Shown: positions 1 to 64,000 of the stretch, in pieces | Layout: each line of letters begins with the position of its first letter | How positions within the stretch are numbered: position 1 is the first letter of the stretch | Origin: Streptomyces sp. ITFR-16 | GTDB taxonomy: Bacteria > Actinomycetota > Actinomycetes > Streptomycetales > Streptomycetaceae | Reading direction: 5' to 3' | Assembly (NCBI RefSeq): GCF_031844705.1 | Contig: NZ_CP134609.1 | Coordinates: 1 to 64,000 of the forward strand | DNA length: 64,000 nucleotides | Made by a program: the position numbers and the translations under genes | The notes under the pieces: model-generated | Told to the model about the DNA's origin: nothing | What the model saw: the letters and a program-made list of their open reading frames with translations, nothing else | Databases searched by the model: none

Positions 1-17
1 GCGCGATGGGACAGAGA

Positions 18-40
18 CACGCTCCGCTTCGCGGAGCGTG
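18..40. repeat. 10-bp perfect hairpin
   Basis: A 10-bp perfect stem (cacgctccgc / gcggagcgtg) with a ttc loop. No gene is visible immediately on either side. It could be a terminator or one of the palindromes common near Streptomyces replicon ends; the sequence alone does not decide. Confidence 0.5.
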
Positions 41-632
41 ATGGGCCGGGGCTTCACCCCGGCGGATTCGGCTGGCCGCTCGCGGGGGCCTTGCGCTTCG
101 CTCCAGGCCCCTTGAGTGTGGGCGTCCGCCGCTGCGCCCTGGGCCTTGACCGGCCACTACGCCGCCGGTGCGCTCCGGCCGCGCCCTCCAGGGACGCAGG
201 CGGCCAGCGGGCGGCTGGCTAGGTGGGAGGGGTGGCCGGCCCCGGGGGTGGGGCGGACGGGGAGGGATTCTTTTCGGGGGTGGGGATGGGGTCTGGGGCC
301 AGTCTGCATCACTTCTGATGCACATGCAGCTTTGGCAGAACCAGCCCATAGCCCCTGCGTGCCCGCCTCCCGGCCTCCCGTGGCGCTCTTGGCGTTGGTT
401 TCTGCCCAGACGGGAGCCGAGGGCGGGAGGCGGGCGTACAGCCGCCTTCCTGGCGGTTCCGTGGTCCGGGGTGCATCAGCAGGCGAGCTGTGTAGCATCC
501 CGGATTCGGCGCCACCCCCACCCCGGCGGGGCGAACACCACCACCTGTGGTCTGAACGCATCCCGCCCACTGCGGACAACAACACCCTGTACTTCGCTGT
601 TGCCATACCCGGAAGCATCGCGATGAGTTACT
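41..632. other. No gene supported
   Basis: Several overlapping open frames exist on both strands, as expected at this GC content, but none resembles a known family or has a convincing ribosome binding site. A short + strand stretch from about 580 to 735 has plausible coding character (a hydrophobic run followed by a charged helix) but I cannot identify it. Confidence 0.4.
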
Positions 633-839
633 TTGCAGCAGGCTGGATCACCTACAAACGCTTCCTACGACGCCAGGCAGCCCTCGCCGCCACAGGCGAC
701 GCGCAAGCCCACGAACACCTCGACCGGTGCCGGGTGTCGCTCTTTGCTGAAGGCCGTGTCGTTTCCCGCCGAAGGTCTGGTGTCGTGTGGGGGGCGGGTG
801 GTTAGCGGTGTTCGGGGCAGTTCTGGTTCTGCATCATCA

Positions 840-1823
840 CCTCGCCGCCCCCAAGACCCGGTGATGATCGCCAAATGGATCAAGTTCCAGGTCCTGGACA
901 CCGAACGGCAGGACTGGACCCGCTGGTACGACGCCGCCCGCCGCTACCGCGACCGGGAAGACGACCTGGACGTCCTCTACGAACACCAGGAAGGCGCGTA
1001 TCCACTGGGCAGGTGGCTGTCCGACCAGAGGCGCGCCTACCGGGCCGGAACTACGAACAGCACCTGCGCATGATGAGCTCGAGGAACTCGGCATGATCCG
1101 GGACACCGCCGATGCCCAGTTCGAGGAGAACCTCGCCGCGCCCGCGCCTACTACCGGGAGGCCGGGGCACCTGGCTGCCCTACGGCACGCGGTCGCCCTC
1201 GACAAGCCCGTGGGCCAATGGCTGACCAACCTCCGGCGGCCCGGCGGACTCGGCAAAGACCCCGAGCGAGGCGCAGCGGCGTGCCGAGCAGCTCACGGCG
1301 ATCGACCCCGACTGGAACCCCGGACAGCTGGGCCGGACCGTCGACCGGCAACGCCAACATGCCGGCCTGGCCGCCCTCCCGAACGTCGGCGGCGCGCTCA
1401 AGGACGTCCAGCCCGGCGTCACCTACCGGGGCGACGACATCGGGCGCTGGGTCGCCCGGCAAGCCCGGGATTATCAAATGGCCGAATCCGGAGCAGCAGC
1501 GGCGCCTGGGCGAACTCGGTGTGCGAGCAGCGACTGTACGGGTGCGGAAGGCCCCCTGCTGGCTGGCTATACGAAGACCTGAGCAGCGAAAGGCTCCGAC
1601 GCGTTCACACGAGGCGGGGCAGCCCTGCGCCAGTACATCCAACGCGAAGGGAAGACCGTCGTGCCCAGGGAGCACACAAAGGTTCTGGTAGAGGCAGGCA
1701 GCGGCACAGAGACCGCCGTTCGGCTGGGCGTTTCGGTCAGCAACCAGAACACCTGACGTGACCGCCTTCGACACCACCCAGCTCGCCGCCCTCGCCAACC
1801 TCGGATTGGAATGGGCGGCGTAA
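840..1823 (+). pseudogene. Broken helicase-associated (HA) repeat protein, C-terminal part
   Basis: Translation in successive frames gives pieces of the helicase-associated repeats found at the C-terminus of large Streptomyces DEAD/DEAH-type helicases. Examples are AYPLGRWLSDQRRAYRAG near 1000-1040, ALDKPVGQWLTNLRRPGG near 1196-1255, EQQRRLGELGV near 1490-1525, and a terminal ALANLGLEWAA ending at the TAA near 1821-1823. The reading frame changes at least near 1060-1090, 1260-1330, 1440-1480 and after 1600, so it cannot make an intact protein. The helicase core is absent. Such proteins are common in terminal regions of linear Streptomyces replicons, so this may be a decayed relic of one; that location is inference. 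Confidence 0.7.
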
Positions 1824-1917
1824 GCGGCCACTTCTACGACAGTGATAAATGAGATCCCGAACCTCTAGAACAACTTTCTTTGCGCCGCGGTGCGCTGGAA
1901 GGAATTGACATTCAGCT

Positions 1918-2184
1918 TCACGCCGTCGGTGCTCTGGAGACGGTGGGCATCTCGCCCTTGGAAGTCTGGCCGGGCTGGACGTCGGTCACGAACTGAGTGC
2001 TGTGCGCGACACCGGTACTGCTGGCAACCACGGCCTCCCAGTCCCAGGAGTAATTGGACTTCTCACTGCTGTTGTTCTTGATCGTCCGCTCGATCCAGAT
2101 GTTGCTGATCCCGGCTCGCGAGCGGTCATCGATTCGGAAACTGGTCAGGTCCTCGCGTTCATTGAGCGTTTTCAGCGTGGCCAC
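1918..2184 (-). CDS. Hypothetical 88-aa protein, possible secreted-domain fragment
   Basis: The leftward frame contains a segment like the C-terminal beta-sandwich of small actinobacterial lipoproteins (FxLYD/DUF4352-like): a run such as IERTIKNNSSEKSNYSWDWE followed by a PGQTSKGEMP turn. There is no signal peptide or lipobox, so if it belongs to that family it is a 5'-truncated fragment. It lies between the helicase remnant and a transposase remnant, which also suggests a leftover piece. The domain assignment is by eye and weak. Confidence 0.35.
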   Translation of the reverse strand: MATLKTLNEREDLTSFRIDDRSRAGISNIWIERTIKNNSSEKSNYSWDWEAVVASSTGVAHSTQFVTDVQPGQTSKGEMPTVSRAPTA

Positions 2185-2347
2185 TGATCGGGTGACGGAG
2201 CGGTGTAAGGGTCAGAGTGCGTAACGGACAGGCTCCCGCGCCGTTGAGGGAGGTGTTCGACGTCTCAATCTGCAGCACAGGAGCCCCGTTGGTTCCGTAT
2301 CCTGCCGCACTTCGACCCGCTTCTACGCCCTGGTCGAGTGGGTCGCG

Positions 2348-2700
2348 ATGCTCATCGTCATCCGTGAGGACACTGCCGGTGCAAACTCGCTGCACCGTCG
2401 TGCGCTGGTCGCACTCGTGTACCTGCGCCGCCACGATACTCTCGCCCGCATCGCCGCCGGCTTTGGGATATCCGTCGGCACCGCCCATGCCTACGTCACC
2501 TCCGTCACCGGCCTGCTCGCCGACCAGGCACCGGGCCTGGCCCAAGACGCCGCGCTCGCACGACCCGGAATTCGTCCTCCTGGACGGCACGCTCGCCGAG
2601 TGCGACCGCGTCGGCGACGGCAAGGCCGACTACCTCGGCGAAGCACGAGCGGCACGGGGTGAACGTGCAGGTCGTCACCGACTCCAGCCTGAGAGATCCT
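2348..2700 (+). pseudogene. IS5-family transposase N-terminal remnant
   Basis: The frame encodes a helix-turn-helix domain typical of DDE_Tnp_4-type IS5 transposases (RRALVALVYLRRHDTLARIA, GISVGTAHAYV). After a frameshift near 2570 it continues into the start of the catalytic domain (FVLLDGTLAECDRV, then GKADY and KHERHGVNVQVV near 2620-2680). The first catalytic aspartate region is present but the rest of the DDE domain is missing. Sequence from about 2690-2720 onward belongs to a different transposase family, so this is a truncated, frameshifted relic. Confidence 0.7.
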
Positions 2701-2714
2701 GGGGATTTCGCCCG

Positions 2715-3532
2715 CGCTGCCTGGCCGGCAACGCCGGGTTCAACACCGCGAGCGATCACATCGAGACCACCCAACTCGCCCTGGCCCAACTCCCCAAACA
2801 TCTGCGGCGGGGCCGGCAGACACTGATCCGCACCGACTCCGCCGGCGGCACCCACGCCTTCCTCGACTGGCTCACCCGCCGGGGCCGGTGGCTGTCGTAT
2901 TCCGTCGGCATGACCATCACCGACGTCATCTCCACCGAGCCGTCCTGAAGATACCGAAGAAGGCATGGACACCGGCCTACGACACCGACGGCTTCGAGCG
3001 GCCCAGCGCCTGGGTCGCGGTTTTCTACGACATGCCCGACCTGGGTACGTGGCCGAGGGGCAGCCGGCTGATCGTCCGCAAGGAACAGTTCTATCCCAGC
3101 GTTTCGTTGCGCTTCACCGACCTCGACGGACTACGGCTGACCTGCTTCGCGACCAACACCAGGAGCGTTTTTATCCGCGACCTGGAACGACGTCACCGCC
3201 GGCCAGGCCCGCTGCGAGGGTTGGACTCGAAAACGCCCGCGACACCGGCCTGCGCAACCTCACCTCTGCACGACACCGCGCAGAACCAGATCTGGCTGGA
3301 GATCGTCTCCCTCGCACTCGGCCTCCTCGCCTGGATGCCCATGCTCGCCCTGACCAGCAAAACCCCGCCGCTGGGAACCCGCGAAGCTCCGCCTGCGGCT
3401 GTTCTCCGCCGCCGCCCAACTGGTCACCACCGGCCGCCGCCGCTGGCTCCACCTCACCGCCCAATGGCCCTGGACAGATGTGATCACCCGCGCGATCCAG
3501 CGACTCGCAGCCCTGCCGAACCCCGGCTGACC
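2715..3532 (+). pseudogene. IS1380-family transposase C-terminal remnant
   Basis: Several frames together give the C-terminal half of an IS1380-type transposase: a GNAGFNTASDHIETTQLALA segment, LIRTDSAGGTHAFLDWL, RGRWLSYSVGMTIT, LKIPKKAWTPAYDTDGFERP, RFTDLDGLRLTCFATNT, a DTGLRNL-like segment, LHDTAQNQIWLEIVSLAL, and a terminal IQRLAALPNPG ending at TGA 3530-3532. The frame shifts near 2945, 3180-3240 and 3370-3420, so it is inactive. The 5' half of the gene is absent and is replaced by the IS5-like remnant. Confidence 0.75.
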
Positions 3533-3687
3533 AGCAACTCCGACCGTCCCGACGAGCCACAGCAGCATCCCAGGAGCCGTGGAACCCCGACGCCCACCCG
3601 ACGCGACAGCCAGGCCGCCAACCTGCCCCAGCCCTCGAAATTCCGCAGCTCGCAAGCAAGAGTCCCCGTCAGTGAACCGACGAGGAC

Positions 3688-3906
3688 TCATGAACGATCG
3701 AGGCTAAGGGGGTGGTGGCCCGGTCGTCCTCGTTCGTGTGGTATCCGATGGCTGGGAGGGAGCCACCACCTCTTGAAGAGGTGAGTTCCACGGATCAGCC
3801 ACACGCCTGCGCCCCCGAGGGCCACAGCAATTGCAAATGTGCCGACCGAGCCGTCCGACCGTGAGGTGCCGAACCCGATCACAAGCATCAGAAAGGCACC
3901 GAACAA
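3688..3906 (-). CDS. Small hypothetical membrane protein
   Basis: A 72-aa leftward frame begins MFGAFLMLVIGFGT and has a second hydrophobic segment (TFAIAVALGGAGVWLI), giving two predicted membrane segments with a charged C-terminal tail. No family was recognised. It stands alone between the IS1380 remnant and an IS3 element, so it may be a stray gene or a fragment. Confidence 0.4.
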   Translation of the reverse strand: MFGAFLMLVIGFGTSRSDGSVGTFAIAVALGGAGVWLIRGTHLFKRWWLPPSHRIPHERGRPGHHPLSLDRS

Positions 3907-4230
3907 AAGGCCACCGCCGAGGAGTCGTTCTCCACACGCGGCGTCACGGCACTGTTCCCTTCGTCGTGAGCGATCATTCAGTCAGCTTCTTGAGTATAGC
4001 CGGCAGGCTCCAGCACGACGTGGCTGTCTGGGCATGGGCGCGTATCGCAGCATAGATGCCCAGACCGAGCCCGGGCCTTGACCCCGAATTCTGGACACGG
4101 GTTATGCGGCTTGTGCCAGCGTAGTTGGTGTGTGGCGGAGGGCGTTTTCGAAGGTGATCGGTGGTCGTTGTCCGAGGCGGGAGTGTCGGCGTCGGGTGTT
4201 GTAGCGGTGGAGCCATCGGAAGGCGTCGAG

Positions 4231-5003
4231 TCAGGCCTCGCGCTCGGTCGGCCAGCTCTTTCGTCCTTGCAGGGTCTCGCGTTTGAAGGTCGCGTTGAAG
4301 GACTCGGCGAGTGCGTTGTCCGCGCTGGACCCGACCGCGCTCATACTTCGCCGCACCCCTGCTGACCTGCAGGCTTCGGCGAAACTCCTGCTCGTGTACT
4401 GGGCTCCGTGGTCGGTGTGCATGATCGATCCGGCAAGGCTGCCGCAGGTGCGGATCGCCGCGGCCAGGGCGTCGGTGACGAGATCCGCGCGCATGTGGTC
4501 GGCGATCGCCCAGCCGACGAGACGGCGCGATGCGAGGTCGATGACGGTCGCCAGGTAGCAGAACTTCCCGCCGGCGACGAGCAGGTAGGTGATGTCACCG
4601 ACGTACTTCGTGTTCGGCTTGTCCGCGGTGAAGTCGCGGCCGATCAGGTCCGGGGCCTTGCCGCGGCCGGGTCGGAGACGGTGGTGCGGTGCCGGCGCCG
4701 CAACCGGATCCCTTGGATCCCGGACGCCCGCATGATCCTGGCGACGCGCTTGTGGCTGACCGCGACACCGTTCTCCTCGCGGAGCTCGGCGGTGATCCTC
4801 GGGGCTCCGTAGGTGCCGTCCGATTCCTGGTGCACCGCCCGTATCCGGGCTGCCAGGCGGGCGTCGGCCACCTGCCGGGCGGCCCGGTCAGCGGCTGTCC
4901 GTTGCCAGTAGTAGAAGCTCGAGCGGCTGACGCCGAGGATCCTGCAGAGCCGCTTCACGCCGTGACGGCGCTGGAGGTCGGCGACACACTGGAAGCGGTT
5001 CAC
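4231..5003 (-). pseudogene. IS3 transposase OrfB, frameshifted and nonsense-mutated
   Basis: The N-terminal 119 residues ([19 protein letters not shown] onward) match OrfB of the intact copy at 21475-22485. A single-base deletion near 4662 then shifts the frame. The rve integrase core continues in another frame ([19 protein letters not shown], then [16 protein letters not shown]). It ends at a CGA-to-TGA change at 4231-4233, where the intact copy reads Glu-Ala-Arg-Leu-Asp. Two independent lesions make it non-functional. Confidence 0.9.
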
Positions 5004-5305
5004 CAGCGCGTCTCCCCGGCGAAATACTTCGCCGCCTTCCGCAGGATCTCCCGTTCCTCCTCCAACTCGCGGACCTTCTTTCGCAAGGCGGCGTTCTCCG
5101 CCTCCAGCGGTACCGGCGGCTGGGCCGGTTCTTGCGTCCGTCGTCCTCGGGGACGGCTCACCCCGGCTGCCCTCACCCAGTTCCGCAGGGTCTCCGGGTT
5201 GATCCCCAGATCGGCCGCGACCGACCTGATCGTCGCTTCCGGCCGCGACTCGTACAGCGCGACCGCGTCCGCCTTGAACTCCAGCGGGTAGTTCTTCATG
5301 ACCAC
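5000..5305 (-). CDS. IS3-family transposase OrfA (copy 1)
   Basis: This is a 101-aa helix-turn-helix protein of the transposase_8 type ([39 protein letters not shown]) with a C-terminal leucine-zipper-like coil ([19 protein letters not shown]). It would bind the IS ends and, by ribosomal frameshifting or coupling, pair with OrfB. Its protein is identical to OrfA at 22482-22787. Its stop overlaps the OrfB start by 4 bases (ATGA). OrfA is intact here although OrfB is broken. Confidence 0.9.
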   Translation of the reverse strand: MVMKNYPLEFKADAVALYESRPEATIRSVAADLGINPETLRNWVRAAGVSRPRGRRTQEPAQPPVPLEAENAALRKKVRELEEEREILRKAAKYFAGETRW

Positions 5306-5371
5306 GAGATGTCCGTTCTCAGATCCTCAGGATCCAGTGTCTCGTGTGTCCAAGATCAGGGGTCAAGGCCC

Positions 5372-5541
5372 CACCTCTCAGCGAACCAACAACACCCCAG
5401 GCCAACCGCCCCGCCGCACACCAAAAACCCCCCACCCAGCGTTACCAGCGTTAGCAGTACGTCCGAGCGGTCGGTGATGGTCAAGGTGTAGGCGTCAGAC
5501 GTATCAGGACCGAACCTCGGCACCTCTTTCTCAGTCTTCAC
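5372..5541 (-). pseudogene. Small membrane protein truncated by IS3 copy 1
   Basis: The N-terminal 56 or so residues contain a charged start (MKTEKEVPRFGPDTSD) and one hydrophobic segment (VLLTLVTLGGGFLVCGGAVGLG). The last residues before the stop are encoded by the IS right end, so the original C-terminus is lost. It overlaps the end of the DUF4913 gene and was probably the last gene of the conjugation operon. Confidence 0.55.
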
Positions 5542-6112
5542 TGTGCGTCCAGGCGCTGGGTACCAGGCCGGGGAGGCGGTGCTCGATTCTGTGCTCGCCC
5601 TTGGTACACCCGGCGAACGGGCCGGAGCTCCCCCGCAGTTCTCGCAGCGCGGGGTCCAGGTGGTCGCGATGCCAGACTGAGGGGCCGGTGTATCCGCAGG
5701 ATGCCGGGTCGGTCAGCTCCTGCCATGCCAGCCATGCGGCGTGCAGGCGGGCGACGGCGACGGTGTGCTCGAACCAGAGGTGGCACCACTTCGCGTCGGC
5801 CGACGGTTCCGCGAGGTAGCCGGGTACGAGCACGCCCTCGACCCACTCGATCAGGGCTCGCAGCTCATCGTCGTACTCCGGGGAATCGAGCAGCAGGATG
5901 AACGGCGGGTATCCGCCCTCCTCGTCGTCGGCCTCTCCGCCGGCTGTTGCCTCCGTCTCGGTGGAGTCCTTGCCCGGCTCCTCCGCCTCGCGCTCGGTCC
6001 GCGTCTTGACCAGGGCCGTCAGGCTCGCGATCTGGGCCTTGAGGTCCTCGATGTCCTCGAACATGCCCACGGGCACGTCCAGCCGTGGACTCTCCTCGTG
6101 CTCATCACTCAC
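5531..6112 (-). CDS. DUF4913-domain protein of conjugation operon
   Basis: A 193-aa protein with an acidic, low-complexity N-terminal half and a C-terminal DUF4913 domain. The conserved pattern is visible: PEYDDELRALIEWVEGVLVP, a tryptophan-rich WCHLWFEHTVAVARLHALW-like stretch, then VWHRDHLDPAL and GPFAGCTKGEH. DUF4913 proteins recur beside the coupling protein in actinobacterial conjugative elements; their biochemical role is not known to me. The start overlaps the end of the upstream coupling-protein gene by 8 bases, indicating co-translation. It is probably cytoplasmic. Confidence 0.85.
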   Translation of the reverse strand: MSDEHEESPRLDVPVGMFEDIEDLKAQIASLTALVKTRTEREAEEPGKDSTETEATAGGEADDEEGGYPPFILLLDSPEYDDELRALIEWVEGVLVPGYLAEPSADAKWCHLWFEHTVAVARLHAAWLAWQELTDPASCGYTGPSVWHRDHLDPALRELRGSSGPFAGCTKGEHRIEHRLPGLVPSAWTHSED

Positions 6113-7844
6113 TGCGCGCCGCCTTCCGCTGCTCGTACGCCGCGACCGCCCGCTTGGTGATGGCGTACTCCTCGGCCTTCATCTGCGGGCCGATGTGCGC
6201 CATCGCCCGTTCCGCGTACCAGGGCCGCAGGCCGATCTGGGCGACGGGCATGCCGGTGGCCAGCAGCAGGGCCGTGCCCTTGCGCATGGCGCGGATCTCG
6301 GCGGGGTCGAGGACCTGCTCGCGTTGCTCGGACCAGCTGTGGCTGCCGCCGTCCTTGCTCTTGGAGTACGAGCCGCGCTCGACGAAGTGCGGACCGGTCA
6401 GGGTGCTGATGTCCTGGGCGAATTTGGCATCGTCGATACCGACACCGATCAGCTTCTTGGTAGCCGCCGACCACATCGAGTCCATGCCGACCTCGCCCCA
6501 CGCCCGTACGCCCTGGCGGTAGGACTGAAGGATCACGAACGGGGTGATGCCCCGGCTGCCCAGGTGCGAGTACAAGTCGGGCAGGTCGGCGATTCTGCAG
6601 ATGTTGGCGGCCTCGTCCAGGACGGCGCGCATCGGCTCGGGCAGGCGGCCGCCTGCCCGCTCCCCCGCCTCGGTGCCGGCGGTGAAGACGGCGTCGGCGA
6701 CCGCCGCGACCAAGGCGCTCGCCGGGCCGCCCTTCTTGCTCAGCAGGTAGAGCGTGTCCCTGCTCGTCGCGAAGGTCTCGGGGTCGAACCGCACGCGGTG
6801 CCTGTCCGGGGTGACCCAGGCGAGCACCTTCTCGTCACGCAAGGCACTCATGGCCGTACGAGCGTTCTGATAGATCCCGGACTGGGTCTCCTCGGCGATG
6901 TTGATCGAGGAGTCGACCTGTTCGGCGAGGACCGGTTCGCGCTCGTAGAGGACGCGCAGCGGCGCCTTCTCCTTCGGGTCGGCCAGCCACCTCATGACCT
7001 CGCGGATGGTGTCGCCCTTCCACCACGCGGCCCGGAACAGGCCGGTGAGGAGGTCCCCGGCGGCCTGGGACCAGAAGGGGTCGGCCGCCTGGTCGGACGT
7101 GATCTGGTTGACGAAGTGGGAGGCGAGGCGTTCGGCTCCCTCCAGCGTCTCGGCCTGGGCGATCAGGTCGATCCACACCTCCCGTTCGGCCTGGGCGACG
7201 CCCTGGGTGTCGAAGAGGAAGGTCTGCCCGATCCGCGCGCGGGAGCCGCGTGTCGCGGCGAAGACGTCGGACTTGTTGCTGGTCATCAGCAGGGCACCGG
7301 GCGCCTCTTCGGCGACCGGGATGGCCAGCGACGTCGACTTGCCGGCGCGGGGCGCCATGATGGCTACGTAGGTGTCCTCGTCGGACCCGCGCAGCTCGAC
7401 GCCGGACGGCAGGTGGTCGCCAAGGAGCACACCTCGGTCGCGGGCCGGGACATCCTTCGGCCTGGTCTCCTTCAGCGAGGCCCGCAGCCGGGTCGCGGTA
7501 CGGGCCGCGGCCTTCGGGGTCAGCTCACGCACCTGGTACAGCGTCGCCAGGGAGCTGGGATTCCGGAACCAGCGGAAGGCCCACCGCAGCCCCCACACGA
7601 TGAATACGACGACCGCCAGGTCCGCGACGGTGGCGCCGATCATGGAGGCGGTCTGGGAGTGCGGCCACACCGCGGACCAGTCACCGGCCATGCGGTAGAC
7701 CGTCAGCGGCGAGGCGGGGGCCGCCTCTTCGCCGGTCACGACGGCGCCGGCGGCCGCCCCGGTCCAGCTGGACGCGGACAGCACGACCGCGCTGCCGAAG
7801 ACCGTGCCCGACAGGGCCCATGCCCGGTCGCTCTCCGTCATCAT
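6105..7844 (-). CDS. Type IV coupling protein (VirD4/TraG-like ATPase)
   Basis: A 579-aa protein with two N-terminal hydrophobic segments (GTVFGSAVVLSASSW region and ADLAVVVFIVWGLRWAF) followed by a P-loop ATPase. Walker A is APRAGKST around residue 165. Walker B is AVLDEAANI around residue 390, followed by an FVILQSYRQG sensor-like segment. This is the layout of TraG/VirD4 coupling proteins, which bring the DNA-relaxase complex to the secretion channel at the membrane. I chose the ATG at 7844 because it overlaps the upstream stop (ATGA); the frame is open further upstream but there lies inside the VirB4-like gene. No relaxase partner is visible in this window. Confidence 0.9.
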   Translation of the reverse strand: MMTESDRAWALSGTVFGSAVVLSASSWTGAAAGAVVTGEEAAPASPLTVYRMAGDWSAVWPHSQTASMIGATVADLAVVVFIVWGLRWAFRWFRNPSSLATLYQVRELTPKAAARTATRLRASLKETRPKDVPARDRGVLLGDHLPSGVELRGSDEDTYVAIMAPRAGKSTSLAIPVAEEAPGALLMTSNKSDVFAATRGSRARIGQTFLFDTQGVAQAEREVWIDLIAQAETLEGAERLASHFVNQITSDQAADPFWSQAAGDLLTGLFRAAWWKGDTIREVMRWLADPKEKAPLRVLYEREPVLAEQVDSSINIAEETQSGIYQNARTAMSALRDEKVLAWVTPDRHRVRFDPETFATSRDTLYLLSKKGGPASALVAAVADAVFTAGTEAGERAGGRLPEPMRAVLDEAANICRIADLPDLYSHLGSRGITPFVILQSYRQGVRAWGEVGMDSMWSAATKKLIGVGIDDAKFAQDISTLTGPHFVERGSYSKSKDGGSHSWSEQREQVLDPAEIRAMRKGTALLLATGMPVAQIGLRPWYAERAMAHIGPQMKAEEYAITKRAVAAYEQRKAARSE

Positions 7845-9433
7845 CGTGTGTCCCCCGTTGTCGCCCGCCGCCGGTTCGTGTCGGTCCGGTACAGCCGCTG
7901 CTCGGTCGGGGTCAGCTCCAGCTGGGCGGCGATCCCGGGCCGGGTGCCGAGCTTGATCAGGTACTTCCCGCGTCCGGGGTGGCGCACGCTGTCGTCCTCG
8001 GCCTGGCGGACCTGGCCGTCCTCGTCGTCGTAGCTGATGGGGTCGATGTCGAGCCCTGTACTCGTCGCCGAGGACCAGGAACCGATCATCATGATCTCCT
8101 GCTCGGTCAGGGACCGCTTGCCGGTGACCCGGCGCAGCTCCTCTTCGCTGGAGGCGCCGATTACCCAGGTGTCGCACCGGTCCATAAGCCCGCGCGCCTT
8201 GGCCCGGTCCATCTCGGTGGGCAGTGCCTCGACGTCGAGCAGGGAGTGCGTGACGTAGATCGTGACGTCGTCGGTCGTCCGGTTGAGCCTGCTGATCGCG
8301 TCCATCGCGTCCACGAGGCCCGGGCCGGAGCGCAGCGCGCGCCACATCTCGTCCATGGGCAGCACCAGCTTGCGGTCCATGAGCCCGATGCTGCGGGCGC
8401 TGTCGATCGCGCTGTAGGTGTAGGCCCAGGTGGCGATCATCCCCGCGCTCACCACGTCGTTTCCGCGGGCCCGCAGGCCGCTGATGTCGACGGAGACGGC
8501 GGGGGCGTTGATGTCGAGCGGTGTCGTGGTCGGGCCGTCGAAGAGCCCCTTCAGCGGGCCGCCGATCAGGTTGTCGAGCCCGGCGATGACCGACCGGGTC
8601 AGCGTCTGGTAGGTCGCGCCCTCGGCCGCCAGCTTCGTCCGGAGCACTTCGGGGGCCGCCCGCAGCGCGTCGGTGACGTCCTTCACGATCGGGTCGCTGC
8701 CCGGGGTCTGCGCGGCGGAGGCGACCTGCACGGCGGTGTCGAGCGCGGACCGCTCGATCTCGTCGGGGGCCCGGCCGAGCCCGTGCTTGGTGGACAGCAG
8801 GGCGACCAGGGTCTCCAGCCGGCGCGAGTTCAGGACGTCGAGCAGGGCCTGGCGGCGCCCGGCCGGCAGCGTCTGGACGCGGCCCTTGAGCGGCCCGGAG
8901 TCCAGCGGATTGAGGCGGCCGATACCGTCCCCGATCCGCACCACGCTGCCACCGAGTTCACTGATCAGGGTGCTGTACTCCCCCTTGACGTCCCCCGGCA
9001 CACACACCATGTGCCCGTACGCCGCGTACACGAGGCAAATCCTCTTGACCAGCGCCGACTTACCCGCACCGGGCTGGCTCATCACCCACACGCCCGGATT
9101 CGTCACCAGCTTCCCGGTCCAGCCGGAGGGGTCGATGCAGACCAGCTCGCCGGTCAGTACATCGCGTCCCACGGGCGCTCCGCGCGGCGGCAGACCGGCT
9201 CCGAGGAGCCAGGGATAGATGCCGCCGACCTGCTGGGTGGGGCCGGTGTACACGGTTCCCGAGTCCTCGGCCGGCGCCCGGCCTCCGAACCTGCCGCCCC
9301 AGCCGAGCCGGGGCGCATACCGTCCCCGCCGCTGCTTCTCGGCCCGCCGCTCCTCGCGGCTGGGGGGCTGCTCCTGCACCCGGACCACCCGCTTGGGGCT
9401 GGCCAGTACGGGCGGCTTCGGCTCCCGTGCCAT
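7841..9433 (-). CDS. VirB4/TraC-type conjugation ATPase
   Basis: A 530-aa soluble P-loop ATPase. Walker A is SQPGAGKSALVKR around residue 120, and Walker B is KLVLPMDEMWRAL around residue 350, followed by a conserved THSLLD segment. The organisation fits the C-terminal motor domain of VirB4-like proteins that energise T4SS assembly. It appears to be split from its N-terminal domain, a role the upstream SCO6880-like protein may supply. The N-terminus is basic (EERRAEKQRRGR). Start ATG 9433 lies one base after the upstream stop. Confidence 0.88.
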   Translation of the reverse strand: MAREPKPPVLASPKRVVRVQEQPPSREERRAEKQRRGRYAPRLGWGGRFGGRAPAEDSGTVYTGPTQQVGGIYPWLLGAGLPPRGAPVGRDVLTGELVCIDPSGWTGKLVTNPGVWVMSQPGAGKSALVKRICLVYAAYGHMVCVPGDVKGEYSTLISELGGSVVRIGDGIGRLNPLDSGPLKGRVQTLPAGRRQALLDVLNSRRLETLVALLSTKHGLGRAPDEIERSALDTAVQVASAAQTPGSDPIVKDVTDALRAAPEVLRTKLAAEGATYQTLTRSVIAGLDNLIGGPLKGLFDGPTTTPLDINAPAVSVDISGLRARGNDVVSAGMIATWAYTYSAIDSARSIGLMDRKLVLPMDEMWRALRSGPGLVDAMDAISRLNRTTDDVTIYVTHSLLDVEALPTEMDRAKARGLMDRCDTWVIGASSEEELRRVTGKRSLTEQEIMMIGSWSSATSTGLDIDPISYDDEDGQVRQAEDDSVRHPGRGKYLIKLGTRPGIAAQLELTPTEQRLYRTDTNRRRATTGDTR

Positions 9434-9434
9434 A

Positions 9435-10886
9435 TCAGTCCTTCACCAGCGGGTTGTAGCCCAGCGGCAGTCCGGCGGCGAATACGGAGGCCTGCGCCCC
9501 GTACGCCGGCCGCATGCGGATCCCTCGCGTCGCCTTGATCGCGCGCGCCAGCTCCTGGCGCGCCGCCGGGACTTCGGCCGCCGTACGGGCGGTCACCGTC
9601 ACCATGAGCGTCCAGTCGGCGACCTGCGCGCCTCCGGCCATCTGCGCGGCGGCTCGCTCGGCCCGCTGGGAGTCGGCCTTCTGCGAGTACTTCGACCGGC
9701 CCTTGACCTCGGCGGTGGCCTGCTCCCGCAGCCGGGCGTGGCTGATCTCCCGCTCCAGGACCGCTTCACCCTCGCGGGGGTCCAGCACCCGGTAGGCCAG
9801 GGTGATGCGCCGCTGGAACGCTCCGGGGGCCAGCAGCGGCAGCAGCACGCTGTAGGCGATCGGGCGCCGCGGCATCTCCCGCAGCACCCACGAGATCGAC
9901 ACCCCGCCGTCGTGGGCGTACTCCTCCCACCCGTCATCGGCCGCCTGCGGCCCGCACTCCGCCCAGGGGAGGTCGGCGAAATCGGAGTCCCTGGCGTTGA
10001 AGACGTCCGGGTCGTAGGCGGAGCGCACCAGGCGCCGCAGGTCGATGTCCGTGGCACGACGCTCGATGTCCGTACCGGTGCCCGCCAGGTCGATCCCGTC
10101 GACCGCCTTCAACGCCTCGGCGACCTGGCCGCCGAGATCGGTGGGCGGATTGACGCTGGCCGACGGGTCGACGGTCACCGACATCCACGGCGCCACGCTC
10201 GCGGTGGCGTGCGGAGTCGTACGCACCAGCTCGGCGATGATCCGCTTCGCGAGCTCCGGTGCGTGCGGGTCCTGACGCGCCTTCACATCGTCGCTGAGCG
10301 CCTCCCCGGCCCCGGGGGTGATCTGGATGGTCACCGACGCGCCCTTGATCTGGTCGTCCGTACTCATCGACTCCAGCATCGAGGCCCAGTTCCGCAGCGA
10401 GCTGCGCACGCTGCCGGTGGGCGCCATCAGGCTGCCGCCGGGAGCCAGCAGCGTACTGATCGTCATGCGCCCGGTCGCCCGGTCGTGGACCACCCCCACC
10501 GCCCGGCCCGTGGTCGGGTCGTGGGCCTTGATCAGCGTGGTCCGCGCCCCGACCCCCGGCAGGTCCAGTGCGTACGGGTGCGGCAGCAGCAGCCTCCGGA
10601 AGGACGTCGCCTCGAAATTCGCGGCCCTGCGCCAGGCGAACCGCGCCCAGTAGTAGCTCAGCGCGGGCATCCCGTGGCGGCGGGCCGCCGCCAGGGCCAG
10701 CACCATCGCCGTGGCCGGCAGGGTGAACAGCAGCGTCACCGGCAGCTGCACACCGATCAGCCCGTCCGCGGTCAGCACCGCCGCCCCGATCATCGTGCCG
10801 GCCTTGGACAGGCCGCCGATGCCGAAGGTCTTCTTGACCCGGAACCCGTCGACCATCAACGACCCGGGCACATCATGGGTGGTCAC
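9435..10886 (-). CDS. SCO6880-family conjugation protein (VirB3/VirB4-N-like)
   Basis: A 483-aa protein with an N-terminal pair of hydrophobic segments (GLIGVQLPVTLLFTLPATAM) and a large soluble region rich in helices (EISHARLREQATAEVKGRS). It resembles the actinobacterial SCO6880 family, which sits between membrane and ATPase genes in conjugation clusters and looks like a PrgI/VirB3 anchor fused to a VirB4 N-terminal domain. That structural reading is inference. ATG 10886 overlaps the upstream stop by 4 bases. Confidence 0.75.
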   Translation of the reverse strand: MTTHDVPGSLMVDGFRVKKTFGIGGLSKAGTMIGAAVLTADGLIGVQLPVTLLFTLPATAMVLALAAARRHGMPALSYYWARFAWRRAANFEATSFRRLLLPHPYALDLPGVGARTTLIKAHDPTTGRAVGVVHDRATGRMTISTLLAPGGSLMAPTGSVRSSLRNWASMLESMSTDDQIKGASVTIQITPGAGEALSDDVKARQDPHAPELAKRIIAELVRTTPHATASVAPWMSVTVDPSASVNPPTDLGGQVAEALKAVDGIDLAGTGTDIERRATDIDLRRLVRSAYDPDVFNARDSDFADLPWAECGPQAADDGWEEYAHDGGVSISWVLREMPRRPIAYSVLLPLLAPGAFQRRITLAYRVLDPREGEAVLEREISHARLREQATAEVKGRSKYSQKADSQRAERAAAQMAGGAQVADWTLMVTVTARTAAEVPAARQELARAIKATRGIRMRPAYGAQASVFAAGLPLGYNPLVKD

Positions 10887-12340
10887 CGCTGGTTCCCCTC
10901 GTTGCCGAACTGCTCACTCGCGTGGTGGACGCCATCGTTGATGCCGTCCAGGATCTCCAGTCCGAGCCCGATCCCGCCGGGTGCCGACGTGGTGCCGGGA
11001 GACGGGTTCGGGCTCCCCTCGACGACCTTGATCCCGCCCTCCGTCGTGACGCCGTCCTCCGGGGTGTTCTGGCCGGGCACGCTGACGGTGCTCCGGCGGC
11101 GGGCCGGGCGCCGCGGTCCGTTCGGGCCGGGCGGCGGACCACTGGGATCCGGATCATCGGGATCATCCGGGTTGTCCGGGGGACGCGGCATGTTCTGCTG
11201 CACGTACTGGGCGTGGCGCACCGGGGTCACCGGCGGGACTCCCTCGCCGCCGTCCCCGCCGCCCCGGTTGCCCATGTAGCTGGCGGCCGCTCCCAGGGCG
11301 CCACTGGCTCCCCCGCTGGCCATCCCCGCGCCGACCGCGTCCCCGAACGGGGCGAAGATCTTCGTGAGCGGCCCCGGAGCCAGCACACCCAGGATGAGGG
11401 TGGCGCATCCGCGCAGCCATTCCGCGAGCGTGTGCGCCTTGCCGAATTCGGCGAATCCCGTGCAGATGATGACGGCCAGGATCGGCTTGTAGGCCAGGAT
11501 GACGAGCCCGCTCGTGATCAGCTTGGGCGCCCACTGCCGGGTGGTCTCGCCGCCCGTGCGCCCCGCGCCGGCCACCGGCAGCAGCAGGCAGATCAGCGGG
11601 ATCGCGCTCTGCCGCAGAAATACCATGACCAGCTGGATGAACCCGATCAGCAGCAGGATCAGGACGACACCCGCCAGGGTGGCGGGGTTCTGCACGGCCA
11701 CCGGAATCAGCACCGCCACGATCCGCTTGTAGGCATCCCCCGCGTCGTCGAAGACCGCGTCGACCAGCCCCTTGGTGAGCGCGTCGGAGGCCTTGAGCAG
11801 GATGGCGAAGATCGCGACTCCGATGGTGGACAGCACGAGGTTCTCCACCCACCCCAGCGCCGCCCGGCCCAGGTGTTTGGACTGCCCGGTCAGCGCCATC
11901 TTCCCGGCCTGCCATGTCACCCCCAGCGCCGCGATCACCAGCCCGAGCCACATGAGCATGCCCGCCAGGGTTGCATCACGACCGAAGAGCCCGGTCCCCG
12001 CCAAGTCGACCGAGGGGCCTGCCAGGGCGACGGTCAGGACCTTCTTGATCACCCACCGCGCCGTATCGGCGGCCGACTTGATGAGGTCGCCCAGCGCTCC
12101 CTCCCACACGCTCTTCCAGGCCTTGTTGACGAACTTCTGCCCGGCGTCACCGACCTTCTCGCACAGATCCGAATCGGTCAGCTCAAGGATGGCAGCACCG
12201 ACGAGCCCGCCCCCGTACTTGCACGTCAGCTCGATGCCGCCGCCGACCACCCCGTCCGCAGCGGCCGGCTGCGGCGCGGTGACCGCCAGGCCGAACACCG
12301 CCACCAGCGCGACCAGCAGCGCCGCCAGCCGACGCCTCAC
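10883..12340 (-). CDS. VirB6/TrbL-like polytopic membrane protein
   Basis: A 485-aa protein with a signal peptide (MRRRLAALLVALVAVFGLAV, cleavage near AAADG) and about six to seven membrane segments between residues 110 and 330 (MLMWLGLVIAALGVTW, LAGVVLILLLIGFIQLVMVF, LITSGLVILAYKPILAVIIC). A long proline-rich, disordered C-terminal tail follows (NPDDPDDPDPSGPPPGPNGP). This is the architecture of VirB6/TrbL channel components in Gram-positive T4SS. The GTG start at 12340 overlaps the upstream stop (GTGA). Confidence 0.85.
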   Translation of the reverse strand: MRRRLAALLVALVAVFGLAVTAPQPAAADGVVGGGIELTCKYGGGLVGAAILELTDSDLCEKVGDAGQKFVNKAWKSVWEGALGDLIKSAADTARWVIKKVLTVALAGPSVDLAGTGLFGRDATLAGMLMWLGLVIAALGVTWQAGKMALTGQSKHLGRAALGWVENLVLSTIGVAIFAILLKASDALTKGLVDAVFDDAGDAYKRIVAVLIPVAVQNPATLAGVVLILLLIGFIQLVMVFLRQSAIPLICLLLPVAGAGRTGGETTRQWAPKLITSGLVILAYKPILAVIICTGFAEFGKAHTLAEWLRGCATLILGVLAPGPLTKIFAPFGDAVGAGMASGGASGALGAAASYMGNRGGGDGGEGVPPVTPVRHAQYVQQNMPRPPDNPDDPDDPDPSGPPPGPNGPRRPARRRSTVSVPGQNTPEDGVTTEGGIKVVEGSPNPSPGTTSAPGGIGLGLEILDGINDGVHHASEQFGNEGNQR

Positions 12341-13137
12341 GACGCCTCACGGATGGCCGTCCACCCCGACGTGTTGAACTCCTCGTCGCCCACGGCCACG
12401 ATCTTCGGCTCGGTCTTGCCCTCGGCCCGCTGCATGGCCCACTTCGTCGCGTCCCCGGTGATCTTCCAGTCACCGTCCTGCCACTGGAGCCCGACCAGGG
12501 TCCGGGAGTAGGCGCCGGTCTCCTTGGCCGTCTCGCCCCGCTTCGTGGTCGTGCGGGCCAGCACCCACATGGCCATCTCGTCGGCCGACCCCTCGACCAC
12601 CTTGAACCCGATCACGTGGCTGCGCATGTAGGCCCCCGACGGCAACGCCTGACCGGGGGCCACCCCCATCTCCTCGGCGAGCTTCTTGTCCGCCTTCTCC
12701 GCGGCCTGTTCCACCCGCTCAGCAGCTCCCGGGGACTGATCGCCCGAGCCGACGTAGGAGTGGTAGATCCGAGTCTGTTCGTCGACGCCCGACGTGTCGC
12801 CCTCGATGGTGACCGAGTTGGAGGCCACCGCCATCGCCGCAGCACCATCCGGCGTGTGCGGGAATCCGACCTGGCTGCCGTACCGGTCCGTGGTGCGGGC
12901 ACGCGGCAGGGCCGCCCACCGCTGCGGCTCGCTCCAGTCGTCCGGAACCGTGTAGGAGGGGCTGGGGCTCGCGGAGGCGGCCCGGCTCGGCTTGCCCCCG
13001 CCGTCGGGAGCCGCGTCCTTCCCCGACCCTTCGTCGCCGCCCCCGCTCAGCAGCACATAGAGCGTGAGCACCACAACCGCGCCCAAAGCCCCGGCGGCCG
13101 CCCAGAGTCCTCGGACGCTCCACGTCCCCCTGGCCAT
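12337..13137 (-). CDS. VirB8/TcpC-like single-pass conjugation protein
   Basis: A protein of about 266 aa with one N-terminal membrane anchor (GLWAAAGALGAVVVLTLYVL), a low-complexity Pro/Ser/Ala linker and an extracytoplasmic domain ending in a beta-rich segment (LVGLQWQDGDWKITGDATKW). The wall-facing C-terminal part resembles the NTF2-like fold of VirB8/TcpC scaffold proteins. I prefer the ATG at 13137, just after the upstream stop, to the TTG at 13152. Function is inferred from topology and operon position. Confidence 0.7.
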   Translation of the reverse strand: MARGTWSVRGLWAAAGALGAVVVLTLYVLLSGGGDEGSGKDAAPDGGGKPSRAASASPSPSYTVPDDWSEPQRWAALPRARTTDRYGSQVGFPHTPDGAAAMAVASNSVTIEGDTSGVDEQTRIYHSYVGSGDQSPGAAERVEQAAEKADKKLAEEMGVAPGQALPSGAYMRSHVIGFKVVEGSADEMAMWVLARTTTKRGETAKETGAYSRTLVGLQWQDGDWKITGDATKWAMQRAEGKTEPKIVAVGDEEFNTSGWTAIREAS

Positions 13138-13138
13138 T

Positions 13139-13471
13139 TCAGGAACCCGCAATTCCGTTGAGGATGGCGATCAGCGAGCCCGACAACAAAATCGCCGCGA
13201 TACCCGAGCCCATCCACTTGAAAGGCTCCGACGCACTGCCGCCACGGCCCTTCTCCGATACCGCCAGCTTGAAGACGCCGAAGCCGACTCCCCCCGCCCC
13301 CGCAATCAGCAGCAGCCACAGCGCGTACCCGAAGAGCGTGGATACCGTGCCGCCCAGCCCCGGGATTTCCGTCGGGGTCGCCGGCGGAATGAGGCCGCCT
13401 CCCGCGCCCTTGTCCGGACCGTCCGCCGCCAGACGGATCGTCAGCGCCGCCAGATGATTCGTCAATGCCAT
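13139..13471 (-). CDS. Small two-TM conjugation membrane protein (VirB2/pilin-like position)
   Basis: A 110-aa protein with two hydrophobic segments (LFGYALWLLLIAGAGGVGF and GIAAILLSGSLIAILNGI) separated by a short basic loop. Size and topology resemble the small integral membrane subunits that occupy the VirB2/pilin-like slot in actinobacterial T4SS operons. No pilin cleavage site can be asserted. Its stop abuts the VirB8-like start and its own start lies one base after the preceding gene. Confidence 0.65.
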   Translation of the reverse strand: MALTNHLAALTIRLAADGPDKGAGGGLIPPATPTEIPGLGGTVSTLFGYALWLLLIAGAGGVGFGVFKLAVSEKGRGGSASEPFKWMGSGIAAILLSGSLIAILNGIAGS

Positions 13472-13472
13472 C

Positions 13473-13949
13473 TCAGTTTCCTCCCAGGGTGCGCCGCAGC
13501 TTCTGCGCCGCGGCCCGTACGTCCTTGAACTCCAGCGCTTCTTCGGGCCCCGCGACGGCGCGCAGGACCGGCAGGTAGGGCAGCGTCGCCACTCCCGCCA
13601 GCCGCCCTTCCATCGCCCTGATCAGGTAGCGCGCGCCCGCCGCGGGACGGACCGGTGCGTCGCTGATCAGCAGCAGCCAGGGGCGCGGCCGCGGCTCCCA
13701 CTGCAGCAGCAGCTCCTCGACGCGCTTCGCGCCGTACACGGTCGTCTCCGCCACCAGTACCGGCTGCGATCCGTACGGGATGGGCTCATGCGGGGCGAGA
13801 ATTCTCGCCCGCCGCCCCTCGGCACCGTCATCGAGCATCGCCACGGCCGTCGCCACAGCGATTCCGTATCCGTGCACGGCGATCAATACATAGGAAGGGC
13901 CAACCGACATATCGGCAACGGGACTTGGCCCCGTCCATTGAGCAGTCAC
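13473..13949 (-). CDS. Hypothetical protein, first gene of the conjugation operon
   Basis: A protein of about 158 aa starting at GTG 13949, preceded by a purine-rich GGGGGAG stretch. The frame is open further upstream to 14159, but that extension is not protein-like. It has an alternating hydrophobic pattern (SYVLIAVHGYGIAVATAVAM, then PWLLLISDAPVRPAAGARYL) suggestive of an alpha/beta cytoplasmic fold with no membrane segment. Family unknown. It is probably the promoter-proximal gene of the leftward operon reaching 5.4 kb. Confidence 0.65.
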   Translation of the reverse strand: MTAQWTGPSPVADMSVGPSYVLIAVHGYGIAVATAVAMLDDGAEGRRARILAPHEPIPYGSQPVLVAETTVYGAKRVEELLLQWEPRPRPWLLLISDAPVRPAAGARYLIRAMEGRLAGVATLPYLPVLRAVAGPEEALEFKDVRAAAQKLRRTLGGN

Positions 13950-14411
13950 GCCGCAACTCCCCCCGGTCCACATGTGTTTCAGTTGCGATCTTGCGGACCG
14001 CGAGACAACTGAGGGTAGCGTGTATCTCTGCAAACAGTGACGCGATTCCGGTGCGCCCCCGGGGGTCCACTCACAGGTGTCACCACCTAAGGAGAGGAAA
14101 ACGCGAAGAGTGCGCCATAAATCCGAATCGCACCCCAACAGATTTGCCGCAGCGGCCACTTCCGGTCACTTCCCGCTCATCACCAACATCACGGGGTCTA
14201 GAAATCGACATAACCACCGGCGCTTCGCTGATCCTTCCGCCGGTGTTTCATTACGCAAAATCAGACCACCCACCGGGACCGCTCTGCCCGCTCTTGGTGC
14301 GGAATGCCCGCCCGCAACCGCCGGAGCGGCAATCCCCGCTCCCCGGCTCCAGCCGATACCTGCGGCACAAGCAGCGGGGACGCGAACCACACACGCACGG
14401 GGGACGACGAG
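13950..14411. promoter_or_regulatory. Divergent intergenic region between conjugation operon and wall hydrolase
   Basis: About 460 bp without a supported gene separate the leftward operon from the rightward NlpC/P60 gene, so promoters for both should lie here. The segment is locally less GC-rich (about 14000-14240). I could not pick a convincing -35/-10 pair or operator by eye. Confidence 0.5.
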
Positions 14412-15476
14412 ATGAAGGTAGTGGTCCGGACGGTCGCCGTCGTCGCAGCGGTGATCCTGCTGGCGGTCGTGGGCCTTGTCTCGCTCGTGCTCTCCGACGA
14501 CGACGCCGAAGCCACCGAACTGGCCGCCGGCGGGGGCGGCCTCCAAGGCGTGCCCTCCGAATTCCGGTCCTGGATCCTCAAGGCGGACGCGGCCTGCGAC
14601 CAGCCCGCCATGACCCCGGCGCTGCTGGCCGCCCAGCTCTACCAGGAGTCGAAATTCAAGACCAGCCGCGCCGAGGCCACCTCAAGCGCCGGCGCCGAAG
14701 GCCCGGCCCAGTTCATGCCCGCCACCTTCGCGACCTGGGGCCGCGACGACGACGGCAACGGCTCGACCTCCGCCTGGGACATCGGCGACGCGGTCATGGC
14801 ACAGGGCCGCATGATGTGCTCGCTCCTCAAGACCGCCAAGGCCTCCGGCCTCCCCGGTGACATCCGCCGTCTCGCCCTGGCCGGATACAACGCCGGCTGG
14901 GGACGGGTCCTGGAATTCGGCGGCGTGCCCGACGAGGACTGGGCAGGCGGGGAGACCCACCACTACGTCGAGATCATCATGACCACGATGAAGCGGTTCG
15001 AGGGGCCCGGCCTGCTTCACGTCTCCGGCTCCGGCACCGGCGCCAAGGCACTGCGCAAGGCGGCCACCCAGATGGACACCCCGTACGCGTGGGGCGGCGG
15101 CGGACCCCAGGGACCGTCCACGGGGTTCTGCGACGGCACCAACGGCTACCTCAACGGCACGTGCTCTGCCTCTTCCACCGTCGGCTTCGACTGCTCCAGC
15201 CTCGTCCAGTACGCCTACTGGCCCGACACGAAGCTGCCCCGCACCGCGGCCGCGCAGTACGGCGCCACGGCCAACCGGCCCGTCGCCCGAGCAGACCTCA
15301 AACCGGGCGACCTCCTGTTCTGGTCCCGCGGCGGCACCAGCGCGATCTACCACGTCGCGCTCTACGCCGGCGACGGCCGCGTCCTGCACGCACCACGCAC
15401 CGGCCGCACCGTCTCCCTCGCACCCCTGACGTCCGCCATGCCGGAGAGCGATTACGTCGGCGCGACCCGCCCCTGA
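14412..15476 (+). CDS. Bifunctional lytic transglycosylase / NlpC-P60 endopeptidase
   Basis: A 354-aa secreted or anchored wall hydrolase. An N-terminal membrane segment (TVAVVAAVILLAVVGLVSLV) is followed by a soluble lytic transglycosylase domain (catalytic-Glu region LLAAQLYQESKFK, then AQFMPATFATWG and YNAGWGRV). The C-terminal NlpC/P60 domain carries the Cys motif FDCSSLVQYAY and the His motif YHVALYAG. This pairing is typical of VirB1/Orf14-type enzymes that open peptidoglycan for conjugation machinery. Start ATG 14412 has a good SD (GGGGGACGAC). It is transcribed away from the T4SS operon and ends at a strong terminator. Confidence 0.93.
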   Translation: MKVVVRTVAVVAAVILLAVVGLVSLVLSDDDAEATELAAGGGGLQGVPSEFRSWILKADAACDQPAMTPALLAAQLYQESKFKTSRAEATSSAGAEGPAQFMPATFATWGRDDDGNGSTSAWDIGDAVMAQGRMMCSLLKTAKASGLPGDIRRLALAGYNAGWGRVLEFGGVPDEDWAGGETHHYVEIIMTTMKRFEGPGLLHVSGSGTGAKALRKAATQMDTPYAWGGGGPQGPSTGFCDGTNGYLNGTCSASSTVGFDCSSLVQYAYWPDTKLPRTAAAQYGATANRPVARADLKPGDLLFWSRGGTSAIYHVALYAGDGRVLHAPRTGRTVSLAPLTSAMPESDYVGATRP

Positions 15477-15483
15477 CCCCTCA

Positions 15484-15526
15484 ACGCCGTGTGCCGCAGA
15501 CCCGAACGGTCTGCGGCACACGGCGT
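15484..15526. terminator. Bidirectional terminator
   Basis: A perfect 19-bp stem (15484-15502 with 15508-15526) with a 5-base loop lies between the convergent NlpC/P60 gene and the 382-aa gene. It can serve both strands; there is no strong T tract, as is usual in this GC range. Confidence 0.8.
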
Positions 15527-15538
15527 CCGAGCTCCGGT

Positions 15539-16687
15539 CTACCGAGTCTTGCCGCCCTTCGCGACGGGCCCGGTCTCACGGTGCGGAGCCACCGCCGGAT
15601 CAGTCGGCGCCGCACCCTTCGGCGCGGCCCCCTTAGTAGGGCCCACGCTCGGCGACGTCGCCTTCGCCGCCTCCGTGTTCACCTTCACCCGTGACTCCCC
15701 TGGTGCGTCCCCGACCGGACGGGTCAGTGCCTCACCGGCCGCCATGACCAGCCGCCTCCCGAGCTGCGCGGGAGCACCTTCCTGCCAGGACGCGTCCTTG
15801 CCCAGGCGGGCCAGATGGTCGCGCACCGGCTTCCCGTCGCTCTCCATCTGCGCCATCCGGCCGGCCACCAACGGCCACTGACGGGACGCCACCAGAAGGT
15901 CCGCCTCCCGCTCGTGCCCGGGCATCGCCTCGCGCACCCACCGGATGTACCTCTCGTTCTCCTGCGACGCGACGGCGAACTGGCGGTGCAGTGCCCGCTC
16001 ACGGTCGGAGAGGTCGTAGTCGCGCGGAAGATCCAGCCCCGTCGTCAGCGGCCCGTACGACAGCTGCGCGTCCCGGCTCATCGCCGGTTCAGCTACCGCA
16101 CCGAGCCCCATCGCCACTGCCTCTTCCACGGCCAGCACCTCGTTGTGCGCGGCCGCCAGGACCTCGCGCACGTCGACACCCCGCTCCTCCAACCGGGCCA
16201 TCGTCGCCGCCATCTCCGGCCAGGCCGGAGAGGTCAGGATCGCCTCGCGCAGCGGCCCCGCCGGCAGCGTCTCGCGTACCGTCCGCACCCACTCATCGGT
16301 GGTCGCCTCCGAGGCCTTCGCCGCGACCTGGTCGCGCACGCCCACCACGATCTCCCCGACGCGCGGCAGGATCTGGTCCAGGTCGACTCCGGCCCGGCGC
16401 AGCGCCATCAGCTGCTGCGCGAGCTCCGGCCAGTCCGCCTCCGTCATCAGCGCCTCGGAGATGTCGGAGGGAAGCAGACGCTTGATGGCCTCGATGGCCC
16501 CCTCCCGCGACTCCTCGGCAGACGGGAGGTCCTCCTCCACCCCCTTCAGCCGACGCTGCTGATGCCGCCGCGCGGCGTCCGCAATGGCCATAATCAAGCG
16601 GTACGACATGACCGCGGTCTGCACCGCCTCGGCCGCCGACTCGGCAAACGCCTCCCCCGCACGCCCCTCTGGTGTCGCTGATGTCAT
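15539..16687 (-). CDS. Hypothetical helical protein of conjugation locus
   Basis: A 382-aa protein, mostly alpha-helical and hydrophilic. It contains repeated modules that look like internal repeats: PELAQQLMALRRAGVDLDQI, PEMAATMARLEERGVDVREV and PLVAGRMAQMESDGKPVRDH. Each has a (W/P)-P-hydrophobic-A-x-x-M-x-x-L-x-x-x-G-x-x-(V/L) pattern, the other copies being near residues 75-110, 155-180 and 270-295. The C-terminus is disordered and Lys/Pro-rich. Similar modules occur in large actinobacterial mobilisation proteins, so it could assist DNA processing; this is inference. The ATG at 16687 overlaps the upstream small frame. Confidence 0.65.
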   Translation of the reverse strand: MTSATPEGRAGEAFAESAAEAVQTAVMSYRLIMAIADAARRHQQRRLKGVEEDLPSAEESREGAIEAIKRLLPSDISEALMTEADWPELAQQLMALRRAGVDLDQILPRVGEIVVGVRDQVAAKASEATTDEWVRTVRETLPAGPLREAILTSPAWPEMAATMARLEERGVDVREVLAAAHNEVLAVEEAVAMGLGAVAEPAMSRDAQLSYGPLTTGLDLPRDYDLSDRERALHRQFAVASQENERYIRWVREAMPGHEREADLLVASRQWPLVAGRMAQMESDGKPVRDHLARLGKDASWQEGAPAQLGRRLVMAAGEALTRPVGDAPGESRVKVNTEAAKATSPSVGPTKGAAPKGAAPTDPAVAPHRETGPVAKGGKTR

Positions 16688-16902
16688 CGCGCTCCCCCCT
16701 CGCGAAGGCCCTGCTTCGGGCCCTTGCGCTCCTGGTTCTCACCGGGCTGTCGCCGTGCCGGCGAGACCGCCCCCTGCTTGCGGGCCGAGCCCGTGCGACC
16801 GGCACCGCCGACCGGCGCGGCGGACGTGCTGCTCTCGGTGGCAGCGTCACCCGACCGTGCAGCAGTCCCGAACGCTTGCGCGCACTCAAGCACGTCATCC
16901 AC
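16684..16902 (-). CDS. Small hypothetical ORF upstream of the 382-aa gene
   Basis: A 72-aa frame starting GTG 16902, with a hydrophilic Gly/Ala/Arg-rich C-terminus and no recognisable domain. Its stop overlaps the start of the next gene by 4 bases, which favours translation. A stop codon lies just upstream of the GTG, so it does not extend as a longer fragment. Confidence 0.4.
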   Translation of the reverse strand: MDDVLECAQAFGTAARSGDAATESSTSAAPVGGAGRTGSARKQGAVSPARRQPGENQERKGPKQGLREGGAR

Positions 16903-17080
16903 AGCCCGCGCAGACCGATCGTCTCAGTATGAGTTTCGTCGCTTCCAACGTTGCGCGGAAGCCGCCTGCTGGTTCGCCCGGCGTGCCGCCCCGAGCACAT
17001 CCCGGCGTGGCATCTGGTCCCATCGGATGGCGACCCGGCCCGGATCAGCACGGTCCACGACTACCGGCACACGCTGCCCC
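16903..17080. other. Short unidentified remnant before IS3 element
   Basis: The + strand frame around 16970-17080 (HIPAWHLVPSDGDPARISTV followed by a HDYRHTLPRAVP-like segment) reads like a coding fragment cut by the IS that begins at 17081. I cannot assign a family, and there is no start codon with an SD. Confidence 0.3.
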
Positions 17081-17151
17081 GAGCTGTACCGAGATTTGTG
17101 GAGTCCCTGATGCCAGGGTTACCGTCCTGGCGAAGGAGAACCACCAGCACC

Positions 17152-17452
17152 ATGGCAGCACCCCGTAAATACCCTGACGAGCTCCGCGAGCGCGCGATCC
17201 GCGAGGTCCGCACCACCGGCCGCCCCATAGCCCACGTCGCGAAGGATCTCGGCATTCACAAGGAAGCCCTGCGCGGCTGGGTCCGCCAAGCCAAGGTCAA
17301 CCGCAGCGACCGGCTCACCACCGCCGAGCTCGACGAGTTGAAGCAACTCCGTAAAGAGTAGCGGAGTTGCGGCGGGCGAACGAGATCCTGAAAGCCGCTT
17401 CGGTGTTTCTTGCCCAGGAGATCGACCGTCCCCGGACGAGGCCGAGCAGGTG
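17152..17452 (+). pseudogene. IS3 OrfA, frameshifted
   Basis: Starts MAAPRKYPDELRERAIREVR with a transposase_8 helix-turn-helix (IAHVAKDLGIHKEALRGWV). It hits a stop at about 17359-17361. The expected coiled-coil continuation (LRRANEILKAASVFLAQEI, ending RPRTRPSR) is in another frame, indicating a small indel near 17358. Confidence 0.8.
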
Positions 17453-17529
17453 ATCGGCCACGTCGACGTACTTCGCCCGCAAGGAGCGGCCGAAGTCGGC
17501 CCGCCGGCTCCTGGACGAACAGCTCATGC

Positions 17530-17985
17530 CGCTGATCGAAGAGATTCATGCTGGCCGGGCGGCGCCTATGGTTCCCGCCGGATCACGCGGGCCCTGGGAC
17601 GCATGGGCGTCGAGGTGGCCCGCTGCACCATCGAGCGGCTGATGGCCAAGCTGGGCCTGGAGGGCGTCATCCGTGGCCGACGGTACCGGACCACGGTTCC
17701 AGAGCCGTCGGCGCCACGTCCGCCGGACCTGGTCGACCGCGACTTCACCGCCTCGCGACCTGATCAGCTGCGGGTGGCGGACATGACGATGTCCGCCACC
17801 CGGTCGGGGTGGGCGTGGTGTATGTGACGTTCGTCCTGGACATTCACTCGCGGATGATCGTCGGGTGGCAGATCGCGAACCACATGCGGACCGAACTCCC
17901 TCTGGACACCCTGGAGATGGCCTTGTGGAGACGGGGGATCAAGAAGGACTCCGGCCTCATTCATCACAGCGACCGAGGATCGCAA
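17530..17985 (+). pseudogene. IS3 OrfB 5' part, frameshifted and cut by IS30
   Basis: Segments of the HTH_21 and rve domains are visible: GAYGSRRITRALGRMGVEVA, TTVPEPSAPRPPDLVDRDFT, then in another frame YVTFVLDIHSRMIVGWQIAN and LIHHSDRGSQ. Lesions lie near 17540 and 17790-17820. The gene stops at the Gln codon CAA 17983-17985, where the IS30 element is inserted. Confidence 0.8.
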
Positions 17986-19432
17986 GGCGGATTCAACCAG
18001 TCGTTGCAACGCTGGGCTGCGCTGATTGTAGATGTTCATCGAGGGCCTCCGCGGGGGTCTTCCAGCCGAGGGTTTTGCGGGGGCGGGAGTTGAGGACCGC
18101 GGCGATGGCGGCCAGCTCGTCGGTGCTCCATGGGGACAAGTCGGTGCCCTTGGGAAAATACTGACGTAGCAGCCCGTTGGTGTTCTCGTTCGTGGCGCGC
18201 TGCCAGGGTGCGTGCGGGTCCGCGAAGTAGACCGGTAGTCCGGTCTCGACCGTGAGCTGGGCGTGAGCGGAGAGCTCCTTCCCGCGATCCCAGGTCAGTG
18301 ATCGGCGAAGCTGGCCGGGCAAGGTGGCCATCGTGGTGGCCAGGGCGTCCTTCATGGCCACGGCGCCGTAGCCGGCCAGCGCAGGCCCGTTCTTGGTGCG
18401 CGGGATCGTGCCGTAGCCCTCGGCCCGTGGCAGGTGAACCAGCATCGTGTAACGAGTCGTGCGCTCCACGAGCGTGCCGACTGCCGACCGGTTCAGCCCG
18501 ATGATCAGGTCTCCTTCCCAGTGGCCCGGGACGGCACGGTCGGTAGCTTCCGCAGGCCGCCGGCTGATCACCACCTCCGGGGTGACGTGCCCGCCCGGCT
18601 TGTTGCGGCTCCTCGCCCGTGGAACACGCAGCGCGCGGCCGGTGCGCAGGCAGGCCACGAGCTCACGCTTGAGGCCGCCGCGGCTCTCGACGTAAAGGGC
18701 CTGGTAAATAGCTTCGTGGCTGATCCGCATGGACTCGTCCTCAGGGAAATCGATCTTCAGTCGGGCTGAGATCTGCTCCGGGCTCCAGGCATTAGCCCAC
18801 CGGCGATCATTGCGATGCGGCTTGTTGCGTCCCTTCCACTCGGGAACCTGCGGACCGGGAAGCGTCGTACCGTCGGCGGCTCGGATCACGCCCAGCAAGT
18901 GGTCCTGGACGTACTCCCGCAGTCGCTCGTTCGCGGCCAGCTTCGCCTCCTTGGGGCGCCCTGCCACCAGGTCGGCCTTCCACTGCGCGACCGAGGCCCG
19001 GTATTCGAGTCTGCCGCCACGGGTGGCCGCGTTGCGCCGCAGTTCCCGGGAGATCGTCGATGGTGACCGGCCCAGACGTCCGGCGATCTCCCGCACCCCG
19101 GCACCCTGTACGCGCAGCAGAGCGATCTCCTCCCGTTCGACGAACGAGAGATAGCGGCCCGAGACGGTCAAGTTGATCTGCGGCATCCCGCCAGCGTGCC
19201 GGAACCACCGCGTCCCCACCGCCGGCGCAGCTCCGACAGCGACCGCCGCATCCTCACTGGTCAGGCCCTTGGCGATCTCGCCCCAGAACAACCGCTCGAT
19301 CTCGCGCCGAGTCGACGGCCGTCCCGGCGACTTCATCGGCGACCGACCCGTCAACTCCGTCATCCAACCTGCTGGACGTCCCACAACACACCTCTCTGAT
19401 CAGGAGTGTTGCTACGACTGGTTGAACCCGGT
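17986..19432 (-). mobile_element. IS30-family element (complete)
   Basis: A 1,447-bp element with terminal inverted repeats beginning GGCGGATTCAACCAGTCGTT at 17986 and, on the other strand, ACCGGGTTCAACCAGTCGTA from 19432. CAA sits immediately outside both ends (17983-17985 and 19433-19435) and is the likely 3-bp target duplication. It is inserted inside the OrfB gene of the surrounding IS3 element. Confidence 0.88.
17993..19384 (-). CDS. IS30-family transposase
   Basis: A 463-aa transposase with an N-terminal helix-turn-helix (LSFVEREEIALLRVQGAGVR, then RLGRSPSTISRELRRNA) and a C-terminal rve/DDE integrase core (WEGDLIIGLNRSAVGTLVER with the first Asp, [17 protein letters not shown] with the second, [19 protein letters not shown] with the Glu). 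The catalytic triad looks intact, so the element may be active. The stop codon lies inside the terminal repeat. The true start may be an internal Met, since the first 15 residues are not family-like. A C-terminal duplicate is at 22854-23135. Confidence 0.93.
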   Translation of the reverse strand: MGRPAGWMTELTGRSPMKSPGRPSTRREIERLFWGEIAKGLTSEDAAVAVGAAPAVGTRWFRHAGGMPQINLTVSGRYLSFVEREEIALLRVQGAGVREIAGRLGRSPSTISRELRRNAATRGGRLEYRASVAQWKADLVAGRPKEAKLAANERLREYVQDHLLGVIRAADGTTLPGPQVPEWKGRNKPHRNDRRWANAWSPEQISARLKIDFPEDESMRISHEAIYQALYVESRGGLKRELVACLRTGRALRVPRARSRNKPGGHVTPEVVISRRPAEATDRAVPGHWEGDLIIGLNRSAVGTLVERTTRYTMLVHLPRAEGYGTIPRTKNGPALAGYGAVAMKDALATTMATLPGQLRRSLTWDRGKELSAHAQLTVETGLPVYFADPHAPWQRATNENTNGLLRQYFPKGTDLSPWSTDELAAIAAVLNSRPRKTLGWKTPAEALDEHLQSAQPSVATTG

Positions 19433-19687
19433 CAATACGTATCAATTCAGTATACCGACCGGCTCGCCGACATCGGCGCCTCCGCGTCGGTCGGGTCCGC
19501 CGCGGACAGCTACGACAACGCGATAGCCGAGGCCCTGAACGGCACCTTCAAGGCCGAGCTGAGGCCCCTGAAAGGACGTCGACCAGGTCGAGCGGGCGAT
19601 CTTCCAGTGGATCACCTGGTCAACGAGGAGCGTCTTCACTCCGCGCTCGACTACGTGCCGCCGGCCGAGTACGAGGAAGCCTTCTGA
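19433..19687 (+). pseudogene. IS3 OrfB 3' part after IS30 insertion
   Basis: Continuation of the interrupted transposase: after the duplicated CAA it reads YVSIQYTDRLADIGASASVG, SYDNAIAEALNGTFKAEL and, after a frame disturbance near 19575, HLVNEERLHSALDYVPPAEY. It carries the catalytic Glu region and the typical C-terminal PPAEYEEAF motif. Confidence 0.85.
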
Positions 19688-19758
19688 CGGAGCCAGGAGC
19701 AAGCCCCGCAGTCCGCCTGAAGCAAGATCACCGGACTCTACGAAACTCGGTACAGCTC

Positions 19759-20056
19759 AAAGCTTCACCTGGGCCACCACCGGACGCAGACGCTCACCCA
19801 ACGGCCAACTGACTCCCACAGAACAAACGGTCAACCGCGCCCTGGCCTCATCCCGAGCTCCCGTCGAACGCGGCATGACACGCCTCAATGCCTGGCAAAG
19901 CTTTCGAAGATCGTTTTACATTCCCAGGAGGACGCCGACGGCCGGGACGAAGAGGGGTAGCAGCCGTGCGGATGACGGCCGTGATGAGGCCCAGGCCGGC
20001 GGCGACAGGAAGCCGCTGTGCCGATAATGACCACCACTGACCACGGGAGGGAACCT
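19759..20056. other. Gap upstream of toxin-antitoxin operon
   Basis: About 300 bp without a gene. It is relatively AT-rich around 19895-19925 (tttcgaagatcgttttacat), the likely promoter zone for the toxin-antitoxin pair, but I do not see a clear -35/-10 pair. Confidence 0.4.
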
Positions 20057-20356
20057 ATGTCCGAGGGACTGTCCATCACCGATCAGCTAGAGCCGTACGA
20101 GTGGGACAGCCGGGCTGTCGCGGCGTACGAGGCGGCAATCGAGGCTATCAACGGAGCGGTTGGCGCCTACAGCGCGCTGATCTCGGCGGAAGAGGCCAAG
20201 TCCGCCCCGGACGCTACCGTCGTGGCCGCAGCGCGGGCCGAGCAGACCCGGCTGACCCGCGAGCGCGAGGCATTGCGGCCGGACGACACGGACCAGATCG
20301 CGAATGCTCGTCGGCAGTACTCAATGCTGGCACGCACCGTTCGGGAATCGCGGTGA
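20057..20356 (+). CDS. Putative antitoxin of zeta-type TA pair
   Basis: A 99-aa hydrophilic, helical protein (EWDSRAVAAYEAAIEAINGA, TVVAAARAEQTRLTRERE). It lies directly upstream of a zeta-toxin gene and overlaps it by GTGA, the standard antitoxin-first arrangement. Start ATG 20057 has a clear SD (GGGAGGG). It has no helix-turn-helix, so like epsilon it may act by blocking the toxin's nucleotide site rather than as a repressor. Assignment rests on size, coil content and position. Confidence 0.7.
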   Translation: MSEGLSITDQLEPYEWDSRAVAAYEAAIEAINGAVGAYSALISAEEAKSAPDATVVAAARAEQTRLTREREALRPDDTDQIANARRQYSMLARTVRESR

Positions 20357-21402
20357 TCGACCCCGTCGAAGTTGAGCGGCACCGGCTGCCCCAGCCGGAA
20401 AACGAGCGCATCTTCAACGAGCGCATCGTGCCCGACCAGTTGGAAGGCCGGGTGCCGCAGCAGACGCCCACGGTGGTCTTCCTCATCGGCCAGCCCGGCG
20501 CCGGTAAGAGCAGGCTCACCGAGCTCGTGGCCGCCGCCCTCAACCGCCACGGTGGCTTCGTGGACATTGACAGCGATCTCTACAAGCCCTACCACCCTTC
20601 CTATGACGACCTCATGGCACAGGACGACACACTGATGGCCGCCTACACGCGGGCCGACGGCCGGGCCTGGATGGCACTGGCCGAGGCGTACGTCCGCGAC
20701 CACAAGCTCCACGCCATCGTCCAAGAGACCTCGCAGAACGCTGCGGCTGTCGAAGAGAAGATGCTCGCCTACCGCACCGCCGGAGCCCGAGTTGAGGCCC
20801 TGTTCATGGGGGTTTCGCAGGCGCAGAGCAACCAGGGCATCGACGCCCGCTACATCCAGCAACTCGCTGACCGCGGGCAGGGGCGCCTCACTGTGCAGTC
20901 CAACGCGGACGAGTCCTACGCCGGAATCCTCGAACTGGCCGACCGGGTCGACGCCAGCCGGCTGGCCGACCTGGTCAGCCTGTACCGGCGCGGAGAGAGC
21001 AAGCCCCGGTACGCCAACGCCTTGGACGGCGGCGGCCAGTGGTCGGCAGAGCCCCAGACACGCACCCAGCTGGAGCGGGAGCGAGCCCGGCCCCTGTCCG
21101 CCCGTGAGGCGGCGGACTTCGTGGAGGTCCAGCTACATCTGCGCGAGGCCACCCGCACGCTCGGTGCACCATGGCCTGCCCGCCTCGCGCGTACTGAGGA
21201 GATGGCCCTCCCCCTGCTGTCGGCCGACCAAGCCGCCCGGCTGACGCCCTCACCCCTGCGGCCATCGGTGGCCGCCGCGCGCTCGCGCAGTACAACCATC
21301 AGCACGCGCCCTCGACCAGGGCAAGGCTCCGCACCCGAAACTCGAAACGAAGTCCCGCGCCGTCCCGCCGATGGGCCAGATCAGCGCGGGCGCAGTAAGT
21401 AG
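20353..21402 (+). CDS. Zeta-type toxin (predicted UDP-N-acetylglucosamine kinase)
   Basis: A 349-aa zeta_toxin-family protein from GTG 20353. The P-loop GQPGAGKSRL lies near residue 50, followed by the zeta signature VDIDSDLYKPYHPSYDDL and a QETSQN segment. Zeta toxins phosphorylate UDP-sugars and poison peptidoglycan synthesis, killing cells that lose the antitoxin. The C-terminal 130 residues (from about LSAREAADFVEVQLHLREAT) form a helical extension typical of long actinobacterial versions. It is translationally coupled to the upstream antitoxin and probably stabilises the element. Confidence 0.88.
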   Translation: MIDPVEVERHRLPQPENERIFNERIVPDQLEGRVPQQTPTVVFLIGQPGAGKSRLTELVAAALNRHGGFVDIDSDLYKPYHPSYDDLMAQDDTLMAAYTRADGRAWMALAEAYVRDHKLHAIVQETSQNAAAVEEKMLAYRTAGARVEALFMGVSQAQSNQGIDARYIQQLADRGQGRLTVQSNADESYAGILELADRVDASRLADLVSLYRRGESKPRYANALDGGGQWSAEPQTRTQLERERARPLSAREAADFVEVQLHLREATRTLGAPWPARLARTEEMALPLLSADQAARLTPSPLRPSVAAARSRSTTISTRPRPGQGSAPETRNEVPRRPADGPDQRGRSK

Positions 21403-21474
21403 GGTCTGACGCACGCGATATGCGGGGGCGCCGCCACGGCGAGCACGTTCGTCGCGGGGGCGCCCCCGGGCACT

Positions 21475-22485
21475 TCACCTGACCCCCCTTGGCCGCCGTG
21501 CTGCACCTGGTGGACCACGGCGGCAGGCCGTATGCCGATAGCTCCGGCTCCCCGGGCCTTGACCCTGAATCCTGGACACAGGTTGTGCGGCTTGTGCCAA
21601 CGTAGTTGGTGTGAGTTGGAGAGCGTTCTCGAAGGCGATCGGTGATCGTTGTCCGAGGTGGGAGTGCCGGCGGCGGGTGTTGTAGCGGTGGAGCCATCTG
21701 AAGGCGTCGAGTCGGGCCTCGCGCTCGGTTGGCCAGCTCTTTCGTCCTTGCAGGGTCTCGCGTTTGAAGGTGGCGTTGAAGGACTCGGCGAGGGCGTTGT
21801 CCGCGCTGGACCCGACCGCGCTCATGCTTCGCCGAACCCCTGCTGACCTGCAGGCTTCGGCGAAGGACCTGCTCGTGTACTGGGCTCCGTGGTCGGTATG
21901 CATGATCGATCCGGCGAGGCTGCCGCGGGTGCGGATCGCCGCGGCCAGGGCGTCGGTCACCAGGTCCGCACGCATGTGGTCGGCGATCGCCCATCCGGCC
22001 AGGCGGCGCGAGGAGAGGTCGATGACGGTAGCGAGGTAGCAGAACTTCCCACCTTCGATGGGCAGGTAAGTGATGTCGCCCACGTACTTCGTGTTCGGCT
22101 CTGCTGCGGTGAAGTCGCGGCCGATCAGGTCCGGGGCCTTGGCCGCGGCCGGGTCAGAGACGGTGGTGCGGTGCCGGCGCCGCAACCGGATCCCTTGGAT
22201 CCCGGACGCCCGCATGATCCTGGCGACGCGCTTGTGGCTGACCGCGACACCGTTCTCCTCGCGGAGCTCGGCGGTGATCCTCGGGGCTCCGTAGGTGCCG
22301 TCCGATTCCTGGTGCACCGCCCGTATCCGGGCTGCCAGGCGGGCGTCGGCCACCTGCCGGGCGGCCCGGTCAGCGGCTGTCCGTTGCCAGTAGTAGAAGC
22401 TCGAGCGGCTGACGCCGAGGATCCTGCAGAGCCGCTTCACGCCGTGACGGCGCTGGAGGTCGGCGACACACTGGAAGCGGTTCAC
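21475..22485 (-). CDS. IS3-family transposase OrfB (copy 2)
   Basis: A 336-aa transposase. HTH_21 region at residues 1-110 ([20 protein letters not shown]) and rve core from about residue 125. Catalytic residues are in [12 protein letters not shown] (first Asp), [20 protein letters not shown] (second Asp) and [20 protein letters not shown] (Glu). There is no stop codon inside the element, so translation runs across the left end at 21554 and adds about 27 host-encoded residues ([15 protein letters not shown]...). The start overlaps OrfA by 4 bases. Confidence 0.92.
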
Positions 22486-22853
22486 CAGCGCGTCTCCCCG
22501 GCGAAATACTTCGCCGCCTTCCGCAGGATCTCCCGTTCCTCCTCCAACTCGCGGACCTTCTTTCGCAAGGCGGCGTTCTCCGCCTCCAGCGGTACCGGCG
22601 GCTGGGCCGGTTCTTGCGTCCGTCGTCCTCGGGGACGGCTCACCCCGGCTGCCCTCACCCAGTTCCGCAGGGTCTCCGGGTTGATCCCCAGATCGGCCGC
22701 GACCGACCTGATCGTCGCTTCCGGCCGCGACTCGTACAGCGCGACCGCGTCCGCCTTGAACTCCAGCGGGTAGTTCTTCATGACCACGAGATGTCCGTTC
22801 TCAGATCCTCAGGATCCAGTGTCTCGTGTGTCCAAGATCAGGGGTCAAGGCCC
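21554..22853 (-). mobile_element. IS3-family element, intact copy 2
   Basis: A 1,300-bp element with the same terminal repeats as the element at 4073-5371. Both orfA and orfB are open. Its right end abuts a truncated IS30 fragment at 22854, and no target duplication is visible, so insertion was probably accompanied by a deletion that removed the rest of that IS30 copy. Confidence 0.9.
22482..22787 (-). CDS. IS3-family transposase OrfA (copy 2)
   Basis: A 101-aa helix-turn-helix protein identical in sequence to OrfA at 5000-5305, including the leucine-rich coil near the C-terminus. It would form with OrfB the active transposase of this element. Confidence 0.92.
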
Positions 22854-23142
22854 CTCTCCGCTCACGCCCAGCTCACGGTCGAGACCGGACTACCGGTCTA
22901 CTTCGCGGACCCGCACGCACCCTGGCAGCGCGCCACGAACGAGAACACCAACGGGCTGCTACGTCAGTATTTTCCCAAGGGCACCGACTTGTCCCCATGG
23001 AGCACCGACGAGCTGGCCGCCATCGCCGCGGTCCTCAACTCCCGCCCCCGCAAAACCCTCGGCTGGAAGACCCCCGCGGAGGCCCTCGATGAACATCTAC
23101 AATCAGCGCAGCCCAGCGTTGCAACGACTGGTTGAATCCGCC
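22854..23142 (+). mobile_element. IS30 3'-end fragment (second copy)
   Basis: Encodes the last 93 residues of the IS30 transposase ([20 protein letters not shown] to the terminal SVATTG, stop 23133-23135) with the same amino-acid sequence as the copy at 17993-19384, in opposite orientation. It ends with the terminal repeat whose complement starts GGCGGATTCAACC, and is followed by CAA and an IS3 transposase fragment. Its left part was lost at the IS3 copy 2 boundary. Confidence 0.9.
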
Positions 23143-23415
23143 CAATACACCAGTCAGCAATTCGCCTCCCTGGCAGCCCAGTCCGGGGTCCAGCTGTCGG
23201 TCGGCCGCACCGGTCAGTGCTGGGACAACGCGCTCGCGGAGTCGTTTTTCTCGACCATCAAACGTGAACTGCTCGGCACCTCCGCCTGGCCCAGCCGGGC
23301 CACCGCCCGCACCGCGATCTTCGACTTCATCGAGGGCTGGTACAAATTGCACCGACTGCACAGCAGCCTCGGCTACCTCAGCCCCGCCGAGTACGAGACC
23401 GAACTCGCAGCCTGA
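23143..23415 (+). pseudogene. IS3-family OrfB 3' fragment (third IS3 type)
   Basis: Encodes the end of an rve-type transposase distinct from the other IS3 elements here: after the Gln codon CAA it reads [40 protein letters not shown] and LHRLHSSLGYLSPAEYETEL, stopping at TGA 23413-23415. The 5' part is missing because the IS30 insertion and later deletion removed it. The IS right end is probably near 23450. Confidence 0.85.
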
Positions 23416-23506
23416 CCACCACACCAAAGGTGTCCGTCAAAGCGGAACAAGCTCACATCCACGATACTCGGCTCCGCGCCGGTCCATAAGCCCTCGAGGA
23501 GGCGAC

Positions 23507-24130
23507 GTGATCCCCCGCAGCCGGCCCGTCATCAACGAAGCCGACATCGCCGCCCGCGTCGGCGTCCCCTTGCCCACCTGGCGCAGGCGTGACGCCCTCG
23601 TCTTCCGCGAACGCGTCCCCAGCCTCCTGCCCGACAGCCGATACCTCCTCTATGACCTCGCCCAGGCCGAGGCCTACCTCGCAGGCAGGCCCATCCCAGA
23701 ACTGCCCGCGGACGAGCACCCCGACGACCTGCTGACCGACAAGGAGACCGCCGCTCTCCTCGGCATCAGCACTGCCACCGTCCGCTCCTACGCCGCTCAC
23801 GGCTACCTCTCCCCCGGCACCACCCGCTACGGCGCCCGCCTGTGGACCCGCCGCGAAGTCCACGACCGCCGCGACAACGCCCCCGGCCGCGGCAAGGGCG
23901 GGGGCCGACGCGCCGGCGAACCCCAGGGTCCCCGCAAAGCGCACGCGTACGAAGACGACCCGCGCCTCGCCATCGCCGCCCAGGCCCTCGTCGACGCGGC
24001 CGCCGACACCCCCAAGGGCCGCATCGCCACCGAGCTCGCAGAACTCCACGGCCATACCCCCCGCACCTGGGAACGGCTCCTCACCACCGCCGCGGCGACC
24101 CAACACACGAACGACATCAACCAGACCTGA
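23507..24130 (+). CDS. DNA-binding protein with MerR/excisionase-like helix-turn-helix
   Basis: A 207-aa protein from GTG 23507, chosen for its strong SD (GAGGAGGCGAC). A first segment resembles a winged-helix start (INEADIAARVGVPLPTWRRR). A second, MerR/HTH_17-like domain follows at about residues 75-120 (LLTDKETAALLGISTATVRS, then YGARLWTRREV). The basic linker (GRGKGGGRRAG) and C-terminal helical part are plasmid-like. It could regulate element genes or act in excision; no integrase adjoins it. Confidence 0.7.
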   Translation: MIPRSRPVINEADIAARVGVPLPTWRRRDALVFRERVPSLLPDSRYLLYDLAQAEAYLAGRPIPELPADEHPDDLLTDKETAALLGISTATVRSYAAHGYLSPGTTRYGARLWTRREVHDRRDNAPGRGKGGGRRAGEPQGPRKAHAYEDDPRLAIAAQALVDAAADTPKGRIATELAELHGHTPRTWERLLTTAAATQHTNDINQT

Positions 24131-24685
24131 CGCGAGAACGGCGCCTTCTCAACGTTTGTCGGTACGCACCGCCAGGCCGGGCCCTTGCCCTCGCTGCGCC
24201 CCGAGCTAGGGCGGCGGGGCGGTGGCACCGCGCGGGTGGGTGGCCCCGCGTACGTGCGAAGTTCCGCGAGGCCCCCCTGAGCGCCACGTCCTGTCAGGAA
24301 GCACCCGGTCCGACGGTAGGTCAGATCGCGGCCGGCCGCGCGCCGACGACACGACCTCGGCCCCCGGAGGGAGCATCATCAGGCGGCCTGGGCCGTCCTC
24401 AAGGTGGGAGCGCAGAGCGTCCATGGGGAGACGGGCTCGCCTTCCCTGCGGCTGCTGGCCGCCTCCTGCAGTACCCGTCGCCTTTCGAAACACCCGATCA
24501 ACATGCATCGCCCTCAGCGACAAGACGACTGTTGACCGAGGGGGCGGTCACGGCCTGAATGTTCACGCCGTGGCGGCGGTACTTGTGGAAGTAGTCGGTC
24601 TTCCTGCGCCATCCGATCGGTGGCCACTCCGAAACGCTCACTCACCCACCGTCCTGGAGCTGAGGGATCACACCCCAAAACCACC
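24131..24685. other. Gene-poor gap
   Basis: About 550 bp with no supported gene. Overlapping frames exist on both strands but none has a good start or a known domain. The right end leads into the promoter of the 114-aa gene. Confidence 0.4.
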
Positions 24686-24724
24686 TTGCAAAAGATGTAT
24701 CACAGCGTGTAAAGTGAGTATCAC
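24686..24724 (+). promoter_or_regulatory. Predicted promoter with GTATCAC direct repeats
   Basis: A -35-like TTGCAA (24686-24691) and a -10-like TAAAGT (24710-24715) are separated by 18 bp, upstream of the GTG at 24781. The heptamer GTATCAC occurs at 24697-24703 (in the spacer) and 24718-24724 (overlapping the expected start site). The copies are 21 bp apart, two helical turns, as expected for an operator bound by a repressor dimer. Confidence 0.5.
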
Positions 24725-24780
24725 CGGAAGGGGGGAGCACCCCGACCGGCCAGCACATTCCCAACTCAAAAGAGGTAGCC

Positions 24781-25125
24781 GTGACAGACGGACAGGAACT
24801 CTCCCTCGGAGAACGCCTCCAGATCGTCTATCAGCGCCTGACGGCGCTGCCCCCGGCAACAGGGCCGCAGGAAGCTCTCCGCCAACTCGCCGAAACGCTC
24901 ACCAGCGTCGAAGACGAATACAGCGGAGTTCCCAAGGACCCCAAGCCGGAACTCGCCTTCGACGGCCGGATGTACCCGCCCCGCGCGGACTACACCACCG
25001 AAGAGGCTGACGGCACGCTGGTGGCAGTCACCAAAGGCAACGTGATCTATGCGAAGCCGGACGGGGAACTGATCATCACCAGCAGACGGACCGGCGAAAC
25101 GGTCTACCAGCGCCCCGGCGCCTAG
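24781..25125 (+). CDS. Hypothetical 114-aa protein
   Basis: Starts GTG 24781 after an AAAGAGG SD. The first half is helical (GERLQIVYQRLTALPPATGP) and the second half looks like a small beta-rich domain (GTLVAVTKGNVIYAKPDGEL). Acidic overall, with no membrane segment. I do not recognise a family. It has its own promoter and is followed by a clear terminator, so it is a single-gene unit that is probably expressed. Confidence 0.65.
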   Translation: MTDGQELSLGERLQIVYQRLTALPPATGPQEALRQLAETLTSVEDEYSGVPKDPKPELAFDGRMYPPRADYTTEEADGTLVAVTKGNVIYAKPDGELIITSRRTGETVYQRPGA

Positions 25126-25133
25126 ACCAACCG

Positions 25134-25160
25134 CCCGCCCCGGCATCAAGCCGGGGCGGG
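25134..25160 (+). terminator. Rho-independent-type terminator
   Basis: A perfect 10-bp GC stem (cccgccccgg / ccggggcggg) with a 7-base loop lies right after the 114-aa gene. Confidence 0.75.
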
Positions 25161-25196
25161 CCCCTTCCCGTCACAGCTACCGCCACCAGGAGACCC

Positions 25197-25757
25197 ATGC
25201 ATACCAACCTGACCGTCATCTACACCGACCACCTCGACGACTGCCGCGCCTTCTACAGCGGCATGGGCCTGGACTTCGGGAAGGAACAGCACGGGCAGGG
25301 CCCGGAGCACTACGCGGCCGTCCTCGACGGTGGTGCCGTGTTCGAGCTGTACCCGTCCGGGGACCGGGCACCCACCGGGAGGCTGCGCCTGGGCTTCACC
25401 ATGCATGCCGGCCCTGTAGGGCACCCGGTGGGCCGGCACGTTCTGACTGATCCGGACGGCCGCACGGTCGTCCTCACCGTCACCACAGAGGAACTCATGA
25501 CAGAGCAGGAAGCCCGAACCGCTGTTCAGCAGGTCCTAGGCGAGACCGCGCATCCCGAGGTGACGGTGTACCCGGCGGGGAACGTGTCGCTAACTGTGCG
25601 CCTGGGCGCTCACGTGGCGACAGTCGACGGGCACCCGGAGTCCGGGTGGGGCTGGACCCTGGACCCGGGCGAGGACGTCGGGTTTTCCGGCCACGACGAC
25701 ACCGCGCCAACCCTTGAGGCGGCGCTGACCGCCGCCCGTGACGCGGCCACTACCTGA
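25197..25757 (+). CDS. Glyoxalase/dioxygenase-fold protein with C-terminal extension
   Basis: A 186-aa protein. Residues 1-105 form a vicinal-oxygen-chelate (glyoxalase/bleomycin-resistance) module: LTVIYTDHLDDCRAFYSGMG, AVLDGGAVFELYPSG, RLRLGFTMHA, HVLTDPDGRTVVLTV. The remaining 80 residues (from about MTEQEARTAVQQVLGE) form a separate small alpha/beta domain that I cannot name. An ATG at the junction suggests the second part may also be made alone. The expected metal ligands are not all evident, so enzymatic activity is uncertain. SD is CAGGAGA. Confidence 0.7.
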   Translation: MHTNLTVIYTDHLDDCRAFYSGMGLDFGKEQHGQGPEHYAAVLDGGAVFELYPSGDRAPTGRLRLGFTMHAGPVGHPVGRHVLTDPDGRTVVLTVTTEELMTEQEARTAVQQVLGETAHPEVTVYPAGNVSLTVRLGAHVATVDGHPESGWGWTLDPGEDVGFSGHDDTAPTLEAALTAARDAATT

Positions 25758-25774
25758 CCCGGGCACACAAAAAG

Positions 25775-25835
25775 GGCCGACAGGGCCGGGTCCGTGGACC
25801 CACCACCCGAGGGTGGGGAGCATGCCCTGTCGGCC
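25775..25835 (+). ncRNA. Cloverleaf-like multibranched RNA structure
   Basis: An outer 12-bp perfect stem (GGCCGACAGGGC 25775-25786 with GCCCTGTCGGCC 25824-25835) encloses two smaller hairpins: gggtcc/ggaccc at 25788-25801 and ccacc/ggtgg at 25803-25816. An unpaired ggagcat follows inside the outer stem. It sits between the stop at 25757 and the start at 25864. It may be a terminator or attenuator, or a leader element for the downstream gene. Confidence 0.55.
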
Positions 25836-25863
25836 GCACATTCCCGCAAAGGAGAACAACCTA

Positions 25864-26283
25864 ATGGTATCCGCCGGACCGCCCGTCCCGCCGCCTGGAC
25901 GGGACGGGGTGACGTTCAAGGAGATCGCCGCGCATTACGGTCTGACCGCACGATACGTTGCTGAGAACGGTCGCTGGGGCCGCCACCCGCAATGGCCTGC
26001 CCAGATCGGGAAGCGCGGCCGGTCCGGCGAGTACGGCCCTGAGGCGGTAGATGCCTTCGTCCGTGCCCATCACGTACGCCCCGGCGTGAAGCTGGACCCG
26101 GATCGCTTGTACACGGTGGCAGAGGCTGCCGCGGCTACCGGCCTGGCTGCGGACACGATCTACGCGGATGCCAGCCGGGGCAGGTGGCCGGGTCCAGACG
26201 CACGCACTGATGACGGCACGCAGTTCTGGTACGGGCGAACGGTTGAGGCCACCGTCAACGCTCGCCGCACCTACCGGCGGTAG
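25864..26283 (+). CDS. Helix-turn-helix DNA-binding protein
   Basis: A 139-aa protein starting at ATG 25864 after a strong SD (AAAGGAGAA). It contains two related helix-turn-helix-like units: VTFKEIAAHYGLTARYVAEN near residue 15, and LYTVAEAAAATGLAADTIYA near residue 85, the latter followed by a wing-like Arg/Trp segment (SRGRWPGPDAR). This tandem pattern fits small plasmid or phage DNA-binding or excisionase-type proteins. Target unknown. Confidence 0.7.
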   Translation: MVSAGPPVPPPGRDGVTFKEIAAHYGLTARYVAENGRWGRHPQWPAQIGKRGRSGEYGPEAVDAFVRAHHVRPGVKLDPDRLYTVAEAAAATGLAADTIYADASRGRWPGPDARTDDGTQFWYGRTVEATVNARRTYRR

Positions 26284-26441
26284 ACCCGATTAGCCGGTCC
26301 CCCTTGCCACCCGCTTCAGCGGATCGGAGTACCAGCCAGTCTCGCATCCGGGCCAGGCACGACCCCTGGGCACCGCTTCGCTGTTCAGCTGGACCGGATC
26401 GACCGGCACCGCATCCGGCCGGCGCCGAAGGTAAGAGAGAA

Positions 26442-26472
26442 GACACCTCTTCCCCGTCGGGGAAGAGGTGTC
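26442..26472. terminator. 14-bp perfect hairpin
   Basis: A perfect 14-bp stem (gacacctcttcccc / ggggaagaggtgtc) with a 3-base loop lies 160 bp after the helix-turn-helix gene. Most likely a terminator for that unit. Confidence 0.6.
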
Positions 26473-26549
26473 GGCGTCGGCGTGGAGTGACCCTGCACCC
26501 CCTGACCTGGGGAACTGGTCATCCGATGCGCCCGGGGTGGGCTGCCATT

Positions 26550-26621
26550 GGGCAACCTGAAAAGCAACGTCAAAGGCAACCCCGAAAGCAATCTCAAAAG
26601 CAACCCATTGGGCAACCCCGT
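26550..26621. repeat. Six imperfect 12-bp tandem repeats
   Basis: Six contiguous 12-mers of the form RRGCAAYNNNNN begin at 26550, 26562, 26574, 26586, 26598 and 26610 (for example aagcaacgtcaa, aggcaaccccga, aagcaatctcaa). They lie in a 990-bp stretch with no recognised gene. They could be iteron-type binding sites; a short frame reading GNLKSNVKGNPESNLK is a by-product of the 12-bp period. Confidence 0.7.
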
Positions 26622-27270
26622 CAGCCGGGGCGCGTCGCTGCCGCGGATCGGAACGCACGACGGGCCAAGTCCAAGGGAAGGCCGCCTCGCACTTACCGGA
26701 CCTGGGCCAGTCGCACCCGCTCCCCCAGGCCCGCGCCCGCCGTTGAACCGCCAGGTCGCAGCTGGCTCCCGCGCCGAGCGCCCGTTCGCCCGGCACGGGA
26801 GCCAGCCGCGATCCAAAGGGCCGGGCACGCACCGAGTGGAACGGCTGGCAGCGCGCTCCCTCGCCAACCCCCGTTCCACAAGTTGGAACGGGGTGAGCTG
26901 GGATTTTCCAGCGCGAGTCACTGTCGCGGGCATACCCCGCGCGCAGTCGCGGCGTTCCGGGCGCCTTGTGCGACGTCGTGCGACCGGGGCGTGGAACGGC
27001 GCCGCTCCGGCCTCGGAGCGGGCCCAGGCCTGTCCGTTCTCCGGCCCCAGGGCTGCCGTCGATGTTCCGTGAGGTCCACGCGCCGCGCACGAGACGCGGT
27101 GACGCCGGCCGTACGACGTATCGGTGGGTCCCTTCGGGGCGGGTCACTGTGCTTGGGGGTGGGTCACTCTTTGGGCAAGTCCCTGACCTGCGCATTTGGG
27201 TAATCGGGGTATTCGGCGGGGCAGTGGGGCTGAGGAGAGTCCACGACACGTACTTGAAAGGGGTCGTGTC

Positions 27271-28303
27271 GTGGGTGAGAAGAGGGTGTTCGCGGGACTG
27301 GACGCGGAATGGGCGCTGGTGTGCGCCGACTCGGCAGGCGGCGACCTCGTGCGCGGCTGGATCTCGGAAGCCGATGCCACCGGGGACGGGGATCTGCCGC
27401 AGGACCTGGGCGAGCTCGTCGCGTACCTGACTGCCCGCCACGACTCCGGTAGCCCGGGTCAGCGCCCGCCTTCCCGAACCCAGCACTCCCCCGTCCGCCG
27501 GGGCGCTCCCGTCGCCGGCCCACTCCGGCGGAGAGGACGGTGCGGGGCCGTCGGCCGGCCAGGACGCGGCCGGCGGGCCTGTTGTCCGCGTACTCGGTCC
27601 GGTCGAGGTCACCGGCGCCGTGGGGCGCATCGACTCCAACCGGCGCACCCTCGCAACGGAGCTGGTCTCCTGGCTCGCTCTGCGGGCTGACGGCGCGACC
27701 CGGCACGAGCTCGACGAGGTCATCGCCCCCGGCGGCGGACGGGTGGAGAACAACACCCGCAACGGCCGCCTCCGAGAGGTGCGGCGCTGGCTCGGTGACG
27801 ACCACTACCCCAAGCTCAACGACCAGCCCGACCGCAAGCACCGCCTGGTCGACGTCGCCTGCGACTGGCACCTCTTCCAGGACCTGACGCACCAGGCCGC
27901 CGGCGCCGAGGGCGACGGGGCGCGCGCTCTGCTGCGGCAAGCGCTCGATCTCGTACGGGGACGGCCCTTCACCGGCATCCCCCCGCGCCGCTACGCCTGG
28001 GCCCAGTCCCTCACCCAGGACATGATCTCGGCAGTCGTCGACGCCGCCGACGACCTCGCCGCTCTCTGCCTGGAAGCCGGCGATGCGCAGGGCGCCCTGT
28101 GGGCGGCAGGACGCGGCCTGGACAGCGGCCGTGAACGGGAGATCCTGTGGCGCCACCGCTTCGAGGCACTCGCCCGGCTCGGCGCGCACGACGATCTGGA
28201 GACCGCGATCCGGCAGCTTGAGCAGTACCTCCTCGATACCGGCCTGACCATGGAGCGCGAGACAGAGGAGACCATCCGGCGCCTGGACGCGGTCCGCCGC
28301 TGA
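27271..28303 (+). pseudogene. BTAD-domain regulator, truncated and frameshifted
   Basis: From about 27570 one frame encodes the end of a LysM/BTAD-type Streptomyces regulator: a trans_reg_C-like segment (VVRVLGPVEVTGAVGRIDSN, then RRTLATELVSWLALRADG) followed by a bacterial transcriptional activator domain (LLRQALDLVRGRPFTGIP, DMISAVVDAADDLAALCLEA, HRFEALARLG). The frame is closed at 27428-27430. A different frame upstream (GTG 27271, MGEKRVFAGLDAEWALVCAD) appears to be its neighbouring part, so an indel near 27430-27460 probably breaks the gene. The membrane and LysM parts of full-length relatives are missing. Confidence 0.6.
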
Positions 28304-28915
28304 CCCTCGCCGCTCCCGGATCCGCACCGGCCCGGCCGAGCTCGCCCCCGCGGCCGGGCCCTGCCCGGAAGAGCACACCAGCCCTCGCCCGGCGGTCCTG
28401 GCTCGCGAGCCCGCGAGCCCTCCCCCGGCACGAGGGCCGACCTCGACGCAGGCGAAGCGCCGTCACCCTGCGCAACTCCGGCGCGGGTTGCCCCCCCTGG
28501 CACCGCCCCCTCCTGTCCCGCGTTCCACAGTTCCACGCGGCCTGCCCCCAAGCTCGGCCACCCGCGCCCACCGGTCCCGCGGTGACCGCACCGGCCTGGA
28601 AAATCCACTCGGGGCGCCCTGGATCCGGCGCTGTCCTTCGCCGGTTCCACCCCGGCCACTCCCCCACGTGGAACGGCCCACCGGATGCTGCCAGCCAGCA
28701 CCCCTCACCGCCCCCCGCGTCTCCGCTAAGCAGCACACGCACGCCAGCGGGGTATACCCCAAACAGTGACCCAATCCTGGAAAACCGCAGGTCGCACCGT
28801 TCCACCCCGCTCAAGGCCACCGCCCGAGACGCGCGTGACGGCCACGCATCCGACGACGGCCGGCGCCGCCTGCGCAGCCCCGGGGCGGCCCGCTCACCCG
28901 GGTCTGGGCAGACCA
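28304..28915. other. Gap carrying GTTCCAC boxes
   Basis: About 610 bp without a supported gene between the BTAD remnant and the terminators of the convergent DUF2637 gene. Five of the ten exact GTTCCAC/GTGGAAC boxes lie here. Confidence 0.5.
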
Positions 28916-28953
28916 GAGGGCGGGGTGGAATCCAGGGATTCCACCCCGCCCTC
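28916..28953. terminator. 18-bp perfect inverted repeat
   Basis: A perfect 18-bp stem (gagggcggggtggaatcc / ggattccaccccgccctc) with a 2-base centre. It includes the GTGGAAT/ATTCCAC variant of the box family, so it may be a protein site rather than, or as well as, a terminator. Confidence 0.6.
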
Positions 28954-28979
28954 AAGCAGCGCCCCGGGTAGCTCGCACC

Positions 28980-28999
28980 CGTTCCACCGCAGTGGAACG
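28980..28999 (-). terminator. Short hairpin directly after the DUF2637 gene
   Basis: A perfect 8-bp stem (cgttccac / gtggaacg) with a cgca loop, immediately downstream of the stop codon at 29000-29002. It is built entirely from a box pair, so terminator and binding-site roles are both possible. Confidence 0.55.
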
Positions 29000-30592
29000 T
29001 CAAACTGCAGAGCGGCTCTTGATGACCCCGAGGTACTTCCGCACGGTCCCCTCCCGGTACCCGCAGCGCTCCGCCAGCAGCGGGGCAAGAGACTTCGCCG
29101 GACGCGCCTGCTCTTCGGGGGACAACCGACGGTAGTGGAATTCCACCCGCGCGGGACCCGTCAGGCCGGCGCCGGCCTCCTCCCCCGACAGCTCTTCCTT
29201 CGCGGTGTCCTGCCCGTCCCGCCCCTCCTGCCCGTGCGACTCAGTCTGCCCGTCCCGTCCGTCCTGCCCGTGCGACTCAGTCTGCCCGTCCCGTCCGTCC
29301 TGCCCGTGCGACTCAGTCTGCCCGTCCTGCCCGTCCTGCCCGGTCCGCTGGCTGTCCGCGGCTGGACTTCCGGATACGGGCGCGCCCTCATCGTCCGTCT
29401 CCCGAAGACGCAGTTGGACGACGGTACGGGCACCGCCCGCCCGACCCGCCGCGTGCACAGGATGCCGCTGCGCCCCACCGAGCTCCTCGGCCTCCCCCTC
29501 CCCTGAACCGTCGTACGGCGGCTCCATCTCGCTGTACCCCATGCCCTCCTGCGCCCACTCCTGCGCCCAGGCCTCTGGAGCGTCGGAGAGCGGCAGCGGC
29601 TGCTGCTCGGCGCGGGAGCCCGGGACCGTGCCACCGTCCGCAGCCGCGTACGCCCGTGGCCGGTCCGGGCCCGGGCCGGCCGGAGCGAAGGAGGGCTCCA
29701 GGTCCTCGACGTAGCTCGGGTTGTACGAGCCCTCGTATACCCCGTCCGGCGCCTGCGCCGCGAACCACGGGCTCACCTGCGCGGCGGAGAACTCCCGCTC
29801 TTCCACGAGCTGCTCGTCGACAGGGCTCTGCGGGCGCACCTCAACGTCGCCCTGCTGCTGCGCCTGCGGGGGCGCCTCCACCGCCGCCGGGGCCGGGGGC
29901 AGGAGGGCCGGTTCGATGCCCGCGGCGGCCAGGCCGGCGGGGCCGGTGTCCGCGAGCGGGACGCCGTACTTGGCCAGCCGCAGGGGCATCAGGGACTCGA
30001 CGGGGGCCTTGCGGCGCCAGTTGCGGCCGTAGCGGGCCTGGAGGCGGGCCTGGTAGATCAGGCGGTCCTGTTCGAGCTTGATGACCTGCTCGTAGGAGCG
30101 CAGCTCCCACAGCTTCATGCGGCGCCAGAGGCGGAAGGTGGGGACGGGGGACAGGAGCCAGCGGGTGAGGCGGACGCCTTCCATGTGCTTGTCGGCGGTG
30201 ATGTCCGCGATCCGGCCCACCGCGTGACGGGCGGCCTCGACGGAGACCACGAAGAGCACCGGGATGACCGCGTGCATGCCGACGCCGAGCGGGTCGGGCC
30301 AGGCGGCGGCGCCGTTGAACGCGATGGTCGCGGCGGTCAGCAGCCAGGCCGTCTGCCGCAGCAGCGGGAACGGGATGCGCAGCCACGTCAGCAGCAGGTC
30401 CAGCGCGAGCAGGACGCAGATGCCCGCGTCGATGCCGATCGGGAAGACCAGGGAGAAGTCGCCGAACCCCTTCTGCAGGGCCAGCGCGCGCACCGCCGCG
30501 TACGAACCCGCGAAACCGATCGCGGCGATCAACACCGCTCCGGCCACCACCAGCCCGATCAGTGCTCGGTGCGTCCGCGTCAACTGCATCAT
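29000..30592 (-). CDS. DUF2637 (Spd-like) membrane protein with C-terminal extension
   Basis: A 530-aa protein. Residues 1-120 carry four hydrophobic segments of the DUF2637 type (LIGLVVAGAVLIAAIGFAGS, IGIDAGICVLLALDLLLTWL, AWLLTAATIAFNGAAAWPDP, GMHAVIPVLFVVSVEAARHA). This type is found in plasmid spread (Spd) proteins, thought to aid intramycelial plasmid transfer in Streptomyces. A basic segment (FRLWRRMKLWELRSYEQVIK), an acidic Pro-rich linker, a 12-residue repeat block and a C-terminal helix-turn-helix-like end (AERCGYREGTVRKYLGVIKS) follow. The start overlaps the end of a possible short upstream frame (ATGA) whose reality is uncertain. Confidence 0.82.
   Translation of the reverse strand: MMQLTRTHRALIGLVVAGAVLIAAIGFAGSYAAVRALALQKGFGDFSLVFPIGIDAGICVLLALDLLLTWLRIPFPLLRQTAWLLTAATIAFNGAAAWPDPLGVGMHAVIPVLFVVSVEAARHAVGRIADITADKHMEGVRLTRWLLSPVPTFRLWRRMKLWELRSYEQVIKLEQDRLIYQARLQARYGRNWRRKAPVESLMPLRLAKYGVPLADTGPAGLAAAGIEPALLPPAPAAVEAPPQAQQQGDVEVRPQSPVDEQLVEEREFSAAQVSPWFAAQAPDGVYEGSYNPSYVEDLEPSFAPAGPGPDRPRAYAAADGGTVPGSRAEQQPLPLSDAPEAWAQEWAQEGMGYSEMEPPYDGSGEGEAEELGGAQRHPVHAAGRAGGARTVVQLRLRETDDEGAPVSGSPAADSQRTGQDGQDGQTESHGQDGRDGQTESHGQDGRDGQTESHGQEGRDGQDTAKEELSGEEAGAGLTGPARVEFHYRRLSPEEQARPAKSLAPLLAERCGYREGTVRKYLGVIKSRSAV
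29238..29345 (-). repeat. 36-bp tandem repeat (three copies) inside the DUF2637 gene
   Basis: The unit begins gactcagtctgcccgtc at 29238, 29274 and 29310. It encodes repeats of GRDGQTESHGQD near residues 425-460, an acidic hydrophilic linker. Copy number is likely to vary by slippage. Confidence 0.85.
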
Positions 30593-30994
30593 CCGATCAC
30601 ACTCTCACGACGGGTGATCAGCATCGGGCGGTCATGGATACGCACTCGCAGATCGTCAGCGAATAGTGACTTCAAGTCGGGCCTCGTGCCCGTTCGGGCC
30701 GCTTCACAGAGGGCTGGCGATTTACGACGTAAAGATCTCGTCCTCTCGGCTCCCCCTCCGGGGCCGTCGAGCGTCGTACGTGCAGGTCCCTCTTGTCCTG
30801 TCTCAAGGAGCACAGTCGCACCCGGCCATCCGGCAAGGTGCGACTGTGTTCGCCGAGACGAACGACAGGGGGTTCGGGTACTTGAGACCGGGAACTTCTG
30901 CGCCTGCTTCGACGAAGGAGTGCCTGGATCCCCAGCAACCGACTGCACCCCGAGCGTGCCGTCCCATCGGCGCCCTGAACTCCAGCGGTTGGAG
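30593..30994. other. Gap between two convergently oriented neighbours' control regions
   Basis: About 400 bp. A leftward frame ending at 30589 (LFADDLRVRIHDRPMLITRR) overlaps the DUF2637 start and could be a short coupled gene, but it has no recognisable domain or clear start. Otherwise nothing is seen. Confidence 0.35.
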
Positions 30995-31450
30995 TCAGTA
31001 GTCGATGATCCAGGTCATCGTGCTGCTCCGCGCCCCGCACGCAACAGCGCTATTGCTGAACTTGAGGTACCCGCAAGTGGCGTTGCCGATCGGGGTCTGC
31101 GCGTTGTCCTTGAGAGACGCCACGGACCACTTGGTCTCCGCGCTGTCGCACGTGCGGAGGTACACCCGCTGCTCGTGAGCTTGTCCGGCTATGCACCAGC
31201 CTCCCAGGTCCGGGAAGCGATTCTGGAACTGAAGGGCGACGTTGGCCCAACGCTGATTCGCGTGGTTCTTGTTGCAGGTGACCAGGTCCAGGTAGTGGTT
31301 GTAGTCCGGAGCGGTGAGGCATTTGCCGGTCGCAGCGTTCCGAATGCTGAACCCGCTCACTGCCGCCTGCGCCGGGCTGGACAGGGTGGCCGCGCTGAGG
31401 GTGAGCACTGCCGAGGCGCCTATGGCAGCGATCTTGGTCGAAGCTCGCAT
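30995..31450 (-). CDS. Small secreted ricin-B-like protein
   Basis: A 151-aa protein starting at ATG 31450 (SD AGAGGAAGG). It has a clear Sec signal peptide (MRASTKIAAIGASAVLTLSA, cleavage after SPAQA). The mature part has the look of a single ricin-type lectin fold: GFSIRNAATGKCLTA, then LVTCNKNHANQRW with a Q-x-W motif, and paired cysteines (KCLTA/VTCN, WCIAG/RTCD, TCGYL/VACG). It may bind carbohydrate outside the cell. Confidence 0.75.
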   Translation of the reverse strand: MRASTKIAAIGASAVLTLSAATLSSPAQAAVSGFSIRNAATGKCLTAPDYNHYLDLVTCNKNHANQRWANVALQFQNRFPDLGGWCIAGQAHEQRVYLRTCDSAETKWSVASLKDNAQTPIGNATCGYLKFSNSAVACGARSSTMTWIIDY

Positions 31451-32106
31451 GGTGAGCCCTTCCTCTCGTTGGTACCAACAAGAGCAACTGGGCTGCCGGA
31501 GTGTGACATGAGGGTCTGCCGAGAACACGGCTACCTCAGCTTCACGGGAGTACCTCGCTGACAGCCGTCCCTGTTCGCCTCACCGAATCGAGTCCAGGTC
31601 GGAGGATCAAGACTCCGGTGAGGGATATCTCAACGAACGCTCCTGGTCGGCCGCCCGGGCGCAACGGGGTCCGGGCACTTCTCCCTTGAGGGCTCACACC
31701 GCAGGAGCGGCGGGCTCGGGCGCGAGTCGTACACCGTGGAACTCCGAGTTCCGCCGCGCAGGCGTTGCCAACATGCTGCCGGCCCTTCCGACGCCTCCCC
31801 GATGAGGTCGGATCAGTCAGGCCTCGTTGCAGACCTCAAGACCGCTTCACGGCGCTCGAGAACGTCGTCGCCCCCGTCCTTTACGAGACCTGACCGCCTG
31901 GCCCGGCAACCCGGGACGTTACGCGGTAGGACGCCGAGCTGAGTCCGGCTCGGTATCACCTACGCCCCGGACTCGACCAGCGATCGCGCCGGCCCCTGTT
32001 AGTTCCGCACCTGCCCGTCCCTAGTCACCAACTGCCTATAGAGCGCTCCTATCCGTCCCGCCCCCCGGCCAGCCGTCGGGGGCTTTGTGGTTTCTGGAGG
32101 CTAGCC
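31451..32106. other. Gap with a possible terminator
   Basis: About 650 bp without a supported gene. A GC hairpin (cccccg...cgggggc followed by tttgtgg) near 32061-32085 lies just before the RelE-like gene and could terminate upstream transcription. Confidence 0.4.
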
Positions 32107-32412
32107 ATGCCCACGTACGAGGCCCTGCCCCGCTTCACCGCCGACCTGAATCGCCTCACGCCCAAGCAGCGCCGAGCCTTCCGCCGAGCGGTGGCCGCCT
32201 TCGTCCAAGACCTGCGCACCGGCGGATGCTTCCGCGCCGGCCTCCGTATCAAGGGCGTCCAAAGTGCTTCCGGCATCTACGAGCTCACGTGGTCCGTGGG
32301 GTCTGGACCCGCAGGACGCGCGACCTGGTCGTACGGGACGCCGATAGTCCAAGGTCTCCCCCACATCGTGTGGCACCGGATCGGGACCCACAACATCCTC
32401 ACCGGCCCCTGA
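32107..32412 (+). CDS. RelE/ParE-like small protein (possible toxin)
   Basis: A 101-aa protein starting ATG 32107 after TGGAGGCTAGCC. The layout resembles RelE-superfamily RNases or gyrase toxins: an N-terminal helical hairpin (LNRLTPKQRRAFRRAVAAFV) then beta strands (GLRIKGVQSASGIYELTWSV, GRATWSYG, PHIVWHRIGTHNIL). No adjacent antitoxin gene is visible, so it may be an orphan or serve another role. It lies just upstream of the parB-parA operon. Confidence 0.55.
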   Translation: MPTYEALPRFTADLNRLTPKQRRAFRRAVAAFVQDLRTGGCFRAGLRIKGVQSASGIYELTWSVGSGPAGRATWSYGTPIVQGLPHIVWHRIGTHNILTGP

Positions 32413-32468
32413 TCCGACCGGTCCGGCCTGCCGATTAGCACGCGAGCGTTCGACTTCATCTCGAACAA

Positions 32469-32490
32469 GAGCGCTTCGATTGAAGCGCTC
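32469..32490. promoter_or_regulatory. Operator-like inverted repeat upstream of parB
   Basis: A perfect 9-bp inverted repeat (gagcgcttc / gaagcgctc) around a 4-base centre, 9 bp before the first parS-like site and 77 bp before the parB start. It may be the autoregulatory site of the par operon. Confidence 0.5.
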
Positions 32491-32498
32491 GCGACCGC

Positions 32499-32512
32499 TT
32501 TCACGCGTGAAA
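32499..32512. other. parS-like site 1
   Basis: TTTCACGCGTGAAA, a perfect 14-bp palindrome in the parB upstream region. It resembles the chromosomal parS core (TTTCACGTGAAA) with an extra CG at the centre. The same or a one-base-different sequence recurs three times in the locus. Confidence 0.75.
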
Positions 32513-32566
32513 CCAGGGCAGCCGCTAGGGTGCGATCCGACAGGTTGCACCACCCCGGAGGACACA

Positions 32567-34018
32567 ATGACGATGCCGCTGCCTCGGCCGAAGCGTAAGA
32601 AGAAGGGTGAGGGCGGCGGTAGCGGCACTCTGCGAGCCGACCGCGAGAAGGCTGGTCTCACCGGCGGCGACATCCACGCTTTGCCTCCCGAGGACGGCGA
32701 GCTCTTGGAGCTGGCCCCGGAGACCATTTCGCCCAACCCGATGAACATGCGGCTCGACCTGCGCGATATGGACGCGATGATCGCGGACGTAGGCGAGCGG
32801 GGTATCCATACGCCGGGCATCGTGATGCACACCAAGGTCTTCATGGAGTGCTATCCGCAGTGGGCGTCCGCTGTGAAGTACCCCGATAGGACCTTCATCC
32901 TCGGACCTGGTCATCGGCGGCACGCCGCTGCGCTCGCGACCGGGCGCATCATGCCTGCGATTCTTCGCGATGATCTCGCCCGAGATCGTCGCGTCGAGGA
33001 AGAGCTGGTCTCCGAGAACAACAGCCGCTCCGGTCTTTCGCCGATCGAGCAGGCCATGGCGATCGACTTGCTGCGCCAGCGCGTCCACGAGGACGAAGAC
33101 CGGGCACTCAGCTTCGACGAGGTCGTCGAGCGGGCCGGATACACCGCAGGGACGGTGTCGAAGTACCTCGCGCTCCTCAAGCTCCCCCGAGAGGTTCAGC
33201 AAGCAATCCACATCGGTGACCTGTCGATGCGCGCCAGCTACTCGCTCTCGCTCCTCAAGGACACCGACGGGAAGAAGGAGTCCCCGGAGGCACACGCCCT
33301 CCAGCTGCGCGCCTGGCAGCTGATGCGAGACGAGAAGCTGTCCGTGGAGACTGCCAAGAACCGGGTGACATTGGAGGGACACCAGCAGTTTCACGCGGGA
33401 AAGTCGCCCGCCGCCCCGGTGGCTGTGCCGGAGCCGCGGGAGGAGAGCAGCGCCCAGGCCCGGGAAGACCAGGCTCCTTCTGGCGCGACGGTGCGGGGTG
33501 AGACCGCCGCGCCGACGGCCGTTGCGGTCATCGAGACGGCCGTTGGAGCCGCGCCCGCCGCCGCGCCCGCCCCGGCTGTCGACCCCGAGCTGCTCCGCAA
33601 GGCTGCGGCGGAGCAGCGGAACTTGGCGTGCCGACTGCTGCTCGCTGAGGAGCGGTTCGCCAAGGGAGCGGAGTCGAACGCCCGGCTCGTCACCGTGGTG
33701 CTCAACCCGCACGAGTGGAAGCAGGCTGCGGCCAAGGCCCACGGGTGGCTGATGGAGCTCAAAAAGGGGCCGTCCAGCAAGAAGCGTCCCACCGACTACT
33801 TCGCGGCCGTCGCCGCATCCGAGGACTCCGGTCTGATGCACCGTGCCGCCTTCGCCATCGGCCTGGCCGCCGACGAAGTGCGGGCCGCGCAGCCAGGTCG
33901 GGCCTGGGACGCTCGCGACGTCGCACACGTTCAGTTCCTCGCCACCAGCCGCGCCTCGTACCAGCTCAGCGAGTGGGAGCAGCAGCAGGTGGAGCTACTT
34001 TCACGCGGGAAACAGTGA
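32567..34018 (+). CDS. parB: ParB-type partition DNA-binding protein
   Basis: A 483-aa ParB-family protein. It has a basic N-terminus (MPLPRPKRKKKGEGGGSG), then a ParB/Srx nuclease-like N-domain (ISPNPMNMRLDL, GPGHRRHAAALATGRI with the conserved arginine patch, ENNSRSGLSPIEQAMAI). A helix-turn-helix follows (YTAGTVSKYLALLKLP near residue 190, then IHIGDLSMRASYSLSLL). A Pro/Ala linker leads to a C-terminal helical domain of about 170 residues, probably for dimerisation. Start ATG 32567 has an SD (GGAGGA). It should bind the parS-like palindromes and load onto DNA, directing ParA-dependent segregation. Confidence 0.9.
   Translation: MTMPLPRPKRKKKGEGGGSGTLRADREKAGLTGGDIHALPPEDGELLELAPETISPNPMNMRLDLRDMDAMIADVGERGIHTPGIVMHTKVFMECYPQWASAVKYPDRTFILGPGHRRHAAALATGRIMPAILRDDLARDRRVEEELVSENNSRSGLSPIEQAMAIDLLRQRVHEDEDRALSFDEVVERAGYTAGTVSKYLALLKLPREVQQAIHIGDLSMRASYSLSLLKDTDGKKESPEAHALQLRAWQLMRDEKLSVETAKNRVTLEGHQQFHAGKSPAAPVAVPEPREESSAQAREDQAPSGATVRGETAAPTAVAVIETAVGAAPAAAPAPAVDPELLRKAAAEQRNLACRLLLAEERFAKGAESNARLVTVVLNPHEWKQAAAKAHGWLMELKKGPSSKKRPTDYFAAVAASEDSGLMHRAAFAIGLAADEVRAAQPGRAWDARDVAHVQFLATSRASYQLSEWEQQQVELLSRGKQ
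33389..33402. other. parS-like site 2 (inside parB)
   Basis: TTTCACGCGGGAAA, differing by one base from the perfect palindrome at 32499. It lies within the parB coding sequence. Confidence 0.65.
33999..34012. other. parS-like site 3 (end of parB)
   Basis: TTTCACGCGGGAAA, identical to site 2, at the last codons of parB and just before parA. Confidence 0.65.
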
Positions 34019-34061
34019 CCGCTCGCCCCCGACAGGATGGCTCAGCCTCCACGGAGATCAG

Positions 34062-34973
34062 ATGACCAGCACACTCGCGAAGACCAGGGCGCAGAACGTC
34101 AAGCGCGCCTACAAGGTGTTCATCTTCGCTCTCAAGGCCGGCGGCACGGCCAAGACGTCCAGCACCACAGCCCTCGCCGTGCAGCTCGGCTTGCGCGGCT
34201 ACCGTGTCCTCGTCATCGACTTGGACCCGCAGTGCAACGCCACCCGGGTGCTGGGCCGTCGCGTGTTCAAGCCGGGCCAGAAGAGCCTCACTGACGTGAT
34301 GGCGGACAAGGCGCAGCTCAAGGACATCATCGTCCAAGCCCGGTACCGCACCGACCCGGACGGCGACGGGGACGACTCGTTCACCGAGATCCCAAACGTC
34401 TGGATCGCTCCCGGCGACCTCGATCACCCGGAGATCGACGACGCGGAGCGCATCCTCAACGCCGAGGACGGGAACGTCTTCTGGCTCAAGGACGGCTTGG
34501 ACGACCTGGCGGAGGAATTCGATGTCGATGTCGTACTCATCGACCCGCCCGCGACGTACGGCCGCCTGACGGTCACGGCCCTTGTGCTCCTGGACGAAGA
34601 GACCGAGGGCGCGGTGATCCCGCCGGTGCTGTGCACCTACAAGGAGGCCGACGCACTGGTCCGACTGGAGAAGAAGCTCAAGGAGATCAGCGAGCGCCGC
34701 ATGTACCAGCGGCGGGGAATCCGGCCGCAGATGAAGTACGTGATGGCTTGTGCCGCTCCCACGGCCTCGTTCGGGACCGAGGAGCACTGGGAGACGTTCA
34801 ACGAGCTCAAGGAGGAGTACGGCGACATACTGCTGCCGCCAGTGCACTGGTCCGGCGTCGCCACCAAGATCTACCGCAACGAGTGCGCAGTGCCGATCCT
34901 CTCGCCGAACTCCCGGCCGGCGCAGGACTACGCGAAGGTCGCCACGGCGCTGGGCTTTCCGCAACGCCGATAG
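34062..34973 (+). CDS. parA: ParA-type partition ATPase
   Basis: A 303-aa ParA/MinD-family ATPase. The deviant Walker A is KAGGTAKTSSTTALA near residue 28 (signature lysine before GG and KT/S). Walker A' is VLVIDLDPQCNATRVLG near residue 50 and Walker B is VDVVLIDPPATYG near residue 160. It forms ATP-dependent dimers on DNA and drives segregation with ParB. Gene order is parB then parA, the reverse of most plasmids. I chose ATG 34062 because the family match begins there (TLAKTRAQNVKRAYKVFIFA). It is co-transcribed with parB after a 43-bp gap. Confidence 0.92.
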   Translation: MTSTLAKTRAQNVKRAYKVFIFALKAGGTAKTSSTTALAVQLGLRGYRVLVIDLDPQCNATRVLGRRVFKPGQKSLTDVMADKAQLKDIIVQARYRTDPDGDGDDSFTEIPNVWIAPGDLDHPEIDDAERILNAEDGNVFWLKDGLDDLAEEFDVDVVLIDPPATYGRLTVTALVLLDEETEGAVIPPVLCTYKEADALVRLEKKLKEISERRMYQRRGIRPQMKYVMACAAPTASFGTEEHWETFNELKEEYGDILLPPVHWSGVATKIYRNECAVPILSPNSRPAQDYAKVATALGFPQRR

Positions 34974-34977
34974 CTAC

Positions 34978-34991
34978 TTTCACGCGTGAAA
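34978..34991. other. parS-like site 4 (downstream of parA)
   Basis: TTTCACGCGTGAAA, within a longer 20-bp palindrome (TACTTTCACGCGTGAAAGTA, 34975-34994), right after the parA stop. Confidence 0.75.
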
Positions 34992-35023
34992 GTACCGACC
35001 GGCTAAGCCCAGAAACGCAAAAG

Positions 35024-35057
35024 AGGCCCGCACCTCAAACGCTTGAGGTGCGGGCCT
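35024..35057. terminator. Bidirectional terminator after parA
   Basis: A perfect 15-bp stem (aggcccgcacctcaa / ttgaggtgcgggcct) with a 4-base loop. The flank on the leftward side is T-rich in that strand's sense (TCTTTTGC). It separates parBA from the convergent 184-aa gene, whose stop lies inside the stem. Confidence 0.85.
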
Positions 35058-35589
35058 TCGTGGTGTTCGCCCAGGTCGCGGGCGCGCCTTCGTCGGGGTT
35101 GGGGGTGTCGGCGGCGGTCACCAGGGCAGCGGGGTGCCGCAGGGCGGTGATCGGGATAGCACCGGGTTCGTCGGCGGGCGCCCACAGCATCCGCCAGGTG
35201 TCATCCCACTGGCAGGCGCATCCGTGGTCGGGGTGCGGGTGCCGTAAGAAGAGGCCGTGGGTGTGGACGGCGCGCGGGATGCGGGGGATGAGCACCGAGG
35301 GGTCGTCGCCGGGGTAGAGGTGCAGGTTCCGCCAGCCGTGGACCCGGGCCATGTACGCGGCGGCGGACTCGATGACGTCGGCCCACCGGCGGTGTCCGAG
35401 GACGATGAACGCGACCGGGTAGAGGTGCTCCTCGGTGGCGTCGTCGATCCCGGTGACGTGCAGGTCGCGATGGACGATGAAGCCGTTCTCCGCGGCGTCG
35501 TCACCCGGCGTCCAGAGCTGTTCGACGGGGTGCATCGTGCCGTCGTCGCCCTCGCTGGTCTCGATCTCGTACAGGCCGGTGGCGGTCAT
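35035..35589 (-). CDS. Hypothetical 184-aa protein
   Basis: A leftward gene from ATG 35589. It has many His, Trp and Asp residues (FIVHRDLHVTGIDDATEEHL, ARVHGWRNLHLYPGDDPSVL) and a CACQWDDTWRMLW segment; soluble, alpha/beta in look. No family recognised. The C-terminal 10 residues are encoded by the terminator stem. The ATG overlaps the stop of a smaller upstream frame, suggesting a two-gene unit driven from the divergent region near 35.85 kb. Confidence 0.6.
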   Translation of the reverse strand: MTATGLYEIETSEGDDGTMHPVEQLWTPGDDAAENGFIVHRDLHVTGIDDATEEHLYPVAFIVLGHRRWADVIESAAAYMARVHGWRNLHLYPGDDPSVLIPRIPRAVHTHGLFLRHPHPDHGCACQWDDTWRMLWAPADEPGAIPITALRHPAALVTAADTPNPDEGAPATWANTTKARTSSV

Positions 35590-35750
35590 GCGCCCGCTCC
35601 GGTGCCGGTGTCGGCCGTCGTCTTGAGGACTCGCGGCAGATGGACGTGGAGGTGTTGGACGTCGGCCTGGAGGCCGCGGGCGCGGACTTCCCGGGCAAGG
35701 AGTTCGGTGAGGCCGGATGCCCTGTGCCTCCCGCCTGTTCTCTCGCCCAT
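35586..35750 (-). CDS. Small hypothetical protein (54 aa)
   Basis: Begins MGERTGGRHRASGLTELLAR at 35750. An alternative start at 35816 would add 22 residues. Short, helical and basic, and coupled by ATGA to the downstream 184-aa gene, which is the main evidence that it is translated. Confidence 0.45.
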   Translation of the reverse strand: MGERTGGRHRASGLTELLAREVRARGLQADVQHLHVHLPRVLKTTADTGTGAGA

Positions 35751-35826
35751 TGCGAGTTGTTGCTTCGAACCGGCAAAAACATGTAGCACCCAGCGTGGGG
35801 CCGGAGCGCCACCCACCTTCCATTAC

Positions 35827-35860
35827 CCTAGCAATCCAAGGGTTTCCAAGCCTTGCTAGG
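35827..35860. promoter_or_regulatory. Operator-like inverted repeat in divergent promoter region
   Basis: An 8-bp perfect inverted repeat (cctagcaa 35827-35834, ttgctagg 35853-35860) spans 34 bp and lies 27 bp before the ATG at 35888 in a comparatively AT-rich stretch. It is likely to bind a repressor controlling one or both divergent units. Confidence 0.5.
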
Positions 35861-35887
35861 AGATTCCGGGGTAGCTAACCTGACGGC

Positions 35888-36379
35888 ATGACAGACACCG
35901 CGACCACCAACCGCTGCCACTGCGGCTGCCAGACCGCCATCGGCTACGGACGCACCTTCGCCGCCGGTCATGACAAGATCGCCGAAGCCGCCTACCTCGC
36001 CGTCCACCACAACAGCTCCGTCGCCGAACTCCTCAAGAGCCAGGGCTACGGCCCCGACAACCCCGTCACCGACGCAGCCGTCGAAGCGGGCGCCTGGAAG
36101 AAGTGCGACCACTGCGACTACAAGGGCGCCCCTGAAAGCATCCGCAACCACATGGCCAAGGTGCAGAAGGCTGAGAACACCCAGCGAGAGTCCCTGGAGA
36201 AGTCCGTTCGCGCGCTCGGCGGAACCTGGGACCCGAGCCGCGGAATGCAGACCCTGCGAGACGCCGGTTACCACCCCTCCGAGAAGTACATCCGAGAGGT
36301 GTACCGACGACTGGCGGACAGTGGCCTGCTGGAGAAGGTGGATGAGCACCGTGCCATCTACTTCGTCATCGAGAAGTAG
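35888..36379 (+). CDS. Hypothetical zinc-ribbon-like plasmid protein
   Basis: A 163-aa protein. The N-terminus carries a CHCGC motif followed by YGRTFAAGHDKIAEAAY. A second Cys pair (KKCDHCDYKGAPESIRNH) around residue 78 looks like a zinc finger. The C-terminal 60 residues form a predicted winged helix-like segment (AGYHPSEKYIREVYRRLADS). Similar Cys-rich N-termini occur in actinobacterial plasmid proteins of unknown role. It is probably nucleic-acid binding, as inferred from the fingers. Confidence 0.6.
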   Translation: MTDTATTNRCHCGCQTAIGYGRTFAAGHDKIAEAAYLAVHHNSSVAELLKSQGYGPDNPVTDAAVEAGAWKKCDHCDYKGAPESIRNHMAKVQKAENTQRESLEKSVRALGGTWDPSRGMQTLRDAGYHPSEKYIREVYRRLADSGLLEKVDEHRAIYFVIEK

Positions 36380-36403
36380 GGCCGGCAAGTGAGCCCTGCG
36401 CTC

Positions 36404-36511
36404 GTGAAGATCGGGCCAGAGGACGTGTCACCTGGCCCGATCTTCACGGCCCGGTACTCCCGAAGCTTCTGCCAGATGCCATTGGCACCTGGCAGCTTCG
36501 GGAGTACCGGG
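36404..36511. terminator. Two strong tandem hairpins
   Basis: Hairpin 1 has a perfect 16-bp stem (36404-36419 with 36432-36447). Hairpin 2 pairs 36450-36475 with 36489-36511 over 23 bp with one 3-base bulge. They separate the convergent zinc-ribbon and HNH genes and should stop transcription both ways. Confidence 0.8.
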
Positions 36512-36552
36512 CTGTGAAGGGGTCCAGCCACGGTGAGGTCAGAAGCCGCCGC

Positions 36553-37365
36553 TCAGCTTGGCCGTGCCCCGGTCTCATCCGGAAGGCAGGCGTACGCCTC
36601 CCACTCCTGCCCGGCCAGGACGTCGCGCAGCGGCGGCCACGTGGCCTTCCCCCACCTCGGGTGCACCGTCACCGACTCGGGGAGATCCGGCGGGACCTGG
36701 TACATGGGAACGCCCTCCCCGACCCGGATCATCTTCGCGACGAACGCGCCAATCTTGAGCACCGCCTGGTAGCTGTGCCCTGTACCGCCGGGGTCTATCC
36801 GGCTGTGCATGTTCCTGCCGTGGTCCATCCGCTCGAAGACGGTGCGGTAGAACGGCTCGCTGAGACCGTGAGCCGACTGGTAGCGGGACAGGGCCATGAC
36901 CATCCGGGGTCCCAACGCCCTATCCCGGTACAGAGACCGAGCATCTTCGAGCCCGATGACTTCCAGCGGAGGCCGCTTGCCGCCGTAGTGCGTGTCGAAG
37001 TAGATGACCATCAACTTCATCGCCGACCACAGCGCCACCGTCTTCTGACGCTCGGGGGTCAGGACAACGGGAAGGCCCTTGATCATCCGAACCAGGGGCT
37101 CGCGCACGGCCTTCTCAAGCCCGGACATCCACCCGTTGTTGCAGTCTCCGCAGACCACGCGTGCCTGATTGGTGAAGGGGCCGGTCCGCTCCCGGCCGCC
37201 CGCGATCCGCTCCTTGGGCCCGTTGCCCGAGGGGCTGTCGTACTCGGACTCACTCCCCGAGTAGACCGGTGCCTGGGCCAGTTCCGGGAACTCCTTGCTC
37301 ATCCACCGGGCGAGAGTGTGTTCCTTCGTCATCTTCCGGTTCTCGCCACAGAATAAACAGTCCAT
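36553..37365 (-). CDS. HNH-endonuclease-like protein
   Basis: A 270-aa protein from ATG 37365. It starts MDCLFCGENRKMTKEHTLAR (CxxC then a KEH motif) and has a second Cys pair at VVCGDCNNGWM, the layout of a zinc-stabilised HNH nuclease fold in which the CNNGWM asparagines and KEH histidine would be catalytic. The remaining 180 residues are unrelated to known domains by eye (WSAMKLMVIYFDTHYGGKRP). The frame continues upstream to 37548 but that part is not protein-like. It could be a homing, restriction or defence nuclease; the role is inferred. An 11-bp inverted repeat (gccaaggtgag 37390, ctcaccttggc 37490) sits upstream. Confidence 0.65.
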   Translation of the reverse strand: MDCLFCGENRKMTKEHTLARWMSKEFPELAQAPVYSGSESEYDSPSGNGPKERIAGGRERTGPFTNQARVVCGDCNNGWMSGLEKAVREPLVRMIKGLPVVLTPERQKTVALWSAMKLMVIYFDTHYGGKRPPLEVIGLEDARSLYRDRALGPRMVMALSRYQSAHGLSEPFYRTVFERMDHGRNMHSRIDPGGTGHSYQAVLKIGAFVAKMIRVGEGVPMYQVPPDLPESVTVHPRWGKATWPPLRDVLAGQEWEAYACLPDETGARPS

Positions 37366-37528
37366 GGCGGGCACCCTAGGCGGGGCGCGGCCAAGGTGAG
37401 ACTCAAAGCCGGATATTCGCAATTGCTGCGGCGCTGCCAGCGCGAGCAGGAAAGACAGCGCGGGAGATCCACTCACGGCGACTTCTGACCTCACCTTGGC
37501 TGAACCCGGTGATGGGTTGTTGCCGGGC

Positions 37529-37792
37529 TTATGTGTGGGCGAGTTCATCCAGCAGCGCGTCGAGGAACTCCGGGTCGCCCTCCTCGTGGAGGCCGATCTG
37601 TGCGCAAGTCATGCCAGCGGCGTGCAGGCGGTTGCGGGTGGTGGCGTGTCCGGGGTGGAGACGTTGAAGGTGTTGTGCGTGCGGGGTGGCTTCCTCGGTG
37701 CGGTCGAGGAGCGCAGCGAGCTGACCGGTTGTGAGGTGGGTGTGGCCGGTGGCGGCGAGGGCGCGTTGTACGGCCCGGTCGTAGGCGTTCAT
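37529..37792 (-). CDS. Hypothetical 87-aa protein
   Basis: Starts MNAYDRAVQRALAATGHTHL; helical and soluble, with an LTTGQLAALLDRTEEATPHA helix-turn-helix-like stretch. No family recognised. It lies between the HNH-like gene and the recombinase module. Confidence 0.5.
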   Translation of the reverse strand: MNAYDRAVQRALAATGHTHLTTGQLAALLDRTEEATPHAQHLQRLHPGHATTRNRLHAAGMTCAQIGLHEEGDPEFLDALLDELAHT

Positions 37793-37872
37793 GGGCGTCT
37801 ACCGTAGCTGGGAACGGTCCGACCCGGGCGAGGACCGTCAAGCGATCACCGTTCACCTGCCATTCCCGCGCG

Positions 37873-38280
37873 TCAGGTCATGCTGGTGGGGAGGCTCCGG
37901 ACGGGACTGCGCTGGGTGTTGTTGTCGGTGCGCCGGTCCAGCTCGGTTCGGAGTTCGTGGATGACCTGGGCATAGACGGCGACGCGCTCACGAAGCCGGC
38001 CGTTGTCCTCCCTCAGGGCCTGGGCGGCGGCTTCGGCGTCGATGGCGCGGGCGTGCAGGTGCTGGAACGCGGGCGGGATGCCGTTCGCCTCGGACTTTCG
38101 CCGGGCGAAGTCTTCTTTCAGGTCGGCGTGCTTGTGGGTGAGGACCCAGCGCTTGACGCCGGCCTCGGCGGCGAGTTGCAGCGTGGTGAGCGCCCCAGTA
38201 GACCGGGTTGGACGGCCGTCGAGGAGCCGCTGGATCGCTGCTGTGATGGCGTCGCGTTCGGCGTCGCGGTCAGTGGCCAC
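37873..38280 (-). CDS. TnpC-like accessory protein (DUF6262-like)
   Basis: A 135-aa helical protein. The N-terminal part looks like a small helix-turn-helix (TTLQLAAEAGVKRWVLTHKH), followed by a long coiled coil (AEAAAQALREDNGRLRERVA, VYAQVIHELRTEL). This matches the short third protein (TnpC, DUF6262 type) encoded after two tyrosine recombinases in Tn554-like elements, where it assists orientation and frequency of transposition. Its start overlaps the recombinase gene by 11 bp, consistent with a three-gene operon. Confidence 0.75.
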   Translation of the reverse strand: MATDRDAERDAITAAIQRLLDGRPTRSTGALTTLQLAAEAGVKRWVLTHKHADLKEDFARRKSEANGIPPAFQHLHARAIDAEAAAQALREDNGRLRERVAVYAQVIHELRTELDRRTDNNTQRSPVRSLPTSMT

Positions 38281-40435
38281 CGTGGGGTCCTCCGGTGCGA
38301 TCGTGGGCGGTGACGATGCGTTCTAGTCGGTCGAGTTCGTGCTGTTCGCGGGCATGTCGGAAGGCCGGGGCCAGCGGGTCGTCGACGAGCGGTCGTAGCC
38401 GCTCGATCTGGACGAGGACCTGTTCGATGTCGCGATCGGTCCGCGCGATGTTGACGCAGTTCGGGCGGCAGTCGTCGAGGTCGGGGGTGCGGCGGGTGCC
38501 GTCCTCCTCGCTGCGCAGGCGGCAGGCCGCTCGTTTGGGGTCCAGGACGCAGGTCATGCCCTTGCCGGGGAAGATCTGCAAGTCGGGGTTGGCAAGCATG
38601 GTGGTGGCGTGCCGCTTGGTGCGCAGGACTCGGCCGGCGAAGCGAGTGGCGGCTTGGACACGGTGCCGGTAGATCTCGGCTGCTGGGCCGCTGACCTGCT
38701 CGCCTCCACGTAGGCGCTCGTGTGCGTCGGCGAGGGTGTCCAGCCGGGCCAGCCAGTCTTCGAACGCGAGGTCGTCGGGGAAGCCGGAGGCGTAGCTTCC
38801 GGCGTAGCCGAGGGTCATCTGAACGCGGAGGTGTCCGTATTGGATGGCGGCGGCGACCAGGCCCCGTGGCCGGCGGACGATGAACCAGGCCAGGGTGCGG
38901 CGCAGGCGAGCGGAGTAGATGACCGGGTGGACCGGATCGGGCGGGATGCGGTCACTGCGGCCATGCTCGGTGCAGTAGGTCTCGACCCAGGCCAGGAATT
39001 CGGCGATGTCGTGGTTGATTCGGGTCTCCGACCGGGAGCCTCCGACGCGGCTGCGCAGGATGGTCGCGCCATCGCGGCCGTCGGTGAACAACGTCGCCGG
39101 GAACAGCCAGGTGCTCGTGTGGAGCCGTTCCAGGACGGCGACGGCGGTGGCGACGGCCTCGGTGACAACCCACGGATCGGCCCGGATCTCACCCTCGGGC
39201 ATCTTGTCGCCGGCAGCGTCGCGGACACCTTTCCAGTGTCTGCCGCGCAGGAGGACCAGGCCGTGGGAGTGGTCTCGTTCGACGCAGCCGCGTTTCAGAC
39301 TGAGGGCTTCACCTGACCGCATCCCCGACAGGTAGCTGATCACGATGAAGCAGGCCGTACTCAGATGCCGGGCCAGGAACCCGGCCTCGGTGTATTCGAT
39401 GGCCCCGTCGTGCCAAGGCCGGCCGTCCAACCGCCCGGTGACCGGCGCGTCCAGCGGCGTGCCCTCGATGACGGGCAGCCCCATCTCGGCGAAAACGGCG
39501 CGGTTGCTGGGGTTGTCCAGCGCGCCGCGTGCCGTGTCGAGCACCTTTCCCAGATGCGAGAGGTTGACCCGGAGCGTGCCGTCGTTGTCCCGGATGCCGG
39601 GAAGCGGACGTCCCCGCTCGCGGTAGTCACTCAGCAGGACGCGCAGGTCGTCGGTCAGCGCGCCCTTCGGGCGCCGCGGTGGGGGAATGGCCCGGCCCCA
39701 GCGGCTGCGGCCGCTGCGCTCGCTGAGGACGAGGTGTTCGCTGAATGCTGCAGTAATGTCCTCGGCGAAGGTCTCCACGAACCGCAGGGACCAGGCCAGC
39801 AGCGCCGACATCGTCTCGGGGTGGATGCGGGGGGTGCGGTTCTCTTCGCGGATGGCGCGCCGCTGCTGGAGGATGTCCTGGATGCGCTCGCCGCGCCAGG
39901 GCGGTGTTTGCGGCAGCCGGTCGGCCTCGGGCAGCAGGTCCCGGTAGGACCACACCCGGTTCACGATCGAGAGCCGGTCTTCGCGCTGGCCATGGCTGGT
40001 CTCGGTTGCTTTGACGTGGGCGGCGTAGTCATCGAGGTCTGCCAGCGACACCTCGCCGAAGCATGTCCGGCCGCGTCCGTGGAGCCAGTCGGTGAACAGC
40101 CGGAGGCTGCGGAACATGCAGGTGATGGTGGTGATCGCCAACGTGCGCGGACGGAAGTAGAAGGTGGAGACGCCGGCGCTGGTGTGGTTGAGCAGCAACC
40201 ACGTGAGCGTCTTGACCGTGTGCAGGAACGGTGCGGCGATGGGGCTGAAGTCGATAGAGAACGCGGTGGTGTGGCCCTCGAACACGGCGGGCGAAAGGCG
40301 CCAGCGCTGGTCGGCGAAGACCGACAGGGTGCTGGGGTCGGTCCCGGGGCGCAACGGTCGGTTGAGCAGCACGAGTGTGTCCGGCTCGGGCAGTGCAGGC
40401 GCAGATGGGACCGGGGCGGTGTCCGGGATGATCAT
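38270..40435 (-). CDS. Large tyrosine recombinase (TnpB-like)
   Basis: A 721-aa site-specific recombinase. An N-terminal SAM-like domain (LTWLLLNHTSAGVSTFYFRP region) precedes a catalytic domain with the first Arg in YLSGMRSGEALSLKRG near residue 370, a second Arg box RLRRTLAWFIVRR near residue 520, and YGHLRVQMTLGYAGSY, whose Tyr is the likely nucleophile, near residue 545. A Cys/His-rich C-terminal region follows (MTCVLDPKRAACR, DCRPNCVNIAR), common in Tn554-type TnpB-like integrases. It overlaps both neighbours. It should excise and insert the element at a specific site, but partner A is truncated. Confidence 0.85.
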   Translation of the reverse strand: MIIPDTAPVPSAPALPEPDTLVLLNRPLRPGTDPSTLSVFADQRWRLSPAVFEGHTTAFSIDFSPIAAPFLHTVKTLTWLLLNHTSAGVSTFYFRPRTLAITTITCMFRSLRLFTDWLHGRGRTCFGEVSLADLDDYAAHVKATETSHGQREDRLSIVNRVWSYRDLLPEADRLPQTPPWRGERIQDILQQRRAIREENRTPRIHPETMSALLAWSLRFVETFAEDITAAFSEHLVLSERSGRSRWGRAIPPPRRPKGALTDDLRVLLSDYRERGRPLPGIRDNDGTLRVNLSHLGKVLDTARGALDNPSNRAVFAEMGLPVIEGTPLDAPVTGRLDGRPWHDGAIEYTEAGFLARHLSTACFIVISYLSGMRSGEALSLKRGCVERDHSHGLVLLRGRHWKGVRDAAGDKMPEGEIRADPWVVTEAVATAVAVLERLHTSTWLFPATLFTDGRDGATILRSRVGGSRSETRINHDIAEFLAWVETYCTEHGRSDRIPPDPVHPVIYSARLRRTLAWFIVRRPRGLVAAAIQYGHLRVQMTLGYAGSYASGFPDDLAFEDWLARLDTLADAHERLRGGEQVSGPAAEIYRHRVQAATRFAGRVLRTKRHATTMLANPDLQIFPGKGMTCVLDPKRAACRLRSEEDGTRRTPDLDDCRPNCVNIARTDRDIEQVLVQIERLRPLVDDPLAPAFRHAREQHELDRLERIVTAHDRTGGPHGGH

Positions 40436-41651
40436 GTCAGGTCGAGTCCTCGGGTCAGGAACCGCTCGACCAGGGCGCGCTGCTCGGCGGTGATCTCGGT
40501 GCGGGTCATGGCGATCGTCGCCGTGGGGAAGCTGGCGAGCAGGTCGGCCAGTTGCGCGACGGGCCCGGCGAACCGTTCGGCCCAGCGCAGAGGTGTCATC
40601 TCTCGCCTGCGGGCCTTTAGTCCGTCCTGGACGGCGATCAGCACCGGCAGGTGCGCCGGAGTCGCGCGGGCGCAGGGGCAGGACAGGCAGAGCAGGAACG
40701 AGGCCCGGCAGGGCTCACCCGCCGGGCTGTGTGGGCTGGCCAGATGGTCGGTGCAGCCTCCCAGCACGGTGTCCAGTTCCCCGGCCAACAGCTTCTTCAG
40801 AGTGGCCGTCTCCAGGCCGTGGCGCCTGGCGACCGCCTCGGGCCTCTGCCGGGCCTCGGCGACGTCGGCGGCCGTCAGCACCCGCATGACCTGCGCGGCC
40901 CTCGCGCCAGCCAGCTGCTCCTCCAGCACGTCGGCGACGACCTTCTGGTACTCGGCAAGGTTGCCGCGGTTGCGGGCCAGATACTCGTTCGCCAGCGTCC
41001 GTTCGGTGTGGGCGACCGGCTGCTGGTGGCGTTCCAGCCAGCTCATCCGCAGCCGTCGGCTGTCGACCACCAGCGGAATCGGAAGACCGCCCTCGTCCAA
41101 GGCGTCGGCGCTCAGGTTCGCGCCACGGCTCCAGCTGGCCAGGATCGCGTTGGGCAGGCCTGTGCGGAATCCGCGGGCCTTCTCCACGCCCTGGGAGCAG
41201 AAGAAGACCAGGAGCTGGTCCGTTCCGAGGTGCGCCCGTGCCGGGCCGGCCAGATCGACCAGCAGCGCGTAGACCCCGAACGGGGTGTGCAGGTCGAACT
41301 GCCGGTGCGGGACGCCGGGCTCGCCGGGCCCGCTGCCGGACAACGCGGTCGGCATGTGTGCGCGGTCCCGGCCGCGGCGCGGCTTGACCAGGTCCACCAC
41401 CCCAGTCGCGGTGGTCCCGGTGTGCCCGTCGGCGCGGTGGTGCGTCGCCGTGGCTGTGGAGATCGTGCTGTAGTTCTGCCCGGTCAGGCAGAGCAGCAGC
41501 ACGCCGGCCGCGCCGATGTCGGAGAAGGTCAGGTGCAGGTCCGCCATCAGCCGGCCCGCCCCGAACGGACGGACGCAGATGTCGGGCTGCCGGCCCCAGC
41601 GGGTGTCCCTGCGCGGGACGTCGCCGTGCCGCTCCACGTAATCCAGCAGCT
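40432..41651 (-). pseudogene. Recombinase-module first protein (TnpA-like), 5' end replaced by IS3
   Basis: About 406 residues remain, from LLDYVERHGDVPRRDTRWGR to the C-terminal TRTEITAEQRALVERFLTRG. A recombinase-like segment is visible (RRLRMSWLERHQQPVAHTER), along with a late Cys-rich stretch (CRASFLLCLSCPCARA). The annotated reading frame continues to 41703, but those residues come from the inverted repeat of the IS3 element, so the true N-terminus is gone. The stop overlaps the TnpB-like start by 4 bases. By position it corresponds to TnpA of Tn554-like trios; its own tyrosine-recombinase signature is less clear. Confidence 0.65.
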
Positions 41652-41701
41652 TGAACCGCCCCGGGTTTGGTAGAGACTTGATTCCGTGAAAGGTTTGAGT
41701 C

Positions 41702-42028
41702 ATGGCACGCCCCTCCTCCTACCCCCTTGAGCTGCGCAAACGAGCGGTCCGTATGGTCGCCGAGGTCCGTGGTGACTATCCGAACGAGTCGGCCGCGTTG
41801 AGAGCGGTCGCCCAGAAACTCGGGATCGGTTCGGCCGAGACCCTGCGGAACTGGGTGAAGCGGGACGAGACCGACTCCGGTCAGCGGCCGGGGACGACCA
41901 CGGAGGAGTCCGCGCAGATCAAGGCGATGAAGAAGGAAGTCGCCGAGCTGAAACGGGCGAACGACATCCTCAAGGCTGCGGCAAGTTTCTTCGCGGCCGA
42001 GCTCGACCGGCCACACACACGCTCGTAG
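41702..42028 (+). CDS. IS3-family transposase OrfA
   Basis: A 108-aa transposase_8 protein: MARPSSYPLELRKRAVRMVA, helix-turn-helix around AVAQKLGIGSAETLRNWV, then a coiled coil (QIKAMKKEVAELKRANDILK). It ends RPHTRS just as OrfB begins in the -1 frame, the usual arrangement for programmed frameshifting in this family. Confidence 0.92.
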   Translation: MARPSSYPLELRKRAVRMVAEVRGDYPNESAALRAVAQKLGIGSAETLRNWVKRDETDSGQRPGTTTEESAQIKAMKKEVAELKRANDILKAAASFFAAELDRPHTRS

Positions 42029-42081
42029 CGTTCATCGACGAGCACCGGGACCGCTTCGGCGGTGTCGAGCCGATCTGCCGC

Positions 42082-42954
42082 GTGCTCACCGAGCACGGCT
42101 GCAAGATCGCCCCCTCCACCTACTACGCGGCGAAGAAGCGCGCCGCCGAACCCTCGGCCAGGCGGGTGCGCGATGCTGCCCTCAAGGAGTTGATCACCGA
42201 GGTCCACGAGGCCAACTTCCGCGTCTACGGCGCCAGGAAGGTATGGCGCGAGCTGCACCGCCAGGGCCACCCCGTAGCCCGGTGCACCGTCGAGCGCCTG
42301 ATGCGGGAACTCGGCATCACAGGCGCCGTCCGCGGGAGAAAGATCATCACCACGATCCCGGACAGCGCCGTCGAGCGGGCACCGGACCTACTGGACCGCA
42401 ACTTCGTCGCGGCCGCCCCCAACCGCTGCTGGGTCGCCGACTTCACCCACGTCAAGACCTGGTCGGCAGTCGTCTACGTCGCCTTCGTCGTCGACACGTT
42501 CTCCCGCCGGATCGTCGGCTGGTCCGCCGCTACGTCGAAGGAGACCAGACTCGTCCTGGACGCCCTGGACATGGCCCTGTGGCAGCGCGACCGCGACGAA
42601 CAGCCCCATCAGCGGGGCGAGTTGATACATCATTCCGATGCCGGGTCGCAATATACGAGTTTCCGGCTCGCCGAGCACTTGGACGCCGCCGGCATCGCGG
42701 CCTCGATCGGCTCCGTCGGTGACGCCTACGACAATGCCCTCATGGAGTCCGCGATCGGCCTGTTCAAGACTGAGCTGATCAAACCGGGGCGGCCCTGGAG
42801 GACGCTCTCCCAGGTCGAGCTGGCCACCGCGGAATGGGTCGACTGGTACTGCCACCGCCGCCTCCACGGTGAAATAGGGCACGTCCCACCCGCCGAATAC
42901 GAGACCAACTACTACCTCACGATCACGAAACCCCAGGTCACAACCACAATCTGA
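42082..42954 (+). CDS. IS3-family transposase OrfB
   Basis: A 290-aa frame from ATG 42082. The OrfB reading frame is open back to about 42026 (VAFIDEHRDRFGGVEPICRV), so the frameshift fusion product is longer. The HTH_21 region (ANFRVYGARKVWRELHRQGH) is followed by the rve core with WVADFTHVKTWSAV, LIHHSDAGSQYTSFRLAEHL and DAYDNALMESAIGLFKTELI as the D-D-E positions. The triad appears intact, so the element may be active. Confidence 0.92.
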   Translation: MLTEHGCKIAPSTYYAAKKRAAEPSARRVRDAALKELITEVHEANFRVYGARKVWRELHRQGHPVARCTVERLMRELGITGAVRGRKIITTIPDSAVERAPDLLDRNFVAAAPNRCWVADFTHVKTWSAVVYVAFVVDTFSRRIVGWSAATSKETRLVLDALDMALWQRDRDEQPHQRGELIHHSDAGSQYTSFRLAEHLDAAGIAASIGSVGDAYDNALMESAIGLFKTELIKPGRPWRTLSQVELATAEWVDWYCHRRLHGEIGHVPPAEYETNYYLTITKPQVTTTI

Positions 42955-42981
42955 AGTCTCTACCGAACCCGGGGCGGTTCA

Positions 42982-43540
42982 AGGCGAGGTCCGCCACTTC
43001 CTCGGGGAAGAGTTGGTAGACAAGGTTCTTCAGGTCTGTCCCGGACCACTGCGCCAGGTTGTCCCTCATGGCGCGGCATCGGGTGACGATGGGGTGGAAC
43101 TCGTCCATGTCCGCCAGCGCTGCGGCCGCTCGCTTTCCGGTCGAGGTCAAGCGGACGCGCTCTGGTCTATGGCTGGTGGTGATGGTGATGAGACCGCGGG
43201 CCATGAGGAAGGTTAGAAACTGGCGGTAGCGGGGGTCCCAGGGACCGAACCGGTACCGGATCATCGGGGCTTCCACTTCCTCGGGCCTCGATGCGCGGAA
43301 AGCTCTCTGTCCGCTCAGGGTGTCGGCGAGCTCGGTGTGTGCGCGCTCGAGGAAAGCCGGATAGCGGAGGAAGAAGTCGAGCTTCGCGAGCTTGGTTCGG
43401 CCGGCGATATGAGGACCCGGGTCGCTGCCGCACTCGGCGACCAGGAGCAGTAGCCGAGAGGCGTGGAAGTCTGGCGAGTCGTCGGGGTCCCATGGGCGGT
43501 GGGGCGGCGGGACGGCGCTCGCGCCGATGCTATGAGGCAT
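42982..43540 (-). pseudogene. Orphan ABC-three-component middle-component-like gene, 3' end cut by IS3
   Basis: About 186 native residues from ATG 43540. The pattern resembles ABC-3C system middle component 2: FHASRLLLLVAECGS, AGRTKLAKLDFFLRYPAFLE, then a PMIRYRFGPWDPRYRQFLTF block, RLTSTGKRAAAALADM, and a C-terminal NLVYQLFPEEVADLA. It is a winged-helix-like fold. The last 14 residues before the stop come from the IS3 repeat. In ABC-3C systems it would sit between an effector and an SMC/ABC-like ATPase; neither partner is present here because both sides abut IS elements. Confidence 0.6.
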
Positions 43541-43630
43541 CGGCGTCCCGGTTCTGACAGCGTGCGGTGATGTCCGCAAGTACGGCGTGAGCCCGAGTGA
43601 AGTTCCCCCTGCGGGCTGGGCAGCGGGTGT

Positions 43631-44401
43631 TTACGCTGCCTGACCGAGGTTCTGCCTGAGTAGGGATCTCGTTTCGAGCGGGGTGACGTATCCGTAGTCG
43701 GGGTGCCGGCGGAGTCGGCTGCGGTTGTACTCGGCCTCGATATAGCGGAAAACGTCGGCCCGGGCAGCCTCGCGGGTCTCCCACACGGTCGTCCCGATCT
43801 CCGCTTTCAGGATGGCGAACCAGCTTTCCGCGGCGACATTATCGTAACAAGATCCGACACGGCCCATCGACTGCGTCATGCGCAACTTGCGTATTTCGGT
43901 GCGGAATTCGTCACTGGTGTACTCGCTGCCACGATCCGTGTGCATGACGCATCCATGCTCCAGGCCGCCACGTCCTGCGGCCATCCGCAGGGCGGTGACC
44001 GGCAGCTCGGCGCGGTGATGGTCGGCCATCGCCCAGCCGATCACCTCCCGCGTCGCGAGATCGATGCAGGTCGCCAGATACAACGTCCCTTCCAGTGTGA
44101 CCAGTTCGGTCATGTCGCCGACCAGCCGCATTCCGGTCCGGGGTGCGGTGAAGTCCCGGCCGATCAGGCCGGGGGCGAACACCGCCCGCTTCGCCTGCCG
44201 GGTCAGGCCCCCACGCCGGCGGCGGGTGATCCCGGCGATCCGGTGCTTGCGCATCAGCCGCTCGACCTTCTTGGAGTTCACCGCCCGCCCGGCCCGCCGC
44301 AGGGCGGCGTAAATCCTCGGGGCCCCGTAGGCGCCGCGAGATCCGGCATGCAGTACCCGGATCTCGCCCACCAGCGCCTCCTCGGCCCGCTCCCGCACCA
44401 C
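43631..44401 (-). CDS. IS3-family transposase OrfB
   Basis: A 256-aa frame from 44401. The frame stays open upstream (DAEKASDGNPTGHSVSFLCR), so the natural product probably starts near 44549. HTH_21 region GAYGAPRIYAALRRAGRAVN; rve core with VGDMTELVTLEGTLYLATCI, VMHTDRGSEYTSDEFRTEIR and CYDNVAAESWFAILKAEIGT (D-D-E). It would need OrfA, which is broken here, to transpose. Confidence 0.88.
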   Translation of the reverse strand: MVRERAEEALVGEIRVLHAGSRGAYGAPRIYAALRRAGRAVNSKKVERLMRKHRIAGITRRRRGGLTRQAKRAVFAPGLIGRDFTAPRTGMRLVGDMTELVTLEGTLYLATCIDLATREVIGWAMADHHRAELPVTALRMAAGRGGLEHGCVMHTDRGSEYTSDEFRTEIRKLRMTQSMGRVGSCYDNVAAESWFAILKAEIGTTVWETREAARADVFRYIEAEYNRSRLRRHPDYGYVTPLETRSLLRQNLGQAA

Positions 44402-44559
44402 CCGGGCCGGCTCCGAGGCCCGGTGCGCGTAGTAGGCGGAACGTGGTACCCCCAGCGCACGGCACAGGAACGAAACGCTGTGACCTGTGGGATTGCCGTC
44501 CGATGCCTTCTCCGCATCGATGAAACGACACCGTGCCGCAGTGTCTACCTCATCATGTC

Positions 44560-44854
44560 CTGAGCGAAGAAGGCGGTCGCTTCTCCCAGAACCTCGATCG
44601 TGGCCTCCTGCTCGCGGACCTTCCGCCGCAGCCGGACCAGCTCCTCACTCTCCGCAGCGGTCAAAGCCCCCCGCAGGCCCCTCACCGCGGTCGGTCTCCG
44701 CCTGCTTCACCCACCCGCGCAGCCCCTCCGGACTCACGCCCAGATCCCTCGCGACCTCGGTGACCGTCTTGTCCGAGGACAACGCCAAGGCGACCGCGTC
44801 CCGCTTGAACTCGGCCGTATACCGCTTACTCATATTGCTCTTCTTGCTCACCAT
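44560..44854 (-). pseudogene. IS3 OrfA, frameshifted
   Basis: Starts MVSKKSNMSKRYTAEFKRDA with a helix-turn-helix (VTEVARDLGVSPEGLRGWVK). It runs into a stop after FDRCGE at 44645. The expected coiled coil (ESEELVRLRRKVREQEATIE, ending FFAQDMMR) lies in another frame, so an indel exists near 44670-44690. Confidence 0.8.
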
Positions 44855-44921
44855 CTGCGACTGCTTCCTCCGGGACCATCCGTCCCAGTATCAAGCTGTC
44901 CAGCCAGCAGGGGGAACCTCA

Positions 44922-45135
44922 TTCGGTGGCTCCCCGCCATCTCGTCCGCGCCGATCAGGAACTCCTGCTGGGCCGGACCGCCGAACTGGGCGCGAATGCC
45001 GCCGCCTGCGCGGTACGGCGCGGCCGGCCAGGGCTCGTGTCCGGGGGTCTCACCACGGCGAACTGGTGCGGTACTTCCATTCGAAGGAGACCGGCCTAGT
45101 GAGGTGCGACGGGCGTGTAAAGACGTGCGCCCTCG
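44922..45135. other. Short remnant gap
   Basis: A + strand frame to about 45100 (HLVRADQELLLGRTAELGAN) reads like a coding fragment cut by the IS3 right end; unidentified. No intact gene. Confidence 0.35.
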
Positions 45136-45675
45136 CTATGCGTCTCCGGCTGCGGGGGCCGGGGGCGCTGGTGGTGGCTCGATGGTGAATGCGCGGGTGC
45201 GCGGATTGACCCGGGCCGGCAGCACCGTCCCCTGTGCGGCGCTGCCGAACCGGTACTTCGGGACTTCGTTGCCGCACTCGAAGGGTTCGAATCCGGGGCC
45301 GCTGACACGCATCAGCAGCCGGACTTGGTTGTAGTTGTCGTTGGTCGGCGGGGCCGAGGCGACCGCCAGAACCAGGGCGGTCGTGTCGACGCCGAGGGCA
45401 GCGAGCTGGAGCGTGGCCCGCCGGTCCTCACGGGCTGAGAGCATCGTGGACAGCCCTACGCAGGCGACGAACGCCGCTGCCAGGGCGAGGCCGGCGCCGG
45501 CCCATACCCATCCGCTGCCGGTCTCGTCGAGGTCGGTGACGGTGCGGACGGCGACGTAGACGCAGGCCCCTCCCCCACCCAGGAACAGGACCGCGCCCAC
45601 GGTGCATGCGAGGGCCGTGATCCCCGGGCCCTTGGGGTCCAGCAGGGCGGGTTCGTGGGCGCGGGCGGTGGCCAT
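45136..45675 (-). CDS. Hypothetical two-TM membrane protein
   Basis: A 179-aa protein with two hydrophobic segments (ITALACTVGAVLFLGGGGAC and WVWAGAGLALAAAFVACVGL), then a soluble domain (LMRVSGPGFEPFECGNEVPK). The C-terminus is Pro/Ala-rich. No family recognised. Start ATG 45675. Confidence 0.6.
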   Translation of the reverse strand: MATARAHEPALLDPKGPGITALACTVGAVLFLGGGGACVYVAVRTVTDLDETGSGWVWAGAGLALAAAFVACVGLSTMLSAREDRRATLQLAALGVDTTALVLAVASAPPTNDNYNQVRLLMRVSGPGFEPFECGNEVPKYRFGSAAQGTVLPARVNPRTRAFTIEPPPAPPAPAAGDA

Positions 45676-45713
45676 GGTCGCACCCTAGCCAAGGAGACCT
45701 GACGTGCGCAGGG

Positions 45714-46448
45714 GTGCGGTCCGGTCGCCGCGCAGACAGCGGCTGGCTGTTGTTGCTCTGCGGCCCGGCCGAGCACGGAAGCTACGGGGTCCCGCCCGTT
45801 CTCGTGGCGCTCGCCGATGCGGTGTGGAACCAGCGGCGGATCCGTGTGCGCTACCGTCGCTGGGCCGAGCCGCAGGTCGAGCGCCGGCTCGAACCCTACG
45901 GCCTGGTCCTCAAGGCGGGTGTCTGGTACCTGGTGGCGGCGGTGGATGGGGCGGTGCGGACGTACCGGGTGTCGTCGATTCTGCGTCTGGAGGTCGAGGA
46001 GGGTGGTTTCGAGCGCCCGGAGGGGTTCGATCTGGCCGCCCATTGGCAGGACTACCTCGCTGTCTACGACGCCCGCAGGCTGCGGCTTCAGGCGTCGGTC
46101 CGGATTGCTCCGGAGTTGTTGTCCGCGCTGCCGGACCGGTTGGACGCAGCGCTGGTCCGCGCCGTCGAGGCGTCGGCAGGGCCGCCGGAGGACGGTGGCT
46201 GGGTGACGGCGACGGTGCCGCTGGAGTCGGTCGAGCTGGCGGTGCCCGTACTGCTGTCGCTGGGTCCGGACATCGAGGTGCCGGCCCCGGAGGAGCTGCG
46301 CCGGAGGATCGAGGAGACGGCGGCGGCCGTGCTCGACCGGTATCGGCCGGCGGACGTCTCAGGCCGGGCGGGGGCCGGTGATCTCAACAGCAGTCCGGCG
46401 GACAGGGTTGCCGGCAGCGCGACGGTGGCGAGGGCTCCGAAGCCGTAG
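45714..46448 (+). pseudogene. WYL-domain regulator lacking its helix-turn-helix
   Basis: The frame from GTG 45714 encodes a YafY/PafC-type WYL domain (VWNQRRIRVRYRRW, YGLVLKAGVWYLVAAVDGAV, YRVSSILRLEVEEGGFERPE) and the following WCX region (ARRLRLQASVRIAPELLSAL, LLSLGPDIEVPAPEELRRRI). The N-terminal HTH_11 domain of about 80 residues is missing. After VLDRYRPAD the frame runs on for about 35 non-homologous residues that are antisense to the neighbouring MFS gene, indicating that the natural stop was also lost. Confidence 0.65.
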
Positions 46449-47551
46449 CGCACGTCGCTGTGATCGGTGATCGTCGCGACCAGGAACATCACAGCGACCG
46501 TGGCCGCCAGCCCGCCACCGTTCGCCAGACCGAAGACCCGGCCCACCGCGGCATCGTCGGCGGAGGTCATCAGCATGGTCCGGGAGGCGATCCGGGCCTG
46601 CCCGAAGAAGAAGGCACCCAGCGGCACCCCGACGAGATAGCCGGCGATCCCGAACTGGCTCTGGAGCATCAGGCCGACGTTGCAGAGCAGAAAGCCGACG
46701 ACCGCGATACGAAGGTCCGGGGTGCGTCTGCTGATGATCCGGTACGCGCCGGTGGCCGCCAGGAAGCCGAGGCAGCCGAGTGCGTCGACCGCGCCGAACG
46801 TCGCCGCTCCCAGGTGGAGTTCGCCGATGACGGCGGTGGGCAGCAGAGCGTTGAACACCGTCACGACCACGCTGCCCTGGGCGTAGAGCAGGATGAAGTG
46901 GCGCATCCGCAGCGGCCTGCGCGGAGCGGCCGTCGGTGCCGGGCCCTCGATGGCGGCGGTCGTCGGCGCCTGGTCCGGGCGGCGCCCCACCGCAGTGACG
47001 CAGAGGGCCGAGACGATGAAGGTCCCGGCGTTGAACACCAGCAGCGGCACCGCGCCGAACGCCTGGACGCAGAGCCCGCCGACCGTGGCCGACAGCAGCA
47101 TCCCCGCCTGAGTCCCCATCTCGTAGCGGGCGTTGAACTGCCGTAGCCGGTCCGCCGGGATGCGTTCTTTGATCAGCGCGGAGCTCGCCGGGAAGAAGAG
47201 GGCACCGGCCACGGCGAGCGCCAGATTGGCGCTGTAGATGCCGGGTCCCGGGGCACCGCCGCAGGCCAGCCAGAGCGGCAGTGCGAGGGCGAGCGCCGCG
47301 CTGGTGACATCGCAGCCGATCCACAGGGTTCGGCGGTCGAAGCGGTCGGCCAGCCGTCCGAAACAGGGTGACAGCAGCGCCTGCGGTCCGGCGACGGCGA
47401 TGAACAGCCAGCCGACGGCCATCATCGTCTGCTGCTCCCTGATCATGAGCAGTGCGCCGACGATGAGCTGGACGTTGTTGCCGAGAGCCGTGGCGAAGGC
47501 TGCGGGGACGAGCAGCCGCTCGGCCCGGCGGGAGTGGTGGCTGAGGATCAT
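46088..47551 (-). CDS. MFS transporter with run-on C-terminus
   Basis: A 487-aa frame; about the first 395 residues form a 12-TM MFS_3-type exporter (LGNNVQLIVGALLMIREQQT, the GRLADRFDRRTLW loop 2-3 motif, AGMLLSATVGGLCVQAFGAV). Such carriers export peptides or siderophores, but the substrate is unknown. The last 90 or so residues (Ser/Thr-rich, from about ARPETSAGRYRSS) are antisense to the WYL gene and not membrane-like. The natural end is therefore probably lost at a junction near 46360. Confidence 0.75.
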   Translation of the reverse strand: MILSHHSRRAERLLVPAAFATALGNNVQLIVGALLMIREQQTMMAVGWLFIAVAGPQALLSPCFGRLADRFDRRTLWIGCDVTSAALALALPLWLACGGAPGPGIYSANLALAVAGALFFPASSALIKERIPADRLRQFNARYEMGTQAGMLLSATVGGLCVQAFGAVPLLVFNAGTFIVSALCVTAVGRRPDQAPTTAAIEGPAPTAAPRRPLRMRHFILLYAQGSVVVTVFNALLPTAVIGELHLGAATFGAVDALGCLGFLAATGAYRIISRRTPDLRIAVVGFLLCNVGLMLQSQFGIAGYLVGVPLGAFFFGQARIASRTMLMTSADDAAVGRVFGLANGGGLAATVAVMFLVATITDHSDVRYGFGALATVALPATLSAGLLLRSPAPARPETSAGRYRSSTAAAVSSILRRSSSGAGTSMSGPSDSSTGTASSTDSSGTVAVTQPPSSGGPADASTARTSAASNRSGSADNNSGAIRTDA

Positions 47552-47679
47552 GGCACCACTGTCCGGAGGTTGACTGACATCTCCTGTCAGTCAACCTCCG
47601 TGCTGCCTCCTGCCCTGCCGCACGGGCGTTCTTCCCGGTCGCAGATCCCGAACCCTGGGTCCCCGTGTGAGCGGGACTG

Positions 47680-48705
47680 TCAGCTCCGATACCGCTGGGC
47701 CACTGCCGCGAAGGCCGCCTTGGGTTCCCAGTCCATGTCGGGGTAGGTCTGTCCCCGACGTCCTTCGAGGAGTTTCACGATGCCCAGGCCGGCCCGGTCC
47801 AGGTCGTCTCTGGGATCGCCGTCCGGGCGGTGCGGGTAGCCGGACAGGGCGAACAGGAACACGAACGCGCTGTCCACGCCCTCGGTCTCGAATATCTCCA
47901 GCAGTTCACTCAGGTACGCGGCCTGGCCGGCCTCGTCGCGCTCGTATATGCCGTTCAGCCGGACGGGGGCCTTGGTCTGTGGGTCGTGCTCGACCACTTC
48001 CAGCACCCGCCCGCCCCGGTCCCCCGCGCCGCGATAGGCCGCGGTGCCGAATCCGGTGACGGCGAGCGGCTTCGGGCCTTGGGCCAGGGTGCGTACCGCG
48101 TCCCGGAATTGGCCGGCGATCTCGGCGGAGCGGAGCAGTTCGTACGTCGCTATGTCGAAGGGAGCCCAGTCGACCTGCTCGAATTGGATGGACGCGTAGG
48201 TGAGCTTGCCCCGGAAGCGCTCGCGGATCGCGGCTGCGGCGTCGCGGAGGAAGGCGTTGATGCGCGCGCCGAGTTCCCGCATCGCTTCGGCCCGCCGCTC
48301 GGGCGGGCTCATCAGGTGCGCGACCCGTTCCTCGGGGCTTTCTCCGGGCAGGAAGCCCCGGCTCATCACGCTCAGCTCGACGCCTGCGACGAACACGACC
48401 GCGGCTCCCTGCCGCCTGAGCCGCTCCGCACGCTCGGCGCAGTCGCGGAAGAGCGTGAGGATCTGCTCCGCATCCAGCTCCAGCGGGTAGGGCGAGAACC
48501 AGACCTCCAGGCCGAGTTCGGCGGCGGCACCGGCGGCCAGCTCCAGTCGGTCCGGGTCGCCGCCGATGATCTGGACCGCGTTGCAGTGCAGGTCGTCGCG
48601 GATGATGGCGAGCTCGCGCCGGACCACCTCGGGGTCGAAGTCCTCACGGGATGTCTGGCCGTGCACGACAAGTCCGGTGTCGTAGGTCATTCCTCTGGCT
48701 CGCAT
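47680..48705 (-). CDS. Conserved hypothetical protein, TIM-barrel-like
   Basis: A 341-aa protein from ATG 48705. The early segment (GMTYDTGLVVHGQTSREDFD) and repeated beta-alpha units (NAVQIIGGDPDRLELAAGAA, VWFSPYPLELDAEQILTLFR, FRGKLTYASIQFEQVDWAPF, AFVFLFALSGYPHRPDGDPR) suggest a glycosidase-like barrel. Acidic residues occur at strand ends (EQVDW). Homologues are often labelled abortive-infection proteins, which I cannot confirm. It is divergent from a TetR gene across a palindromic operator and is probably its target. Confidence 0.7.
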   Translation of the reverse strand: MRARGMTYDTGLVVHGQTSREDFDPEVVRRELAIIRDDLHCNAVQIIGGDPDRLELAAGAAAELGLEVWFSPYPLELDAEQILTLFRDCAERAERLRRQGAAVVFVAGVELSVMSRGFLPGESPEERVAHLMSPPERRAEAMRELGARINAFLRDAAAAIRERFRGKLTYASIQFEQVDWAPFDIATYELLRSAEIAGQFRDAVRTLAQGPKPLAVTGFGTAAYRGAGDRGGRVLEVVEHDPQTKAPVRLNGIYERDEAGQAAYLSELLEIFETEGVDSAFVFLFALSGYPHRPDGDPRDDLDRAGLGIVKLLEGRRGQTYPDMDWEPKAAFAAVAQRYRS

Positions 48706-48755
48706 GGTGACGGCCTCTCTCTCGGTCTCGTATGGGTGGAGACTGACAAGAAAAG

Positions 48756-48783
48756 TGCGCGCACGCAAGTTTGCGTGCACGCA
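48756..48783. promoter_or_regulatory. TetR-type operator palindrome
   Basis: A 28-bp inverted repeat centred on gcacgcaa-gt-ttgcgtgc with one mismatch at the second outer position. It is centred between the divergent start codons at 48705 and 48806. Likely bound by the TetR regulator, controlling both genes. Confidence 0.7.
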
Positions 48784-48805
48784 GCTTGTATGAGAGGTTG
48801 ACATC

Positions 48806-49474
48806 GTGACGACACCACGAGGGCTGCGGGAGAGGAAGAAGCAGGCCACGCGCGAAGCGCTGCGCGAGGCGGCCCTGCGTCTGGCCATCGAACGCGGCCC
48901 GGACCAGGTCCGGGTCGAGGACATCGCCGAGGCGGCCGGAGTCTCGCCGCGCACGTACAACAACTACTTCGCCAGCAGGGAGCAGGCGATCGTCTCCGCT
49001 GTGACCGCAGACCGAGAGGCGCGGATCGCGGCGGCGGTCGCGGCCCGGCCCGCAGATGTGCGCCTGGCCGACGCCGTCGCGGACGCGGTGGTCGAGCAAT
49101 ACACGAACACCGGAGAGCGCGCGCACGAGGCGCTGCTGTTGATCACCACCCGGACCGCGCTGCGCGACGCGTTCCTCGACGCCACCGCCGGCATCGAGTC
49201 CCCTCTCACGGCGGTGATCGCCGAACGCCTGGATGGCACCGGAGGGCCCACGGCCCGCGTTCTGGCGGCAAGCGTCGCCGCGGCGGTTCGCATCGCGCTG
49301 GAAGGCTGGCTCCAGCCGGCCGGGAGCGCGGAGGCTGCCGGGAGTCTCGGTGCCGGAGGACTGGTCGTGCCGTCCGGCTCACTGCCCGACCAGCTCCGCA
49401 CCGCGCTGGCCCCGCTCGCGCCCGCGTTCGACGCCGCCGAGCGGCACGTACGGGCGCAGAGACGCTCCAACTGA
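48806..49474 (+). CDS. TetR-family regulator
   Basis: A 222-aa TetR protein from GTG 48806. The N-terminal helix-turn-helix is typical (REALREAALRLAIERGPDQV, RVEDIAEAAGVSPRTYNNYF). The C-terminal ligand domain is helical and Ala-rich. It is transcribed away from the barrel-protein gene, with a palindrome between them, so it is likely an autorepressor and local repressor. The ligand is unknown. Confidence 0.9.
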   Translation: MTTPRGLRERKKQATREALREAALRLAIERGPDQVRVEDIAEAAGVSPRTYNNYFASREQAIVSAVTADREARIAAAVAARPADVRLADAVADAVVEQYTNTGERAHEALLLITTRTALRDAFLDATAGIESPLTAVIAERLDGTGGPTARVLAASVAAAVRIALEGWLQPAGSAEAAGSLGAGGLVVPSGSLPDQLRTALAPLAPAFDAAERHVRAQRRSN

Positions 49475-49589
49475 TCCGGTGCATGTCGAAGGGCCTGCCG
49501 TTGCCGTCCGAGTCAGCTGGTTCAACGCAGGTGGCGCTGTGGCACATCGCCATGCCCCGGCTCATCTGTGCGAGATGCGAGTACCCGGG

Positions 49590-49910
49590 CCGCAAGGATG
49601 ACCCGATGGGGCTCGGCCGGGGGTCAGAAGGGTTTCGGCCGACGGGACTTCCGTGATCTGATCGTCCGCGCGCACGCTCAGCTCGGTGGTCCGATTGTGC
49701 TGGTTCGGGACAACGCCCTCCTGCACCTGACCAACGCAATACGGGAGTTCATCGAAGCGAGCGCCGAGTGGCTCACCGTGTTCCAGCTGCCGGCCTACGC
49801 CCCGGACCAAAATCCACAGGCCGGCATCCGATCGCTGGTCACACACCACCTCGGCAACCTCGCCGTCGAGGCGGTGGTTCTGCCCCGGCCTGCCGAGCAG
49901 CTCTACCCGG
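49590..49910 (+). pseudogene. IS630-family transposase C-terminal fragment
   Basis: A DDE_3-type catalytic fragment: GPIVLVRDNALLHLTNAIRE (second Asp region) and VFQLPAYAPDQNPQAGIRSL. In the usual NPVEG motif the catalytic Glu is replaced (NPQAG), so it is dead. The N-terminal half and the IS ends are missing. Confidence 0.75.
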
Positions 49911-50019
49911 CCGGCCGGGCGTCTGAACTCCGTTTCGGGGCCGTCCATCGGCGGTTGCGGTCCTCAGCCGGGCCAGACCCCCTCGGCGCCCGCCGGAGAA
50001 GGGGCGATACCTTTCCGCC

Positions 50020-50844
50020 ATGTGTATCTCGACAGGCGAGGCAGCGTTCTCCGGCACGATCCTGTACTGCGGGCGACAGCACCACCGCGCCCACGGCCTC
50101 GTCCACGTCCTCGGCTACCAGAACACGGCCGTCAACCTGGCGGGCGGCCCGAACGCCATGCTGCTGCACCTGCCCACCAGGCAGCTCACACCCCGGCACT
50201 TCCTCTCCGCCGGGCGCGCCGACGACATCCTGCACCGCATGGTCGCCGCCGTGGAACAGGGCGCCGCCACGGACGACGGCATGGCGTGGATGAGCGCGGA
50301 ACCGCAGCCCGTCCAGGTCTTCGACCACGACGTCTACACGGTGCTCCTGGCGGACGACCCCACCGCGGTTCCCGCAGCGCTGTGGCAGGTGCCACCGCAC
50401 CGGCGCCCCGATCTCGACCCGGATCTCCTGCGCTTCTACGCCGACCACTTCCCCGACCACACCATCGCCGTGTGCTGCTTCGACAACGCCGACGCGCAAC
50501 GCGCCAAGCCCTTGCTGATGTGGTACGCGCCTCTCGACCCCGACCGGCTGACCGTGCCTGCCCTGGACAGCCACACCGGTAAGGCACCGGACCTCGACGC
50601 CACCGTGCCCGTGGACCACTGGGTCCTGTTCTCCACCGACCAAGCCCCTTCCGGCTGGGGCGCACCCGTCGTGTACCCCGGGGACATGCGCCACCGCCTG
50701 CGCGCCTTTCTCCCGACCGCCGTCGTCGGCCGGCACTATCGCCACGGCCAGACTCTGCCCAACGGTGACTTCACCATCAGTCACCGCGATCTGCTCGCCG
50801 GCGACCTCGACCGCATCGAGCGCCTGCGACCGACCCGCCGCTGA
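50020..50844 (+). CDS. Conserved hypothetical protein (274 aa)
   Basis: Starts MCISTGEAAFSGTILYCGRQ. It has a compact pattern of beta strands and Trp/His residues (FYADHFPDHTIAVCCFDNAD, LLMWYAPLDPDRL, DHWVLFSTDQAPSGWGAPVV). Soluble and cytoplasmic in look. I do not recognise a family. The Cys at position 2 after the start Met is reminiscent of N-terminal nucleophile hydrolases, but this is speculation. It stands alone after the IS630 fragment. Confidence 0.6.
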   Translation: MCISTGEAAFSGTILYCGRQHHRAHGLVHVLGYQNTAVNLAGGPNAMLLHLPTRQLTPRHFLSAGRADDILHRMVAAVEQGAATDDGMAWMSAEPQPVQVFDHDVYTVLLADDPTAVPAALWQVPPHRRPDLDPDLLRFYADHFPDHTIAVCCFDNADAQRAKPLLMWYAPLDPDRLTVPALDSHTGKAPDLDATVPVDHWVLFSTDQAPSGWGAPVVYPGDMRHRLRAFLPTAVVGRHYRHGQTLPNGDFTISHRDLLAGDLDRIERLRPTRR

Positions 50845-50934
50845 AAGATCAGGACGAGCGGAAGGTGGCACGTCCACCGAACCCGACACCACCCGATCCA
50901 ATCCTTCCACCCGCAGCGCCGTCTCACCGAGGCG

Positions 50935-51380
50935 TCACGGACCCGTCGGATATACCGCCCCTGGCTGCCTCCGCGAGGCGGGCCGCGAAACGATCGGCGG
51001 CGCCTCGCAGAGGCTCGGTTCCAGGGGCAGTCCTTGGACGGTGAGCCGGTGAGCCCGGCCGCCGGGCGGTACGTCGGGGCCTTCGACCACGGGGTGTCCC
51101 CGGTCCAGGAGCGAGGAGCCGACGCCGGTTCCGAGCGTGATGCACACGGCCCGGCGGCGTAGTCGAAGGGGCCGGGTATCGCCACGCCCCAGTGCGCGGC
51201 GGCCGGGACGGTGAGGGTCTCGGCGACGGCGGCGACGGCGTCGAGGAGTTCACCGGCCGGCGCGTCGGCGGGGACCGGCCGCCGTACGGCGCGGAGGGGG
51301 TCGGGCCCGGCGGCCTCGGTGTCGATGACGGCGGCCGTCACGTGGGTGCCGCCGATCTCCAGCACGGGGACACGGCTCAT
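50935..51380 (-). pseudogene. ROK-family sugar kinase, internally deleted
   Basis: The N-terminal part (PVLEIGGTHVTAAVIDTEAA, a degenerate ATP/phosphate motif, then HWGVAIPGPFDYAAG) joins abruptly to a later part in another frame (CITLGTGVGSSLLDRGHPVV). About 60-100 residues between them, including the catalytic Asp, are missing. The C-terminus is also shifted (FAARLAEAARGG appears in another frame). Coupled by ATGA to the upstream sugar-isomerase remnant. Confidence 0.65.
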
Positions 51381-51755
51381 ACCGGCGTCACCAGGGACTT
51401 CACCACGTGCACCGGGCGTCCGCCCACGGGGTGCAGCCGGTAGGCGCCCACGGAGGCGGGGACGGTGAGGGTCTCGGCGAACGCCAGGTCGTGGCGGGCT
51501 CCCCCGGCGGTCTCCACGACGACGCCGTCGCCGGCGGACGTTGAGGATGTGGAAGCGGCCGTCGGTGTCGTCCTCGGCGGGCTCCGGTCCCTCGATCACG
51601 AAGCGGTGCACGGCGTAGAACATCTCCGGCAGCGCACCGATGATCTCCTCGCGCCAGCCCGGCCCCTGGCGTACGGTGCGCGGCTGCTGCACGAGCTCCT
51701 TGAGGACGTCGCCGCCGCGCCGCGCGGTGTCGAGGTTGGCGAATGCGTGGGCGGA
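51377..51755 (-). pseudogene. Sugar-isomerase (mannose-6-P isomerase-like) C-terminal remnant
   Basis: Encodes DVLKELVQQPRTVRQGPGWR, FYAVHRFVIEGPEPAEDDTD, FHILNV and, after a frameshift near 51540, GVVVETAGGARHDLAFAETL and VGAYRLHPVGGRPVHVVKSL. The end is a cupin-like barrel. The upstream part is missing because the region is joined near 51755 to an SDR fragment. Confidence 0.55.
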
Positions 51756-51871
51756 GGAGTGCTTCGTGCGCCGATCAGGACGGTGTGGCCGAGTTCGGCG
51801 AGCTGGGCTGCGATTTCGCGGCCGATTCCTTTGTTGCCGCCGGTGACCAGGGCGATCATGGGGTGATTCAT
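51756..51871 (-). pseudogene. Short-chain dehydrogenase N-terminal fragment
   Basis: About 38 residues of an SDR Rossmann start (PMIALVTGGNKGIGREIAAQ, LAELGHTVLIGARS) fused to the sugar-isomerase remnant. It resembles but is not identical to the start of the neighbouring intact SDR at 51919-52668. Confidence 0.65.
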
Positions 51872-51918
51872 GGAAATCCTTCAGTGCTGGTGCTGGTGCG
51901 GGTGGGGTGTCCGGTCTG

Positions 51919-52668
51919 TCACCAGGGGAGAGGGCCGTCGTCGCCGGAGAACGTGCCTGTCGGGCCGTCAGGTCCGATGAGCGCCATCCGGACGATGTGC
52001 CGGGCACCTTCTTCCACGGTTTTCGTGCCCTGGAAGTTGTTGAGGGCGGTCGCCGTGAAACCGGGGTCTGCGACGTTGACCTTGATGCCGGCCGGCTCGA
52101 GGGCGGTGGCGAATCCGAGCGTGGCTGCGTGCAGCGCGGACTTCGAGGTGGGATAGATACCGAACATGGAACGCTGCGGGTTGTTCTCGTCGGCGTTCAG
52201 CGTGAGTGAGCTGCCGGAGCTTCCCACGTTGACGATCCGTGCCGCCGGGGCCTCGCGGAGGAGTGGGAGCAGTGCCTGCGTCAGTGCGATCGGTCCGATG
52301 ACGTTCGTCTCGAAGAACTGGCGGGCGACGTCGGGTGACACCTCGGTGAGCAGGCCCTGGCGGGCGCGCTCCTCCAGGGGGGTGTCGGCGTCACCGACGA
52401 ATGAGATGCCGGCGTTGTTGACCAGTACGTCGAGGCGGCCGAACTCGTTTCGGATCCGCTGGGCGGCGGCCGCGATCGACGCCTCGTCGGTGACGTCGAG
52501 CTGCACCGCGTGGGCGTCCCCGTCCATCCCGGCTGCGGCGGCTTCGCCGCGGCCCAGGTCACGGGAGCCGACGAGCACGGTGTACCCGTGTCCGGCGAGT
52601 TCCTTCGCCACCTGCCGGCCGATACCTGCGTTTGCCCCGGTGACCAGGGCGACGGAAGTGTTCTGCAT
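51919..52668 (-). CDS. Short-chain dehydrogenase/reductase
   Basis: A 249-aa classical SDR. NAD(P)-binding TGANAGIGRQVAKELA (TGxxxGIG), DVLVNNAGISF (NNAG), catalytic Ser in IVNVGSSGSS and the YPTSK tetrad (YxxxK). Basic residues after strand 2 (VGSRDLGRG) favour NADP(H). The substrate is not deducible. Start ATG 52668. It is in the same direction as the hydrolase gene upstream, 56 bp away, so the two are probably co-expressed. Confidence 0.9.
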   Translation of the reverse strand: MQNTSVALVTGANAGIGRQVAKELAGHGYTVLVGSRDLGRGEAAAAGMDGDAHAVQLDVTDEASIAAAAQRIRNEFGRLDVLVNNAGISFVGDADTPLEERARQGLLTEVSPDVARQFFETNVIGPIALTQALLPLLREAPAARIVNVGSSGSSLTLNADENNPQRSMFGIYPTSKSALHAATLGFATALEPAGIKVNVADPGFTATALNNFQGTKTVEEGARHIVRMALIGPDGPTGTFSGDDGPLPW

Positions 52669-52724
52669 GGAGTGTGCTCCTCATGGCGGGCTGGTTGCCC
52701 AGCCCTCGGGTGGGGTCTCGGCGA

Positions 52725-53693
52725 CTACTTGGATGCGACGCTGCCGTAGGCGTCGGGGCCTGTGGTGAGTGCGTCCTGGGCCTTCTGCCAGGCGGTGTTC
52801 CCGGGGTCGAAGGCGGTACGGAGGTAGGCGGCGGTCAGTTCGGCGACGGCGGCGACCCGGTCGGGGCTCTCGTCCGTGGTCTCGACACTGTCGTGGCCCT
52901 GGATCCCGCCGAAGAGGTGTTCGCCGTCGAAGACGGTGAGCAGGGTCTTGGGCCCGGGGGCGAGGTGGTACGGGTCGGCGTGCCAGTCCGGGCCCGTGGT
53001 CGTCCAGTGCGGGGAGTCGTCCTTGTCGCCGGCGACGACCAGCGCGGGGGTGGTCATCGTGGTGAGGTTCATGGTGCGAAAGACCGGCACCTGGTCGGCC
53101 ATGAACCCGTCGAAGGCGTCTGCGCCCCGGCCGGTCGCGCCGATCAGCACGCCCTGCGTGATCCGGGGTTCGAGGAGGCTGACCTCTTCGTCGGTGTCGG
53201 GGTCGATGATCCGGGCGCCGAGGAGGAGTTCGGCGGTGAAGCCGCCGAGGGAGTGGCCGGCCACCGCGACTTTGGTGCGGTCGATGCGCCCGGCGAGCTG
53301 TGGGACGGCCTGCTCGATCTCGTCGAGCCGGTCGAGGACGGCGCTCATGTCCTCGGCACGCGAGCGCCAGAACAGCGGCGCCTCGGGCCTGTCGCCGACC
53401 AGGTTGCCCAGCCTGGGCGCGCTGAGGTGGTTCGGCTGGATCACGACGAACCCGCGCGCCGCCCATACCTTGGCGAGCGGCAGGTAACCGTCGAGCGAGG
53501 AGAGGCCGTAAGCCCCTCCGTGGCCGTGCGAGAGCAGAATGACCGGCAGGCCGGCACCGGTCATCGGCGCGGAGACCCGCACGTCGAGGTCCAGCGGGCG
53601 TCCGGGCACGGACAGCGTGACAGGGCTGACCGATATCACCGGCGGAGCGGTCGGATGCAGATAGGTGTCGGCGGTGGAGGTCCACTCGGCCAT
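52725..53693 (-). CDS. Alpha/beta hydrolase (chlorophyllase/PAF-acetylhydrolase-like)
   Basis: A 322-aa hydrolase from ATG 53693. Oxyanion region VILLSHGHGGAYG, nucleophile elbow VAVAGHSLGGFTAE (Ser), a candidate acid in ALVVAGDKDDSPHW and a late His in FDGEHLFGGIQGHDSVE. There is no signal peptide, so it is cytoplasmic. The reading frame extends to 53873 but that part is not protein-like. It is divergent from a truncated TetR gene with operator-like repeats between, so it was once under TetR control. Confidence 0.85.
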   Translation of the reverse strand: MAEWTSTADTYLHPTAPPVISVSPVTLSVPGRPLDLDVRVSAPMTGAGLPVILLSHGHGGAYGLSSLDGYLPLAKVWAARGFVVIQPNHLSAPRLGNLVGDRPEAPLFWRSRAEDMSAVLDRLDEIEQAVPQLAGRIDRTKVAVAGHSLGGFTAELLLGARIIDPDTDEEVSLLEPRITQGVLIGATGRGADAFDGFMADQVPVFRTMNLTTMTTPALVVAGDKDDSPHWTTTGPDWHADPYHLAPGPKTLLTVFDGEHLFGGIQGHDSVETTDESPDRVAAVAELTAAYLRTAFDPGNTAWQKAQDALTTGPDAYGSVASK

Positions 53694-53793
53694 GGCGTGT
53701 CCCTTCTGAAGCCTCCGCGGCTGATCGCGGCGCGGAGGGCGGGTGGGAAAGGTGAGTGCGTTCGGGCTCGGCCGGGGCTGGACCCGACCAAGC

Positions 53794-53830
53794 GGAACGT
53801 TGCTCCACTTACGATACGGAACGACGCTCC
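53794..53830. promoter_or_regulatory. Paired TetR-type operator half-sites
   Basis: Two related palindromic 13-mers, ggaacgttgctcc (53794-53806) and ggaacgacgctcc (53818-53830), lie 24 bp apart between the divergent hydrolase and truncated TetR genes. Confidence 0.6.
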
Positions 53831-53918
53831 GCATTGCAACCGGAGAGATGCATTCCGCCTCAGCGGCGGTCACAGGAGAGGGAGTCTGGCGCCCAGCAGC
53901 GCGCAGCGGTCCGGAGAC

Positions 53919-54032
53919 ATGCCGGTCACGGCCGAGTGGGCCGACGCGGTCCGCAACCGGGAGAAGCTGCTCACCGCCGCTGCGCAGGTGTTCGCGACAT
54001 CCGGTGCTGATGCACCCCCGCAGGGCCGATGA
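53919..54032 (+). pseudogene. TetR regulator N-terminal stub
   Basis: 37 residues from ATG 53919 (MPVTAEWADAVRNREKLLTA, AAQVFATSGADAP) match the first helix of a TetR protein, then terminate at TGA 54030-54032 before the helix-turn-helix. The rest of the gene is absent, so the divergent hydrolase may be derepressed. Confidence 0.65.
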
Positions 54033-54334
54033 CGGCCACTTCGACGAGCGTCACAACCCCCGTCCGCATCCGTTCCCCCGAGCCCCGGGGCCGCCCCTTG
54101 TTCACTGCGGCCGTGGCCGCCCAGTGACCGGGCGGCCTGCTTCGGCTCGCCTCCGTGCGACCGGGTCCGGGTCGTAGACTGGGGCGACTATCCATGACCG
54201 TCGCCCGGACCAAGAACCCCGACGAGATCCTCGGCAAGGTCGCCATCTCTTGCCGGCGGCCTCCGGCTCGGGTCCCCGGGGCGACCGGGTCCAGTGCGCG
54301 CGCCGGGCAGACCGGCCATGTGAGGAGCGGAAGC

Positions 54335-55561
54335 GTGACCGACACCAGCGAAGCCCGATCTGCGGACGGTGCGGCGCATGCGGACGAGCAGAGTCGGCTG
54401 CGCCGTCTGATGCGGTTCATCCCCTTGATCGCACCCGTCCTGCTGTGGGCCGTGCCCTGCTGGGTGCTGCTGTACGCCGGCCAGGACTGGCCGCTTCCCG
54501 TGGCGGTGGGCGGCACCGCCGTGTTCGTCCTGGGTCTGGTCACCATGCCGCTCGCGATGGTGCGCGGCCACGGAAAGCGGCAGCAGGACGGGGCCGCGAT
54601 CGTCGGAGACACCCTCCTGGGGGCCAGTTGGGTCCTGTTCACCTGGTCCGTTCTGCTCGGCGTCCTGCTGCGCCTCGCTCTGACCGTGGGTGGTGTGGGC
54701 GACGGGCAGACCCGGGCCCGGATCGTCACCTGGGCCGTTCTCGGCGTAGCCGCCGTGCTGCTGGTCTGGGGGTACGCCGAAGCCCGCCGGGTGCCCCGGG
54801 TGCGTCGGCTGGACGTACAACTTCCGCGCCTGGGAGCGGGGTTGGACGGGACGCGGGTCGCCCTCATCACCGATACGCACTACGGGCCCCTCGACCGCGC
54901 CCGCTGGTCGGCGCGGGTCTGCGAGAAGGTCAACACCCTGGACGCGGACCTGGTCTGCCACACCGGTGACATCGCGGACGGCACGGCCGAGCGCCGCCGT
55001 GCCCAGGCCGCTCCGCTCGGCACCGTACGGGCCACACGGGCCCGGGTCTATGTCACCGGAAACCACGAGTACTACAGCGAGGCCCAGGGCTGGGTCGACC
55101 TGATGGACGAGCTCGGCTGGGAGCCGCTGCGCAACCGCCATCTGCTGCTCGAACGCGGCGGCGACACCCTGGTGGTCGCCGGCGTCGATGACGTCACCGC
55201 CGAGTCCTCCGGCCTGGCCGGCCACCGCGCCCACCTGGCGGGAGCCCTGGACGGCGCCGACCCCGACCTGCCCGTCCTGCTCCTGGCCCACCAGCCCAAG
55301 TTCATCGACCGGGCCGCAGCGGGTGGGGTCGACCTCCAGCTCTCGGGCCACACCCACGGCGGCCAGATCTGGCCCTTCCATCACCTCGTCGGCATCGACC
55401 AGCCCGCTCTCGCCGGCCTCAGCCGCCATGGCAGCCGCACGCTTCTCTACACGAGCCGGGGCACGGGTTTCTGGGGTCCGCCCTTCCGCGTCTTCGCTCC
55501 CAGCGAGATCACCCTGCTCGTCCTCCGCTCCCCCGCCGCGCAGCCGCCGTCCGCTCCGTGA
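54335..55561 (+). CDS. Membrane-anchored metallophosphoesterase
   Basis: A 408-aa protein from GTG 54335 (SD GAGGAGCGG). Four hydrophobic segments lie in residues 25-150 (FIPLIAPVLLWAVPCWVLLY, VLGLVTMPLAMVRG, ASWVLFTWSVLLGVLLRLAL, TWAVLGVAAVLLVWGYAEA). A calcineurin-like catalytic domain follows with DTHYG, HTGDIADG, TGNHEYY, LAHQP and SGHTHGGQIWP (D-H, GD, GNH, GHTH motifs) binding two metals. Such YkuE-like proteins hydrolyse phosphoesters at the membrane. The reading frame is open earlier (ATG 54194) but the SD favours 54335. Confidence 0.9.
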   Translation: MTDTSEARSADGAAHADEQSRLRRLMRFIPLIAPVLLWAVPCWVLLYAGQDWPLPVAVGGTAVFVLGLVTMPLAMVRGHGKRQQDGAAIVGDTLLGASWVLFTWSVLLGVLLRLALTVGGVGDGQTRARIVTWAVLGVAAVLLVWGYAEARRVPRVRRLDVQLPRLGAGLDGTRVALITDTHYGPLDRARWSARVCEKVNTLDADLVCHTGDIADGTAERRRAQAAPLGTVRATRARVYVTGNHEYYSEAQGWVDLMDELGWEPLRNRHLLLERGGDTLVVAGVDDVTAESSGLAGHRAHLAGALDGADPDLPVLLLAHQPKFIDRAAAGGVDLQLSGHTHGGQIWPFHHLVGIDQPALAGLSRHGSRTLLYTSRGTGFWGPPFRVFAPSEITLLVLRSPAAQPPSAP

Positions 55562-55675
55562 CGGGCCCAGAAGGCGTGACGAGATCCCGTCCGGTCGCAC
55601 GACCGGGCGGGATCTTCGTCGTTCAGGGGGCAGTAAGCAGCATGAGTCGCGCAGGAACGCCGGGCCCGCCCCGCG

Positions 55676-55927
55676 CTACCTGCCCGTGCGGGGTGCGGGG
55701 ACCTTCGGCAGAAGCTCCCACAGGGGACGTCCGCCGCCGGCCCAGGCGGCGAGCGTCCGCCGGTCGGCCAGGTGCATCCGCAGTTGCGCGGCAAGTGGTG
55801 CGCAGCGGGTGGAGAAGCGTCCGTTGGTGACGACCAGGACGATGTCGGCGCCGTAAAGCTGGCGGGCGGTGCCGTTGACGCGCTGCAGATCGGGGGTGCC
55901 CACGGCTGAGCCGCGGTCGCCGTCCCT
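55676..55927 (-). CDS. Mrr-type restriction endonuclease, exon 2
   Basis: 84 codons ending at TAG 55676. Reads RDGDRGSAVGTPDLQRVNGT, YGADIVLVVTNGRFSTRC and HLADRRTLAAWAGGGRPLWE: the second half of an Mrr_cat (PD-(D/E)XK-type) domain. Joined after intron removal to exon 1 (58067-58519) it gives a 234-aa protein with no frame change; the splice junction would read ...QCKHR-RDGDR.... Confidence 0.85.
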   Translation of the reverse strand, partial: RDGDRGSAVGTPDLQRVNGTARQLYGADIVLVVTNGRFSTRCAPLAAQLRMHLADRRTLAAWAGGGRPLWELLPKVPAPRTGR

Positions 55928-55968
55928 GTCGGGTAGGTCCGGCGCATCGCTGCGCCAGACCCCCCTCA

Positions 55969-56002
55969 GAACCGTGCGTGCGCCTCTCAACGCACACGGC
56001 TC
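55969..56002 (-). ncRNA. Group II intron domain V
   Basis: A 34-nt hairpin read leftward: GAGCCGTGTGCG, a TTGAGA tetraloop-closing turn, then GGCGCACGCACGGTTC. It has the AGC catalytic triad near the 5' strand, the lower GAGCCGU/ACGGUUC stem and the expected bulge. It overlaps the stop codon of the HNH part of the intron protein. Confidence 0.9.
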
Positions 56003-57425
56003 AAGCGGGCTGCGAGGCCCGCGCAGTAGGTGCCCTACGGTCGCCACGGGCATGGAGTTCCCGATGGCAGTCTGCGTGAATCAGCTCCAGATTCGACCTG
56101 TCGTCTGCTCCTCCGTCACGGCGATACACGATATGATGCACGTGCAGTCGCTTTGACGAAGCCGAGAACCATTGGACCCACTCGCGTACATCCTGTGGTT
56201 CGAATTCGGCGCCCTCGATCAGGTCTAGTCCGCACCTTGGGCAAAGTCCCTTCTGCCGCACAGCCATCCCGATGTTTCGCCTTCTATCAGCATCGGGATG
56301 CTTGCGACCCCGGGATCGGCTGGCCCAGTATGCGGTCAGGCTCGGGTCGTCCTTGGAGGCCCGCCCCTTGACCAGCTTGTGCCGCACAATTCTGGTCCAA
56401 CTGAATTTGATGAGATATGCACCGGTCTTAAGATCGCCGAACACCCATCTATCTCGCCTGTGGAGGTGTATTCACCCCAGTAATGGGCGATCCTCCACAG
56501 TCGTCCCTTGTTTCGATGCCTTCGCATGGCCCACAACCAGAGTCGCTGGAAAACATAAGAGTCCAGCGCCGCGAAGATGTTACTGGAGACGACCCCCCGG
56601 TAGTAGGTTGCCCATCCTCGGATGATCGGGTTGAGCTTGCCGATTAGAGCAATGGTCTCCCAACCATCCATGCTTCGGATGCGCTCCTTGAGCGTCCGGA
56701 TGAGTCGCTTAACGGCATCTCGACTCGGCCGGATGATCACCTTGCCGTTACGCATACGCTGGATGTTGAACCCAAGGAAGTCGAATCCTTCACTGAGGTG
56801 GACCACGCGGGTTTTATCCTCATTGAAGGCAAGTCCCGCCCGGGGCGAAGCTGTCATGACGCCATCAGCACCATCCACACAGTCACTTCGGGGAAGCGCA
56901 CGAAGCGGCTGGGAAGCCGTAGCTCCTCGCTTCGAAGCGAGCCTCCCATTCAGGTTCCAGGGCGTTCTTCGCCCTGGCCTGATGCACTCGATCCCTAATG
57001 ACCGGGATTCCCAGGGGCCGCATTTTGCCGTTTGACTTCGGAATGTATACACGCTTGACGGATTTGGCTGCGAGACCAGTCTCGGATGCCAGCTCCTTGA
57101 TTAGGCGCTGTCGCTCCGAGGGAGTAAGGGCGGTCTCGCCGTCGACGCCCGCCGTATTCTTTCCCTTGCTCGTCTGCGTCACTCGTCGCACACTCACGAC
57201 GAGGTTCGAGTGTGAGCGCAGCATGAGCTTTTGAAGGTTCCGTACCTTCTTGAGGTCACCTTCTTGCGCGGCTCTAAAGATTCGCTGTCGAAGTCGCCTT
57301 ACGTTCGCCTCGGATTTCGCCCATTCGGATATGGGTGGCCTGCCGATCACGCCCGAGGGTCCGTTCGCCGACTCTGGCGACAGTCGTACTGTCGTCGACA
57401 TTCTGACCGCCGCTCCTTTCGGCAT
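56001..57425 (-). pseudogene. Group II intron reverse transcriptase-maturase-HNH protein, broken
   Basis: N-terminal RT_N domain from 57425 (LRQRIFRAAQEGDLKKVRNL, GKNTAGVDGETALTPSERQR, VYIPKSNGKMRPLGIPVIRD) stops after ARFEARSYGF near 56910. The next RT motif (RPGRSCHDAISTIH) is on the opposite strand at 56836-56880, and the polymerase core including YADD is absent. The frame resumes at about 56850 (GLAFNEDKTRVVHLSEGFDF) with the maturase (GIIM) domain (GWETIALIGKLNPIIRGWAT). A frameshift near 56450 then separates it from an HNH nuclease domain (LCPRCGLDL, HVHHIVYRRDGGADDRSNLE, HADCHRELH). Confidence 0.85.
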
Positions 57426-58066
57426 CTAACTTATACCTCGATACAGACTTCTCGCAGTTTGTCTTTTTCCGCCTACCTGATCCGCGTGGGCCCCCTTTTC
57501 GGGTTCAGGTATCTACCTGATATCCGCCGAGTTATAGCCGGGGCTGGAGGTAGCCATTCCCGGTCATTTCCTCTGGGCTTTCGCCGTGGCGGCATTCGCT
57601 TCTCGGATCATCCTTTCCCGCAAAGGGGTTAGGTCTTCGTTACCTCCGACTTACCGCAAATAGCGGACCTTTACGGGGTTTCACGTTCCGCACTATTCAG
57701 GTACGGCGCGGTTAGGACGCCCCCTCTGCACCGAGTCCCATGGTGATCTCGTGGTCGTTTCGTCGCCTTCCACGCACGTGGCGGTTCCCTCCGCCAGGAC
57801 TTGCCATCGCGCTCGCTTAGTTCCTCGTCGGCGCGAAGTTGCATTAACGATGCGTTGCACCAGGGATTCACTTTCGTTCGTCCTTCCGGCCTTCCCCTTC
57901 GCCTGTTCCCCGCGACGAGACAGGGTCTTGGGCTTTTACATTCGGCTCAGGACGCCCCCGTTGCCAGAGATGCCCCCGAATGTGGGGATCGGCATTGATC
58001 ACTTGCCGAAGGCGGAGCTTTCCTCCTTACTTTCCGCCCACTGAATAGTGCGACTTCGTGTCGCAC

Positions 58067-58519
58067 GCGGTGTTTGCACTGGATGACCCAGGTGCGCCCG
58101 TGGGGGTCGGTGGCCAGGACGTCGGCTCCGTTGTCGCCGGCTCCGCCGATCTGCCGGGCGTCGGTGCATCCGTCGCGGCGCATCAGATCGCGGACGGCGT
58201 ACTCGAAGTCGCGGTGGTGCAGGGCGTCCAGCTGCGGGAGCCCGTAGCGCAGCGCCTGCTGCCGCACGCGGTCCCAGGCCCGTCGCTGCCGGTAGCGGTG
58301 GGCCCACCAGACTCCGCCCACCGCCGCGACGGCGCCGAGGAGGATCAGGACCCACCAGTTGTTCACCAGCCACGAGATGACGGCCCATGCCACGGCGGCG
58401 GTCAGGGCGCAGGCGGCGAGCAGCGGCACCGGGGTTTCGCCCTGCCGCCGCCTACGGGTGCGGTAGGTACGGCGACGGGGTGCGGGGCGGCGTCGTTGCG
58501 GGCGGCGCGTGGCCATCAA
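58067..58519 (-). CDS. Mrr-type restriction endonuclease, exon 1
   Basis: 151 codons from ATG 58519. A very basic N-terminus (RRPQRRRPAPRRRTYRTRRR) is followed by two membrane segments (LLAACALTAAVAWAVISWLV, WVLILLGAVAAVGGVWWAHR). The start of an Mrr_cat domain follows: DFEYAVRDLMRRDGCTD, IGGAGDNGADVLATDPHGR (catalytic Asp) and WVIQCKH (the QxK motif). The last codon before the intron is CGC. Membrane-anchored Mrr-like proteins of this layout are common in Streptomyces; they probably cut foreign or modified DNA. Confidence 0.85.
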
Positions 58520-58810
58520 AGGGCTCCGGGTGGTTCAGGTGCTGACGTCGCTTACGTGTGTGGTGAGTTGGACGGGGATGTCGGTGTGTTCGCCGACGGG
58601 GTCGGCGCGACGGCCTCGGCCGGGCGAGCGCGAGGACTCCGCGACCTGTCTACCCCCGGCCGAGGCACCGTGGCACCTGGTCGCACGACGTTGACGCAAA
58701 GCGGCCGGTTGCCCCGCAGTACTCGGCCGTACGACGGCCACCGCACGCACATCCGGTTCGATACCGGTGCCCCGGAGTGCGGCAACCCGTGAGCCGTCCG
58801 GAGCCGGACC
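58520..58810. other. Gap
   Basis: About 290 bp without a supported gene between the leftward Mrr-type gene and the leftward TetR gene; it should contain the Mrr promoter. No clear terminator is seen. Confidence 0.4.
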
Positions 58811-59509
58811 TCACTGCGGCGACGATGTGAGTCGGGTCGCCACGGCGTCCAGGACCCAGTCCAGGCCGGTGTCGAAGGCGGTCTCGGCGTCCAGGTCCGT
58901 GCCGTCGTACACGGCCTTGGACAGCGCCGGGAAGCGGCCCGTGGCCAGCATCTTCGTCAGATGGGGGCCGGAGGCGCGCTGCCAGTCGTGCTTGGACAGG
59001 CCCGTCGCGCGCTCGGCCCTCAGGTTCGCGATCTCGCGCCTGATCGCGCCGGTGAAGTAGGCGCTGACGGTCTCCACGGCACGCATGACGGTGTCGATGT
59101 CGGCGAGGCCGTCGAGGGCGGACAGCGTGGCCTCGGCCACGGCCGCGCCGTTCGGGCCGAGCGCCGGGCGGCCGCCGAGGAGGTCGGCCAGCCACTCGTG
59201 GCGGAGCGCGGTCCGCCGGGTGCGGTGGGCCAGGGTGCGGAGGGCATCGCGCCAGCCGCCGGGCTGCTCCTCCGGGAGGATTTCGGCCTGGACCTCGTCC
59301 ATCATGAGGTCGAACAGCTGCTCCTTGGTGGCGATGTATCCGTACAGCCGCATCGGGCCCGCGTTCAGCCGGGCGGCGACCTTGCGCAACGACACCGCCG
59401 CCAGGCCGCCTTCGTCGGCCAGGGCGATGGCGGCGGCGACGATGCGCTCCCGGTCGAGCGGTACGGGGCGCGCCGGCGGCTCCGGCCGGTCCCACACAGT
59501 CATGGTCAT
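58811..59509 (-). CDS. TetR-family regulator of the flavin monooxygenase
   Basis: A 232-aa TetR protein. Helix-turn-helix near residue 35 (RIVAAAIALADEGGLAAVSL, KVAARLNAGPMRLYGYIATK). The C-terminal part looks like TetR_C-type ligand domains (LRTLAHRTRRTALRHEWLAD, VETVSAYFTGAIRREIANLR). It is divergent from the FAD monooxygenase at 59557, with only about 47 bp between, so it very likely represses that gene and itself, in the manner of drug-responsive TetR/tetX-like pairs. Confidence 0.9.
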   Translation of the reverse strand: MTMTVWDRPEPPARPVPLDRERIVAAAIALADEGGLAAVSLRKVAARLNAGPMRLYGYIATKEQLFDLMMDEVQAEILPEEQPGGWRDALRTLAHRTRRTALRHEWLADLLGGRPALGPNGAAVAEATLSALDGLADIDTVMRAVETVSAYFTGAIRREIANLRAERATGLSKHDWQRASGPHLTKMLATGRFPALSKAVYDGTDLDAETAFDTGLDWVLDAVATRLTSSPQ

Positions 59510-59541
59510 TCCGTCCTGTTGCCATGCGTCGGAAGCGGGAA

Positions 59542-59552
59542 ATACAGTGTAT
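59542..59552. promoter_or_regulatory. TetR-type palindrome between regulator and monooxygenase
   Basis: ATACAGTGTAT, an 11-bp perfect palindrome in the 47-bp divergent spacer. It immediately precedes the monooxygenase start; the transcript may be leaderless or nearly so. Confidence 0.55.
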
Positions 59553-59556
59553 CGGC

Positions 59557-60675
59557 ATGAGACATCGTATCGCTGTAGTCGGCGCCGGCCCCGGCGGCCT
59601 GACCTTCGCGCGCGTCCTTCGCCGTCATGGTCACCCCGTCACCGTCCTGGAACGCGATCCCTCCCCTGCCGCCCGTCCCCCGGGCGGCACGCTGGACCTG
59701 CACGAGGGGATGGGTCAGCTCGCGCTGGACAAGGCGGGGCTGCTGGCGGAGTTTCGGGCGCTGGCCCGCCCCGAGGGGCAGGCCATGCGCATTCTGGACG
59801 CGGCGGGGAACGTGCTGCGCGACTGGCGGCCCCGGCCGGACGACCGGGCCCATCCCGAGATCGACCGCGGGCAACTCCGTGACCTGCTGCTCGATTCTGT
59901 CGATGTCCAGTGGGGGCGGGGCGTCACCCGGGTGGTGCCGGAAGGGCCGGACGGCGTACAGGTCCACTTCACGGACGGGCGGCGGGAGACGTTCGACCTC
60001 GTCGTCGGTGCGGACGGTGCCCGGTCGCGGACCCGGCCGGCCCTCTCGTCCGCGACGCCGCACTACACGGGCGTCACCTACGTCGAGACCTCGCTGGACG
60101 ACGTCGACACCCGGCACCCCGACCTCGCCCGGTTGATCGGCGACGGGTCGGTGGCGGCGTACGGCGTGAACCGGGCACTCGTCGCGCAGCGCAACAGCGG
60201 TGGTCACGTCAAGGTCTACGCCCAGTTCCGGGCTCCGCTGGACTGGCACGCCGGCCTGGACCTGGCCGATGCCGAGGCCGTGCGATCGAGTCTGCTGGCC
60301 CTGTTCGACGGCTGGGCCACGCCCGTCCTCGATCTCCTGCGCCACGGCGTCGCGTTCGTCCACCGCCCCCTCTGCGTACTGCCCGTCTCCCATACGTGGT
60401 CCCACGTACCCGGCGTGACGCTGCTCGGCGACGCCGCCCATCTGATGCCTCCGCTGGGGGCGGGTGCGAACCTCGCGATGCTGGAAGGCGCCGAGCTCGC
60501 CGAGTCCCTCGCCACGGGGCCCGGGGATCCGGACGGGGTCGTCCGCGCCTTCGAGGAACAGATGTGGGCGCGGGCCGGCAGGTGGGCGAAGATCACGGCG
60601 GCCGGTCTGGAACGCCTGGTGAGCCCCGACCCCGCCGAAGCCCTCGCCCTCTTCGATCAAGTCCAGCCGTCCTGA
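59557..60675 (+). CDS. TetX-like FAD-dependent monooxygenase
   Basis: A 372-aa flavoprotein hydroxylase. FAD-binding GxGxxG (IAVVGAGPGGLTFARVLRRH), PPGGTLDLHEGMGQLAL as in TetX-like enzymes, the DG motif DLVVGADGARSRTR, and the GD motif VTLLGDAAHLMPPLGAGANL. It would use NADPH and O2 to hydroxylate an aromatic or polyketide substrate, possibly inactivating a drug. Start ATG 59557 lies in the divergent operator. The substrate is not deducible. Confidence 0.9.
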   Translation: MRHRIAVVGAGPGGLTFARVLRRHGHPVTVLERDPSPAARPPGGTLDLHEGMGQLALDKAGLLAEFRALARPEGQAMRILDAAGNVLRDWRPRPDDRAHPEIDRGQLRDLLLDSVDVQWGRGVTRVVPEGPDGVQVHFTDGRRETFDLVVGADGARSRTRPALSSATPHYTGVTYVETSLDDVDTRHPDLARLIGDGSVAAYGVNRALVAQRNSGGHVKVYAQFRAPLDWHAGLDLADAEAVRSSLLALFDGWATPVLDLLRHGVAFVHRPLCVLPVSHTWSHVPGVTLLGDAAHLMPPLGAGANLAMLEGAELAESLATGPGDPDGVVRAFEEQMWARAGRWAKITAAGLERLVSPDPAEALALFDQVQPS

Positions 60676-60766
60676 CCACGGAGAGCGGGAGCACGGCGTC
60701 GTCCCGGCCGGTCACAGGTAGGTTCGTCTCACCGGAGGTCGAGTCGCGGAGCGGACGGAGGCCGAG

Positions 60767-61438
60767 ATGGCCGGGACGACGGTGGACGAGGTGATGGCCG
60801 AGCTGGCCGCTCCCGAGGACCCGAAGGCACGCGCCGTGAACGAACGGCACGGCGATGACCACGGTGTGAACCTCGGCAGACTGCGGGCGCTCGCGAAGCG
60901 GCTGAGGACACAGCAGGAACTCGCTGTTCAGCTCTGGGACACAGGTGACACCGCGGCGAGACTCCTGGCGCTCCTGGTCTGCCGCCCGAAGGCGTTCGGG
61001 CGGGCCGAGCTGGACGCCATGGTGCGCGACGCGCGCTCCCCCAAGGTGCACGACTGGCTCGTGAACTACGTGGTGAAGAAGAGCCCGCACGCCGAAGAGC
61101 TGCGCCTTGCCTGGACCGCCGATCCGGATCCCGTGGTGGCGAGTGCCGGCTGGGCGCTGACCACCGAACGCGTGGCGAAGAAGCCCGACGGACTGGACCT
61201 CGCCGGGCTGCTCGACACCATCGAGACCGGGATGAAGGACGCCCCGGACCGTCTGCAGTGGGCGATGAATCACTGCCTGGCACAGATCGGGATCGAGCAC
61301 GCCGAACACCGGGCCCGTGCCGTCGCCATCGGTGAGCGACTGGAAGTGCTCAAGGACTACCCGACTTCCGCGGGCTGCACCTCTCCGTTCGCACCTGTCT
61401 GGATCGCCGAGATGGTGCGCCGCCGGGGTGGCGAGTAG
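60767..61438 (+). CDS. AlkD-like DNA alkylation repair protein
   Basis: A 223-aa all-helical protein of the HEAT-like DNA glycosylase family (AlkD type): VNLGRLRALAKRLRTQQELA, AVQLWDTGDTAARLLALLVC, KVHDWLVNYVVKKSPHAEEL, WALTTERVAKKPDGLDL. In AlkD an Asp/Trp set excises 3- and 7-alkylpurines; a candidate W(L/D) set is visible but I cannot map the catalytic residue. Start ATG 60767. Confidence 0.8.
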   Translation: MAGTTVDEVMAELAAPEDPKARAVNERHGDDHGVNLGRLRALAKRLRTQQELAVQLWDTGDTAARLLALLVCRPKAFGRAELDAMVRDARSPKVHDWLVNYVVKKSPHAEELRLAWTADPDPVVASAGWALTTERVAKKPDGLDLAGLLDTIETGMKDAPDRLQWAMNHCLAQIGIEHAEHRARAVAIGERLEVLKDYPTSAGCTSPFAPVWIAEMVRRRGGE

Positions 61439-61499
61439 GACCCTGACGGCGCGTCGGGGTGCGAAGAGGGCTGGTGAGCGGGGCCTATATCGTCCTGGC

Positions 61500-62222
61500 A
61501 TGACACAAGAGTTCGATCTTGCCGCGTCGCTCGCGAAGGGCGTCGAAGACCGCAGGGGTGCGTGGGCCTTCGTCCAGGGCTTCGCCGCCCACTGGGCCGG
61601 CGCCGCCCTGGAGCACGAGGACGGGTGGACGGAAGCCGATCTCGACGCCGCCGAGAAGCGGCTCGGGCACCGGCTGCCGGCCGCCTTGCGTGAGGCGTAT
61701 CTGCTGTTCGGGCGCCGGCGGGATCTCACCAGCAACCACGATGTGCTGCTCGGTCCCGCGGAGTTGTACGTCGATGACGCCGGGGAGGCCCTGGTCTTCC
61801 GTCACGAGAACCAGGGAGCCGCCTCTTGGGGCGTACGCCTCGACGACCTCCGGGGTGACGATCCTGCGGTGTTCGTCCGGCTCGACCTCGCCGACAAGAG
61901 CGCCGAGCGCTGGGAGGCCTGGCTGGAGCGTCTTTCGCTCTGCTTCGTCGAGATCGTCCTGTCGGAATCCCTGCAGGCCGACGAGGAGCTGTGCGACTAC
62001 CTGGACGTGGAGGACGACAGCCTCGAACCGCTGGAGGCGCACGCGGTGCGACTGCCGTTCCCGGCCTGTCCCCCCGGCGAGGAGACGCGGTGGTTCCTGG
62101 GCCGGGACGTCCTTCTGCGCGATGACGACGGCGCGGCCGTCCTCGCCCGTGGCCGGAGCGCCCAGGACCTCGACCGCATGCGTGATCTGATCCCGGGTGA
62201 CTGGCTGAACGACAGTCGCTGA
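61500..62222 (+). CDS. SMI1/KNR4-like protein
   Basis: A 240-aa protein with a SMI1_KNR4 (SUKH-type) domain: the sequence WTEADLDAAEKRLGHRLPAA, LREAYLLFGRRRDL is the hallmark helix pair, then beta-rich segments (ALVFRHENQGAASWGVRLDD, AVFVRLDLADKSAERWEAWL). SUKH proteins serve as immunity proteins to polymorphic toxins or as general binding domains. No toxin gene adjoins it. Start ATG 61500. Confidence 0.8.
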   Translation: MTQEFDLAASLAKGVEDRRGAWAFVQGFAAHWAGAALEHEDGWTEADLDAAEKRLGHRLPAALREAYLLFGRRRDLTSNHDVLLGPAELYVDDAGEALVFRHENQGAASWGVRLDDLRGDDPAVFVRLDLADKSAERWEAWLERLSLCFVEIVLSESLQADEELCDYLDVEDDSLEPLEAHAVRLPFPACPPGEETRWFLGRDVLLRDDDGAAVLARGRSAQDLDRMRDLIPGDWLNDSR

Positions 62223-62336
62223 GCACGGGGCGGGGTTCCACCGTCCGGGCTCCGAGCGACTGGACATCGCGCCGCCCCACGGGGGCGCGGGCGTCGGTCC
62301 GCGCGGCGCGGCGTCGTGCGCGCCCCCTCCGGGCTC

Positions 62337-63839
62337 TCAGGCGGTGAGGTGCTGCTTGGTGGTGGAGTCGCCGGACGCGGCCTCGGGGCTGATGCCGTGT
62401 TGGTCCTCCTCGGGGCGGCCCTTCCTCGACAGGAGGAAGGTGATGGCGAGGAAGGCCAGCAGCAGGCAGGCCTGGACGATCAGGGCGCGGTGGAAGCCGC
62501 CGGTGAAGTCACCGGTCTCGGCCCGGGCGAAGAACACCGAGCCGAAGACCGCGACGCCGATGGAGCCGCCCACGGCCTGGACCGCCGACAGGACGCCGGA
62601 GGCCGAGCCGATCTCGTTGTCGTCCACCGCGGCCAGGATGAAGCTGAACAGGGCGGCGATCACCATGCCGGCGCCGATGCCCGCCACCGTCACGCCGGGA
62701 GCGATGTCCCGGATCGAGAAGGACGCGGGGTCGAGGGCGTCGAGTTCGAACCAGAGCAGGGCCGCGCCCGCCAGCTGGACCAGTGGGCCGATCTGGAGCA
62801 CTTTGCGGCCGATCCTGTCCGCGAGGAACGCGCCGCTGACCGCCCCGCCGATCGCGGTTCCCACGGCGAGCGGCAGGTTGCCGAGTCCGGCGTCACCGGC
62901 GGTGAAGTGCCGGCCGATCTGGAGGTAGAGCGTCAGCACGAGCTGCGTGCCGATCAGCCCGCCGAAGAACAGGGCGATGCCGCCGAGCCCGACGGTGAAG
63001 GCGGGCTTGCGCAGCAGGCCGGGGGTCACCAGCGGCTCGCGTCCGGCGGCCGCCGTTCGGCGCTGATGCACGGCGAACAGGCAGAAGCCGACCGCCGAGG
63101 CGCCCATGCACAGCCATGTCCACAGGGGCCAGCCGTCCTCCTGCCCCTGGTTCAGCGGGAGTACGAGCAGGGCGCAGGCCGCCACGACCAGGGCCGCGCC
63201 GACCAGGTCGACGCGTACCGTGCGGTCGCCCGGCTTCCTGGGCACGAACTTCGCGGCGACGATCAGTGCGGTGGCTCCGATGGGCAGATTGACCAGGAAC
63301 ACCGAGCGCCAGCCCAGGCCGAAGAAGTCGCCCTCGATGAGGAAGCCGCCCAGGACCGGGCCGATGATGCCGCCCAGGCCGAGGACGGGGCCGAAGATCG
63401 CGAAGACCTTGGTGAGTTCCGGACCGCTGAAGTTCTCGCGCAGCAGCCCCAGACCCTGCGGGAGCAGCATCGCCCCTGCGGTGCCCTGCAGCAGGCGGAA
63501 GGCGATCAGCGACTCGATGTTCGGTGCGCCCGCGCACAGCAGTGAGCTCACGGTGAAGGCCGTCAGGCCGATGAGGAACATCCGGCGCCGCCCGTAGCGG
63601 TCACCGAGCCGGCCGCCCAGGACGAGTCCGGCGCCGAGGGTCAGGGCGTAGCCGCCGATCACCCACTGGAGCCCGACGGAGCCGGCGCCGAGGGAGTCCT
63701 CCAGCGCGGGTCCGGCGACGTTGACGATCGAGGCGTCCAGGAGATCCATGATCTCGGCGACGATCATCACCACCAGGATGAGCCACCGCCGGCGCTGGGG
63801 CTCGGTGGTCTCGTCGGGGGTGAGGGACGGGTCGCGCAT
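62337..63839 (-). CDS. EmrB/QacA-type 14-TM drug efflux MFS transporter
   Basis: A 500-aa DHA2-type carrier. TM1 with the LLDASIVNVAGPAL motif, loop 2-3 GGRLGDRYGRRRMFLIGL, motif C region VFAIFGPVLGLGGIIGPVLG, and about 14 hydrophobic segments. It exports drugs or metabolites by proton antiport. I chose ATG 63839 because GGAGGT lies ideally upstream; the ATG at 63854 would place that SD inside the gene. A divergent gene, only its start visible, begins at 63958 and may be its regulator. Confidence 0.9.
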   Translation of the reverse strand: MRDPSLTPDETTEPQRRRWLILVVMIVAEIMDLLDASIVNVAGPALEDSLGAGSVGLQWVIGGYALTLGAGLVLGGRLGDRYGRRRMFLIGLTAFTVSSLLCAGAPNIESLIAFRLLQGTAGAMLLPQGLGLLRENFSGPELTKVFAIFGPVLGLGGIIGPVLGGFLIEGDFFGLGWRSVFLVNLPIGATALIVAAKFVPRKPGDRTVRVDLVGAALVVAACALLVLPLNQGQEDGWPLWTWLCMGASAVGFCLFAVHQRRTAAAGREPLVTPGLLRKPAFTVGLGGIALFFGGLIGTQLVLTLYLQIGRHFTAGDAGLGNLPLAVGTAIGGAVSGAFLADRIGRKVLQIGPLVQLAGAALLWFELDALDPASFSIRDIAPGVTVAGIGAGMVIAALFSFILAAVDDNEIGSASGVLSAVQAVGGSIGVAVFGSVFFARAETGDFTGGFHRALIVQACLLLAFLAITFLLSRKGRPEEDQHGISPEAASGDSTTKQHLTA

Positions 63840-63874
63840 ATTCAATACCTCCATGGTGAAGTAATTCCACGGTG

Positions 63875-63904
63875 AAGGTAAAGTTGATGACGGTAGGTTG
63901 TCAA
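63875..63904 (-). promoter_or_regulatory. Predicted promoter of the efflux gene
   Basis: Read leftward: TTGACA (63904-63899), an 18-bp spacer, TACCTT (63880-63875). A near-direct repeat, TTCACCGTGGAA / TTCACCATGGAG, lies between promoter and start codon and may be a regulator site. Confidence 0.55.
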
Positions 63905-63957
63905 AGCGGGTCTCCGGCGGGGACCACGCGGGAGAAGAGAAGGGTGGAGGGGCCTCC

Positions 63958-64000
63958 ATGGAGGAAGCGATGCGCGACGGCGTCGGGGCGCAGCGTGAGC
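63958..64000 (+). CDS. Start of a divergent gene, cut by the window end
   Basis: ATG 63958 with an SD-like GGGTGGAGGGG; reads MEEAMRDGVGAQRE and runs off the window. By position, divergent from an efflux gene, it is likely a transcriptional regulator, but the sequence is too short to tell. Confidence 0.45.
   Translation, partial: MEEAMRDGVGAQRE

Follow-up and report, generated by a model that had tools for sequence, protein, structure and literature searches.

A broken group II intron splits an Mrr-like nuclease gene in Streptomyces sp. ITFR-16

Group II introns are genetic parasites of a kind that normally splice themselves out of RNA. One of them, Ll.LtrB, differs from the intron described here in being mobile and in having an active intron protein. 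Ll.LtrB is reported to lower the expression of its host gene, which encodes a relaxase (PMC6003770), and a review of the bacterial introns places most of them outside housekeeping genes (PMC4424553). The same review names C.te.I1 of Clostridium tetani as one lone intron without any protein (PMC4424553), and according to a 2022 survey ORF-less introns have increased in certain genomes (PMC8919778). Copies of RmInt1 in Sinorhizobium meliloti 1021 have been described as undergoing inactivation (PMC4496777).

The window analyzed in this study is a stretch of 64,000 nucleotides of the Streptomyces sp. ITFR-16 genome, in which an Mrr-like nuclease gene is confirmed to be split by a group II intron (Table 1). 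The intron is placed after codon 150, and the two open exon frames rejoin in frame to a protein of 233 residues followed by the stop codon; the 234 residues given in the initial annotation are corrected accordingly, counting from the ATG at 58516. Its description of the junction agrees with ours: exon 1 ends with CAG TGC AAA CAC CGC, the intron begins with GTGCG and ends with CCCGAC, and exon 2 resumes in the same frame with AGG GAC GGC and completes the Mrr_cat domain. The intron divides this domain (PF04471) between profile positions 57 and 59, and both halves match the profile. Exon 1 comprises a hydrophobic N-terminal stretch (approximately residues 28–73, from hydropathy) and then the first half of Mrr_cat. 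The unspliced frame encodes 189 residues, of which 150 are nuclease residues, including QCK, and 39 are encoded by the intron; this product lacks the second half of the Mrr_cat fold.

Table 1. Positions in the window of the split gene, the intron RNA elements, and the remnants of the intron-encoded protein
Feature	Positions	Strand	Description
Exon 1	58067..58516	-	150 codons from ATG 58516, to QCKHR; PF04471 1-57
Group II intron	55928..58066	-	2,139 bp, GTGCG...CTACCCGAC; basis: RF00029, empty sites, shared termini
EBS2-type element TGCA	57840..57843	-	intron nt 224-227; possible partner TGCA at exon -12..-9
EBS1-type loop	57755..57769	-	intron nt 298-312; best IBS1 match GCG with CGC (-3..-1)
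EBS3 position	57726..57726	-	intron nt 341, G; exon +1 = A, mismatch
Remnant 1	56895..57380	-	RVT_N + RT start; L034 residues 11-174; enclosing ORF 57425-56883
Inverted RT-domain piece	56834..56923	+	RPGRSCHDAI...; L034 residues 167-196
Remnant 2	56465..56845	-	end of RT + maturase domain GIIM; L034 residues 314-438
Remnant 3	56034..56459	-	linker + HNH nuclease domain; L034 residues 441-582
Domain V	55969..56002	-	34 nt, GAGA tetraloop; RF00029
Linker + domain VI	55928..55968	-	ends CTACCCGAC; RF00029
Exon 2	55676..55927	-	83 codons + stop (at 55676), second half of Mrr_cat; PF04471 59-114

The insertion site is cleanly empty in relatives. When the joined exons are aligned to nine loci (L045–L053) of eight related genomes, the junction is gap-free, and 119 of the 120 listed homologues (of 1,213 matches) are gap-free over residues 143–159, the lone exception, P0113, being the window's own unspliced frame. 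Alignment of homologues over the junction, which had been proposed earlier as a check, therefore does not refute the split. The 5' GTGCG and 3' AC termini, together with the exact empty site in relatives, are as expected of a group II intron. A degenerate pattern of the filled junction gave seven stretches in 84,980 species genomes, a set that may not include the window's own genome; by record title none was from Streptomyces, and they were taken as chance rather than as the same intron at the same site elsewhere.

Asp132, Gln146, and Lys148 are present in all 120 listed homologue rows, including the window fragment P0113, and these D...QxK residues presumably form the catalytic motif of the Mrr-like nuclease. 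The nearest listed homologue is P0001 of Streptomyces sp. LN549, whose catalytic half matches the joined product at 134 of 138 residues. With the PADLOC model mREase_IV, for type IV methyl-directed restriction enzymes, three homologues gave partial matches (E 5.8e-6 to 5e-4), and P0036 scores better with a ZorD model; a search for relatives of the joined protein among solved structures returned none at E ≤ 0.01. At E ≤ 1e-30, the gene occurs in 51 of 150 genomes of the genus, this one included. Outside the window's own genome there are 57 matches; 55 of them extend beyond the junction, and the remaining two, both from genome G098, end at residue 151. An intron splitting the G098 copies at that residue was considered and rejected, as the frame changes at 143/144 and no intron is present. 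The gene family appears to tolerate loss: among the same 57 matches, frameshifts occur in both copies of G098 and in-frame stops in one row each of G147 and G077. For codons 76–232, pN/pS between the window exons and L045–L053 is 0.14–0.26, compared with 0.16–0.29 between L046 and the other eight copies, the higher values in both sets belonging to the more distant genes. The window exons look conserved and alive.

A second, more distant Mrr-like match is located in the same genome at G000:C1:7796955-7797329 (42% identity over residues 92–219, in an open frame of 316 residues), ~105 kb from the other contig end, and this gene could cover for the interrupted one. On contigs of known length longer than 5 Mb, a hand count placed the nearest Mrr-like copy within 15% of an end in 14 of 16 genomes (G000, G004, G040, G049, G057, G066, G080, G088, G098, G100, G101, G158, G171, G253, G308, and G347), where about five would be expected from an even distribution. 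Copies near the contig middle are those of G057 and G080 and the second copy in G088. In G098, the two frameshifted copies are found at opposite contig ends, at distances of ~4.2 kb and ~0.5 kb.

The Rfam model of domains V and VI, RF00029, matches 56004–55928 with 61.4 bits (gathering score, 40) and is the sole Rfam match at the gathering threshold within the window; domain V has the position assigned in the initial annotation. The GTGCG start and the CTACCCGAC end, with the same nine last bases, are common to all 24 introns measured. All 40 invariant columns of the 3' part are retained, and domains V and VI are complete. In the 5' part, the window intron differs at 6 of 123 columns that are invariant in the other introns, tied for the most, and with a 95% cut it departs at 15 of 178 near-conserved columns, the highest number, followed by 14 of 177 and 14 of 180. 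When the consensus structure is predicted without the sequence being scored, 125 of 137 strong consensus pairs are formed in the 5' RNA, a lower value than in any of the other 20 introns, the next being 126 of 137 and 127 of 138. RF02012 (domains I–IV) gives 25.9 bits against a gathering score of 34, which relatives often miss as well, since it is reached by 4 of 11 loci in one set and 12 of 19 intron loci in another. The ribozyme appears a little worn, not ruined, because the 3' columns are intact and the 5' pairs only slightly below those of the next introns; with domains V and VI complete and a 5' core close to that of the next introns, it may therefore be functional. The GC-to-AT bias of the departures (16:1 in the window) was set aside because the relatives lean in the same direction.

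The intron ORF is broken. It is present in three pieces that carry RVT_N with the start of RVT_1, then GIIM, and then HNH, and the RT-maturase model TIGR04416 matches positions 1–101 and 240–353 only. As compared with the intact protein of L034, the nearest long match, the remnants lack residues 197–313 (~117 residues) and with them the YADD site, the frame of remnant 2 differs from that of remnants 1 and 3, and one piece of the RT domain is inverted (versus L034, a DNA match of 76 bp at 71% and 57% protein identity with E 0.0017). The 23 related introns for which both ends were found span 2,492–3,518 bp and all keep Y[AVG]DD in their longest ORF, whereas the window intron has only 2,139 bp and no such motif. 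The intact RT-maturase of a mobile group II intron is thus missing, and the intron is, as judged from its sequence, no longer functional as a mobile element. The possibility that the protein has decayed neutrally over a long time was considered and rejected, as the remnants retain the codon-position pattern of a functional gene, with a ratio of 0.45–0.56 (18 pairs) as against a mean of 0.58 in the relatives (147 pairs).

A substitute maturase was sought in the complete genome, which comprises 8.12 Mb in three contigs, is rated 100% complete, and contains one copy of the intron. RF00029 has a single match, with no other group II intron among the 150 of 367 candidates that were scored. The RVT_1 profile (PF00078) has no match in the genome, in a search that also missed the window's own short RVT_1 stub, and GIIM has one match only, with no second domain of this kind. 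With the intact L034 protein as the query, the genome gives the window remnants and nothing else at E ≤ 1.

Recognition of the exons was compared among the 21 introns with distinct junctions, three duplicates of the 24 having been dropped. EBS3-IBS3 pairing is described as a feature of IIB and IIC introns (PMC4424553), and intron nucleotide 341 pairs with exon position +1 in 19 of the 20 other introns, consistent with the covariation expected of EBS3-IBS3; in the window, the two form a G-A mismatch. The other non-pairing intron is L074, where the place of the downstream "exon" is taken by another intron, starting with GTGCG. The same scan located EBS1 and EBS2. EBS1-IBS1 has at most three contiguous pairs, four of six overall, and EBS2-IBS2 has four (TGCA-TGCA). 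Against random sites in the same flanks, these give p values of 0.53 (EBS1), 0.37 (EBS2), and 0.30 (sum), in a test that is weak because many related introns also score at chance: p < 0.05 is reached by 4 of the 19 other introns with EBS1 alone and by 8 with the sum. The EBS/IBS match to the exon, also proposed earlier as a check, speaks mostly against the interpretation in the initial annotation, and exon recognition of the window intron looks poor. In reported in vitro assays of RmInt1, EBS3 mutants GG and CC ligate exons less but the AA mutant does not (PMC4238363), so that a non-pairing EBS3 need not block splicing.

L034 is one of the Streptomyces mobile RT-maturase-HNH introns and shares with the window intron the termini, domains V and VI, and the protein domains where these are preserved; two long DNA stretches are 68 and 65% identical. 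Among the matches listed from 392 genomes of the genus, the longest are 68–69% identical and shorter ones reach 76%. A search of 297 genomes of the family with the 3' 983 bp of the intron gave only the intron itself at E ≤ 1e-60, a cut-off that would exclude even L034 (3' part, 8.4e-42). Of 89 plasmid records that match the intron, none covers more than 80% of it in one place, and 18, all outside the 20 matches listed, are 80–95% identical in their best place. Related introns are thus common in Streptomyces and on Streptomyces plasmids. The host-gene pieces of ten of the 23 relatives were examined, and nine have Pfam matches, to unrelated proteins: short-chain dehydrogenase, Uma2 (below cut-off), HTH_32, DUF5753, aldo/keto reductase, JmjC_2, DDE transposase, integrase, and RT. 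Several rejoin in frame, and in the dehydrogenase and Uma2 hosts the intron is inserted at the start codon. The initial annotation regarded an insertion of this kind as unusual; this holds for bacterial group II introns in general, as they are described (PMC4424553, PMC6003770), but in this Streptomyces family, with its nine unrelated Pfam hosts, insertion inside genes is ordinary.

Several insertions of the relatives have features of their own. In 3 of the 23 introns (L034, ~4220/1700; L037, ~2057/4592; and L044, ~1669/5186) the insertion splits an ATG start codon as A^TG; these represent two distinct targets, as L037 and L044 share one. A GGAG stretch resembling an RBS is located upstream, where IBS2 is expected, and such introns may use translation-start signals as a target. 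L072 and L073 each lie within another RT-like ORF, in its FDFLGF stretch, an intron-in-intron arrangement (the L072 host is RVT_1 by Pfam and that of L073 was read by eye), and immediately after L074 a second intron copy starts with GTGCGACGTG. In L043 and L064, from two genomes, the intron interrupts an aldo/keto reductase gene at an identical position, which looks like homing.

We consider it the most probable account, and one held with moderate confidence, that the gene interrupted after codon 150 is poorly spliced at best and mostly inactive, because the intron protein is broken and the genome searches revealed no substitute maturase. A mobile intron, from a family that is common in Streptomyces, would have reverse-spliced into the Mrr-like gene, its protein having lost the RT core at insertion or before arrival through a deletion accompanied by an inversion and a change of frame. 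With the maturase gone and the exon pairing weak at EBS1 and EBS3, the precursor would mostly stay unspliced and yield the 189-residue product. The insertion and the breakage are probably recent because neither the exons nor the protein remnants have the signature of long neutral drift. The constraint data would fit equally with both events being young or with a gene that stayed useful. The proposal in the initial annotation of a restriction enzyme that depends on efficient splicing is not supported, as the RT-maturase is defective and the genome searches revealed no second one.

A less likely but still plausible alternative is that the ribozyme continues to self-splice, unaided or with a general host factor, sufficiently to keep the nuclease made, as a splicing-only element like C.te.I1. 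The intact domains V and VI, the near-normal 5' core, the in-frame rejoining, and exons without relaxed constraint are all consistent with this, and C.te.I1, which is reported to splice in vivo and to self-splice in vitro, provides a precedent (PMC3919590). However, the EBS3-IBS3 mismatch, the weak EBS1, and the loss of the maturase argue against it, group II excision in vivo is described as protein-dependent (PMC4238363, PMC3919590), and exons that look fresh are equally expected of a young insertion. A bolder form, in which the lone maturase-less intron splices by its own RNA despite the broken EBS3-IBS3 pair and determines how much of a membrane-linked Mrr-like nuclease is made, is put forward as a speculation that we think unlikely. 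If true, it would be the second maturase-free case after C.te.I1 and, to our knowledge, the first such intron over a DNA-cutting enzyme. A search of one literature library, in titles and the starts of abstracts, found no account of a natural group II intron within an Mrr gene or a Streptomyces restriction gene.

Splicing in trans, by a maturase encoded outside the assembly on a plasmid or element since lost, or by a further protein that the searches missed, is improbable. Help from a related intron protein is reported in a cyanobacterium (PMC4424553), and related introns are common in Streptomyces and on their plasmids, but within the coverage given above the genome has no other RF00029, RVT_1, or GIIM match, and the intact L034 protein matches nothing else in it. 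An assembly error, either in the intron protein or as the insertion itself, is more improbable still, for although a single genome is known with this intron copy and an indel error could account for the small shift of frame from remnant 2 to remnant 3, a deletion of ~117 codons with an inverted flank and exact intron termini would be atypical of such errors in a genome of three contigs rated as complete.

Under the preferred reading of a young insertion that has lost its maturase, the window intron is a known kind of element in a rare state. As a lone case with fresh exons and a freshly broken protein, it would allow splicing and silencing to be measured directly against each other, and it would address the step between a mobile parasite and a splicing-only intron. 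Like C.te.I1, whose genome lacks any intron-encoded protein (PMC4424553), it is located in a genome in which no intact one was found; C.te.I1 is reported to self-splice robustly with a shifted 5' splice site (PMC3919590), whereas the window intron, whose splicing is probably weak, still contains the remnants of its protein. Like Ll.LtrB in the relaxase gene of Lactococcus lactis, it occupies a gene whose product depends on splicing (PMC6003770). Like the copies of RmInt1 in S. meliloti 1021, it appears to be undergoing inactivation, but there three full-length copies are described with impairing mutations (PMC4496777), and in the window the change is a large internal rearrangement.
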